64,000 nucleotides of DNA, from positions 29,026,420 through 29,090,419 of the forward strand of contig NC_052477.1 of assembly GCF_009730915.1 (NCBI RefSeq), in the 5' to 3' direction. The notes under the pieces are model-generated. The model made no database searches, had not been told where the DNA came from, and was given only the letters and a program-made list of their open reading frames with translations. The translations under genes were made by a program, and so were the position numbers. Positions within the stretch are counted from its first letter, which is position 1. Each line of letters begins with the position of its first letter. This DNA is from Dioscorea cayenensis subsp. rotundata. Taxonomy: Eukaryota > Streptophyta > Magnoliopsida > Dioscoreales > Dioscoreaceae. Of this stretch, positions 1 through 64,000 are shown in pieces.

Positions 1-121
1 GAAAGAGGGTCTAAACTCAATTCATACAAGTTTAAGAGTACATATGTATTAAGGTAATAAGTCCATTTCTATATATGTTCTTTATAATTATTTTATTTGC
101 ACTTTTGTAAAAAAAGATAAT

Positions 122-235
122 TTCAAGTACCTTTGCACTGAAGCATTTCAGAAGATTAAGCGCTCCCTCAACTTCATGAGCATCAGAGGAGCAAACTTCA
201 ACGGCAATTCAGAGCATAATCTAAACCTGGAGTAG
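122..235 (+). CDS. possible 3'-terminal exon of an unidentified upstream gene
   Basis: An open frame runs to a TAG at 233-235 and reads like real protein (it ends NSEHNLNLE), with balanced composition unlike the AT-rich sequence around it. A weak acceptor-like CAAG lies at 124-127. No start codon or upstream exon is visible because the window begins here. I do not recognise the family. A chance open frame is the main alternative. Confidence 0.25.
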   Translation, partial: FKYLCTEAFQKIKRSLNFMSIRGANFNGNSEHNLNLE

Positions 236-1740
236 TTCTCTACTCTTCCTCCTGGCTCGGGAAGGCCTTTGCTATCAGGCGGTAGTCTTTGTTGACAGAA
301 TTTCCTTCACCTGGTTCTTGTTATTTTTGTTCAGTTTTTTTCTACTCACTTCTAATGAGAGTCTGTTGTATGTTTTTCTTTTGTCTTTCTTCGTTTTGTA
401 CTGTATGTTTTTTTATTTTTTTATTAAAATAATATTTTATCCACTTTTATCAAAAATATATATATTATATATGGGTTTGTGTTGTTCCAAAGACGATAAT
501 TACATTGAATGGAAGCTTATATAATATACAGATAACAGTGACAGATTTTAAACTTTATTCAGTGATGTGTGACACTTTGTTTTCTTCCGTTTTTTTTTTA
601 GATTATTGCAAATGCCCATCCATGACATTTCAAGAATTTCGGTGAAAACTATGACTAAAGTAGCTATATTTATCAAGCATGTTATCAAAAGAACAAGAAG
701 TTTTCATTTTATTGATATTATATTGAGTATTACTCCCATGTCATATAAATAAATAAATGTTGTCTTGAATGCATGTAAGCATGTTGATGCTCTCTATTTT
801 TATTTGCCTGAACTTTAGAAAACCGATGAAACATTTGTAACTACCTTAACACATGACAATGTGAAAAACCTATGAATGGAAAACCACATTGAGTTATGAA
901 CTTAATTAAAAAATTTTCCCTTGTTAAATATAATTGTTTCATTGGATTTCAATAAATAATTATTAACCTCAAAATGTGCTCTGACTCAGTGTCTTGAATA
1001 TCTTGGACTCAAGCTCAGCTTTAACCCATCTATGATCTATATCTTCGTTTTCATTTTTCAAAAAGTGGTAGTTAACCATGAATTAATAGTCAAGATAATA
1101 CTTTATTCGGAGGGATTTTTGTTAAAAAAATACTCTATCAAACTTTTTTTTTTTAACAAATAGGCAATAAATATCTACCAGTTAAAAGAAATTAAAGACA
1201 TCCATATGTATAAAGAAAACTCAATAAGCATCTATTCTCTCACTTTGCATGGATTTTGGAGATTCGATCTCGAATCCTCTCCGAAATGCATGAGCATGTT
1301 ACACAAAGGACTTGGCGACTTAAACTTTTGATTTTTTAAAAAATTTTAATTTTAACCAAAACACTCAGTCAAGTGGTATTTATTAAAGGAACTAGGGTAC
1401 CTTCCCCTTACTAAAAACAAATAGTATATGAATAGTACCATATGAATGAATAGTGATAAATGAATAGTAATATACATATAAATACTATATATCCTACTTA
1501 AAAACATAAATAACCTAGTAAATATTATAATTGAATACTAAATATAAAAACTTAAAAAATAAAAATAAAATAACACACCAGACTTTTTAAGAAATCTCAA
1601 ATTTCAGTCTTACAGAATATAGTAGTGATAACTAATCTTTGTTACCGGTGTAGGCTTACTGCTCAAATTCCGTGTCACCGAATGTCCAAAACTCGTTCAC
1701 ATGTTATATAACAATATATATAAAAAAATATAAATAAGGG
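236..1740. other. AT-rich intergenic stretch
   Basis: No convincing gene is seen. The stretch holds homopolymers, short AT repeats and scattered stops in all frames; the longest open frame (318-524) is a low-complexity Phe/Leu string. Around 1240-1450 there are short pieces resembling decayed repeat ends, but none can be bounded. Confidence 0.6.
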
Positions 1741-1806
1741 CGGACTTGAAATCCTCTGGTTAATCAGACTTCATAAAACAGGTGGGGTCCGCTTAAAACC
1801 GTTAAA

Positions 1807-1928
1807 CCCGCCATTTCGATAAACCCTCCGGCACTTCGTTGCTAGAGCTCGATGATCATCAAATCCAAGCACCGTTCCACCATTCTCGAGAGAAAAACTA
1901 GGGCTGGTATCGATCCAACAAACCCTAG
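1807..1928 (+). promoter_or_regulatory. proximal promoter/5' leader of PDS5 with telo-box and E2F-like box
   Basis: AAACCCTAG at 1920-1928 matches the plant telo-box, common in promoters of growth and replication genes. CCCGCCATTTCG at 1807-1818 is one mismatch from an E2F half-site read on the other strand. Both sit 115-235 bp before the PDS5 ATG. A role in cell-cycle expression is inference from motifs alone. Confidence 0.3.
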
Positions 1929-2042
1929 ATCCTCTTCCTTCTCTTTCTATCCTATCTATTGTTCTTGATGCTGCGATTCTTCACCTGAGGCGCTTGGTTT
2001 GTAGGGATTTTTCAAGGTTTGGGTAGCGTGAAGTTTGGATTG

Positions 2043-5000
2043 ATGGCTTCACCGGGGAGTTTGCTTGAAATGAAGCTTATGGAGGTTGGACTCTTGCTTT
2101 TGCGGCCGCCGTCCACGGTGGAGGAACTCCTTTCCCTTCTTGATGTGAGTTTTTTCTCTGTTCTCTTGTTTTTGTGAAATATGCGGTTTTATCGGTGCAT
2201 TTAGATTTAGGGTTATCAAAAATGCTCTTTTTTTTGGGTTTGTTCTTGTGAGATCATTAATGTTCGTCCGTTCCCGTAAATAAATGAGCGAGAAAAATTA
2301 AAATATGAAGCGTTATTTTTTATTGGAGAATGCTTTAGCGAGATTTTTGTTGTAGTAGCTGCATTTTATATAATTTGTTGATAAGGAATAAGTAATTGTT
2401 TGGGTTAATTAGGGGCTGATGATAAAAAAAAAGGTTAGTATATTACTTGTAGTGAGGGATTGGGACAATTAAATGCCGGAAATTGATAATATCAGAGCTG
2501 AATTTGCTTGAACGTTTTGTTTTGTTTTTGTTTTGTTTTTTGTTTTTGTTTTTTTTTTTGACGCAGCATATCATTTATTGGTAAAATTTAAGCTGATTTG
2601 TGGTTCATATTGATTTTGGGTGAGGAGTTAATCATGGCTGTTCACATGCTGTCTGTTTAAAGTAGCAATGGTTCCTCTGATATGCCGAACCTTGCCTTGT
2701 ATAATTGATTTTTATCAATGAGTAATTATTATTGAAATTATAATGTAGGTTTTCAGTGCTCTTAAAATCCACTGTCTAATTAGAAGGGCGCATTTTTATC
2801 ATCTATAGGAACTTCTCAATAATGTATTGTTTATAGTTAATGCTATGATTGAAGTTCACCTGCTTCAGTCAGCTTCATTTGTGAACCATCATGCTTGTCT
2901 ATGGTCTAATTTCACTGATGGTTTTTTAGAGAACAAAGCTTTAGCATTTCTTGCTATATGCTCACGTTTTTTTTTTATTGGTTTTATTTAAGATGGAATT
3001 GTTCCCTTTTGAAATATATGCTTGACAGTTTTTCTTCTCTATTAGATATTTTAAAATTTCAAGGTTGTGGTTCCATATGTGAAAATGCAATTTCAGGTTA
3101 ATACTAGGATCGATAGTATTAGTGATAGTTAATGATTGAAGTTCACCTACTTCAGTCAGCTTCATTTGTGAAACCATCATGCTTGTTTATCATCTAATTC
3201 CACTGATGGGTTTTTAGCACACTTAGTTTTAGCATTTCTTGCTATTTGTACATTCTTTTTTTATCGGTTTTCTTTAACCTTGAATAGTTCCCTTTCTAAA
3301 TAGATGCTTGGATTTCATTGTCATGGTTCCATATGTTAAAATGAAATTATTATTATTACCGTTGTTGTTCTTGTTGTTCCCAGCGAACCGAAACTTTGTT
3401 GTCTGTAGTGGAGCAATCACCTTCTTCGACAATGACAACTTCACTTTTTCCTACAGTAATAGCACTGGTTTCCAAAGAAATATTCATACATCAAGATGAG
3501 GATATTAAACTTGGTGTAGCGTCTTGTATTAGTGAAATCACAAGAATAACATCACCGGAGGTCCCATATGATTATGATTTGATGAAGGTTTGGTTAAAAT
3601 TTTGTTTCAACATATATGCTATCTTAAGTATGTTGTGATGATTTTTTTTTTTTTTAACTTCCATCTTTTTAAATTTTTTGGTTATTGCCCAGGAGGCCTT
3701 CCAAAGGATTGTTGAAGCCTTTGAAAAGTTGGATGACATGACTAGTCAGTCATACCCAAGGAGAGTTTCAATCCTTGAAACTGTTGCTAAGGTTCGATCC
3801 TCTGTTGTGATGTTGGATCTTGAATGTGATGCATTAATTCTAGAGATGTTTCGTCATTTCCTGAGGACCATAGGGTGTGTACTCAGAAAATTCTTCTTGA
3901 TGCATAGTGCCAGCAAGTAAGTACACAAAGCTATAGGTCTGATAATGTTCTTTTCAGGTCAAATAATTCAGAAAATGTCTTTTTCTTAATGGAAAATATT
4001 ATGACATTCGTGTTGGAAGAGTGTGAAGATATCCCCTCCGAGTTTCTCTCATGCCTCTTAACCTCATTAAAGAAAGATAGTAAGGTGAGTTAATTGGGTG
4101 AATGGTGCTATTCATCAATCCTTCAAAATGATATTTTTCTTCATGATGAATTATTGGTTTCCAGAATATTTTACCCACTAGTCGCAGATTAGCAGAGAAA
4201 GTTATTGCAAACTGTGGCGCTAAGTTGAAACCATACTTGGTGGATACGTTGAATTCAACTGGTGTTCCTTTATCTGATTACTGTGATATTGTTGCTTCAA
4301 TCTGCCAAGGAAAGTCTGATGATTTCGATCAAGATGGTTTAGAGCCTTCTAATGAGCATTTGGTCCGTATTCCTCTGCCTTATTATATAATTCAGACGTG
4401 GGTTAATTTTTAATATTTAATTCATTGGTTGTGTGATTTGATTTTAATGCATCTGGGTATCATAGTGTTGTGTTTACCCCTATTTATTTGTCATTATTTG
4501 CCTTTTACTATGATGACTCTTGAATAAAAAACTTTAGCATGAGTTAGAAAATCAAATGTTTCACCGGCATTAGAATCGTATTTATAAGTTGACTTCAACT
4601 TTAAGAACCAGTATCTCTGAATCATTGGTTGATTCTTTCCTTGGATAGTATTCCTGCTGCCATTCAGACATCTGCTTGGAATTTGGAGACAATTTTTTCT
4701 TTCTGAGATGTTAAACTCATCACAAACAGCTCAGCGAGCTGCCTATCCCCTACTCAAGGATCCTTATCCATTCATTTTTATCTCGTTTTCAGATAAGGAT
4801 TTCAGATTAGTAATATCAACTATGTCAGCATGGAAAGATTCATTCCACATAAATAAATCCCAAAGGTTATCCAGCCTGAGATCTTTCATCTGCATACTAC
4901 ATGAACCATAATCCATGTCATGAAAGTAGGCTTATAACAAGAGGAATACTGGATATCCAAGGTATATAATAGACATCAGAAGTCAAATAAGAACAACCAG

Positions 5001-8000
5001 ATTGGAACAAATAGACACAGCAACAAGCGAGATAGACCTAAAAGCATAAGATACTTTGGGTCTCTGTTTATGCTGCCAAATATCCAAGTTCCTATATTTC
5101 TCATAAGATGCGCCCAAATTTTATCTTGCTGAGATAAGCTAACACATGTTCACCCCTCACAGCATTCTTAACGTCCCTCAAATCCCTAACTTGAAAGCCG
5201 TCCTCAGCATGCTTTTTAATTGCTCAAATTAGTACAGATGAACCTCTGAACTAGTTTAGAAATGTTGTTGAGGACAAGTTTCCAAGTATTAAGCCAATTA
5301 CAAGGGAGAACTAGAAGAACAGCGTTAGCAAGCACAATCCAACCATATATCTAAGAATTGAGGCTTTCAACTGGCTAACTTATGCTCCACTTTGATTTTG
5401 GTGTAGTTTAATTAATTATTCATTCTTGATATCATCCCACTCATTCTGCTTGCTTGGAATTGTTTTTGTATAAGTAATGGCTTTACCACATATTCTTATC
5501 TTATGTTTTTGTCAGAATTTTGGAAAGGAAAATAACAAGGATCTGAATGAGACACTAGTTGGTTCCAAGATCAAAGTATGGTGGCCAGAGGACAAGTTGT
5601 AAGGATTTCTAATCTGAATCTGCTTTTGGATATAGCGATCTTGATTAGAAAAAAAATGATTCTCAAAGGTGTAAATTTATTCAAATATGAACATACAATT
5701 TTGCATGTTTTCAGAATTAAATTGGTTCTCTATAATTCCATTCTGAGGAAAAAAATTGTGTATGAATTTATTTGCTTGACGTTTACATGATTGTCTTTTG
5801 GTGTTGTGTTATTTTATTATGCTCTCAATAGGATCCATGTACCCTTCTTGATTAGAAAAAATGGTTCTCAAAGGTGTAAGTTTATTCAAATATGAACATA
5901 CAATTTTGCATGTTTTCAGAATTAAATTGGTTCTCTATAATTCCATTCTGAGGAAAAAATTGTGTATGAATTTATTTGCTTGACGTTTACATGATTGTCT
6001 TTTGGTGTTCTGTTATTTTATCATGCTCTCAATAGGATCCATGTACCCTTCTTTAGTTGTGTGAGAACTTGCCTCTGATATAATTTCCTTGTCTGTTTTT
6101 CTGTTTGCTTTTGCTTTATGTCTTATTCTATATTACCCTGTGATAGTACCATCTTTGTGAAATAAGACTGATTGTTTTCTATGCTCTGTATGCAGGCACA
6201 AGCAGGTTGAAACCACTGATTTTTTTCACTGATATTTGTGTATTCTTCATTATCAAACCTTTTTGTAGGAATTTTTTTAGACATATCTATCTACTTTAAA
6301 CATAATCAGATATGGTTTTTGGATTTGTATGCTAAGTTCAGCCTGATTGATTACTAAGCCGTGCTCTTAGTTTTGACTCAGGCTACATACGATTCCTGCT
6401 ATATGCAATATTTTTTCATCTAGAATTTTATTTTATTACTTTTTAAAACTTCTCAGTGAATCTATATAGTTCTAATTGTTTGATGGCATCGAGGAGTGTG
6501 CACTTCTATTATATTTTTTGTGTTTGAAAATGCACAAGGGTGGTGTAAATCGAGCTTAATATAATGTTTCTTTATCAGCATCAAGTAGTGCAAATTGAGT
6601 TGGTCAAATAGAGTCTTTGAAAGCTTATTGCTGTATTCCTTATTGCAGATTTTATCATGGTATTGTTGAAGCTTTTGAGCCAACCACAAAGAGGCATAAA
6701 GTACGAAGTTTCAGATTTTGCAAATCGTTCTTCATTTGTTAGTGCTTCTTTTATTGATAAAGTAGTATAATGGAGTTGATAATTTAGAGGTATTTCAGTC
6801 TTTTCATTTATTAAACCTTTTATACTAAACACCAAACAAGTGATGAAGACAGAAATATCCAACTTATTAACATTATAATGCTCTTATAATATGTTATTCT
6901 TCAGTGTGATTCTGGAATGGTGACATGCTCATTGTTTTGGTGATATATGCTTCATTAGTTATTTAATGTTTGTTTTCTACAGGTTGTATACTCAGACGGT
7001 GATGTTGAAATATTGCTACTAAAGAATGAGCGATATGAACTAATTGAAGAGGTGGGCAATGGAAACTCTTCACTTTTCTGTGCTTTTTAGCTGTCATGTG
7101 CACTATACTACCTGTCAAATCACAATATATTTTCGCAGTCAATAAGAATTCTGTGCTATGACTGAAATCAACTATAACATTTGGATTATGTCCTTAGAAA
7201 ATATGTGATGCTACTTTGGACAACAATTGAATGAGGAAATAATATTTTTTTTAACTCTTTGATATGAAGATAACTTCATTTATTAAAATATAATTGATCA
7301 AAGACAACATTTGATTGGAGCCGAAGTCATCAAGAAAAATTTGATTTGGAGATAATTCAATTATTGGAATGATGAAGATTTTTGAAATCTGGTGACAGCT
7401 TGATTATAATTTTTGTTATCATTTTGTATTCATGAAACAGGATGACTACATCAGTTTCTATCTTTTATTTTCCTATTAAATTCAATTGTAGTGTTAAAAT
7501 TGTAATTATCTATGTTTTATTTGTTAATTTGGATATTATTTATGTAATTTTGTTCTTCTTAAAAGTGTCTTGCTTATTTATTCTTCTACCAGGGGCAAGA
7601 TGAACTTACTCGAAGTCCTAATGGACCTTCAAAAGGGTAAGTGTTCCATATGATTGATCATTGTGTATTTTCTTGCTGAATTCTATTAAATTTATTTCAA
7701 GATAATCAATATCCTATTCTAGTACATTTCTTTTTTAACCCTGCTTTCTTTCACGTATCTTTTTATTATGACCGTCTCCTAGAAAAAAGAATGCCGGATA
7801 GTTGTGCCAAATTTTTTTTTTTTTGGTTACTTTCAAACCGTTGTTGTTGTTGTTGTTAATATACTCAAAGGCTATTTTATGTTTCTTGTACATTTGGAGT
7901 TTATTTTTGTCCAGTAATTAGTTCTTTCACGTAGCTACAAAAGCTTTCTTATATCATATTTCTCCAATTGCCATTAAAACAGATGGTGAGGTAAGAAAGC

Positions 8001-8381
8001 AAAAAGAGCGTGCGTGTGTGTGTGTGACGATACTCAAGGCAGTTGTGTATTTTCTTGCTGATGATAAATTCTCTTTAAGATAATGAATATTCTATTCTAG
8101 TACATTTATTTTTTATTTTAACCCTGTTTTCTTTCATGTATCTTTTTCTTGTGATCATCTCCTAGAGCAAGAATGCGGATAGTTGTGCCATGTTGTTTTG
8201 GGCTACTTTCAAACCGTTGTTGTTGTTAATATGCTCAAAGGCAGTTATTTGTTTCTTGTACATTTGGAGTTTATGTTTTTGTCCAGTAATTAGTTCTTCC
8301 ACTTAGCTACAAAAGCTTTCTTATATCATATTTCTCTAATTGCCATTAAAACAGATGATGAAGTAAGAAAGCAAAAAGAGC

Positions 8382-8417
<36 letters not shown>

Positions 8418-9100
8418 GACAATACTCAAGGCAGTTCTATGTTTCTTATTCATCCAGTGTTTATTTTTCTCCAGTAATTAGTTCTTCCATTCTGCTATGA
8501 AAGCTCTCTTATATTTCTCTAAATGCCATTAAAACAGGTGGCGAGGCAAGAAAACAAAATGTTCAGAATCTGTACCTAGAGCGGCAAAGAAAGAAACATT
8601 GTTGAAGAGGTGGGAAAAATCTCGGTCAGTTGTCGAAGGTTTTAACAGTAAGAATGGAAGTTATATCAGAAAGCTTAGAGGAAAGCCTAAAGTTATCTAC
8701 CCAACATGTTATTGGTCTGTGTGCTTCTTCAAGCAAATACAATGCAAAGCCTGCAAACAAAATTCCAGAGATCAATTCCAGAGCATGTAATCACAGTGCA
8801 GAGGAGCACCTGGACAGGTCCATGAATGTTAAATCCGAAGCCAACATTAATTCCGATGATGAAACACTGGCTACTGCTATGCAGTTGAAGAATGCTGACA
8901 GATATATTCCAAAAACCAGCCGGAAATTTAAAAGGCCGATGACTTACTCTTCTGGTAAATCTAATGTGAGTGGTGGTTCTTGGATGAAAGTTAAATCGAG
9001 AGTTCAACAAAGCAAGTTTCAAGCTGCCGAGACTTCTCAAGATGATAACTTTTTTGCTGCTGCAAGTGCTAAGAAGCGCCTGAGAGATGGCTACAGTTAG
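2043..9100 (+). CDS. PDS5-like sister chromatid cohesion protein (HEAT part + Tudor-like domain)
   Basis: PDS5 proteins bind cohesin on chromatin in the nucleus and tune cohesion and repair. Exons, all in phase: 2043-2144, 3384-3587, 3693-3874, 3958-4084, 4165-4362 (weak donor), 5516-5598, 6649-6700, 6983-7051, 7593-7636, and the last from 8538. The N-terminal ~210 residues match plant PDS5 (SVASCISEITRI, SILETVAKVRS, MLDLECDALILEMF). Exons 6-8 encode the Tudor-like domain (GSKIKVWWPEDK, FYHGIVEAFEP, KRHKVVYSDGDVEIL). The linker between the two is short, so the product is small (437 aa as read). In the last exon the frame entered stops at 8790, while a coding-like frame one base off stays open to 9100 with a basic C-terminus (KKRLRD). 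An extra A in the run at 8615-8619, or a 58-nt intron 8572-8629, would reconcile them; about 540 aa then results. The family call is sure, the 3' structure is not. Confidence 0.88.
2840..3345. repeat. 287-bp tandem duplication in PDS5 intron 1
   Basis: A block starting GATTGAAGTTCACCT at 2847 recurs at 3134 (period about 287). Shared later landmarks include the GCTTCATTTGTGAA and TTAGCATTTCTTGCTAT segments and GGTTCCATATGT at 3069 and 3326. The copies have diverged by scattered substitutions and small indels. Confidence 0.8.
4690..5400 (-). mobile_element. decayed LINE fragment (reverse transcriptase 3' part) in PDS5 intron 5
   Basis: Read on the minus strand this intronic stretch gives broken pieces resembling the region after the reverse transcriptase core of plant L1-type LINEs: a VRDLRDVKNA stretch, then DIWQHKQRPKVS and SICSNLVVLI, interrupted by many stops and frame changes. 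It lies antisense to the host gene. No ends, poly(A) tail or target duplication can be placed. The assignment rests on weak protein resemblance only. Confidence 0.4.
5639..6053. repeat. 207-bp tandem duplication in PDS5 intron 6
   Basis: The segment beginning TTGATTAGAAAAAA at 5641 is repeated from 5848 and nearly identical through GGATCCATGTACCCTTCTT at both copy ends. Only a few substitutions separate the copies, so this duplication is recent compared with that in intron 1. Confidence 0.92.
7660..8560. repeat. tandem duplication (about 2.4 copies, ~380 bp) reaching into the last PDS5 exon
   Basis: Copy 1 covers about 7660-8035, copy 2 about 8042-8424, and a partial third runs 8425-8560 across the real acceptor of the last exon. 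Each copy carries the acceptor context CCATTAAAACAG followed by a diverged version of the first exon bases (GTGGCGAGGCAAG in the true exon; ATGGTGAGGTAAG and ATGATGAAGTAAG in copies 1 and 2). A (TG)n tract at 8383-8418 ends copy 2. Confidence 0.85.
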
Positions 9101-10559
9101 CCAAGCATGGCTGTGTGGAATGTTAGTAATGATTTTCATTTTGGATGTTAATCTATTTGTATATATGATGCTTGTTTAGAAGAAATTATCTTGGATTTTC
9201 ATCCTTCAGGCTGTGTTTTCAATCGTTCTAACTTATGTAGTATGCTTTCTTTTATGTGTGTGGGAAGATCATGATTTAAGGGAATGTATTTTGAAAATTG
9301 ATGTGGAGGAAGAACAAATTTATAGTTAATTCTAATCATATTAAAGTATTTTTCAAATGAAAATTTTAATTTAATAATAGATATTTATTAGTATTTTTTT
9401 TTTAAAAAAATATTAATAAACATTTATTTTCATAATTAAATCTTATTTGGTGAATGTTTATAAAGCTTGGCTTTTCTTGTAATGATACCGGGTTGATTTG
9501 CCTTTTTAATAAATTAAAGGATACACATCACTTAATATACCCTGTTGTAATGTTAAACTATTTCATATATATCTTATTATTTTAAAATGTTTTTTTTAAA
9601 AAATTTTTTTTAAAATGACCCGAGACTTATTTGGATCCAAACACTATGTAAAATTTTCTCTGCTATTAATATATATATATATATATATTATATATACACA
9701 CACACAAGCACTTCACTGTCACAAATAACTATGTTGTCAGTCTTCATTTTGTTTAAGACAAGGCAGTACAAAATTGTTGTAATGCCACCCCACCTGTTCT
9801 CATCAAAAATATAGTGATGAAACCTAATTCACTCATCTGTTAAAAATTGGGACTAAAAACACTAAAATCCAATTAGGCATTTATCATGCATCCCGCACCA
9901 AAAAAACTGTAATCAACATAACTGGATCCTTTGAATCTCTGTGCATATAATTCTAATGAAATTAATTGCCAAACCAACAAAGGCAGCAAATTTGGAAGGA
10001 GACCATGAAAAATCACAAAAGGAAAACAAAATTTTATAAATAAATTCCATTTGTCTCTTATTTTTTCTTTTTCCATTCAACAAAAGAACGGAGAATATGT
10101 ACAAAGATAGTCCTCGGCTCTTTTCCGCTTATTTCCTTTGATACCGAAACACCGATCCTCCTCCATCAATTAGGCTCACCTTTTTTTTTTTTGGGCCTCT
10201 ATTGATTCTATAAGCTAATGGGCAGATCTCAGACTGCATCAGAAAGGATAACAGGTACAGACCTGGCCAAAATGGAAAGCAATGAGAGATGATTTCAAAA
10301 ATATCCAAGCAGCCCAACTTCCAAACATATAAGTTCACCATCATTCTTCAATGCATTGCCAAACAAACATCAGCACTTATAGTTATCTAAGTATTGCAAA
10401 TTTTGTTCACTTACCGGGAAAAAAACAAGAGGGCTCTTCTCTTCCGAAAGGGTGATCATGATGGCAATGGAGACAAGTCAAAACCTATAAACAACGGGCA
10501 TCCTCCCAAATGCTCGCCAAAAAGCTATAATAAAAAAAGGTTAAACAAGAGTAAGAAAA
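9101..10559. other. region between convergent PDS5 and SIZ1: 3' UTRs and AT-rich spacer
   Basis: PDS5 (+) and SIZ1 (-) end toward each other here. The spacer holds A/T runs, a (TA)n tract at about 9668-9690 and an adjacent CA run. No open frame has recognisable content. Part of 9800-10559 is probably SIZ1 3' UTR, but polyadenylation sites cannot be fixed. Confidence 0.6.
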
Positions 10560-13500
10560 CTAATCTGAATCACTAGGTATCCTTAAGTACTGGCGTTGCC
10601 GAACAGAACGTTGTTGGCGAGGATATGTAAAGAAGGCGTCCTCAGATCTCTGGTTGTTTGTTCTCGGTTTGTTAGATTGGTTGTTGCCACAATCATTTAG
10701 TAGCAAAGATGCTGCATGGGTAATTCTAAAATGTTAGATCATATGCTATATCGAGATATGCGGTAGAAAAGATGTTCTAACAAATTGTTTTGGTTAAGAA
10801 TAAAAATACTGAAAATGTGTACCAAAAAACGAGTACCCAGAATAAAGAATAAAAAATGAGTTGCAGAGATTGAATTAAAAAAAAAAACTATTACATGCGC
10901 GCACACACGCACGTGCGCAAACGCACACAAAAGAAAACATCATACTGAAGATCTAATTCAGAAAGCATGAGAGCAGTAAAGAGGATGCAAAAGAGTAGCA
11001 AGCAAGTAAATAATAATAATAATAATAATAACAACAATGATACAACCAAATTGTGGATTGAAAATTAAATCACTATTTAATCTTCTGCATCAATTTTCTA
11101 TTTCATTTCAAAAATTTTGTTCTGGTAACACAACAAAATAGGCTTGGCTTTAAGTATTTCAAGTATTAAATTTTCAGTTTCTCTTCTAAAATGACTAGAT
11201 ATGTCTGCGCAATCTTGAATGCAACCCAAATATAAATTTATCAAGTTATTTCTAAACGAATGCAAAAAGTATGGCGAACAATTTCCAAAGACTTCAAAGT
11301 ATCAAATATTCATTGCAGAAAAAAAAAGCACCTAAAGTCAAATGTAGACCATCAGGAATGCACCTGTATTAGCTAATGACTCCATTCTACTCCCTTTTGG
11401 GGCAAACTTATGCTGTGATGTCATCTGATTTGTCGGAGCATCATTTTTGTCCCCACCAGCAGCTAGTCTTAAAGATATCCAATCATCAGAATGACCAATG
11501 CTTCCCATTTCAGCATGTCCAGTTAGATCAGACTGTAGTGGAACAACAGTGGACCGACTTGGAAGAAAAATTTGCAAGGAGGGATCATCATGATCAAATG
11601 CAAGAGGATTATCAACCAGTGATAGATTCATTTCTGCATCAGAATGAGTTGTTGGGTGATCCTGGACTTGAGAAGCATTCCCTAATACATCATTGGCTAC
11701 CAAATCATAGCCGTTCATAGCTGCATCCATCAAAGAATCTGGAGCATCAGTTTCTGTCTCAAAAAGTCGGAAGCCATTTCCTGTCTGAGGGCCACTCTGC
11801 AAAGGCCAGGGTGGCAACTCAAGATCATCAACATTATTGTCAAAAAAAACAGGAGATGGAGTGCTACTGGTCCCAAGCACAGGGTCATCATGCATTCTTC
11901 CTGAAATTTCAGATTGATTGATAGAAAATGTAACACCAGTTGGAACACTTGTACCAGCACCATAGCCGTCTTTAGGAGAAACAATTTTATTATTATCCTC
12001 CTCAGAATCACTGATTTCAATAACAACCGGATCTTTGAATGTAGCAGAAGGGATTCTACTAACATCATGGGTTGGATCAAAGCCAAGCGAGAGAGAATCA
12101 AGCTCGTGACCATTATTCAGAGAAAAATCAAAATGTCCCCCACCATCTTGATTAACACTAACATCTTCCCCATCTTTGTAACTACCAGTGGCACTGCTGC
12201 TCATAGGTATGGCATTTTGGCCATAATTTTCAAATTTGTCAAACACATAGTTTTCTTCAGGCTTGCTAAGTTCCCAGTTTCCATTGCGATCTCTTTTGAT
12301 TCCTAATATCAAACTTGTCTGACCTTCAGGTGCACCTTCCTGTTTAACCCGCTTTATCTCTGGTCTAGGTTCAATTTCCAAATCATTTGAAGCACAAAGA
12401 TCACCATCAGGTAGATGCCACCGAGCAAAATTCCCTAATTCAGTTCCATTCTTAACACGCCACATACCATCAGGCTTCACATCAAGCTCAGTCACATCTT
12501 CCTCACAGTTTCGCATCTATATTCAACAAAGAATAATTGGTACCAGGTGGGACTGGAATCACCATTTCATGAATAAATACAAAGCCAAAGATAACTAAGA
12601 CACTTACCAAGGACGTGATGCGATTAAAGTATGGATCAATTATAATATTTTCCAACTGATAGTTCTTAAGACAAATTGGGCATTGCCACTGCACAAAAAG
12701 GTTACTCAGCACAAGAATCAGTAGAAGAACAATATAAGAGCAACAACATCTCACAAAAGAAGATAATCTCACTTTTCGAGAGCGTTGATTAAGTTCAACA
12801 AAAGTATCTAGGTCAAAACAAGCCAAGTGAGCACAAGGCTTGAATCTTCCAGCAACCCTTATTCGAGATCCACTCATCTGAACACATAAAAGAAACAGGA
12901 TTTTCTTAAATTTAGCATCTGCAGGTTCTCTAAATCCATAAAACTGATGCCGGCCTGCAGTTGGTACATAACCACAAAAAAAAGAAGAAAAAAGCCACAA
13001 AACTTGTGAGAATTTTCTGTTCTGAAAAAATAAAAGCCTGGTATTCACAAACATTTCTAATTTTGTTGAACTAAATAGCAGCAGAAGACAGAAAATTCAA
13101 AGAATTAGGAGAGCATGGAAAAACAAAAAGAAATACCCAACTGACTTGGTACCCAATTTCCCAATGAACAGAAAGTCGACATGCACATGATTTAAGAAAT
13201 ATTGCGAGAAACAACAGAAGTCAAGAGAACAGCTGAAGATTGTAAGCATACATGTATAAACCAATAGTAAACATATTACGAACTACAGAACTACTGACAC
13301 AACTTACTGGGCAGCGAAGATTGACAGTGACTGAATCAGCAACAACTTCTAAATCACTGTCACCATCTTCATCCTCTGCAGTAGCACCCCCACGCAAGCA
13401 ACGACGAACACGGGCAAGGGCATCCTCAAAACTCTCCCCTTCTGCTTCTTTTGGTATCAAGTTTAGGACCTAGGCATCAAAAGTGATGTAAATACAATTC

Positions 13501-15725
13501 AAGCAAAAAGAACTGGGCAACCTCGGTTACCTCATTTTGGGTTTCAGTAGACTGCAATACAGTGGCCAGACATTAGGAACTAATAGAAAACTATGGTACG
13601 CATGCTTAAGATGCATTATCTGACGCTTTTAACTACACTGCTTGGCATCCTTAAGGCCCAAAGACAACTGTCAGCAGCCACGTCAAGTACTAAATATTAA
13701 TCCTGTTTCTTCAACCTTTCAATGGTAAGCAGCATAGATTATTAAATTGCATTTCCCAAAAACATTTCTTTCAATACATAGCTGCATGTCTACCTTATTG
13801 TGCAAAATTTAATTAAAATGCAGCAATGATCCCACATACCACAAAAGGACTATATTCTGGTTATCCAAAAAGGAAAGAAAGTTTAAACATCCATTTATGT
13901 ATTTATTTTAAACTTTCCAAAATGAAAAAACAACAACAACAACAACAACTATACAATATCATTGATTTCAAACTTTTCAAGACATATTATTGGTCATTTG
14001 GTAAGAAATTTGCTTAATAAAATATCAAACTCCAGTAAAATTCAAGAATCAATAGGTAAAAAAATTTGCCCACTCAGGAAAATGCCAAGCCTCTAGCAAA
14101 ATTCAAGTCCTAATCTGGAATATGAATTTACAAAGCAATACAAGGATCTCATTTTCATAAATGGCAATTGATCTCACAGTTGAAATTATGGTAAATAGTT
14201 TAAAACTTATATTTTAATCATATTGGAATTCATCATGCAAAATTGTTGCTATGCAGTTTGCTTTCTTCCCCAAATTTTTTAGCTGAAACAATCCGACATC
14301 TTCATGTTATAACAAGGGCAATAAATGTCAACTTCCTTCAGCTGGGTTGTCTAAGACAATTTTGGAACTAAACAGCAGAACAATGTGAACTAAATATGAA
14401 ATCATCAGCAATGCAAGGACAATGGCATTTCCAAAACTCTAAACAATCATTTGCTATAAGAACCAATTAAACACTCAAATATATAAATAAAATTACCTGC
14501 TGCAGTGTGCGCCTCTGGACAATTCTGACTCCCAAGCAAAATGCACGAGAATCACACATTGATAGCATTATCTTGTTAACTCCTTCCATGCTGCATACCT
14601 TTATCTGACACGAAAAAAATTAAAAACCTAAACTACTAATAATAATCAGATATACAGCTCCATTGCCATACAGTTTTTTGAGTTGGGGTTGAAAATTTCT
14701 CCAAACAGGAAGTAATTCAGAAACAAGTTGTGATTTTCATACTAATATGAGATATAAATTCACAGATAATGAAATAGCCATATGCCCAAAATAGAATATT
14801 TTCTAAAACATCATACCAATGCTAAAGTCATACCTAAACCATTACTGAGGGATTATACTGACATGCCTAGCAAGTCATCAACAAGTATATGATTATAGAA
14901 AGAGATTTAATGAGGACATAAAATACTCACTGTTGGACCATCATCACGACCATTGGTTCCTAACAACTGGGTGCCTGGTCTGTTTGTAGTTCGGACTTGA
15001 ACAGCTGCCCAAAGCATCACATGTTAAGAGAACATATGGCATAGTTTGAATCAGAGAGAAACAAAGAGAACTCATGGCAATATCAAAAATTTCTTTGATG
15101 CACTTAAGGAGACCAAAAATGATATATCCATAACAATAACTATGGCTCATGATCAGCACACATCAGTTCAATAATTTCTGAAAGTATGAATTATCCGACA
15201 TATATAAGATGTCTGAGGATTAATACAACATTGTACTGACAATGTTAACAGGCAAACAAGATGCAAAGGGGGCCCTTTTCGTACCATTAACTTGCAAATC
15301 TGCATATTGAGGCCAATGCATTCTGAATTGAACTTTATCATTTAAAAGAATGCACCCTACCTGAAAAAGAATACCAATTTAAAGGACTTAGCATCTGGTT
15401 CCATGTGAAAAACACTACACAAGATCATTAAAAGAGAATATTCAAAGAACATAACTATACTTGCCAATCATCTCCATATGAGGAAAGAACTAGTTACTAC
15501 CATGGTAACGCGAGAGTAGGTTTGAGTCAGTCACCACATAACTAAAGGTTAGAAATGATGACCCAGGAAATTAGGGAAGAGACCAACCTGAAGATCAAAT
15601 TCAGATCTCTGGAGCATTTCCATATCAGCTCCTGACAAATTAAATGTTTTCTCAATTCTTTGTACTGCATTTGATCTGGGAAAAAATCATAGCAATTTCA
15701 ATCAAGCAAAGGGTGACAAAATATG

Positions 15726-15756
<31 letters not shown>

Positions 15757-18700
15757 CAAATAGTTGGCACTTGGCAGAGCACCACTATAAAGTTAGTAAT
15801 GAAAGAGACCATTGATCCAGAAAAATGGCAGAGGAATACCTATCCAAATATTCTTTCCCTCTTATACACATCACAAAATTAACTACCAATATAAGTATAC
15901 ATCTCAAATTAACATGTGAGTAAATTCTCCAAATGTAACCAGTCAATAAACATGTTACAAAAATGTGTACAGTCACAATTTAAAAATTAAATGAGTTATT
16001 ACAAGATACAAAAAGATTTTTGTATGATGGAAGTGATGGACTGATTCAGTCTACCAGTCAACCTCATACAGAAATGTGTAATCAGTCCTACATAACTTCA
16101 ATCAATCTCAAATAAGAAGTTCAAATAAGGAAAATAATCATATATACTGGAGTCATAGAGTTGATGGTACACGACATACTGGAGCATAAGTAAGCAAAAT
16201 AAACTATGATAAAATGCAATTAATAATATAAATTTCAAGCCAGAACTCACTCATCAGAGGATGCACCAAATGATGCCAATCTCAGAGGAGGTAAAGGATG
16301 GCGAATTGTCACCAAAAATCTGTGCATGGTAAAGCATATTTCTTTGTTAACAACTTCTAAATTATCAGAACAAAAGACTATAAATTTCAAAGATGGCAAC
16401 ATAAAACCACCACCCACACAGATTAGAGATAGCATTTGTATTCAAATACGCATTTTTATGTGATTTTAGAAATTCAAACAGACCAGCAAAACTAACGCAG
16501 AGAAATTGTTAATATGAGAATGAAGATTAACCAATAGCAATATACTAGCATGATTAAGAATAAGTGCTAATACAACATTATTAACAACAGTACTCTGACC
16601 ATGTGAATCACCTTTAACGATTCCCAAATATAAACATTACACATTGTTCACACGCAAAAGCTGTAGTGAACTCCTAGACATAACCTACTCAATCCTTATT
16701 AAATATTAGATTGTATTCCATGAATTTTAAAAGAGAGCAAGCAAAAAAAGCTGAGGGAAAACCTATCAAGTGGACTTAAGAACAAAAGCTCAAAATATAA
16801 TTACAAAATGCTTCAAGAACATCATAAGATAGAATAACATATCATCAAGCAAGTTAGCGTACAGAAAAGACCAAAATCAAAGACAAGATGGTACAATACA
16901 AAAGAAAAACAATTTCCTTACTGTTATATTAATGCGAAAAGGTCCAGAAATTATAATAGATAATCATACAACCAATAAGATCAATACAAGGTCGAGAAAA
17001 ACATACGGGTCTGCCCTATTGACTCGGCATATTTCACAATAAAAACGTGGTGGAAGATCAGGTGAGATACCATCCGTAGGTTTCTCAGGAATAATAACAC
17101 AGCGAATATGTTGCCAGACATGACATTGTGGATCTTCACACTGCATTAACAAATTCTGCCACATTTTAAAATTAGTGTGACAAAGAATATAAAGAAACTA
17201 TTACATCACAACAGGATGCAACTAAGAAAGAAGCGAAAAAATTACAAAATGAAGCACCACTTAACATTATTCTCATTCAAGACAATATCTTCCAATCACT
17301 TGAGGATTAACATGAGCCAGCAAATGGAAATATTTATTGAGAACAACTGCATAGATTTTCTATAAATAATAACCAATAGAAATCTATCCGCAATGGCTTC
17401 TAAGAGATAGGCTCTACAGGAAACTTACTTTCTTCTACAAATAGAATGAGATCTCCAACAAAAGTCAATGCAATAAAGCAGCAAAGCCTATTAATTGTAG
17501 GCCCTAAAGATAACCTTCAATTAAGTTTCCATGATATAAGAAACTTTACATTCAAGTTATGACATGCTCAATAACTCAACCTAACAGAGAATAGACAATT
17601 GCAAATCCATCTCAACTAACTTGTACAATAAATGGTGTTTTTGTTAACTCAAGAATAAGAACAAGCTCCAGTTAGAATACTATGTTTAAATTAAATACAC
17701 CCAAAAAGCTTGATATCCCTATAAAAGTACCAAATGCAGAAAATTTTTCATCACCACACATAATCACTTTACAGCATTCAGTTCTAAGAAGCAAATCAAA
17801 CATTTTTGCAGGAATACCAAAGAGCTTGTCTCTCTCTTTTACACTCCTCTCTTCAGCCTATTGCAATCTTTTACCTAGTAGGATGCCTCTCTCCACAAAA
17901 ATAAAGTGCCAATTGATCAAATTTTCCAGCATGTTAATCACCAAACACAATGGAAACCCTTAAGACAAACCAACAAGGTTTAGAAAAATGCATTTTCAAT
18001 CCAGTTATTAGATTTTGAAAACCTCGCATTCATCCAGACAATTTATATTTCATTTAGGATTTATTTTATTTTATTTTATTTTTTTATTTTTATGAGGGAT
18101 CTGGAGGGATTTGAACATGTTATATAGGCAAAAAGTTCTCAAAAGATGTCATTTATGACCAATGTATTATTCATATTTAATTCAAATCTCCTGCTGCAAT
18201 CATGAAGCATTAAAACTCCAAAGTTTCAATTTTTCATTTCTTAGAAATGTATTGCTTCCCATCACCAGCCCTATGAAAGTCTATTCCAGCATACTTTCTT
18301 AAAAGACTGAGGATGCCAATTGCCTAGAGCTTGATGATATTCCTACAGGAGAACATATTCACTAACAAAGTAGATGCTGAAATGAAGAATAAAAAACAGT
18401 GTGCTCAAGGATGCATTAACAAATCAAATTTCTACTTGAATTCAATGTACAGTAAACAAACGGCAACATAATAACGTTAAGGCATCTTGCATGGATATCA
18501 AATTATAATAGCCAATGAACAAAATGATGCCTTAAAAGACATAAAATCATGAAAGGACAAATACCTGAATCATTGATTCGGAGATCGATGACCTATCGCC
18601 ACAAGGGCACCTGACCTTCATATTGATCTGATAGGAGTCATCCATGTCCTGGTTAGGTTTCACATGATCAAAATCTGAACCACTGTCACTCCTTATGGCA

Positions 18701-21684
18701 AAATCAGTACCATTGGGAAATTGCAATTTTCTGGATGAAAAATAAGAACAACCAACATCATTCAGATAGAAATAAATTAAAACCTAACAAAATATATAAA
18801 AGATTATTATAGTAAAAAAACAATGTGAAGGAAAAGGAAACAATAGAAAACAAAATCACAAGAAGATCACCTGAAAGCATCATCAACTATTTTAGACAGC
18901 CCTTCCAGACCTATGGAGCTTCTCCGCCCCCAGCTAGTTGGTTTAGGAACTGCAAAAACAAAAATCAGGAATATCAGACTCAAAAAAGGAATAAAAACGA
19001 GGGGGGGTGGGTTTGGGATTGAGAATCTATATTATTTTTGTCCGAAACCTTTCCATGCTCAGAAATATTACCATAGCAAACAAGGACGATGGAGTCAAAA
19101 CAAAAGACCAGATTCTGGCCAAATTAACACAAGAGCCACTAAATTTCACCCAGAAAAAGATTTTATTTAACCATAAATTCAAGAACCGGGCATACAATAA
19201 ATTTAGATGTGCTATTAAAAATATATACAAGAAGGCAATAAATCACTTTCAAACGATGATAACGAAGCGAACCCAGTACCTTGTTCATCTGAAACCAGTG
19301 ATAAGATCCTGTCAATAAGATCCTGTAAAACATTTAACCAAAGCCAAATTACATAACATTCAAGCAAAGGTTAATTGAAAAGCATAGAAGTTCAACAAAA
19401 TATGGCATCTGTGATTTTTTGTGGAGTAAAAGCCAGATAGTGTTTAAGAGCATTTGTGATTATGTTACACCAATAGAATTGAATTAGTCAATAAGCTTAC
19501 AAAGCTCCAAACACAAAAATTCACAATGAAAGCATTGGCATGACACAAAAAGACTATGGCCATGATATTTGTCTTATAAATAACTGTTGATTAGGAAAAG
19601 AACAATACATTACATCTTATGGCACCGCCTAAGATATACACCAACCAAAATAGATAACAAGTTTTTAAAAATAATTAAAAGTATTTATCAGAGATGAATT
19701 TGACTAGCACAACCAAGAAACCCTTCAATTCATTTTCTTAGAAGTTTTATTTGTTCTCTTTCCAATTTTCTATGTAATATCCTGTATAAGTGTTTGATCC
19801 CTCCAAAAGCGAAAGTCAATAGAAAACATTGACACACTATATTTGACACAGTGGCATGGCAACACTTGAATACTTAAAGACTTTATTTTTTATCAAGATA
19901 ATTTAAAAATTAATCATAGAAATGACCACATTAACAACTAATAAATTCATAATCAATGAATTAAGCACATCCATTCTAACTACATAAAAGTCAAGAACTG
20001 TCTTCCATTTTCAAGAGATCAGCCTTGGTTAAAGTAGTAACAATAATAAAAGGAGATAAGAAGTTCCAAATGACCAGAGAAGGGAGAAATAACAACTGTT
20101 CCAGAGGGCATAGAAAGAAGGGAAGTTGAGAAAAAAGGGAAAGAGCCACAAGCTAATTAAAAAATGTGTTATACGAGAATGAAAAATCCAGAAAAATTAG
20201 ACACTGAAAGGAATCAATAGAAGGATATCGTTTCAGTAAATTGCTTGCTGTATTCTAATTTTGTAGTGACCACTGCATATTAGATGATTTATCTTCTCAA
20301 CTTACTTTATCTCGTACCTTAATAATATACTATAAATTCTTAGATAAACTTGTTGAGCCCTCCAAGAAATATGTACTGCAAAGTTTTCTACAATGTATGA
20401 TCTAACAAAATTGGTATGTTTTTAAAAATTACACTCCATGCAAAAGAAAAACATAAGATTCATTTTAGCATCAAGTTTAACGACAAAATTTACTATATTT
20501 AGGTGCTTTTGATAAGTGCAGTCACTGCACTGGACTCTGGAAATTTAAGAAGAGAGACAATTAGAAAAAGCTTAGCATTTCATTTGGCAAAAATAATCAA
20601 AATGGATACAAGTTAAAAGAAGTGAACATATGATAAAGTTACCGTAACAGGATCATATCCAAGAGAGTGCAAGATAATTTGATTAAATCAAAAACCTTGA
20701 AAAACTAATTACAAGCTGGAAGATAACAGAGCATTTCAACTGCTAACCTGCTTCTTTCCTTGTTTTGAAAGGCCCAGTTGCCCCAAAACATCTTTGAGCT
20801 CCTTTATCCTGAACTGTGGCACCTTATCCTAAGATAAAGAGAAAAAAGTCATGTTCAAATGCGATCCACCAATTCACAAAGGGCTGCTCACCAGAAGGTT
20901 GAAATATTTTCTAATTCACAATCATTCATACAACAAGGTCCACGTGATGTGAGCACATTTGATGGTCAAGAAAAAAATACCACCTTTCATCTCATATCAT
21001 CAAGAAAAAAGGATCTTCACACATATCAAATACTTAACGATAGCAACCAAGAGGGAAAAAAAACTCTATTTTACAATGAGAAAACAACACACGTGGAAAC
21101 ATCTTGCCATCAACAAGACAACTGGGTATAACATTAACTAACATAATATAGTAAAAATGTAATCATGTCCACATACAAAAGTATCAAGGGCAAGAAGCTT
21201 GATGATTTACAGCATGTGCTTTACAGAAACAACAAAATTCAACGCACAAAAAGATCGATTTGGCTATAATTGTCAGTAATTCCTGTCCTACTTTCCAGGT
21301 AAGCGAAAAGATAAGATTGGATCTTAAGTGTGGTAGTTGTCATGAGCTGCTGCATTCTTGTCCCAACACAAAACCGTACATTCAGGTTTAACCCTACACA
21401 TGCATGAGTAGAAAAACTCCAACATCCCACTATAAAACCTAAATCATGTGTCCATCCTTCAAAACTCCATTTCCATAAAAAAATTACGCCTTGAGATAAC
21501 TCATTAGGGTTTGAAGTGGATTCATATCAGCGGCGAAAAATTAAAACATTCTAATGCAATGAATACCCATCATAAACATTCAAACATCAACACAATCACA
21601 TAACTAAAAACACAGTGAAAAAACAGTGAAAATATATCATAAAAACGCCAATACCCTGCAATTTGTCACAAAATCAAGATCCAT
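10560..21684 (-). CDS. SIZ1: E3 SUMO-protein ligase SIZ1 (PIAS-type), complete
   Basis: SIZ1 attaches SUMO to nuclear proteins and controls phosphate, cold, ABA and defence responses. Sixteen exons, all in phase: 21684-21655, 20828-20748, 19322-19280, 18949-18871, 18730-18565, 17140-17007, 16319-16251, 15675-15588, 15360-15285, 15004-14931, 14604-14497, 13469-13308, 12877-12773, 12688-12608, 12516-11364, 10711-10560, giving 866 aa, the usual length. Domains: SAP near residues 13-47 ([26 protein letters not shown]); PHD about 115-175 ([26 protein letters not shown]); PINIT about 200-320; SP-RING about 365-432 ([22 protein letters not shown]). The acidic SUMO-interacting motif [11 protein letters not shown] lies in exon 15, and the conserved C-terminal tail ([17 protein letters not shown]) is in exon 16. 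The start at 21684 gives the family's MDL opening. All key Cys/His residues are present; it looks functional. Confidence 0.97.
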
Positions 21685-22282
21685 CACAGCGACCATACAA
21701 ATCCGATATAGAAATCGCCACTCAAACAAGCGAGAGCTAGAATCGTTCTCCACAGCCCAACAGAACAAACCCTAGTGCCCAAGCCAGCTCTTTTTCCAAT
21801 AACAAAGAGCCATGGCGATGCACAAAGAGCAAAGGAGAGGACTTTGAAGCCCTGAGAGAAGGGAATGAGAGTGAAATTGCGAGCAATGGAGAAGGCAAAG
21901 AGGGAGGAATTGGGCGGAAAGCGCCGAGAGGGAGACCGCGAGCTCTTTCTCGCATTCGTCTCTCTCTTGAGCGAATGGTTTGCGTTTCTTGTTTTGCTTC
22001 TGAAGCGGACGTGTGACGAGGGTTTAAATCCGGTTTGTTTTGACTGAACAGGTCCACGACCGAACAAATCATAAATAACAAATTTTTGAGGGGTTTTCAT
22101 GTAAATTTGAAATTCTAAATTCAATTTTTTTTTTTTTACCGTTGTTAATGACTTATGTGTATATATATATATATATATATATAAAGTTTTTGCCTCGGGC
22201 TTAAACATTTCAGAATTTTTATTCTCTCAAAAAAAAATTTGTTGGGTTTATAATTTTAAGAATCAGAAAACTGTGTATAAAA
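21685..22282 (-). promoter_or_regulatory. SIZ1 5' leader and proximal promoter region
   Basis: Upstream of the SIZ1 ATG the composition rises to near-balanced GC with purine-rich blocks to about 22050, as expected for a leader and core promoter. Overlapping open frames on both strands here have no recognisable content and differ in no way from chance. A (TA)n tract lies at about 22155-22181. No precise transcription start can be assigned. Confidence 0.4.
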
Positions 22283-22535
22283 TACTCCCTCAATCCACAT
22301 CTTCTTTTTTTCTGTCATTTTTAAACATCAAAAAATATTTATTATTATTTTTTTTAAATTACCAAAACACTCTATTCAATTCTCTTTTTGAAATTTAATA
22401 TGAGAGAGAAATATGAAGATATAAATTATGAGTAATTTTGAAAAAATAACTAATTTTTTATTAAATTATGTGAAATAACCAATTTTTTTAATATATGAGA
22501 TAGGACAAATAAAAAGAAACGGAGGGGAGGGAGTA
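22283..22535. mobile_element. Stowaway-type MITE (Tc1/mariner-like), about 250 bp
   Basis: The ends are inverted repeats TACTCCCTCAATCC and GGAGGGGAGGGAGTA, the classic CTCCCTC terminus of plant Stowaway MITEs, with TA at each outer edge as target duplication (22283-22284 and 22534-22535). The inside is AT-rich and non-coding. Size, termini and TA target all fit. It lies about 600 bp upstream of SIZ1. Confidence 0.8.
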
Positions 22536-23989
22536 TAACATATTTATAATTTAAAATATAAGGAAATAATCATGTAAACATCATAAATGTATTCTATATT
22601 ATTATATATTAATTGTTAAATTTCTGGGAAGAAACACATAAAAATAATTTAAAAATTATGATGTGACACACATATATATGAAGAAAAAAATATCACTGAT
22701 TTATAGAAAAAATTAAAAAAATTTCATGCCTATACATCTTTTTCTCTTTAATAATCTCTTAAATAAGAACGTTTATCATCTATTCGTTAAAAAAATTAAA
22801 GATTTGAACCCTTCACTTTGAATTAAAAAAAAAAATAAAATCAATTAGAGTGGTTCAAAGTAGGCAATTCAAAGGATATTTTCTCAATTAATATTCATGC
22901 TTTCATGAAATTTTTACATTACATTTAATATTTTCAAAGAAATGAAATAATGGCAACCCCCACCCCCCAACAACCCTGCAAAGTTGACCACTAATACTAG
23001 TTTAACAAAAATAATAAAATATAAAATATAATTAAAAGTATGCTTTGGATGATAGAGTATAAAAAATTTCGGATCATTAATTATAAAGATCTGGCTGATT
23101 TTTTTAAGCAGCCCATCTCCTTCCAAACAGATAAAGTTATATTTTTATAGTTACATTTTTAAAATTACATTTTTATAGCTAGGACAAACATTAGGACAAA
23201 CCTCTTGAGAAAATTCCCCTGCTCTACAACTCTGGAGGGTTGAAATCTTACTCTCCTCTCGCACTCAAGTGTCTTACCATTGGACTATTCAAATATACAA
23301 GTATAATCCAAAACTAAATTAAAATAATCAAAATTTATATTTTTTAAAGTAAAAGAAAATTTCAATTATCATCCCATATCCTCTAATGCACCAAATTGAA
23401 AAACCATATCAATTAGTCACCACGCAAATAATCATTTAAAAAAAAGCACAAATCCATGAAAAAATAGAAAACATTATTCCTCCACATAAACCATTAAAGC
23501 AACCCTCTCTTTTTTTTTTGAATAAAAGTAGATAAATCACTGATTTATTAAAAAGGAGAACAAAAAGTATAAAAGTGCTTAAAGCAACCCTTCTTCATAT
23601 TTTTTTAAAATATATTTTAACAGACATCTATTTAGCGCTTAAAAAAAACTAACCGAGAACTAGAAGACTTCAAGAGGAATGGTCTCCGGTGAGAATTTCC
23701 ACAAAACACACAGTGTAGTTAAACAAAAAGGAGGTGAAACAAGCAATAAATTACCAAGAACAACATCTGACAAGATATAATATAAGACATGCAACAAAAC
23801 TCATAACTTGAGATGCCAAGGAGCAACAAAACTCACAGACTCCTGCAGCTCAAAAGGAAATGAAGTCTTGACTATAAACTAAGAATGCAGCAAATAACAT
23901 AGATCAAAAGTTATACAAGTAAGGAGAGAAAGCAGCAGTAAAACATGTATTAATAATAAGCATGCATAGTTAACAGGTAATGACATGCT
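22536..23989. other. AT-rich intergenic region
   Basis: No gene seen. About 23190-23290 holds a piece (ACTCTGGAGGGTTGAAAT, then TCTTACCATTGGAC) that resembles fragments of the dispersed repeat at 27108 and decayed tRNA-derived repeat ends. It is too short to classify. Confidence 0.5.
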
Positions 23990-25620
23990 TTACTTCTTAG
24001 CAGCAGACTTGGTCACCTTGACACTAGAGGGATCCTTCTTCTCAACACTCTTGATGACTCCAACAGCGACCATCTGGCGCATGTCCTTGACGGCAAAGCG
24101 ACCGAGAGGAGGGTATTTCGAGAAGGTTTACACCACCATGGGCTTGGTTGGAACCATCTTCACTAACCCAGCATCACCATTCTTCAAGAATTTGGGTTCC
24201 TTCTCGAGCTCCTTCCCGGATTGCCTGCCAATCTTGGTGAGGATCTCGGCAAATTTGACTGTAATGTGAGAGGTGTGGCAATCAAGAACCAGCGCGTATC
24301 CATTGCTAATCTGTCCAGGGTAGTTCATGATGATAACTTCGGAGATGAAGTTGGCAGCCTCCTTTGCAGTATCTTCCTTTGAATTGGAAGCTACAAAGCC
24401 ACGTTTGAGATCCTTAACTACAATATTTTTCACATTGAAGCCGACATTGTCACCGGGACCAACTTCTGGGAGGTCTTCATGGTGCATCTCAACTAACTTA
24501 ACTTCAGTTGTTAGCCCAGTGGGACCAAAAGTAACCACCATACCAGACTTAAGTACACCAGTCTCCACCCGGCCAACTGGGACAGTACCGATACCACCAA
24601 TCTTGTAAACATCCTGCAGTAGGAGACGAAGTGACTTGTTTGAAGGTCTCTTTGGTTCCTGGATCATGTCAAAAGCCTCAAGAAGAGTTGGTCCCTTGTA
24701 CCAGTCCAGGTTTGTGGACCTCTCAATCATGTTGTCACCCTCAAAACCAGAGATGGGAACAAAAGCAATCTTCTCAGGATTGTAACCCACTTTCTTCAAG
24801 TAAGAAGAAACTTCCTTCACAATTTCATCATACCTATCCTTGGAGTACTTTGGGGTGGTGGCATCCATCTTTAATACAACAAAAGAGATCACATTAAACC
24901 AAATAAAGATGTGTAACTTGACACCCAGTGCCATGTCCCGGATGGCAAGCATTGTTTTAACTTTCAACGTTACAGTTTGTCATGGTTAAGACCTCTATAG
25001 ATAAGTGAATTTTATCAATTCTGTACAGAAGAATACCCACAACAACATATAGATAGTTCCACATAAGGACTTTAAGGTTATGCTAATCATGAAAATATTG
25101 GTCATGATTATAGTCACTAGAAATCAGCAATCAGAACTTTTGTACACCAGATTTCAAAGCTAAGAAATAAAACTAATATATATAGAGAGATATGCCAGAC
25201 CAGGATTCTCTATTCATGAAGAAAAGTTACTTTGTTACAGCAGCAAATCATTTGTTTCACACCAAGGGTGAAAGCAAGTAAAGCATGCTTACGAGTTTGC
25301 CCATCCTTTGAGATACCAGCTTCAAACCCACTTGTTGTTGAGTCAATAATGAGTTTGCCCATTGATGCTCCCGGGCATCGTGACTTCATCAAGAACATGA
25401 TTACGGGTACATCTCAGGCACGCTCAGCCTTCAACTTATCAAGCACCCACGCATATTTGAAGGACCTATTGTTCATCTCAATTGCTTCCTTCTCAAATCT
25501 CTCGATAATATCCTTGTCAATACCACCAAGCTTGTAAATAAGATGCCCAGTGGTGGTCTACTTTCCAGAGTCGACATGCCCAATGACAACAATCTTAATA
25601 TGAACCTTCTCCTTACCCAT
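23990..25620 (-). pseudogene. EF-1alpha pseudogene, intron-retaining, internally rearranged
   Basis: EF-1alpha is the GTPase that brings aminoacyl-tRNA to the ribosome. The copy starts at 25620 with MGKEKVHIKIVVIGHVDSGK, but the next codon, in the P-loop, is a stop. The frame resumes to about 25420. Then a ~55-bp piece encoding [17 protein letters not shown] lies inverted (+ strand, about 25367-25420) and roughly 25-30 residues before it are missing. Minus-strand coding resumes ([16 protein letters not shown]) to 25231; the standard plant EF-1alpha intron follows (25230-24869), then 24868-23990 covers domains II and III. A further stop replaces the Glu of MVVETF near 24127. The intron and a 5' leader exon near 26214-26310 show it arose by DNA duplication, not by reverse transcription. 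A functional protein is not possible from this sequence. Confidence 0.88.
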
Positions 25621-26310
25621 TCTGACAAGAACAAAGCAAAACAGAACCATCAAGCTACCAAAATATATAATCATAACACAGAAATCGAACCTGTATATCT
25701 AAGCTTTTATAAAGATTATAAATTTTTGCGACATAGACATATATAGAAATAAAATGAATGAATTGAGTACTAATAAAACTGGATAAAAATTTATCTTTTA
25801 CAACAATTATAAATTTGTGCGATTCAGCATATATAATTGAAACGAATGAATTGAATGCTTGTAAAATAGGATAAAAGAGTTTATCTTTTGTGATGAATAG
25901 TGTATCCACAACAAATTTAACAAAATGGAAATAGAAACACTGAGAAATAAAAGGAACACAAGCGATAACGCATGAATGGCGAAAAATGAACGCACTGAAA
26001 AAAAAATCCAATTTTATAAGAACACATATATAAATAAAAAAACTAATCAACCCTAACAATCACTAACTTGATGAAATTCTCCAAAGTGAACAAGACTACG
26101 AGCATGAACTCAAACAAACGAATCACAACAATAGGACAACTAAATCAACTTCAATTCTAGATAATTGATAAAAAAAATTCACAGAAATGCAAAGAAATTA
26201 AGAGAATCATACCTTGGAGAAGCACCAGTGGCGAAGGAGAGCTCCAAGGACTGAAAGAGAGAGAGCTCTCGAGGGAGGATAGCTCTCTGGAACCTCGGGG
26301 TTCGCTTGTA
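25621..26310 (-). other. 5' leader intron and leader exon of the EF-1alpha copy
   Basis: On the minus strand a pyrimidine- and GA-rich block (about 26310-26214) ends in CTTCTCCAAG followed by GTATGATTCTC, a good donor. An acceptor-like TTGTTCTTGTCAG sits just before the ATG at 25620. Long AT-rich leader introns are typical of plant EF-1alpha genes, so the copy kept its promoter-side structure. Confidence 0.6.
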
Positions 26311-27107
26311 GGAGAAACCATGACTTTTAATTTGTTGTCTAGGTTTTTAATAATTGTCTGATCTGAAATCCAACTGTGGTCATTATTCCATTTTTCTTAT
26401 CGTCCGATTAATATCTCATGGCTGTTATGATACCACGTCATAACCAAAAATCAGGATTTCTTGCTCGACTCTAGTGGAGTAATCTGCACCGTTGGATTTT
26501 TTTTGATGATGAAAAATGGAGGTCAATGATTAGAAGAGTAGGTTGGTCAAATGGGCCGGTCATGTTTGTAGTTGACATCGATTGGTTTGTTTGGGGTTAA
26601 ATTTAAATATCGTGCTAAGCATTATAGTCATGCTAACATTGTCTTCAAGATGATTTTTATTATGTTTTTTTCTTTGTCACTAGCAGGGTGGTGAGTAAAG
26701 CAATTGTTTTAGGTCGCCATGTTTTGAAGCTTTCATACTGTTTATATATATATATATATATATATAAAGTAGATAAAACATAAATTAATAAAAAAAACAT
26801 GATACTCACATTAAATAAAAAACACACACATAAAAAAAATCAATCTACTAGTCATGGAGAATAAGAAAAAGAAAAACATAAGCACCTAGCAGAGGGGTAA
26901 CAAAAACAGGTTCAACCTAATCAGGACTTTTCACAACCGGATGGCTCATTGCTCTTTTAGTGTTTTTCTTGTTTTGGTCATTCTGTAGTGTCTTGGTTAT
27001 TGTCACCATGATTTTTTCACTTCTGTTTGTCATTTGAATACACCCCTAGTGGATTGCGTTCAGTCACTTGTTTATATATTTTTATTTTATTTTTTGTTTG
27101 TTGTGTG
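26311..27107. other. intergenic region between EF-1alpha copy and repeats
   Basis: No gene is visible. The sequence has moderate AT richness, a (TA)n tract at about 26742-26765 and no coherent open frame. Confidence 0.5.
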
Positions 27108-27382
27108 AAGTGCACCAGTTACGTGGCTTAACGACCCTTAGAGATTTATTAACTTGGGCATATGTCACATGGGGCAATTAGATTCTTACCATATGCACGC
27201 CCAGAAGATATTTCAAGAACCAAACCAAGTTAATAAATCTCTTGCCTTACGACTCTGGAGGGGAAAGAAATGATATCCTCCCACATGGGACCCATGAACA
27301 GTGAATGAACAGTATAACTACAATGCTTATACAATATCTATAGTATGTGTATAGTATTGTCGGCACAAGAATTTAACCCTGT
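27108..27382. repeat. dispersed ~270-bp repeat, copy A, with internal inverted repeat
   Basis: The unit shares colinear blocks with 53375-53645: AGAGATTTATTAA, ACCATATGC, GAACCAAA with GTTAATAAAT, then AGGGGA/GGGGAG, a GTGAATGAACA-like block, and TATACAATAT. Inside, AGAGATTTATTAACTTGG (from about 27140) and CCAAGTTAATAAATCTC (from about 27224) form an inverted pair enclosing about 65 bp. No coding capacity. Class unknown. Confidence 0.6.
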
Positions 27383-27447
27383 AGTGATTGGTATTTTTAA
27401 TTAATTGTATTTTATTCATTTTAAAAACATTGATGCGGACTATGATG

Positions 27448-27455
27448 CTCAGATA
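27448..27455. repeat. 8-bp target site duplication, left copy (CTCAGATA)
   Basis: CTCAGATA directly precedes the left inverted repeat and is repeated at 30999-31006 directly after the right one. An 8-11 bp duplication is expected of Mutator-like elements; a ninth position differs (G/A). Confidence 0.75.
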
Positions 27456-27690
27456 GGCTTTTTTTTTTAAAATATTACAAAAAAAAATATTTATTAAATT
27501 ACGCATGTTTGGGATTATTTACCAAAATACGCACGTTGGTGGAAAACGGTAAACCTTTCCCTGTTTTCAGTTTTTTTTTTAATTTTTTTTATTTTAAAAT
27601 ATAGAAAACGGGAGAGTTTCTCCCGTTTTCATTTTTTTTAATTAAAAATAAAAAAAATGAAAACGGGAGAGTAACACCCGTTTTGTTTTT
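27456..27690 (+). repeat. MULE left terminal inverted repeat
   Basis: Starts GGCTTTTTTT and pairs with the complement of the right end. Contains the near-perfect palindrome GAAAACGGGAGAGTTTCTCC... at about 27605 and a second, GAAAACGGGAGAGTAACACC..., at about 27659, so the single strand can fold into two adjacent hairpins. Confidence 0.75.
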
Positions 27691-27835
27691 TTTAAACTCT
27701 AGTGTTGGCTGTTAGGGTTTTAATAAGAATGCTTTTTATATGATTAATTTTTTAATTAAAAAATAATTGTTGATATATATATTAACCTTTTATTTAAAAA
27801 AAAACTATGAATCTCGAAAAATATTAGAAATAAAA

Positions 27836-28826
27836 CGGTCAAAGTTGCATCGGTAATTAATTAATACAAAATAGGATGGTTAAATATACAACGGTAAGTA
27901 GTTAGTACAAAGTAGGACGGTCAAACTGACACCGTTAGTAATTAGCACAAAGTAGGACTGTCAAACCTGCACCGGTCAGTACTTAGCTCAAAGTAGGTTG
28001 GTTAAACCTGCGCCGGTTAGTAATTGGTGCAAAGTAGTTTGGTCAAACTTGTATCGGTGATTAATTAGGACAAAGTAGGACGGTCAAACCTGCACATGTC
28101 AGTGATTAGCACAAAGTACATTGGTCAAACTTCCACGAGTCGATGAGTGAGTTCAAAGTAAGTTGGTCAAACCCTACACCGATCGAATTAGCACAAAGTA
28201 GGGACGATCAAACCCTGCACTCGCTTAGCACTGCAAGTACCGGTCAAACTCGCACCACTCGATGATTGGGACAAAGCGAGACGATCAAACTCGCACTGGT
28301 CGACACGAGTATGCCGGTCAAACCTGCACCACTTAGTGATTGGGACAAAGCGAGACGGTCGAAACCTGCACTCGGGCCAAGACAAAGTACGCCGGTCGAA
28401 ACTCGCACCACTCGATGATTGGGACAAAGCGGGATAGTCAAACCTGCACCCGATCGAGACGCAGTACACCGGCCAAACCCTACACCACTCGATGATTAGG
28501 ACAAAGTATGGCGATCGAAACCTGCACTGGTCATCACAAAGTAGCCGGTCGAAACCTCGCACCACTCGATGATTGAGACAAAGCGATGCGATCGAACTCG
28601 CACTCGGCCAAGACGAAGTACGGCGGTCAAACCTGCACCACTCAGTGATTGGGACAAAGCGGGGACGATCAAACTCGCACCGGTCAAGCATAAAAGTACA
28701 CCTGGGTCAAACTCGCACCACTCGAGTGATTAGGACAAAAGTATGACGATCAAACTCGCACTCGCTTAGTACTTAGCACAAAGTAGGTTGGTCAAACCTA
28801 AACCAATCAGTAATTAGGACGGTCAA
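27836..28826. repeat. ~41-bp minisatellite array inside the MULE
   Basis: About 24 units of roughly 41 bp, with core AAAGTAGGACGGTCAAACC followed by TGCACCGGTCAGTAATTAG. Outer units are AT-richer. The central block (about 28190-28770) is GC-richer and more irregular, with CTCGCAC replacing CCTGCAC and ACTCGATGATT replacing ACTCAGTGATT in many units. Open frames on the minus strand here are a by-product of the repeat. The array lies just upstream of the element's gene promoter. Confidence 0.85.
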
Positions 28827-28867
28827 ACCTGCAATGTTCATAAATGAAATTTTCAAAATTTGAGCTC

Positions 28868-28939
28868 TTTATATAAACCAACATTAGTAGCCCATTTTCA
28901 CTCTTGCACACTATTTACTCACTCACTCACTCACTCACC
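28868..28939 (+). promoter_or_regulatory. core promoter and leader of the MULE PB1 gene
   Basis: TTTATATAAACC at 28869-28880 is a good TATA box about 85-95 bp before the ATG at 28966. A (CTCA)n tract at 28918-28939 forms the leader. The spacing suits a transcribed plant gene, but transcription itself cannot be seen. Confidence 0.55.
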
Positions 28940-28965
28940 CATACTTCTTTTTCTTATCTTCAACA

Positions 28966-29289
28966 ATGGCAGAGACTTCACTTGTATTGATTTACTACAA
29001 TGGTTCAATCATTGCTAGTGAAGACACAATTATATTTTCGTCGGAGGATCAATCATATTTTTATGTCGAAGACGACATCTCTTACGAAAATTTAAAGAGA
29101 TCCATTGAAGAAAGCATTGAGACTGCTGACAACCAAGTAGTTTCATATATCAAATACCGGCTCCCAATTTCTTCAGGACCCGGTAAGATTTGCTATCAGT
29201 CATTCAAATTGCGTAATGACCGAGATGTTCGGATGATGTTCGACTGCCACAAAAGAAATCCAGATATTGGCATTATTCAAATTGCGTAA
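28966..29289 (+). CDS. MuDR N-terminal PB1-like domain protein, stand-alone (107 aa)
   Basis: The ORF is intact from ATG to TAA. It begins MAETSLVLIYYNGSI and continues with a hydrophobic/acidic pattern (YFYVEDDISYENLKRSIEE) and a KLRNDRDVRMMFDCH block. This order (YY-G-I start, central LKR helix, C-terminal D-DVR-MF--H) is that of the PB1-like domain at the N-terminus of plant MuDR transposases. The zinc-finger and DDE catalytic parts that normally follow are absent; the frame ends right after the domain and AT-rich repeats follow. It may be a truncated transposase remnant or a domain kept on its own. Assignment is by pattern from memory, not alignment. Confidence 0.65.
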   Translation: MAETSLVLIYYNGSIIASEDTIIFSSEDQSYFYVEDDISYENLKRSIEESIETADNQVVSYIKYRLPISSGPGKICYQSFKLRNDRDVRMMFDCHKRNPDIGIIQIA

Positions 29290-29419
29290 TCCAGATATTA
29301 AATGGAAAAATAAAATAGGTTGACTTGAAAAAATATAAGACACGGAAAAATCATAAATCCGAACATATGCCATCGAAAAATTAAATATAATTGAAGAGTA
29401 AACCATAAACATTGGTGTG

Positions 29420-30350
29420 TTAATAATATACTAGGTTATCTAATTAAACATGCTTCAGCAATAATATAACAATTATTAATATAATAAAAAATTAACCTAA
29501 TAATATACTAGGTTATCTAAAATAATGACTTAATACAATTATTGATAAAAAAGCCTAATAATATATTAGGTTATCTAAATAAATATGCTTCAAGGTTAAT
29601 ATAACAATTATTAATACAATAATTAATTATGATATAATAAAATTATTCATAAAACCTAATGACATAATACAATTATTAATAATAAAAAAAATTACCTAAA
29701 AATATAGTGGGTTATCTAATTAAACATGATTGGGGTGCTAATAACATAATTATTAATACGATTAATAATTATGATATAATACAATTATTAATATAAAATA
29801 ATGACTTAATACAATTATTAATAAAAAATAACCAAATAATATACTAAATTATCTAAATAAACATTCTTCGAGGTTAATATGACAATCATTAATACAATAA
29901 TTAATTATGACATAATAAAATTATTCATAAAACCTAATGACATAATATGAATATTAATAATAATAAATTACCCTATAAATATAGTGGGTTATCTAATTAA
30001 ACATGATTGAGGTGCTAATAAGATAATTATTAATACGATTAATATTATGATATAATACAATCATTAATATATAATAATGATTTAATACAAGTATTAATAA
30101 AAAATAACCAAATAATATACTAGGTTATCTAAGTAAACATGCTTCGAGGTTAACAATTATTAATACAATAATTAATTATGACATAATACAATTATTAATA
30201 AAAAAATTATCTTAAAAATATAGTGTGTTATCTAATTAAACATGCTTCGGCCGCTAATAAGATAATTATTAATACGATTAATAATTATGACATAAAAAGT
30301 TATTATGTGAAACTAATGTCTTAATATAATTATTAATAAATAATTAATTT
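29420..30350. repeat. ~275-bp AT-rich tandem array inside the MULE
   Basis: Landmark GGTTATCTAA(A/G)TAAA followed by a GCTTC-AGGTTAA block occurs near 29570, 29848 and 30122. A second landmark, TTATCTAATTAAACATG, occurs near 29712, 29990 and 30228. Both indicate a composite unit of about 275 bp in roughly 3.3 copies, itself built of two related halves. No coding content. Confidence 0.8.
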
Positions 30351-30724
30351 CAAAGTTATCTAAGTATACAAAATATTACCCTTTTCCGACAAAATAGATG
30401 AAATGTGATCACTATGTAATCTTAAGAACGCCATCGAAAATTATCAACAGAAATCCCGTACACGTGTAAATAGAAAACACCCACACAATTAGAACTTGAA
30501 GAGAAAATGAGAATGGAGGGGGAGATAGTATGAAGTGGGAAGTGGGTATTATATAAAAAAATAATAATAATAAAATAATTCAACGGATATATTTATATCC
30601 GTTACTAAAGGCTAATATAGTTGGTGTTCTTGTTTTTGCTTTTCAATAAAAACATTTGTGAAAAAACTAAGGAATAAGAATATTTAAAAAGTTAACACCA
30701 ACCAACACCAACCAAGGACAAGGA

Positions 30725-30998
30725 AACGAGAGTTACTCTCCCATTTTCATTTTTTTTATTAAAAAAATTTTAAAAAAATTAAAAATGGGAGAGTTTCTCC
30801 CGTTTTCATAATTTTTTAATTAAAAAAAATGAGAACAGGAGAAACTCTCCCATTTTCTATATTTAAAAAAAAAAAAAAGAGCTGAAAACGGAGAAAGGTT
30901 TACCGTTTTTCACCAACTTGCGTATTTTGGTAAATAATCCCAAACATGCTTAATTTAGTAAAAAAAATTTTTTAATATTTTTTTTTAAAAAAAAGCAA
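30725..30998 (-). repeat. MULE right terminal inverted repeat
   Basis: Complement of the left end. It contains GGTTTACCGTTTTTC and TTTGGTAAATAATCCC, with at least three GGGAGA/TCTCCC palindromic blocks between 30724 and 30860. It carries one more palindromic block than the left end, so the ends have diverged by internal duplication. Confidence 0.75.
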
Positions 30999-31006
30999 CT
31001 CAGATA
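30999..31006. repeat. 8-bp target site duplication, right copy (CTCAGATA)
   Basis: Identical to 27448-27455. It marks the end of the MULE, 177 bp before the EXO5 start codon. Confidence 0.75.
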
Positions 31007-31183
31007 TGCAATAAATATATATTTATATATAATTTTAAATTAACAAAATTAAAAATTACTGTACCAGCAAATATTTTAAAAAACTATATATTTAGTATTT
31101 CATTTTTTTATATTATTTAAAATAAATAAATTAATAACAAAAATTTCCACGTTTTGGAAGATCCGAAACTTTCGAACTCTCTC

Positions 31184-33833
31184 ATGAACACCACTCCCTC
31201 CACCTCCACCTCCACCTCCACCTCCACCTCCACCTTCAATGGCGTTCCAATCCAAGTCCCACTAGAGATCATCACCGAAGAAGAGATGGCTTTCCTCGAA
31301 GCCGCCCTCTCCTCTGCTCTCCCTCTCTTTCCTCCTCGCTGCTCCTCCCCCTCCTCCCTTTTCCGCGTCGCCGCCATCGCTTCCCTCCCCTCCTCTCCCA
31401 AATCCCAATCTCAACCTCTCCGCTCTCCGGACATCGAAGACTCCACACCTCCGGCGCCGGTTGGCTCTCTCCTCCACCGCTTCCGCTCCCGAAGAGCCCT
31501 CGCCGTCACGGACATCACCGGCTCGGTATGCCGCCTTTCCTATTTTTGCAAAGCTATCGCCTTGATTTATCTGAAGTTCTGAATTTTTTATTTAAGAACA
31601 GGAGTGGTGCGAGAAACAGGTGGAGTTCGGTCTCCTCCATGGCCGACCAAAGAGGACTGCAGCCATGGAAGCTGGATCCATTCGCCATGCTGAACTAGAA
31701 GAAGAGGTTGTATCTCATTCATCTTCTTCTTATTTATCCTCTGTATTAACAATTTAATAATTTACACTACACAATCAGGTTGTAGAGAAGGTAGAGATTC
31801 AAATCAAGTCTATTGAAGAATCATGGGCTCTAAAATTCATGAATTTTATGGTCGGCGCTAACCAATTACTGTTTGAAGGTCTAACTCGTGAGCTTCCAGT
31901 GTGTGTATCTTTCCTTTTGCTTATTGTCTGTGCATCCATTTATGCTTCTTTATCTATTCATTTTACTGTTATTAGCAACAATGTTAGTTATGTTGTGGTA
32001 CATTGCTCTCGAAGTTTGATTTATTTTATTGGTTGTGTTATGTTGATGCTTATCTAGTAATTCATGGTCGAATTTCTTTGTGACAATTACTGTCTGAAGG
32101 TCTAACTTGTGAGCTTCCAGTGTATGTCTTTCCTTTTGCTTATTATGTGTGCATCCATTTACGCTTCCATATCTATTCATTTTACTGTTTTAGCGACAAT
32201 ATTAGTTATGCTGTGGTACATTGCTCTTAAAGTTTGATTTATTTTATCGGTTGTGTTATGTTGATGCTTTTATCGAGTAATTCATGGTTGAATTTCTTCG
32301 TGGCAATTACCGTTTGAAGGTCTAAGCTTCCAGCATATGCATCTTTTCTTTTGCTTATTATCTGTGCATCTATTCACGTTTCTATATCTATTCATTTTAC
32401 TTTTTTTAGCAACAATGCTAGTTATGTTGTGGTACATGGCTCTCAAATTTTGATTTATTTTGTTGGTTGTGTTATGTTGATGCTTATCAAGTAATTCATG
32501 GTTAAATTTCTTTGTGGCAACTGCATACCATTGTAACATCAGTTTTTGTTACCTGATTAGTTGGAATAATGTGATATCAGTATAGGAGTTGTGGAAGATA
32601 CTTGGATGATTGGTGTCATTGATGAACTTCAAATGCCTGTTGGCGAGAGTAGCCTTAATCCTTGTCTAGTTGATACGAAAACTCGCTATAGAGCAACCAT
32701 TCCTTCAGAAGCTCAAAAGAGAAATGCAAGGTACATATCACTGATAGTTTGTTGTATGATGCACCTCTGATGATTGTATTAGAATGTTTGGAATGGATTT
32801 ATACTGAAATTGAGAAAAAAAAAATTCTTTCATTTGCAGGCTCCAGTTGATGTGCTATAAGTATTTATGGGACAATTTAGTTGTGAATGACTTTCCCACT
32901 GGGCATTTCTTTGACCATTTTGCTTTGAATCCTCAATATGTTCTATCTGAAGATATCAGACAATATAGTTCTTCATTAGGCTTTGAGGCAAAGGTGAATT
33001 ATTCTTTTTTGAATCTAGTTATTTCCAATTGAAGATATACACATCTGAATTACTTGTTAAACAGTCACAAGATTTTTAAATAATTTTTATGTTGGCAGCA
33101 AGGATAAGTCTCTTGAATTAAGATTTTCTTTTTTAAAATGTTTTCGTCTGATGTCTTCAAGCTGAATTGTCATACTGCCACTTCTAATTGAATCCAATTA
33201 CTTAATCTAGTCAAGTTTCATAACTTCCATACTGCCACTTCTAATTAAATGATTTGTTTATTTTTAATGTTAATATTTATATCCCTAGAACATGATTGAC
33301 GGATTCCGATTTCAAATTACTCAGAGCAATTAGTACTTGTTCTCTGTGTTTCACATGTGATGTATGAAATAAATTCTCAAAACAAATCCTCAATAATATC
33401 TCTATGTATGTGAACACCTTAATAGACATGCTGTATTCTGGCCACAGACATTTGAAGAGGTGGTATCATATTTCAGAAATACTTGTTCCATGCTACCTCC
33501 CTCTGATGAGCAACTGCTCTTGAGGTATGCATTGATGATTCAGATTAATTCATTCTTAAGTAACCAAAAGCAAATTATTGGTGTAAGACACTGAATTCAT
33601 ATTGCTCTTCTCTATGCAGATACGAGTTGCAATCAGATCATTCAATTTTAGAGGAATATAAGTTTTCTTTTGATGCTAATTGGTTCAAGAATGAAATCCA
33701 AAAGCGCCTTGAATTCTGGCGAGGCGAGCGAGAAGCCGAATATGTCTCTGATGCTGAGCGGTGGAAATGCCGATTCTGTAAATTTTCTGCTTCATGCCCT
33801 GTAACACTTGCATCCAGCAACAAAGCAGAATGA
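31184..33833 (+). CDS. EXO5: exonuclease V (EXO5/DEM1 family), complete
   Basis: EXO5 is a single-strand DNA exonuclease with an Fe-S cluster, acting in genome maintenance in nucleus and organelles. Seven exons in phase: 31184-31525, 31602-31706, 31779-31900, 32581-32730, 32840-32993, 33448-33524, 33620-33833; 387 aa. PD-(D/E)XK nuclease motifs are visible: RHAELEEE, GVIDEL with the metal Asp, LVDTKTR with the catalytic Asp/Lys region, and NARLQLMCYK. Four cluster cysteines are present: one in EWCEKQ (exon 2) and CRFCKFSASC at the C-terminus (CX2CX5C). The N-terminus has a hexanucleotide-encoded Ser-Thr run (31200-31232) and is Ser/Pro/Arg-rich, compatible with a plastid transit peptide (inference). 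The start is the first in-frame ATG. A MULE ends 178 bp upstream, so the promoter is partly displaced. Confidence 0.95.
31861..32520. repeat. 221-bp tandem triplication copying the EXO5 exon 3 end and donor
   Basis: Copies start near 31861, 32082 and 32303, with a stub near 32517. Each begins CAATTAC-GT-TGAAGGTCTAA and contains the exon-end sequence GAGCTTCCAGTGT (copy 3 is reduced to AGCTTCCAGCATATG). Copy 1 includes the real exon 3 end (31900); copy 2 repeats a usable-looking donor inside the intron. Confidence 0.9.
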
Positions 33834-34229
33834 GAATGCCTATTTTCAGGATGACACTCAGCAAACAACACAGCAACATCGATGTTTTGTTTTAATTATA
33901 GGTGAATCATTTGCCTCCATTATGTTGTATTTGAGATTAAACATGGCTCTCAATTTATTGACATTCATTTTTTTCTGCAGAAATAAAATTTCTATAATAT
34001 GTGCAATGATGTCCATCTAACTTCAAGATCGATACTTCAAATCTGGCAGCTAATTTAAGAGGCATTTCTTGCAAGAGTCATGATAAGCACAAACCACAAC
34101 AAAGACGAAAGATATATAACAACTTCCATGCTGTTCTCACAATCATATAAACCAAACCCACCGGCAATCCCATTAAACAATCCCACAAAGCACACACAGA
34201 AACAATCCTGTCCACATGACCTTATTGAA
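33834..34229. other. spacer between convergent EXO5 and IQD genes
   Basis: About 400 bp between the EXO5 stop and the IQD stop. It must hold both 3' UTRs; no other gene or repeat is seen. Confidence 0.6.
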
Positions 34230-36581
34230 TTATGACTGCATGGCAATGCCCTTTACAGAGGCAATGTCAACCTTAGGAGGGCCTGAGTATCGCCTAATCC
34301 CTGCCGGTGAACTCATGCCATGTTTTTCAGCTACTGGAAAGGACAGCCGCTTCTTTGTGGAGCTTGCAGACAACTTCTCTGGAGTCTCATTCTTATCACT
34401 TGTCACCGGGCTATGAAACCGGGACTTAGCTCTTGCTGATTCTGTGGGAGCCATGTAGCTTGGGACAGCGGGAGAACTCGCAAGGCTCTCATCATCTCTC
34501 ACTGAAGACCCTGCTACACTGTAATGCCGATACCGTTCTGACCGGAGGCTGAGCATGCTTCTTGAGTCATCTTCCGACAGTGCAAAGGCACCTTTTGAGT
34601 TTGCTGACTTTACCTTTCCGGTTATTGCTGATGCTTTGGAGGGCGGCGTTGAAGGGGAGAAGTGGCTGGTAGGGCGGCTCGACTTCTGGGATGAAAGTGA
34701 AGGCTGGTCAGAGATAGTATCACGGCGAGTATAAGCACTTGTTATACTCTTCACAGAGGAGTGCTCATAACTAAATTCCTTATCGGTTGTGCTTCGGCAT
34801 TCCCATGGCCTTGACGCCATCCATCGCTCCAACCAACTCCATCCCCATTGTGGATTGTTCGGGTCTGTGAACAATTGAGTCATTGATCTTGAAGAACTCT
34901 TCCACTGGCACAAACATGTTTTCAAAGACGATAAATGCTCGATCATCAATAAACTGATACTGATAAATGTTGTCATTTGTAAAGTACCTGATGAGAAAAT
35001 GCATAGGCCAATGCTCGCTCTCTTCGGATAGTAGCTTCTTGTTTGCTCAACAAACTTGCTTCTATTTGTTCTTTTGATTGTATACTGTCATCCCATTCCT
35101 CCCCCATCTGATGAAAACAGCAACAACAGTCACAGAAAATTCTATTTTTATGTAAACCACATGAACTATCAGCTCTTGCAGTTAGTAAATCAGCAGTATG
35201 GTTTGTGATGACAATAGTGTTCAAACAAGAGTATCAATGTATTAAAAAGAAGAACGAAAAAAAAAAAAGTCGACGAAATGGCAAGAAATTACCCTAAATT
35301 TCTCAAACTCTCTTTCTCGGTTCAACAGCAGCTGCCGCTGAAGTGCTTGGTTTTCCTCTGTCATCCTGATCCTCCTTGATCGAATCTGCGATTGAACTCT
35401 CGCCAATGTCTGCATGCACCGTAATGTCGTTGTTGCTTGTCGCTTAACTGAATTTCCCTCAATCATTGACTTCAATCTAACCAGTCCTCTCAATGCTCGC
35501 AATGCTCTCCTCGCCTAAATTATTACCAAATCGAAAAACCAAGCATCTAATCAACATCACAATATCACATTTCAATGCATGTTAACGTTTCTCTAAATTA
35601 ATTCAAAGAGTAATAGTACTGTCATCTTTGCAGAAAAACAAATATCACAACATATATGATGAGACTGAAGAACAAAATGCAGCAATTTGAGAATAATAAT
35701 TTCATGCCATATGTCTGGTAAATTCAATCAAACGGTAGTAGGTCTATCATCTTTGCTGAAAAACAATCATCAGAACAAAATGCAGCAATTTGAGAATAAT
35801 AATTTCATGCCATATGTCTTGTAAATTCAATCAAACATTGGTAGGTCTATCATCTTTGCAGAAAAACAATCATCAGAAAAGACATGATACGAGTGAAGAA
35901 CAAAATGCAGCAATTTGAGAATCATAATTTCATACAATTTATATTCATAATTGCAGAAAACTGATCACTGAAACATACTTAATAAGAATGAAGAACAAAA
36001 TGCAGCAATTCAAGAATCTTAGAGATTCATACCATGCATTTTCCAAACCAAATCAAACAGTAATAGTTCTTAATAAGAGAGAAGAACAAGATGCAGCAAT
36101 TTGAAAATCATAAGTTTCATACCATGTATCCTCTGAAAGTAGTCTGAATCTTAATGGCAGCCACCTCTTCTTTTGATTTTTGTGACAATCTTGTAAAGTT
36201 GGTGAGACGAACCACCTCTGCAGCAGCATGAGCAGCAGTGACAGCAGCCTCGGCAGCCTTCGCTGAGGCGATCGCCACTGAATACACATGCTTGCTCTGC
36301 TCATCCTCCATCATTTTAACCTCCAGATCCTTAACTGGATCAGGAGCTTCATTGTTTAGAGATTCTGATGGATCTGAACTCTTGGACTTCCCAAACCCCC
36401 ATTTCTTCTTGGATTTCTGTGTTTGTACATAAGAAAAGATAAAAATTTTATGAAAAAGGAATCATCTTTCTGAGAAACAAGGTAGAAATAGGAGTAAAGC
36501 TCAAACCTTAATTTGCTTTTCCTTTGATTCAGGACTGAAGACTCTTTTCACAGCTCCAAACCACTTTCCCTTTCTCCCCAT
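34230..36581 (-). CDS. IQ67-domain calmodulin-binding protein (IQD family), complete
   Basis: IQD proteins are plant scaffolds that bind calmodulin and sit at microtubules, membranes or nucleus. Five exons, all phase 0 as usual in the family: 36581-36507, 36416-36123, 35514-35293, 35107-34988, 34904-34230; 461 aa. The N-terminus is basic (MGRKGKWFGAVKRVFSPES). The IQ67 core runs about residues 105-175: AAIKIQTTFRGYMARRALRA, then LVRLKSMIEGNSVKRQATTT and MQTLARVQSQIRSRR, with IQ-type repeats; the conserved intron splits the first after GYM. The Ser-rich C-terminal half ends with PSYMAPTESARAKSR (DUF4005-like). All splice sites are GT-AG. It is closest in layout to the IQD1-IQD3 group, but I cannot place a subfamily. 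Confidence 0.95.
35590..36115. repeat. degenerate ~110-bp tandem repeats in IQD intron 2
   Basis: GAACAAAATGCAGCAATT-like blocks occur near 35673, 35777, 35902, 35995 and 36086, each followed by a TTTCATACCATG-like segment similar to the region at the exon 2 donor (36123). The repeat therefore abuts, and partly imitates, the exon 2 donor. Confidence 0.75.
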
Positions 36582-36689
36582 CCTCTTCTTCTCCTTGTTC
36601 TCACTGTATCATCATTCACAGACTTAGATCTAGAACCAATGCAACAGTTTATAGAACCAGAGATTCACTGAAAAACACTGAAAAAAAAA

Positions 36690-37270
36690 CTCACAGGAAA
36701 ACAATCAAAATTTAATCTTTCTCAAACTTCACTGAGGGAGCAAGAAAAGACATGTTCCATTCAAACAAGAAAGAAGAAAGCAAACATGAATATGAATTTC
36801 TAAAAGAAGAGAACAAGAAGAAACAAAATCTGGTCACTTGTCGAAAATTTTTTTCTCTTTATCACTGTTCTTGTGAGAAGGAACAACCGAGAATGCAAAT
36901 TATAGGAAAAACAATCAAAATTTAATATTTATGAAATTTCACCACATTTGCCGGTTTCCTCAGAAGGAAGCATCTTTCATCACAATAGGGAGCCAGAAAA
37001 AGACATGCCCGCCACTAAAAAACAACAAAATATTAACTTGGAAAAAGAAGATTCATTCATTCATTCATTCATTCATTGTGAGAAGGAACAATTGAGAAAG
37101 AAACCCACAGAAGAACAATCAAAATGCAATTAATCTTTCTCAAACTACACCACATTTGGTGGTTTCCTCACAAGGAACCATATTTTTCATAGCAAAAAGG
37201 GAGCAATAATAGACATGTCTCCACCATTAAAAAACAACAAAACATAAACTTAAAAGAGAAAAGAACAAAG
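36690..37270. repeat. ~200-bp tandem repeats upstream of IQD
   Basis: Three diverged copies start near 36695, 36900 and 37103, sharing ACAATCAAAAT, a CCACATTTG-GG-TTTCCTC block, GGGAGC and AGACATG motifs. They lie in the leader or proximal promoter, 110-690 bp before the ATG. Confidence 0.7.
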
Positions 37271-37377
37271 AACAAACCAAATCCAAACACTTCCTGTGTC
37301 TTTGAGCTACTAAGCATTCATTCAATCACAGCACAAATCGTTCTCTTTATCACTGTACGTGTGCTAAGGAACAAAGC

Positions 37378-37379
<2 letters not shown>

Positions 37380-37413
<34 letters not shown>
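37380..37413. repeat. (GA)n tract upstream of IQD
   Basis: About 16 GA units. On the gene's strand this is a CT-rich tract, a common plant leader element. A GC-rich block (GCGCGCGCGCG near 37696) follows upstream. Confidence 0.7.
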
Positions 37414-37417
<4 letters not shown>

Positions 37418-37739
37418 AAGGCGACGTAGTTGGATAAAGGCAAGACTTTGGTGACAAAAGAGTAAACCGGAAGGTGAATGGGACCCAGAAATGGAGAGCT
37501 GCAATGCAAAAGTGACTTTGCTTATCTTTGACAACAAAACAAAGCTGTCCTTTTGAGCAAGAACTTGGCTGTGAGATTCTTGGGCCATTGTTTTTCCTCA
37601 TTTTCTAATCTGCAACCAGCCTATGATCATCAATGAACGTGCCTGCGCGCATCTCTGGCCGATTGCGCTGCCGCTCCGTCACGCGTTGCCCGAGCGCGCG
37701 CGCGAGCGCAGTGATTGCTGCTCTGACTCACAGCACACA

Positions 37740-40700
37740 GCCTTTGCTTTGGCTTTTCTACTTTTTTTTTTTTTTTAACTATTAATTGTAAAATTATCAT
37801 TTGACCCCTTGTTTAGTCTCAAATTCATTATTAATATTAAGTTTCTAACTTTGTTAAGTTGTTATTGTTAAAATAAAAATGTTAAAAATAATAATAGTGA
37901 TTAAATTTTAAATATGAATCAATGTATGGTGCTGGTTGAAGATAAATTAAATTGGTTTTAAAAAAAGGATATCTTGAATATAAAAAATATATGGTTGATG
38001 AATTTAAAAACTTAAAAAACTAAAGCACATTGTTTAAAAATTAATAAACGTTTTTTTATTTTTTTAAAATAAATCAAGCAAAAATTATCTATTTTTTTTA
38101 GAAATATGCCAAAAATTTTCTTTTGAAATATAAAAAAAGGGGGAAAAAAAAAAAAAACATTGATAACCTCCACTTAATTTTGAGGAGTGAAGAGAAAGTA
38201 AATAATTTTGACCATTTCAAGGGGGCAACAAGTGAAATTCGCATTGTACAGTTTTGATGGTTGTGATTTTGCGAATCATATACGTCATGTCAATTAGGTT
38301 TTTGAGTACGTTGTACATTTCCTGTCATTTTATTAAGCACTTTATTTCACCGAAAAAAAACTGTCATTAATGCACTCTTTGAAAAAAAATACACAAATTT
38401 ATAAATGCAAACATTATTGAACAAAGAAGCAAAGGTCCACTTTCAACATAATTTCATCAGTAGAACTTGAGATGTATACAAGTTTGCTGGTGATCTTATT
38501 TTTTTTATTGAAAAAAATTCATATATATGTATATATAATACTTAGTATTTTTTTTTTGTATATATATACCAAGGGTGTACGCATAAGAGTAAATCATTCA
38601 ATCCCTAACCCTCAGCCAGGGATGAGTGGTTTGGACTATGTCATTCTATAAACGATGCCTATCGTCCCATCCCCGTGGATGCAGTATGGGAATATGAATA
38701 AAGAAAGAGAATGCGAATAATGAATGAATAATGCTTTGGCTTTAATAAGGAGATAAAAAAAGTCAAAAAGTGGGAGTAGCAAAATTACATCTCCATATAA
38801 CAATACGATATTATATAAAAGATAGATTATGTTTAATGAAAATATTTAACATTATTTATTATTAATTATTTTTCATAATATAAAAATATATTTCAATATA
38901 CTATAACTATATAATTAATCTTAATAATTTATTTAACAATTATATATTTATTAAATTAGTTAATATCATTAAATACGTTTAATTAAATTAATTAAATTTT
39001 ATTTATTTTAATTTTAATTTTCCAAAAATAATTTAATTAAATTATTTTTAATAAATAAAAGCTAAAATATATAAATATGTAATTATATATGCTAGGGGTA
39101 TATTAGTAATTTTATAACTCAAGCATACTTCTCCCCATTTTTGGGTGAATAGGATGCCTCCAAGGAAAGAATCTTTTTCCCATGCATGGAAAGCAACTCA
39201 TGCGCTTTCCCTCGACATTAAACAGGGCTTGGGAACGAATCTCATTCTGCCCCTCAATCCGTGATCCAAACGCCCCTTAATGAATTTTGAACCGAAATTT
39301 TTTTAAATATCTCACTTTTATTTTTTACACAGGACCAAATACCATTATACTATAAGTACTTTAGTTATAATTATCAATGTTGAAGAAAGTAGCTATTTTT
39401 ACCTTGCTTTTTTTTAGTATGTTTGAATCCCAAGAATATGGTTGATAATAAACAAAGTTTTACTTTACCTATAAAGTGCATTTTATATCTTTCATTGTGT
39501 GTTTTTGTTAGATCCACTTGCATAAATGCATTATCATCTTCACCATCAAGCACTTATATATAGAGAAAGGATACATTGTATTAATCAGTAAGATCATGAC
39601 CAATTATTCCCCTCTAATTAGAGATTGCCACATTAATATTTACGTTATTTTTTTCATAAACTTCAAATTCAAATTATTTAAATTTTTAAAATTTTAAAAT
39701 TTTAAAATATTATTAAATATTTAAAACTTTAAACTTGAAATATTATAACTAAAATTCTAAAAACTTAAACACTAAATCTTTAGCACCCCAAACCCTAAAT
39801 TATATACCCATTGAATTGAAAAGTAAGCAAATTGGTCCGAAGATGATGCATGATGGTGCCTTGTGTTCTAACTCTTTTGTCTTGTCAAGTTTGGAAGTTT
39901 ATATTTATCAGTGTATGTACTTGCTAATAGCTAGCTGTCATGTGGGCTCTTATTTTGTTTCTTGATTGACTCATTGAGCTCATTTATTTTTTATGTTTTA
40001 TTTATTTATTCTAAGTTTAGCCGTTTAGGTCATGCTTTTCTATTCAAGAAAATGAATAATATAAGGAAAAAGAAGTTGATGGTTAAAGAATTTTAGATTT
40101 ACTTTTTTTTTTTTACAATAAAAAATTTGTTATATTTTGTTAAGTGATATGATTTATTTTTTAAATATGCGAGTAAGTCATTTTGGCATTAAATATTTTT
40201 AACAATTTGATCTCTCATTAGGTTGGAAAAAAACATACTTATATCAAGTATTCATTATGTAAATGATTTTTTTTTTACAAAAATGACATGCCACTATTAA
40301 TATCTCTATTATGCATGAGTTAATGGCTCGAATGCGCCAATAAAATAGTGTTTGCGCATGAGTTAATACCTCAAACACCCTCACCTAGTGGACATGTGTG
40401 AGGGTACTAGCGGGAGAGATATAACATTACCCGTGAGTGAGTTAATTTTTCAAATAAAAAATTTAAATCCTCATCAACTCATACGTTATATGAGAAATTC
40501 ATGTTAGTGTTTTTCACCACTTGAATAAAGTGGTTTTGTCAAAATGATTTTTTTTTATCATTTGATGTTTATAAATTTTTTTTATGTTATATATATATAT
40601 ATATATTTGTCTTTTAAGATTGTTTAATGATTTGAGCTTAGCTTTAAAAAAACTCAAAGTTGGTTTGAAAATAAATACAAATGACTCAGACTGAGTTGCA

Positions 40701-41160
40701 ATTTGAGTTTATTTTTAATTATAGCATTAAACATTATAGATACAAACAAATATTATATTGTTATTTATGCACTATTCCTTATTTTTTTGCATCCTCTTCT
40801 TAGTATTTAGCAAGATACGGGTCCAATCATCATATATGTTTAATTACTACTGTTCTTGTGACTTCATAAAATGTGCATATATATAATTTAAAACTAATTT
40901 TGCTAACCATGCTCAAATTAGGTTCAATTATTATTAATTTTAAAGCCAAACACAAAACTCTAATTGAATTTAACACTTCTTTCTCACAAATTAATAAGTA
41001 CTCTGCCTACAATTAATCTTAGGACTTCGATTTCCCAAACTAATATTAATTTTATTTTATCAATTTCACAACATTATCATCTTAATTTCTTTTATTTAAA
41101 AATAAAACATAAACAAAAATTTCTAATTCTCTAACTTTTAAAAGTAAGGTTAAATTTGCT
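37740..41160. other. AT-rich intergenic region
   Basis: About 3.4 kb with no coherent gene on either strand. It holds poly-A/T runs, (TA)n tracts (for example about 40588-40606) and repeat-like pieces at 38575-38760 and 39120-39280. The latter ends CCAAACGCCCC-TTAA, which looks like a DNA-transposon terminus, but no partner end is found. Confidence 0.5.
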
Positions 41161-41760
41161 TGCGTTTTGATTAATTGAGTTCTTATAAGATATTAGAGTT
41201 TTGTATTAGTGACTAAGTTTCATAATTTTATTGATTACCTAGAGAAACTGCACATATGACATTGTAGTTAAGTTTTACCAAATATGTAATTCTTTTTCCA
41301 AGTATACAACTATTAACTAAGTTTTATAAGATGTTGAGTTTTCTATAAGTGACTAAGTTGTCAAAATTTTACTGGCTAATTATATATGACACTGTAGTTA
41401 AGCTTTGTTATGTATATAATTTATTTTTCAAATATGCAATTACTAACTAAGTTTTTTAAAATACGAGTTTTTTATAAGTGACTACATTGCCAAAAATTTA
41501 TTGGATAATGAAAGAAATTGTATATTTGACATTGCAGTTAAGTTTTGTCATGTATAAATTATCTTTCAAATATGCAACTATTAACTAAAATTTATAAGAT
41601 GTTGAGTTTAAAATAAATAACTAAGTTGCCAAAATCTTGTTAGCTAATTAGAGAAACCGTCATATATATATATATATATATATATATGACGCTGCAATTA
41701 AGTTTTGCCATATATATATATAATTCAATTTTCAAATATGCAACTAGTTTACTTATAACT
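41160..41760. repeat. ~135-bp AT-rich tandem array downstream of the GT43 gene
   Basis: About four diverged copies, starting near 41179, 41315, 41446 and 41587, carry TATAAGATGTTGAGTTTT-like, GTGACTAAGTTG and GCAGTTAAGTTTTG blocks in the same order. A (TA)n run at 41660-41686 interrupts the last copy. Confidence 0.75.
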
Positions 41761-41868
41761 TACTTCTCTATGGTCCCCCATTGAAATCATATATATTCTC
41801 TAACTAACATGATGTTCCAATCCCACAAGTCATATGAATAATTGGTTAGTGATCATCTTCCCTTTTCT

Positions 41869-44800
41869 TTACTTCTTTTTCTTTGAGCCAACCAACTCCA
41901 CTTCATTTGAAAGAAACACATGAACCAACTCCATCAACAAAAAAACACAATGCATGTCCAATAACTCATAAATAATATATTGCTTGATAAACAAAAAAAA
42001 TAATAATAATACAACAAAAAGCAGAGAAATATATATATAAAAAAGAAAAAGAAAAATAAAAATAAAAAACAATACCAAATACAAAATAATGAAAATTTTT
42101 CCCTTGCTATATATATATATATAATTATTTATCTTTTGGTTTGGGTTTGATAAAATGTGAGATTTCTTGGGACATGGAAATTCCCACAACATGATCTTTG
42201 AGCAATCACTTGGAATGGCTCTCAATTTTGTCTCATCTTCAAGAGCTACTTGTTGCACAAATTTGATTGAGTCCTGTTACAAAATAATAATAATAATAAT
42301 AAGATACATTAGTTTTTTTTGGTTACAAAATAATTTAAAAAATAAAATATATATTATTATTAAAACAAAGAGAAGATATAAATATTGAAAATGGTTGGTG
42401 AGAGAAGTTTCTTATAATTAGTGGACTAGGCACCAAACAAAGGTGAGAATCACACAATAGATTAAGACATAAAAAAATAAATAAATAAATAAATAAAAGG
42501 GACCCTCATAACTAATGTTTGGTAAGATGAGTGCTACGAATTGCTTTTCCTTTTTGTGGAGAATAATTGGATTAGGTCATTAGCCAACCTTTCAATTTCA
42601 CAGTGATTCAAAATAAAAAATTAAAAAAAAAAAAAGTTGATAATGATGGTGCAATTGATAAATTGAGTGTTTGGTTCGGAATCTCGGATATGATTTCAAT
42701 GGTTGGATTCAATTCCATCTAAAAACTTGAAATGATACGTATGTATGTGGTCAATATTTATATTATTTTTTTTAAAATTCACATTAAATTGATTAAATCA
42801 AACTAAAATTCCATCAAAACCCTCTAAAAATTAATAATAATAAAAATCACAAAATAACATAATACATATTTTTTTTTTACAAAAGTAACAAAGGTCGTTA
42901 AAAGGTCTGACAAATATATATGCACACTAATTATAATAGCTTACTGATCTTTAAAAATTTATCATATTGGACGAGCTAACACGCAGAGTAATTAAAAACT
43001 ACCACGTGCGTCTAGGATGATATATCAGGGATCATCTTCACAATGAAATTCTTTTTTTTGTCATTCAACCTTAAAAAAAGATAAAAAATACGATTTCTCC
43101 TACAGGGGAACTATACTGGGATCTAGTGAATAGTATGAAAGTAAGGTTTTGTGTTGCACACTTTATAATAAGGTACTACTCGACTATCTATCGGTGTTTT
43201 TTTTTTTAACATAGTTAAAAATAATACAAGAATAAAATTAATAAAATTATAATAAAATTTTCATAAATGAATCAAATAAAAAACTAATTCAAAACAATGT
43301 AAAACTGACCTGTGAATTACGAGGAACAGAAGATGAACGGCCCCATCGCTCAGGATCCCATAAAATGGAGCTATTGAAAAGCAAAGCCGGAGATATTTAT
43401 CTCTTGTAATTCTTTATTAATAATAATATTATTATTGTTATTATTATTAATAAGCTCTTGAATCCTTGAATAATAATAAGATGTTGCACTGCTACCCTTG
43501 CTGTAAATCTTTCTTTCTCCACCCTACAACTTGTAAAGAATTACAAATTGGTCCTTCCACCAACACACGTTTCCTATTTGCACCCAACATTGCCACTGGC
43601 CATGTTCCAAACACCCTGCAAATATTAATCAATAAAATTTTTATATGGTTTCTTTCTTTGAATGGTTGAAGAAAAAAGAGTTGTAAACCATGTGCTAATC
43701 CTTTTGATTTAGTTTAAAAATGCAATAAAGTAGTAGAGTTTGGTTGTTAACTAGTCATTCTTTAATTTAAAGGTCTAACTCGAAAAAAGTTGACTTTCCT
43801 AATTCATTTTTTCTTATCATTTTATAAGAATTTATAAATTTAAAAACTACCTTAAAATAATATTAAAGTCTAAAACTTATGTGACAATAAATATGATTTT
43901 AGCTAATATTTAAAACTTTGGTTCATTTATCATTGAATAGATTATATATAGAGTTCAAAGACCAAAAATGATTTTTTTTTACTAATGGTTTTATCCCTAG
44001 GACTTTTATAATAAATAAATATCACAAAAAGTAATATAAAAAAATCAATAAAGAAGAACATGCTCAATATATATAACTAATCTCCTAAAAGAAAATATGA
44101 ACTTATAATTAAATTAAAAACGAATATCAAATAACATTAAAAATCTAATACTTACATGTTAATAATATGACAAGAAAAAATAATCTGAATTCAAAAAAAA
44201 ATAAATAAAAGATTTCTAAGAAATATCATAACTTAAGCTAAAACTAATTATAATAAACAGAAAATGCAGGGGTTTATATGCAAATAAAATCAATAAAACA
44301 AGACCAAGAAGAAGAAGAAGAAGAAGAAGAAGAAGAAGAACATACTCAATATCTCTGATTTCCTGAAAGAACTGAAGATCATAAACATTGGAAAGAGAAG
44401 CAAAGTGAACAATCCCATTGAGACGATGATGTTCAATATGATTCAAGGCCAAGTTTCTCTGGAAATCAGCTTCACTTGATGAATCAGTGAAATTTTCCTT
44501 CACTGTCAAGTGCTCTATACATCACTCCAGTTTTCCTCAAATTCTCTGAAGTCTTTGGTGCCTGTAAATGATCTTCAACAACAATCCAAAGCAATGGAGG
44601 ATCCACCAAACTCAAAGTGTGAGAAAGTCTTCTCAACTTAACTTCTCTGATTGGATCTCTTGATGATGTGGTTGTCACTATGATTAATAACTTGTTTGGA
44701 ATGATAGAGTACTCTTGTGGTTCTTCAGGTTGTTGAGAGTCTTGAGAGTCTTGAGAGTCTTGAGAGTCTTGAAAGTCTTGAAAGTCTTCAGTCATGTCTT

Positions 44801-45095
44801 CAGAGTCTTCAGAGTCTTCAGTTTCAATTTGGAGATCAAGAGAGGGTTGTGTGGAGGTTAAGGATGGAGGAGAGAGTAAGTTGGTGGTGATGGTGGTGTT
44901 GGAGAGAATGGGTTGAGGGGATTGGAAGGAGATGGAGGAGGAGGTGGAGGTGGAAGAGGAGGAGAAGAAGGAGGAGGTAGTGGTGGTCGGAGCGAAGCCG
45001 GAGAAGAAGCCCATGACAAAGCAAAGAGAGAATTGGAGAAGAGCTTTCTTCCATAGTTGAATTCTCTTCTTGGATCTATCAAAGGAGGAGCCCAT
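41869..45095 (-). CDS. IRX9-type GT43 xylan glycosyltransferase, frame broken at three single bases
   Basis: GT43 IRX9-like proteins work in the Golgi on the xylan backbone of cell walls. Exons: 45095-44346, 43615-43310, 42273-41869. Exon 1 encodes a basic stretch (MGSSFDRSKKRIQLWKKA), a signal-anchor helix (QFSLCFVMGFFSGFAP), a Ser-rich stem, an acidic DSQ repeat, and PPLLWIVVEDH; then NFTDSS and NHIEHHRLNGIVHFA. Exon 2 carries VFGTWPVAML, VLVEGPICNS and NSSILWDPERWGRSSS; exon 3 VQQVALEDETKL and DCSKIMLW. The reading frame shifts near 44507, at the CCC run 43495-43497 and at the AAAA run 43377-43380, each as one extra base. Removing three bases makes total length divisible by three (485 codons plus stop). 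Otherwise conserved. It is either a working gene with consensus errors or a very young pseudogene. The C-terminal ~85 codons are AT-rich and doubtful. Confidence 0.85.
44306..44340. repeat. (GAA)n microsatellite at the GT43 exon 1 donor
   Basis: About 11 trinucleotide units directly beside the exon 1 donor (44345-44344 on the minus strand). On the gene strand it is a TTC run immediately inside intron 1. Confidence 0.85.
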
Positions 45096-45160
45096 GATGA
45101 ACAAGAACAAGAAGATGATATAAGTGTGAAAGAGTATATATGGTTATATATATATATATA

Positions 45161-45204
<44 letters not shown>

Positions 45205-45467
45205 GAGAAGATGGTGAGGTGTGAGGTGAAGGAGAGGTTTGAAAATGGCGGGAAGGGGGAGGGAGGGTGAGAGGTTTCTTTTGATGGGATGAATTAGGTG
45301 AGGGAGGTGAAGGTGTTGGCTTGGTTTGTTTATGGTTAAAGAGGAAGGAGGAGGGAGGAAGACATCACTTGAAGTTGAAGGAATCAAAGGAAGGAAGGAA
45401 GGAGGATAGAAGAGAGTGGAAGTTGTGTAGGTTGGAGTTGGGATTGGACTTCTCAACTAAAATTTAA

Positions 45468-45513
<46 letters not shown>

Positions 45514-45540
45514 TAATTAAAAAAAAAATTTATTTAAGCG
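45096..45540. repeat. GT43 upstream region with (TA)n and (TAA)n tracts
   Basis: Long (TA)n at about 45144-45199 and (TAA)n at about 45468-45511, with a purine-rich plus strand in between (pyrimidine-rich leader on the gene strand). The open frame on the minus strand here is low complexity and not taken as a gene. Confidence 0.7.
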
Positions 45541-46603
45541 TAAGCGAACTTTTGTCCTTTTCTTTTTCTTTTGAGTGAGAGGTAAGTTTTACTCTCCGCT
45601 CTTGTAGATGGCTAGAGTGTGTAATAATTGAGTGTATTTCTCATTGGTAGAGTAAGGTTTCTCAGGAGAGCTTTTTCGCCTGCATGTCTCTAATTACTTG
45701 TCTGATCAAATCTAATGTCTTTAGTAAAAAAAAAATGAGGGTTTAGAGGAATTTTGAATGATTAGATTTTTTTTTAATTTTATGTGATCTCATGTTAGGC
45801 TGTAGAATTGTGGTGAATTCTTTCTTGCCAATTTTATCATTAGGTTTATTATTATATGGAATTTATTTTATTTAATTGGACGTGATTTTTAGATGTTGAT
45901 ACATTGATGTAAATTGATGCATTGTGTTGCAGGGGTCATATGATGTGAATTTTTTTTCAAATGCATATGATGTGATATTAGGATTTCAAAGATGTGAAAT
46001 GGAGATTGTATTAGAGCCAATTAATTATGATTTTTACTTGCTGGATATTTATAATTAATTTTTTTGATTAATCAATTGTTTTAAAAAATTTAGTACTAAT
46101 TAAGTTTAATTAAATTATTATGGATGCGAACTAATGTAACATGATATCAGAGCCAATGCAAATTTGATCATATTTATAGAACAATTTTGGTTTATTTCGA
46201 TTATTTCGCTTCAAGATTGCTTCAAAATCTACTCTTAATTTGAGAGGTTGAATTAATCTAACTCATATAAACTATGTCAACATCAAGCATTGAAAATTTT
46301 TTCATGATTCTGTGTTTATAATGAAAATGATTTATAAGAAAATAAGTAACTGTCACAATACCATAAAAAAAAAATAAAAAATAAAATAAAAACAAAATAA
46401 AAACACCATATTTAAATTAAAATAAAGTTCAAGTGTTGGACCTTTAATTATCATTCACTCAAAAGTCCTAAAGTAGTTGAGAAAGCCACACTAATGTTAA
46501 ACTCAATGTCATTCTCTGATGTTATGCCCATGCTTTCATTTCTTTGAAGACCACTTAGCTTTCTTGGACTTCAATTGATTGGTTACCCAAAAAACATCAT
46601 TAT

Positions 46604-46635
<32 letters not shown>

Positions 46636-47429
46636 TGTTAATGTGTTTGAATTTAAAGCAAGCAAGCAAGCTGGTCATGATCAACTAAGTTCCTAAATCT
46701 GAACTTGTATTTCCACTTCATGTATGGACTTGTGAAAATGAAAACTCATGTCTCTCTCTTAATGATATTATTCAGATACCAACTCCATCCTTGACTAGTT
46801 TCAGCAAAGAAAACAACATATTTCTCACTTAATTTTTATATATATATATATCCATTTATTAGATATATAAATTTTAGTTGCCTAAGAGTGTGTATAAATA
46901 TAGCATGTGTCATCTTTCATAGATTCAAAATCTATGCGCGATGATTGTCAAACAGTTGAATTTCATTCTAACGGTCTTCATCACAGTTGCATTCTCATTC
47001 CATGTTACTTCATAATTGCATTCCCATTCATTGTTATTGTGCTTATAAATAGTAGTGAAAAGTAAGATTTTAAAGTATTCAATTGAACCGTCCGATTATG
47101 ATCGTTACTGTAACTCAATAAACCATAGTTATCCAACTCTATTTTTACTAGACATATAGGAAAACTAACAAAAACTAGAAGAGGCAACCACCTACCCATT
47201 TGTTTTGCTGATACATCATTTTAGTGCTGTTATAGTTATTGTTCATATACCGTCTGTGTCTCTATCTCTTACTTTTTCAGTATGTCTGCAGTTGACGTTT
47301 GTTCATATATATATATATATATAGTGAGAGAAGTATCTGCTTTGAGATCAGAAAAGAAAACATTCTAAACATTAAACATGTTCCTACAAAGAAAACAACA
47401 GCAAATTCCTACAATAAGACGGGCACTGT
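45541..47429. other. AT-rich intergenic region
   Basis: No gene seen between GT43 and the tetraspanin. It contains (TA)n tracts near 46604-46631 and 46839-46851 and long A/T runs. The last few hundred bases may include the tetraspanin 3' UTR. Confidence 0.5.
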
Positions 47430-49335
47430 CTAAAACTGGTACCTGCTAGGCCTTGCCTTAGTCATCCGGCTCTCACCGTATGGCTCTGAGTTATCCATCC
47501 TCTGGTTGTTTCTGAATGCTGCACAACCGATCACATAGACGATCACAAGGATGATGAGCACGACGATGTTGATCACTGAGACCTTCCTCCAACTATGTCG
47601 AATGCTTGCTATTACGCCAGCCTTGCATGAGTCACATTGGTAGCATAAAGTTCGCTGGTCGTTGCTCCATTTCACGCAATCTGTATCGGTGAGCAGCATT
47701 GCGTTGCTGGGGTTCCAAAATGTCTCGTTTGCATATGCATAGCCACATGATGTCGGTGGCTTGCAGCAACCGGACTGCATTCGAGCATAAATTCTACAAT
47801 TAACTCAAGTTCATCAAGAATATAAGCCCATCAAGATCATGTTATCAATGATGTAGCTAAATCGTGTGTGTGTATTCATTTGTTTTTTATACTTTAGATT
47901 GATGAAACCGGTTAAGATTTATATTCATTGTGTTTTAACAAAACTTTAACTACCGGCTGCCAGCTGTCTAGTATGGCGACCCTACTCTATTCTCATTAAG
48001 ACTTGGTACTGGTAACAGCACATATTACTGACATGTTAAAGAGAGAATCTATTAAAATGGTAACAACATGCCTTTACAAGACTGATACATAGTTTTATAA
48101 CAAAGATGGAAGTTCTTTGAGTGGAGGGTTATGGAAGAGTAAGCGATAGACCTAAAAGGTGTTTAGCAACAACTTACGAAATGATATATACAAGCTTGTT
48201 TTATCTGAGTTTTTGGTCTTTAACAGAGCAATGTTGAAGGAAAGGATTCATGTAGCCAGCCTCAAATAGTTGAGACTGACTGCTTCTTGTTGTTGTTGTA
48301 GATTGATGGAACTGGTCAAATCAGATTCATCTAACTATGTTTATCGCCTTCTAAATGACAAAGGAAGATACAAGTCCTGATTTGATGAAGCTTCTATATA
48401 TTTATTGAGTTCCTAATATACTTGTTCCAGGACAATCAAACAACTCAAGAAGAAGAATTGGAAACACTCGAGATCATAAAGGGTTGCAGCAAAAAATCAT
48501 CTTACTCAACTATGGCTCAAATGACAAATTTTACAAGCTAAGGCAACCATTTCAGGAGAACAGAAGAGGAATCCAAGTGAACAAAAACTAGAAATTATAT
48601 CTTAGTCATTGATTCTTGCTTACAAATCTAAATAACAACATAGTGGAGCATCAAAAGAGATTAATTTTGCATAGTTTGATACTTTGATTCACTATAGGGA
48701 CCATTTGGAATCCCAAATTAATCAACTTTTTTCCTCAAGCTAACAAGCACTCGGCTTTAGAAGCATTTCAATTAATCAGAAAAGGAAGTGAATGCACTAA
48801 CCTCGATCGGAGAGAGTTGGCGACTATAGAACATATCTGGTGATTCAGGCACACGCATGCCTGTGGCAGGGTCAGTGCCATACTTAGCCATGCCTCGGCA
48901 AGCACGGGCATCCCGGAGGCAAGAGCTAATCTTTGACCAATACACAGGGTCTGATACTCTCTCCTTAAGCCAACCCGAATAATCTGAAAGCTGATACTCA
49001 AGAAAAGCTCTGTTCATAATGACCTCGCCGTGGCCGCGGTCAGTGACCGCATATGCAAAGACGATAAATCCTATCAATGCAACAACAACGAAGAACATAA
49101 CGAAAAGGTAGAGCCACATGAGCCAAGTGAGCCCATAGCACGCGCCGGCAAAGCCCATGAGGGAGATTACCATTATGGTGATCCCAATAACTATTAGAGG
49201 CCATTGGAGGAACTGCAAACACTCAGTAGAATTGGCTCTACTACTCAGCCAGATCCCTCCTCCGAGAATTGGGATTGAGATCAAGAATGTCACAAAATTT
49301 ACTGCTCCAATAACACTGTTGCTCCCTCTCATCAT
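47430..49335 (-). CDS. plant tetraspanin (TET3-like), complete
   Basis: Tetraspanins organise membrane protein domains in the plasma membrane and at plasmodesmata. Two exons in phase: 49335-48802 and 47774-47430; about 292 aa. Four membrane helices are visible: VIGAVNFVTFLISIPILGGG, PLIVIGITIMVISLMGFAG, LYLFVMFFVVVALIGFIVF, and near the C-terminus INIVVLIILVIVYVIG. The large extracellular loop has the plant signature GCCKPPTSCG at the start of exon 2 and further cysteines (CYQCDSC). The motif SSRANSTECLQFLQWPLI is typical of the TET3/TET4 clade. Two adjacent ATGs (49335, 49332) could serve as start. A 5' leader intron is likely: donor CACCAAG-GTGAGT near 49823 and acceptor TATACAG near 49350. 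Confidence 0.95.
48100..48300 (+). mobile_element. RTE-type LINE 3' end (or SINE sharing it) in the tetraspanin intron
   Basis: The stretch ends GATTCATGTAGCCAGCCTC, AAATAGTTGAGACT, then a short (TTG)n run. This matches from memory the 3' end shared by plant RTE LINEs and Au-like SINEs (ATCCATGTAGCCGACC ... TTGTTGTTG). The preceding bases translate to KERIHVAS, like the RTE C-terminus. It lies antisense to the host gene and is truncated at its 5' side. Confidence 0.5.
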
Positions 49336-49989
49336 CTTGAATTCCTTTCTGTATAACAAGATCAAGAACACATTCAAGAACAATAACAAACAAAAAAGAA
49401 ATCACTTCAATTCATAGTAAGAGAAACCATCATCCAAATCAGCTACTTTATCTTACTCACTCTGAAACTATAGATCTCAAATAGTTTACAGTTTCATTTA
49501 CAACTAAACTCATCCAAAGACATCACCTTTAAGCAACAATATCCTTTAAAAATCAAGTTTTGAACTATAAAATTAAAGCAAAACTCACTCTCAAAGCACA
49601 AAGCAAGCATTAAGATACCCAAAAAAAGGAAAAATAAAAACAACAAAGCATGTTCTACTTAGATTCAGTAGCAGACAACACAATGCATGAGAAAAATAAC
49701 ATTTCTTTTGCAGGAAGGAAGAAAGCAGCAAAAGGACTGCAACAAAGACAAACTTAGGAGTTAAAAAGATGAAAGATGAGAACTTTTCATCTTTTACACA
49801 AGAATGAAGAGCAAATCTACTCACCTTGGTGTTCCTTTTCTCTTTAAGCGTGCATCTATGTGTCCCTTTCTTGTAATCTCTGAATCAAACTCTTGTATTT
49901 GAGCTCTGTTTCAGGCGGTGGCTTTGTGAAAAAAATCCTTCTTTTGGGGGAAAAGCAGTAGTGGCCGGTGGAGTGTTGAATAAAGAAAG

Positions 49990-51030
49990 CTTTTATTTTT
50001 ATTATTTTTATTATTTTATTATTTTTCGTATAGATCCCTGATTTGTATTTAATTATCATGAATATTTCATTGACTAATGAAAATGTTAGCTTGGCACTGA
50101 CATTTTAGTGGAATTTTTTTATTTAATACTCCATAAAAATTTTGTATATAATGGTTTAAAATATAATTATAGGAATAATAATAATAATATTAATAAATAA
50201 TCAGTTATTCTTATTAAATAGACAAACTTTGACACTCTTGTTTGTAGGCTTTCATGTATATAAGATTATTTCTTTTTTAATAAATTTTGGTTTATTCATT
50301 TTATAAAAAAATAAATATTAAGAGATTATATAATTTTTTATGATTACTTTTTTATAAAAAAAATTGTTCTTCTATAGTTTATTTTATTTTGAAATATAAT
50401 CATCCCCATCTGTAAACCTATACTTCAATTTTCATTTTTTTATTGTTTTTGATAAAAATAAATAAACCATAATTTTGATAAATAAAGAAGAAATTGTTTA
50501 CAGTCAAATAAAATATTATAAAATAAAATAAAGTAAAAATCAAAACTAACACAATAACAAAACGATATAAAACCTTTAAAAATTACTAAATGATGAATGT
50601 AAAAGCCTTAAAATATAAAATAAATGATAATAGTGGCATCTTAAAAACAGATAAGTAAATGTAATAGTTGAGCTATTAATTGATTGTAATGTTTTTTTGA
50701 AAAGGTGGATAAACAACTTTGAATTAAAATAAAAAGATACAAAATACACCAATCATTAGATGTGGTAAAGTACAACAAAAGAGGAACAACAAAAACGGAG
50801 CCCATAGCTCCGATTGTAATGTTTGGTGTCATTTTATGATAAATTGATATATAAAAAAAATATAATAAAGTTAATATTTTATTAAATTTTCTTTTAAACC
50901 ACTAATCATCTCAATATACAATGATCATATATTTTGATAAAAGAAAAAGAAAAAGAAAACTCATTTATTTAAACTATAAAACCAAGCTTGATGAGATCAA
51001 GACCAAGCTCTTCTCATGAAAATCGTAAAC
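49990..51030. other. AT-rich intergenic region between tetraspanin and RCI2 (divergent)
   Basis: No gene is visible. A short element-like piece at about 50690-50830 contains the inverted repeat CGGAGC-CCATA-GCTCCG (50798-50815) and resembles 23507-23570. Both look like decayed transposon ends, but neither can be classified. Confidence 0.45.
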
Positions 51031-51034
51031 ACAA

Positions 51035-51064
51035 ACACGTGTCATCCAAGAACCACACGTGTCA
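51035..51064 (+). promoter_or_regulatory. two ABRE-type ACACGTGTCA boxes upstream of RCI2
   Basis: ACACGTGTCA occurs at 51035-51044 and again at 51055-51064, start-to-start 20 bp. The ACGTG core is the ABA-response element bound by bZIP factors, and RCI2 genes are cold/ABA-induced in other plants. A TATA-like CTATAAAA lies at about 50974, upstream of the boxes, so these may fall in the leader. Their function is inference. Confidence 0.55.
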
Positions 51065-51172
51065 CTCCAACCTTCTCCTCCATTTGACACTTCAATAACA
51101 ATGAGCACTATTTCTATTCCTCTCTGAACCTTCACCATTAACATAGAGATCACCACCAAAATTAAGAGAAAA

Positions 51173-51416
51173 ATGGGATCTGAGACTTTCCTGGAAGTTG
51201 TACTTGCAATTCTACTTCCTCCTGTGGGAGTCTTCTTACGTTATGGATGTGGAGTAAGTGCATGTCTTCAGATTTTTACTGCAATTCTTTCAATGTTTAG
51301 TAGTTTTATCAGTGTTAAATTATTTTTTTCAGGTTGAGTTCTGGATTGATTTACTGCTGACTTTATTGGGATACATACCTGGAATAATCTATGCAATTTA
51401 TGTTCTTGTTGGATAG
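51173..51416 (+). CDS. RCI2/PMP3-type small hydrophobic membrane protein (54 aa)
   Basis: PMP3/RCI2 (UPF0057) peptides sit in the plasma membrane and affect membrane potential and Na+/K+ balance under cold, salt and drought. Two exons, 51173-51253 and 51333-51416, join in phase at the position usual for plant RCI2. The protein has two membrane helices: VVLAILLPPVGVFL in exon 1 and WIDLLLTLLGYIPGIIYAIY in exon 2, joined by RYGCGVEF, all family hallmarks. It is complete at the family's normal length, with a short C-terminus (VLVG) and no acidic tail. It converges with the ICR gene downstream. Confidence 0.96.
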
Positions 51417-51939
51417 CACTGTCATTGATTTGTTGTGAAGATGCACTGCATCATCATGCATGTAATACAGAATGATTAATTTTCAGTTTACCTCTTTGTC
51501 TCTTGTTTTTTTTGTAATAAATGTGGTTTCTTTGACACACTTATATGAATGTGAACTCTAGTTATGTTTTAGATATCATGTATCAATGGGTTACATTCAC
51601 ATCAATTTACTCTTGATAAATGTCATTGATTTTTTATGCAGTTCATGTTTTATTTTTATTCCTTTTTACATCAGTCCAGATGGAATTGGTGGAATTATAT
51701 GAATGCATAACATGTATCTTTGATATATGTTTATATGTAGCATTTGTTCCACAATTATTTCTACTCAAATTTGCTTTAAAACTAAGTGAGAATTCCAAGT
51801 TGAGCATGATTCATTATAAACAATCATAAGATACACTGCTTAAGTCTTATCATTTATACATCATATATAATCCAAAGTCTTGATTACATATACAAAGCAT
51901 TACATGGTAGTTAAAAGTAGTAGTATCATAACAATGTGC
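51417..51939. other. spacer between convergent RCI2 and ICR genes
   Basis: About 520 bp holding the 3' UTRs of both genes. The open frame at 51620-51829 has no recognisable content and is probably chance. Confidence 0.55.
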
Positions 51940-54180
51940 TCACTTGCTTCCCTTCTTCAATAACCAACCAATCTTCTTCAGCATGTTGTTACTATTCTTC
52001 TTCTTTGGTGATTCATCGCTAAGCTCGTCGTACTCCGACGGCGAGCTCATCGGGTTCCCAACAATCTCCATGAAGCCGCCATCGTTTCCGGTCATCAAAA
52101 CAGCTGCCGCGGCTTCAGCCGCCTTTCGCCATTGCTCCGATTGCACTCTTATCCTCCTCAACTCAACCTCCATCTCTGCATTCACTGCCTGAGCTATGCT
52201 CAGTTCCTGTTTCATCTCCTTGTTCTCCTCCGCAATGCTTTGCAGCTCAGTCTCTTTATCCATGACTTTAGCTTTAAGCTCTGTTACATCTTCCATTAAT
52301 CCCATTTGTTCACATTCAATCTTCATTCTTTCAACCAATTCATGTAAAGAATGAATCTGCAATGTGTTCTGTATTTGTTGTTCATCAAGTGCTACTTTCA
52401 ACTGCTCAATTTCATCGTATTTCACCGACATTTTCATCACTTGAGCATTAGATTCCTCCAGCTCTAACTCCTTCATTGACAGTAGCTGTTCAGTTTCACT
52501 AGAAATGGCTCTCAAACTCTCCATTTCTTGTTTCAACATTTGAATTTCAGAGTTCTTGGCAACCTCTGATTTGATCACAATGTCTAGTTGCATCTTCAAC
52601 CTCTGTATTTCATTCAATGCAGAAGCTAATGCGGTCGAATCCATCGAGTGTTGCTTTTGCACAACTTCGAGTTCTGATTGCCATGCCCGGTCCCGGTCTA
52701 GAGAGATCTTTCGTAGTTCTTGAAGCCGATCTTCTTCGGCAGCAGAGAACTCGACAAGTTGTTGTTCCTTGTCTTCGAGTTGTACCGACACTGTCATTAG
52801 TTGCTTCTTGGTTTCCTCTGCTTCGTGTTGTGCTTTCCTTTTCCATGACTCCGAAGAATTGAGTTGATCCTTTGTTTTCTTCACTTCTTCTTGAAGTTGT
52901 GCAAACTGCAACTCTAGTTCACTCACTCTGCTTGATCGCTTGTTCTTTTTATAGTACAAGAACGCAAGTAATTAAAGAGAATATTTGTAAAATAAATTAC
53001 GTTCTCAAAATTTATGATCAAATCACCACAAAAATAAACATGAGAATATACATATAGGGAAATGGTAACCTAGGGCGTTCCTCAATTATTGTTTTATAGG
53101 GATGTTTTTTTACAGTTGTTGGATCATTATTCAATAGTTGTTTGTTTATATAAATAATGTACACATTTTTATTGTTTCATGATTACTGTACGACATTGTA
53201 AAACACGTTTTGCATTGTTTATAATGCTCATAATTGTTGGATTATCATTCGATGACTACGTGGGACATCCCTAAATCTTAAATCTAAATTACCGATCCTT
53301 ATATATATATATATATATATATGACAAAGATAACTAAAGTTGTTTCATGAGGGGTGTCAAGGGACAAGCAGGTTTATACTACATCAGTTACGATGTCATC
53401 TAGAGATTTATTAATTTAATCAGACATGGGCGATAAGAGTTATACCATATGCTAAACCTAGAAGGTATTGTATGAACCAAATCGAGTTAATAAATTCTCT
53501 ATCATGAAATTCTAAAGGGGAGGAAACTGACATCTTTCCATAGTGGACCAACGAGTGAGTGAACAATACCGTTGTAGTATTTATACAATATTTTACTGTA
53601 TATATATAGTACTACAAGCAATACTGTCAATCCAAATATTTGACTCACTCTGGGTTTGTCTATTTACTATTTTTATAACATTTCACTACAACAAGAAGGG
53701 TTAGTTAAACATAACACAATACAGTAGGGGTTAAACATAAAAATATTGTGTGATATCAAATCAAATTTCTAAAAAAAAATGAACAGAAAGTTATTTAAAA
53801 ATATTATGTAAATTTAGTATTACCTCCGTAACTGGGCTTTTAGAAGAACGGCGATGAACGATAGCTTTAGGACTTCTATCGGTGAAGGTTCTTGAAGGTC
53901 GAACTGAGTTATTAGAATCAGATTCAGAACCACTTGTTTTTGTTGCTCGATTTGCCGGACAAGATCTAATTCAACATGAACATGAAAACTTGAACCAATT
54001 TATGTCTAACTAGCAAGACATACAACAAAAATAACACTTATAATTATAGTAATAATTATAATTATTCTTCAAAAGCAAATCATTGAACCACATTGTATTG
54101 TATATTTGTATTTCAGTTTTATATGCACACAGGAAAAAGATTAATTGAGAAACAGACCTTGTTTTGTTGGATGTCTGCAT
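51940..54180 (-). CDS. interactor of constitutive active ROPs (ICR/RIP), complete
   Basis: ICR/RIP proteins are coiled-coil effectors that bind active ROP GTPases and link them to exocyst and microtubules, affecting polarity. Three exons in phase: 54180-54158, 53965-53824, 52944-51940; 389 aa. The N-terminus has MQTSNKTR and a Ser/Arg-rich region ([12 protein letters not shown]). From about residue 58 a near-continuous coiled coil begins with [19 protein letters not shown] and runs to about 330. The ROP-binding signature [13 protein letters not shown] follows, then the basic end [11 protein letters not shown]. All family landmarks are present. A leader intron is likely (donor GTGAGT near 54790 on the gene strand). 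Confidence 0.94.
53375..53645. repeat. dispersed ~270-bp repeat, copy B, in ICR intron 2
   Basis: Colinear with copy A at 27108-27382 in the same orientation, with diverged inverted arms AGAGATTTATTAATTT and GAGTTAATAAATTCTCT. It lies in the intron between 53824 and 52944. Two copies with similar extents support a discrete mobile or formerly mobile unit; the class is unknown. Confidence 0.6.
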
Positions 54181-55551
54181 TCTAATGAAGTGTTTGTCTT
54201 TGATTGGAGCTCAATGCTAAACCTGAAACCATAAACAGAAGAAGAACAGGAGTGTAGGACAAATTAAAATGATACCAAGATAAAGTTATGAAAACAATAA
54301 CTTTTTGTACACTGTTTGGTATGGTTGGTAGAGAAGGAACAGTGAAAAGTCTTTAGTGTATTCTGGTACTCTGTACCCAACTACATCATTGCATTTCAAC
54401 AACTAGAGATTAAAAAGATTAAAGAAAAAACATACTGATCTTCATGTGATTCAAATTAAAAATAAATCAAAAGGAATTTATAAATACTAAAGAATACAGA
54501 AAACAGAACAATATATATGAAACTAAGAAATGGATTGAAGATAAAAAGACATGAAAAAGCAAAACAAAGACAGTATTGTGAGTGAAGAACTAGAAAGGTT
54601 CTTAAGAAAAATTTCATGAAAGAAAAGAAACAAAAAGGACATAGAACAAAAACACACACACACACAAAAAAAAGGTGACATTTTCTTCTTTGTTTTCATT
54701 CTAATGACTCTACAAACTAATATCCATGGATTAAAAATAAATAAATTTTACACATCTTAAACATAATAAAGAAAGGAAGGAAAGAACTCACTCTTCTTCC
54801 ACTTTGTTTTTCTCCAGAGCAAATGAGAAGAAAGTGAGACAGAGAGAAAGAGTAAACTTTATACTAGAGACAGAGAAACAGAGAAATGATAAGTATAAAC
54901 GGTCAGCTTAAAAAGAAGGATTTTTTTTTTTTTATTTTTTTCTTTTTAGTTGAAAGGAAAGTCACATTAACTCTCCAGGATATTTCAAACTCACAAACAA
55001 TGCCTTTGGAATCCATCCATATAAACATTTATTTTATTTTTAATTTAAAATAAACATTCCCTGTTTATAAAGAATATAATTATGAGATTTAAAAAGAAAA
55101 AATGACCAAAAGAAGGCCAACAGGGACTAAAAAGTAAATATACAAAAAGGAATTTGATAATTTTAAGAAAATATTGATTAAGTAGTGAAATGTTTAAAAT
55201 GCCTACTTATGTTTGGTTTTCAAATAGGAGATTAGTCAAGTCAAAGACGAGTTAATATTTTTGATTTGTTTGTGCCCTCATACTGTGTGACCCAAAATTC
55301 GAATTTATCTTCTCAATAAGAATACAAATATCAAAAATACAAATGGGAGACATGGTGCTAACATATTAAGTGATCATTGGTTTTATTTTATTTTGTTAAC
55401 AGAATCTTTAATGATGGGGTAATATATACACACAAAAAGCAAATTTTATTTATTTATTTATTTTTGGTATAAATGCAAAATCCCCTCCAAATAAAGCATT
55501 ATGATTAATTTGTTTTGCAATATATTATGATGAGGGACATGAAAATTGATG

Positions 55552-55595
<44 letters not shown>

Positions 55596-56128
55596 GAATC
55601 ATGATATAATTACAAAACTATTTGCATGCTTTCAAATGAACAAAATAAATAAATAAATACATAAAATTGTTTGCTTTTAAGTTGCATGTAGTCTAGGATG
55701 CTTCTCATTGAAATTTGAGTGTTGAAACAGCATTGCCAGATTTCCACTTGATTTTTTTGTTTTGTCTAAGTTATATTATTTGGTTTATAGCTTCAGAAAA
55801 GTATATAAAGTTATCTTAACAGCTAAAAAGGATTCCAGATTTTAAAGTTTTCCATATTTAATTACTCTATTTTTATCAATCACAGTTGGCCATCAAGATT
55901 CTTTAGTTTATCCATTTTTTTTTTTTTTTGTTTTTTAGTTTATCTCATTCTTTTAAAGTTCAGGATAAAGTTTAAAAGTGAGCTCCACAAGTTATAAACA
56001 TTAAGGAAAACAAACATTAAATTAATTTTAAGGTTTGAGCTTTGATCTGCTAAATTTGGTTTAATTACCAAGGATTAAAAAATTATTCAATGAGGAGCAT
56101 CTGTTGATATATTTATAATTTATTAGCA

Positions 56129-56163
<35 letters not shown>

Positions 56164-56964
56164 ACCGGTAATCTAACAATGTAGGGACATCTCACAACAA
56201 CAACAATTAGAAATAGTAATGAAACAATATCCATTCGACAGATAATTTAAGGGCTAGTGTTGGAGACGTCCCTAGATCTATTTTCTGAGACGTCCCAAAA
56301 AACATAAGTTTTATATAAAAAAATGATTTGGTGAGATAGTGTCCTGTCTTCTTAAACTTGTAATGAGCTCTGTGTTTTTAAAGTCATTTAATTAGTTTTA
56401 AAAATAACCTTTTTTTTTTTTTCAATAAGCTATAAATTTCTACTTCAATAAACAAGAACATGATAAAATTCAGGGGGGTAATTGCAAAACCGCTAAATAG
56501 TTTATAATAAGGAAGGCAAATGAGAGTGGCAGTGGGTGGGGGCACATCAAGAAGTGGAGGAGAAGTTTGAAGTATTCTTGATTTGTAATGAAAGCAACAC
56601 TCTGTTTCTTCAAGACTTTGATTAAATACCACAACCCACTACAACTTTGAAATCATGAACAAAGAAAAATGCAAACATTCCCACTTGAATTTGATTCCCA
56701 ATTTATCATCATGAGAACTAAGAACAAAACCTTAAAACAATATAAAATAATAATAATAATAATAATATGAAAAAAACTCATTATGCTTAGCATGTAATTC
56801 AAGTTCCATTTTCAATTTAACACATTGGAAAAAACTGAAGATCATTCAAACTTAAAGCAGAAGCACAACACTCTTTATTGCTGGAATTCAAAAAAGAACA
56901 ATGTTCAATAGCAAACATTATTAGAAGGCGATGTTTTATTTGTCAATAGCATAATTGGTTCACT
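54181..56964. other. ICR leader/promoter, then AT-rich intergenic DNA with (TA)n tracts
   Basis: Up to about 54870 the sequence fits the ICR leader intron and leader exon. Beyond, no gene is seen to the DCAF8 stop. Long (TA)n tracts at about 55551-55594 and 56131-56160. The open frame at 56384-56632 has no recognisable content. Confidence 0.55.
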
Positions 56965-59900
56965 TCAGTACTCGTCGAAGAAGACGCGTCTGCATGTCGA
57001 TGTCAGGAAATAATGCACGTCATGCATGAGCTTTCCACATTTCTCTGCAAAGCTCACTTCCTGTGAGTACAGATGATGTGTAATATAATTAAAGGATGCT
57101 TGATGAAATAGATATATTGAACTGAAGAGTTTGAGGACTTTACCGGCTCAGGATCTCGCTCTGGTTCTTCGCCGATTGGAGCCCAAACCCTCACTTTTCT
57201 GTCATGACCACCAGAAGCAAAGAAAAGAGTATTAGGATATGTCGCGACAACCTGCACACTGCTGGGGCCGGCAACCATCTTGCGCAGCAGCTTGCTATCC
57301 TTCTTCCTCCATACGAAAATGTTCGAACACTCTGATCCAGATACAATGTATTCTTCGCGCTGACCCAAGAAGCAAACGGGCTTGACTGGCAATGTGTTTC
57401 TGTGCCCGCCGTAACCCCGTGGCTGAACAAGGTTCAGCAGATGCTCTTCTGAGACGGTCATCGGGTCTGGGCCGATATCCATGCCTTTGTCGAAGAGGTA
57501 AATTTGTTCACAGTCATAGGAGACGAGTAACTCACTTTTGTTTGAGTATGCCAACCCTGTTATGTGGTTATCAAGGGAGTCCAATAGATGACGCGGGCAG
57601 TAAGTAGTCACAGGTCGATTAATGCAAGTAGAAGCATCCCACTGATACATTCTAATGTCAAAAAGCCGAACGAATTGATCAAATCCTCCGATTGCAAAAC
57701 AGTTACGGTCCATAGGATCTAACACTACACATTTGAGTTGTACTGGCAGGCCAGAGCCGGAGAATGAGATGCAAGAGAAAAGGTTCATAGGAGATGGAGT
57801 CCTCAGATCAAACTGCGAGAGAAGAATTGGCATAACATAGAGTTACATCTAGAAATAAAAATCAAATGGGAGAGGCTACTTGCCCGCTTCACAAAGCCAT
57901 CTTCACCGCAGCTGTAAAATATGCGAGAGCTACCAGGCTCAATGGCAAGTTGGGGGACACTACCTACGTGCCTTCCGAGCACTGTGGTTGTTACCAAGCT
58001 ATCATCTGCAATTTCATGAAGCTTCACCTGCAAAGAGAACGTATATTTTTCTGAACTTTTATGTTTAACATAGCCATATTGTAACAATAGAACTGTTGAA
58101 GCATTTATTGATGTACGAAGAGCTTGTATGCACGGCCAAAATTGTTATATAATGGCAGTGAAATGTTAATGTGCCCTGGCCTAACTCTAGTTTGATATTT
58201 GAGATAAAAGCAAGCTAACCCACATGAATTTAATCATATATAGTGGAAGATGCTAATGACTCTCCATCAAATTGCAGCAAAAACTTCAAGTGTACAAAGT
58301 ATTACCGAGGATAATAGATCACAATAAGCAAAAACTTTTCTTTTTGCTGAATCGGAAGAACAAATACTTACCAGAACAAAGTATTTTCTTCTAAAAAAAA
58401 TAGCATCAATTTTTATCCAAAGAGAGGCGGCGGTCATACATTTTTCTTGGGAAATAAAGAGCAAAGGAACAATTTCATAAAACCAAGATTAAAAGATACC
58501 AGGCCATCGAAGGAGGACGTAAGTATCATGCGATCATTAGTAAATGGTAGAAATTGGGCATCCATAACACTGTCCTGATGACCATGAGGATATGCAAACT
58601 TTTGTTTACCATCCAGCCAATTCCAGATCTTGACATTTGCGTCTCCAGCACCAGATATAAGAAGGCTTCCTGTTGGGTTAAATCGAATAGTATATATCCT
58701 ACTGTCATGACCTTCTAAAGTCTGGTAGCAATCAAGACGCCTAATCAAGGCCTGCTTAGACAATACATGTCAAGTAGGTGCATCAGTCATCATAGCAAAA
58801 TAGTGAGTAAATTTCATTTCAACCACAACTATTTAAGCAGTTTTGCAAATTTCGAGATTAGCCTCCATATATACAAACACATATAAGTGATCCTTAGTCC
58901 TCACTGCTACAAAATCCAGTTCATAAACTTAACCAAATCAATAGATTGCATGCAGAAAACACAAGAAACGACAATATCCGACTGCTACAAAATCCAGTTC
59001 ATAAACTTAACCAAATCAATAGATTGCGTGCAGAAAACACAAGAAACGACAATATCCGACAATCATGGCATCAATAGATCAGACCCAATTAGTTTGATAT
59101 CACTGAAAAAATTATTCATTTCCAAAAAAAGGCCATACAGTTTTAAACCAAAGAAAAAAATTAGTTCAATTCAGAAAAAGGCCATATAAGCTCTTCCTCT
59201 TGGCTACATCTTACAATGAATTATTCAGAGAATCCGACAAACCGACATGATCAGACATGATTAAAAGAAATGCTGGATATACAATGAAAGATACCAGTAA
59301 AGTCCCGAATGTTAAAAGTTATAACCATGTGCGACAATTCGCCACATGTGACATCGATCAAAATCTACATGCTTGTAATGGAAATCTCCACAAGCCTGGC
59401 ATAAAAATGGCTAATGCAGAACCTTCTTTTTTTAAATACAATAAAAAGAAAAACCTCTATCGTAGCTAGTTCATTCATCATAGAAGAATCATTCAACAGG
59501 ATTCACAATAATATTCAAGTCAAGAACCAATTGCATTTTCATATTCATACTAAAACTAGAACAATCAGATTAGGAAAAAGAACACAAAGGATATGATCTA
59601 TTCATAGAACAGAATAAATTCAGCAGTTCATTTCTACCAAAGAATTTAAGCAATGCTACAGGAACAGGGAAAACAAGCCACAGAATATAGCACCACAAAG
59701 TCACATCTTTATTACCATGAAAGCTAACACTCACAAAAATGCTCATCCTAATCTAATCACAAGATACAGTATTAAAACACCTGAATTTCCACTGATCACT
59801 GAAAACATCAACAAAATAAAACCTTGATTCTAAATTTCCACTAATTCCACCTTGAAAAAAACAAGCATTTGATCACTGAAAACATCAACAAAATAACACC

Positions 59901-60620
59901 TCGATTCTAAATTTCCATTAATTCCACCATGAAAAAAAAAACAAGCATTTGATCACTGAAAACATCAACAAAATAACACCTTGATTCTAAATTTCCACTA
60001 ATTCCACCTTGAAAAAGCATTTGATCACTGAAAACATCAACAAAATAACACCTTGATTCTAAATTTCCACTAATTCCACCATGAAAAAAAAAACAAGCAT
60101 TTGATCACTGAAAACATCAACAAAATAACACCTCGATTCTAAATTTCCACTAATTCCACCTTGAAAAAAAAACAAGCATTTGATCACTGAAAACATCAAC
60201 AAAATAACACCTCGATTCTAAATTTCCACTAATTCCACCTTGAAAAAAAAACAAGCATTTGATCACTGAAAACATCAACAAAATAACACCTCGATTCTAA
60301 ATTTCCACTAATTTCCACCTTGAAAAACAAGCATTTGATCACTTAAAACATCAACAAAATAACACCTCGATTCTAAATTTCCACTAATTCCACCTTGAAA
60401 AAAAAACAAGCATTTGATCAATGAAAACATCAACAAAATAACACCTTGATTCTAAATTTTCACTAATTCAACCTTGAAAACCAAATCAAAGCAAGAACAA
60501 TAACTCAAACATTGTTAAACAAAATTAAGACATCAAAAAATCAAATAAGAGCGAGAGATTAGAACATCAATAGACCTCAGAGGAGGTGAAGCCCCTCTCA
60601 AAGAGCAAGGGGGAAGACAT
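56965..60620 (-). CDS. DCAF8-like WD40 protein (DDB1-CUL4 substrate receptor type)
   Basis: DCAF8-type proteins recruit substrates to CUL4-DDB1 ubiquitin ligases. Five exons in phase: 60620-60576, 58751-58500, 58027-57884, 57812-57144, 57060-56965; 401 aa. WD40 repeats are clear: LEGHDSRIYTIRFNPTGSLL with SGAGDANVKIWNW; HGHQDSVMDAQFLP; GRHVGSVPQLAIEPGS with SCGEDGFVKRFDLRT; GGFDQFVRLFDIR; NHITGLAYSNKSELLVSYDC; KPVCFLGQREEYIVSGSEC with NIFVWRKK; and SGGHDRKVRVWAP. Intron 3 (57883-57813) has a GC donor (CGG-GCAAGT) and a normal AG acceptor. The last exon gives a short tail (VHYFLTSTCRRVFFDEY) in place of the longer acidic C-terminus I expect in plant homologues, so the 3' end may be altered or modelled wrongly. 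Confidence 0.88.
58904..59059. repeat. 78-bp direct duplication in DCAF8 intron 1
   Basis: CTGCTACAAAATCCAGTTC at 58904 recurs at 58982. The two 78-bp copies differ visibly at one base (GCATGC versus GCGTGC), so the duplication is very young. Confidence 0.95.
59785..60480. repeat. ~80-bp minisatellite, nine copies, in DCAF8 intron 1
   Basis: TGATCACTGAAAACATCAAC occurs (with small changes) near 59792, 59870, 59950, 60020, 60100, 60181, 60261, 60340 and 60417. Each unit continues AAAATAACACC-CGATTCTAA and ATTTCCACTAATTCCACC, then a variable A run. Period 70-81 bp, driven mostly by A-run length. It ends about 95 bp inside the intron from exon 1. Confidence 0.95.
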
Positions 60621-62639
60621 GCCGATCTCTCGGCGCCAGATATGAGGCACATGGCCAGTAGAACGCCGGGAACTGTTCCTCATGACTCAGGACTCTTGCT
60701 CTCAGATTTGGGAGTAATGAGAGGAATTGGAGAAGAGAGGTTTATATGGAGGAGGGTGACGAGAGCACAGCCAAAGAATGAGCTCCAAGTGTACACTAGA
60801 GGCATTCAAGAAGGACATCCGGCGAGCATGTAGAGCTTGAGACCCTCGCGCTGGCATCGCCATGAGAGAAGACGCTTCTCTGAGCTCCAAGCGGTGCTAA
60901 AGCTCCAAAGATTTGTTTTTTTCCTCTACTTCTTGTATTTATCCATTCCTTTTTCTTTTTTTGGATAATGATTGAAATTTATTTTGATTATTTTTTAATG
61001 ATTTTTTTAAAAAGTTTTTATTATGTTATTATTTTATATAAATGGGTGAAGTGAATTATTGTACAAGAAAAATGAAAATCAAAGGATGGTTGAGTATGAT
61101 GCTTGTTTTTGTGTAACATGGTAAGGTGACAATTAAATTGTTGTCTATATGTGTTTTTAAAAAATATTAATTGATTTTTTAGGTTTCTAAGTTTTGTCGT
61201 GTTCATTAATTTTATCAGATTTGATTTATTTTATACTTGAATGAATATCACAAGATATCGCAGTAAGTGAAAAAAAAAATTGAAGACTAATTGAGTAGTA
61301 GAATACATTTGAAGTGAAAGAACAATGGTTTTGAAAAAAAAAAAAAATAAACTATTAAGCAAATAAAGAGGTAAATGGTTGGCGTGAACTTATTGTTTTT
61401 TGTTTATTTGTGATTTTTATATCATTTATCAAAAACATAAAACTTGGTTATATTTGAATGTTTTTCTACATTAATTGATACACTGACTTATGTCAAGAGA
61501 AAATAATAAAAATAGTTGAATATAAAAGAAGCATGAATAATGTTTATAAAATAAAACATTGATGAAATACATAGATTTAATTCAAATGGCCGATTTTCTT
61601 ATTATTTTATAACCTATTATGTTATTTCAGAAAAACACGAGATTTTCTTTTTGATGTTTTTCAAGATTCATTATTTTTTTTTTACCGCGGTTTGATTTTT
61701 TTTTATTTATATATTCACCATATTATACATTAGAATAAATCAACATGGAGAAAGATGGAGAAAGATGATGAAATATGAACATTGCACAAGAGAAGTAGGA
61801 ATAATATCAGTAACGAAGTGAGAAAAAACAAGTATTAAAATGAATAAAGCGATATTATGTTTTTACCTGTCGTTTTTGTCTGTTGTATAATTCTACGTGA
61901 CGTTATACGTAAAAACATGCGACTTTATAGCATTCCTTTTTGTTGCTTCTTTAAGTTTTGTCGTATTCTTTTACTATGGAAAAACGATGAAAAAAAGCAG
62001 GAATCATAATTTGATTAAAACTAGTTTTGGCAATAAGATTTTGTGATATTTTGCTAATTTGATATTTTAGCATAAATTTGGTGAAGTTTTTAAAAATATC
62101 TTTTTATTGCCAACATCCTATTGGCCTATTAGCATTAAGTCTCTTTGGGTAGGGTGTTTATTTCGGAAAGAAACCAAGATCAAATTTCAAAGATCATGAG
62201 AAATGATGGCATATGTGTTTGTTGAGTTTGCAGTTGTATTACACGTTTGTATATATCCCTAATTTTACTTAAATGAAAGCTGGTAAGTTCAACTACCACA
62301 TCTTCTTCTCCATTAACTTTATATCTTCTATTAATTACTTTCGATCAGAAGACAACACCAAAGTGCACGAGGCTCTGTTTGTTGTAGAAGACTAAAACTT
62401 TGTGAGGTCCTAGACGTTGTGAGGCTCTATTCATTGGTGTTATGTTCAGCTTTTGACGCCCCGCTTGCTATGACAAGTGGGGACAATCCTCAAACCCTTT
62501 CGTCCCACCGCCTGCTTTCTCTAGTTTTTTTAATGGTGCCTTTTTATCTGATAAGGCGGAGCTAGGCAGCAGTCACAGGAAACTCGTGAGTTAATGCTGA
62601 GGAAACTCTTGTAGTTTAGGGTGCTGCTTTGGGAGATAC
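60621..62639. other. DCAF8 upstream region, then AT-rich intergenic DNA
   Basis: To about 60900 composition is balanced, as for a leader and promoter of the minus-strand DCAF8 gene. From 60900 to about 62280 it is AT-rich with no gene seen. From about 62290 a pyrimidine-rich then GC-balanced stretch leads into the LINE ORF1 and is probably its 5' UTR. Confidence 0.5.
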
Positions 62640-64000
62640 TCAAATGATCGATCATGGACTTTCGTAAAAATGGATAAAGATATTCATTTTAGAGCTCAAG
62701 TCCGTTTCACCAACTCCTTCTATGGAAAGTTTTTAAGGTGACCTCCGCCTTTGGAAATAGTTAATAAAGTCATTATAGATAGATGGAATGAGTGGGGTGA
62801 GGTAGCTGTCGCAGATCTGTCAAATGGATATTTTCTCATACATTGTAGCTCTCAAATTGCAATGCAAAAATATATGTATTTGAGGGCCCCTTGGATTGTT
62901 AATGGATTGGTTCTCCAGCTTTCACCTTGGCATGCGTTCTTCCAGCCAATGCATGCTTGCCTTTTCACAACAACGATTTGGTTGCAACTCAATCATCTGG
63001 CTATGGGATTATGGGAAGGAGATGTTCTTAATACCATCATTAACCATTTTGGATGTTTGCTTAAAATTGACAATCAAACGCTTAATCTGAATAGAGCTAA
63101 ATATGCTTGAGTTTGCGTGGAGCTAGACCTCTTAAGGCCTCTACATATGGGCTTCTCGATAGGCGATGATGACGTTCCAGTATGAAAGGCTTCCCACTTT
63201 TTGTTACCGTTGTGGTCTTGATGGCCACGGAAAAACTGCTTGTGTTTCTCAACGTGGCTCTTCTCCTGGTGGTGGATCTACTCTAGGCAGCTCTGAACTC
63301 AGACAGTTGCCAAATAGAGCTCTAGAGCACCGGTTAGAGATACCCGATGTTGAGTATAGTATAGAGATGGATCCTCCAGATGGGTCTTTAGAAAAATGGG
63401 TCAAAAAGAGCATGTTGACATAGACTTCGGACCGTGGATGATAATATCACATGCGACGAGTATGTAACAGACCTAAACATTTGAAGTGATGGTAGAGCAC
63501 ACCTTGTTACACGTCTCTTGAGAACAACTCTTTACATGTGTCTCTTGAGAGAAACCACGTGGCTAGCATGTAGCCTTCATGTTCTCTACTTAGCAGGAAG
63601 GGCTATAGTGGGCAAGGAGGTAGATGGGGCTCCTCAATCCATGCGAGCTCTCGGAACCTGCAGTTGCCTAGAGATGGGACTGTTGACACCCTCTCAAATC
63701 ACATTAATTCTCTCTCAAAAAAGATGAAACCGCCCGTTAGAAACACGAAGAGCTAGGGGCACTAACTCTTCTCCTTCAACAGAGGGAGATACACTTTCAA
63801 CAGGTGAAGGCATAGCCCATCCCATCCAAGACAAACCCTATTCCTCTAGGTTGAACTAGATGCCAATGACTACTAACAAGGGTAAGGCTATTAGGATGGA
63901 GGATGGAGGTCAATCTAGTCATAACTCAGCTCTGTTGGTGTTAAGATCCTCGAACACAATCCTAACTCTCAAGAAAGGATTTGGCATCTCTACATGCTTC
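62640..64000 (+). mobile_element. L1-type LINE, ORF1 region (DUF4283 + CCHC zinc knuckle), decayed, runs off the window
   Basis: Plant L1 ORF1 proteins bind the element's RNA. From about 62660 the frame shows a DUF4283-like pattern (GYFLIHCSSQIAMQKYMYL, APWIVNGLVLQLSPW, then the HAFFQP turn). At 63196-63237 CYRCGLDGHGKTAC is a perfect CX2CX4HX4C knuckle. The frame is broken: TGA just before PPLEIVNKV (about 62740), TGA at about 63108 where an Arg codon is expected, and a one-base shift near 63180 between the two domains. Downstream bases to 64000 have more stops. The 3' part with reverse transcriptase would lie beyond the window. Confidence 0.8.

Follow-up and report, generated by a model that had tools for sequence, protein, structure and literature searches.

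MULEs are described as having target-site duplications of 9-11 bp and long terminal inverted repeats, typically of 100-500 bp (PMC3310237). In maize, Ds-del elements are reported to be simple internal deletions of Ac, and Ds2 to carry filler sequence (PMC3260210). MUSTANG-B (MUGB) genes are described as possessing an N-terminal PB1 exon (PMC3435246). In Arabidopsis VANDAL21, arrays precede VANA21 and occupy introns of both VANB21 and VANC21, VANC21 binds a motif repeated in these arrays, and the domain DUF1985 is shown in VANC (PMC5735166); the VANDAL21 system is likewise treated in PMC10398659. Finally, plant mobile domains (PMDs) fused to MULE transposases are reported from grasses and Amborella, together with the speculation that captured PMDs serve transposable elements in anti-silencing (PMC5418596). 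Here we compare with these systems an element found in a 64,000-nucleotide stretch of the genome of Dioscorea cayenensis subsp. rotundata (hereafter the window), which almost certainly belongs to an ~8-kb two-gene MULE family as a non-autonomous copy with an internal deletion.

The insertion occupies positions 27456-30997 of the window, the border being placed from the sequence together with the GGC...GCC ends and the 9-bp rule of its relatives. It is flanked by GCTCAGATA on the left (27447-27455) and by ACTCAGATA on the right (30998-31006), which differ at one position. This pair was called by eye, a script having returned just poly-T matches for the window, and is read as 9 bp because relatives show exact 9-bp duplications, commonly next to GGC...GCC termini. 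Among 25 other elements, each scanned over 41 x 41 end positions with chance matches possible in AT-rich sequence, 12 have exact 9-bp duplications at GG..CC ends, five have exact duplications with shifted ends, two have duplications with a mismatch and six have no credible duplication or usable end pair. The 5' terminal inverted repeat (27456-27696, forward strand) contains internal hairpins of the GGGAGAGTTTCTCCC type, and the 3' repeat (30769-30997, reverse strand) has a final base unlike that of the usual GCC; both were delimited from inverted repeats and an end-to-end match. At ~240 bp, the two ends are imperfect copies of each other (81% identity across 242 columns), and an inverted-repeat search found them rich in hairpins. 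The 9-bp duplication with one mismatch, the ~240-bp inverted ends and the MULE transposase carried by a full-length relative (L011) identify the insertion as a MULE. The first-pass annotation had already recognised a MULE with hairpin-rich inverted ends of ~230-260 bp, which agrees with these results. It had also seen the target-site duplication, although its length is 9 bp with one mismatch and not 8 bp as then given.

Within the element, array 1 consists of 41-bp units (about 27837-28850, forward strand; TRF and comparison with relatives). It is common to the family and lies directly upstream of the transposase promoter, the TATA box of which, TATATAAACCAA, is found at 28870-28881 (forward strand); the TATA-region sequence TATATAAA is conserved in L011, L016 and L021. 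An ATG-started open frame of 107 codons follows on the same strand (28966-29289). Its codons 1-104 (28966-29277, forward strand) are an N-terminal fragment of transposase, and the fragment corresponds to approximately the first eighth of the family's transposase gene. On the reverse strand lies what we infer to be the remnant of intron 1 of a PMD gene (29295-30380), its acceptor and all later exons having been deleted. This remnant holds array 2, made up of ~138/276-bp units (about 29421-30345, reverse strand; TRF, with full-length copies collinear). The putative first exon of the PMD gene, comprising 18 codons before a GT donor, is found at 30381-30434 (reverse strand) by alignment with 21 other copies. 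Thus the two tandem arrays and the intact 107-codon frame with its own TATA box are present as first annotated; however, the arrays are not a peculiarity of this copy, as both belong to the ~8-kb family.

We searched the 584-Mb genome with the ORF region, obtaining 40 scored matches from 208 first-look candidates. With the window excluded, 37 of 39 matches stop at query base 411, equivalent to window position 29280 and 3 bp beyond the last native base; one of the other two stops at 415 and one, at the place of L010, reaches 421. Copies read at the window's junction point continue into transposase. Possession of only the N-terminal domain, as first annotated, is thus a property of this copy. 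Twenty copies were chosen by ORF similarity and fetched with their surroundings, and L048-L052 were added for their closely spaced ends, these five being a biased sample. Nine of the 20 (L011, L012, L014, L015, L016, L018, L019, L021 and L027) have both ends and no internal deletion >800 bp, spanning about 7.9-8.4 kb. Internal deletions >800 bp are present in eight (L009, L010, L013, L017, L020, L023, L024 and L026), and in L022, L025 and L028 the far end was not found within the fetched stretch. Two of the deleted copies, L009 and L020, have one common deletion junction and unlike target duplications, from which it appears that this non-autonomous derivative was mobilised after the deletion had occurred.

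The ~8-kb layout runs from an inverted end through the 41-bp array, the transposase gene and a convergent PMD gene with array 2 to the second inverted end. On the forward strand of L011, a 640-codon open stretch contains DBD_Tnp_Mut (PF03108, E = 1.6e-10), MULE (PF10551, E = 3.1e-15) and Transposase_mut (PF00872) domains and is followed, after a predicted GT-AG intron, by a stretch with a SWIM domain (PF04434, E = 2.7e-7). The PMD gene occupies 5556-7475 on the reverse strand of the same copy (PF10536, E about 1.9e-58).

The window is collinear with full-length copies as far as transposase codon 104 (29277) and again from 29295, a point within the predicted first intron of the PMD gene. Both flanks therefore align with longer relatives and the middle, ~4.6 kb, is missing. 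At the junction lie 17 bp of filler DNA (29278-29294, forward strand; from the sequence and alignment to full-length copies), which are missing from five full-length copies aligned at this point. The filler matches window positions 29202-29217 and then 29257-29268, 73 and 31 bp upstream, linked via short shared words. It encodes Q-I-A (codons 105-107) followed by a TAA stop (29287-29289). A 37-base junction pattern, searched with up to 3 mismatches, gave a single match genome-wide, and its reversed control gave none. A second deletion is seen in L010, where a 128-codon frame is formed on the transposase N-terminus (L010 positions 2593-2976). Its left breakpoint is ~6 bp beyond that of the window and its right end differs; the L010 junction includes part of the upstream patch from which the window filler also derives, and its pattern has one genome match, with 2 mismatches. 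The near-coincident starts and common template of the two derivatives could hint at a non-chance origin or a shared first step. In retaining its ends and lacking the middle of the transposase gene, the window element is like maize Ds-del and Ds2 as described in PMC3260210. However, those are hAT elements, whereas the window element is a MULE with a 17-bp filler taken from at most 75 bp away.

Interrupted gap repair is a cause of deletions in Mu elements. The ~4.6 kb lost, which begins at transposase codon 105 and ends in intron 1 of the convergent PMD gene, would have disappeared when, following excision or breakage, gap repair was interrupted or the template switched; this is suggested by the filler, whose two matches, located 73 and 31 bp upstream, are linked through short shared words. 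The frame would still be open because few mutations have accumulated at this 5' end of a gene formerly under selection, and the stop three codons on would be a chance gift of the filler. The open 107-codon frame requires no selected function, and the element is compatible with a recent origin, the alternative named in the first-pass annotation. Judging from its sequence, the window copy might still be mobilised in trans, given ends that look complete save for one terminal base. A need of the arrays for mobility is not supported among the elements sampled: exact 9-bp duplications are found both in L051, a 748-bp element in which nearly all of both arrays is absent, and in L048, which has no array 1.

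The first-pass annotation had instead suggested a selected role for the ORF, as a small gene encoding a protein that acts in trans to titrate or recruit transposase, and had proposed dN/dS across copies as a test. The frame is indeed open, with a TATA box and ATG, and in the second derivative, L010, the N-terminal segment likewise remains in an open frame, of 128 codons. However, the window estimate obtained from that test, a mean dN/dS of 0.98 against the other copies, gives no sign of a selected small protein, albeit resting on one copy's few changes and being compatible with weak constraint. The first 104 codons are intact (ATG, in frame and stop-free) in 24 of 40 copies and broken in the other 16; degradation of this kind is what the first-pass annotation had named as contrary evidence, and the outcome speaks against a selected role. 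Private changes also look neutral, 91 being nonsynonymous and 29 synonymous, a ratio of 3.1:1 where the codons themselves predict 2.9-3.75:1; the sole private change of the window is G58V. Pooled pN/pS for the 104-codon segment does fall below 1 (0.68, codon bootstrap 0.47-0.999) in 27 copies, comprising the 24 intact ones, L023 (no ATG) and L035 and L047 (inserted bases dropped from the columns). This value speaks for a selected gene in some measure, and it is most simply explained by weak constraint that the segment experienced within the full transposase; the pattern fits old constraint on the whole transposase with little or none on the fragment. Given a junction that occurs once in the genome, a filler that is the source of the last three codons and stop, the neutral private changes and the dN/dS of 0.98, a selected small gene is very improbable and was rejected. 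Moreover, no interaction domain was recognised in Pfam or PDB sequence searches. The ORF does originate from a MuDR-type transposase N-terminus, as first annotated, but it is not a stand-alone gene, consisting of codons 1-104 and an end supplied by filler.

It is extremely unlikely that an ordinary full-length copy was collapsed into the short element during assembly. Two points would favour a collapse, namely the high repetitiveness of the family and the base errors that the assembly seemingly has in repeats, but a collapse would not obviously make a filler that the five aligned full-length copies lack, and deletion derivatives with other junctions are common. With regard to base errors, 13 copies, L009 not among them, were compared for their private changes at CHG sites. 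These changes were mostly non-deamination rather than deamination changes in L014 (15 v 4), L015 (8 v 1), L016 (10 v 5), L017 (18 v 8) and L020 (6 v 3), and the replacements in L014-L017 and L020 include CAG>CGA and CTG>TCG. They were mostly of the deamination type in L018, L019, L021, L022 and L025, stood at 3 v 2 in L027 and were absent from L011 and L012. CTG/CAG sites read TCG/CGA or gain bases in window positions 27837-28850 and in L014, L015, L016 and L017. In array 1 of the window, CCTGCAC and CTCGCAC occur eight times each, compared with totals of 131 and 39 for the other 20 copies counted over a fixed slice. The TCG/CGA pattern suggests that bases were miscalled at methylated CHG sites, and, as a consequence of such errors, part of the relatives' frame breaks may be artefactual. 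The window element is an ordinary MULE deletion derivative, and the selected-peptide reading is unsupported.

The ORF had also been labelled PB1-like. The window ORF had no Pfam match at E<=10, the other 23 ORF members gave scattered weak matches to unrelated families (best E 0.044), and a PDB sequence search returned four weak matches, none to a PB1 chain. These Pfam and PDB sequence searches lend the PB1 label no support. The parent family resembles MUGB, as described in PMC3435246, in that its transposase has the MuDR-type order of domains and an additional region at the N-terminus. Unlike the MUGB PB1 exon, this region of L011 lies in one open stretch with the core, and a match to the PB1 profile is absent.

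The other gene of the parent family invites comparison with VANDAL21. From the predicted gene structures, array 2 would be intronic, within PMD intron 1, and array 1 would precede the transposase gene. In its commonest form, PMD exon 1 joins in phase to PDRVLRCRH..., and the predicted intron 1 acceptor, TTTCTACAG/CCTGATCGG, is present in five of six full-length copies examined. The frame beyond this acceptor, found with <=3 changes, extends for 17 to 236 codons in 13 copies. Speaking against this exon model, in the alignment with the 21 other copies exon 1 is without its start codon in L050 and without the GT donor in L009, L012, L017 and L052; L010 and L052 differ more broadly, and additional bases occur within the exon or at its end in L011, L014, L048, L049 and the window. 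According to this predicted model, the family resembles VANDAL21, as described in PMC5735166, in having one array upstream of the transposase gene and another in an intron of an accessory gene, which suggests an anti-silencing parallel. The accessory gene is, however, a PMD gene as opposed to VANB/VANC, and two genes were found in the parent family as opposed to three in VANDAL21. Against the analogy, too, the two arrays of the window have no exact motif in common beyond chance, and small elements lacking arrays keep exact duplications. No 8- or 9-mer reaches a count of 3 in both arrays, and their common 6- and 7-mers are no better than in Markov shuffles of array 2, the 7-mer value being matched by 19 of 200 shuffles (window copy, exact words only). 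PMD matches to DUF1985 were all sub-threshold (E 0.014-0.016, in three of six copies).

The MULEs of PMC5418596 also combine MULE transposase and PMD, but in fused form, whereas the PMD of the parent family is separate, convergent and on the other strand. A convergent, unfused PMD in a MULE does not feature in titles or abstract openings among the literature matches listed. Of nine PMD loci taken from this genome, one (L055) is apparently another copy of the window's MULE family, at 91%. The best match of the MULE PMD to the other eight was to L061, with 46% over 179 aa, while L053 and L054 gave no match; the open PMD frame of L061 looks genic. By analogy, the parent MULE could have captured a genic PMD that, like VANC, counters silencing in a sequence-specific manner by acting on the arrays at the transposase promoter and in PMD intron 1, although we consider this unlikely. 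If true, the window copy would be a decoy or beneficiary, holding both arrays and neither gene.

An exonuclease V gene is found directly downstream of the element (31184-33830), with the Exo5 domain within 33564-33830. Some 190 bp separate the 3' end of the element from a possible ATG at 31184, and the ORF at this point has no Pfam match. The element may therefore be located in the exonuclease V promoter region. A further tandem array lies outside the element at 59793-60481, with 79/152-bp units and 92-94% matches.

On its own the window element is routine, its lesson being that when a transposon contains a small open ORF, this can be a transposase that was truncated and then closed by filler. 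The PMD-bearing parent family is mildly interesting, and the layout of a PMD-carrying MULE of this kind would permit testing of the anti-silencing speculation put forward in PMC5418596.
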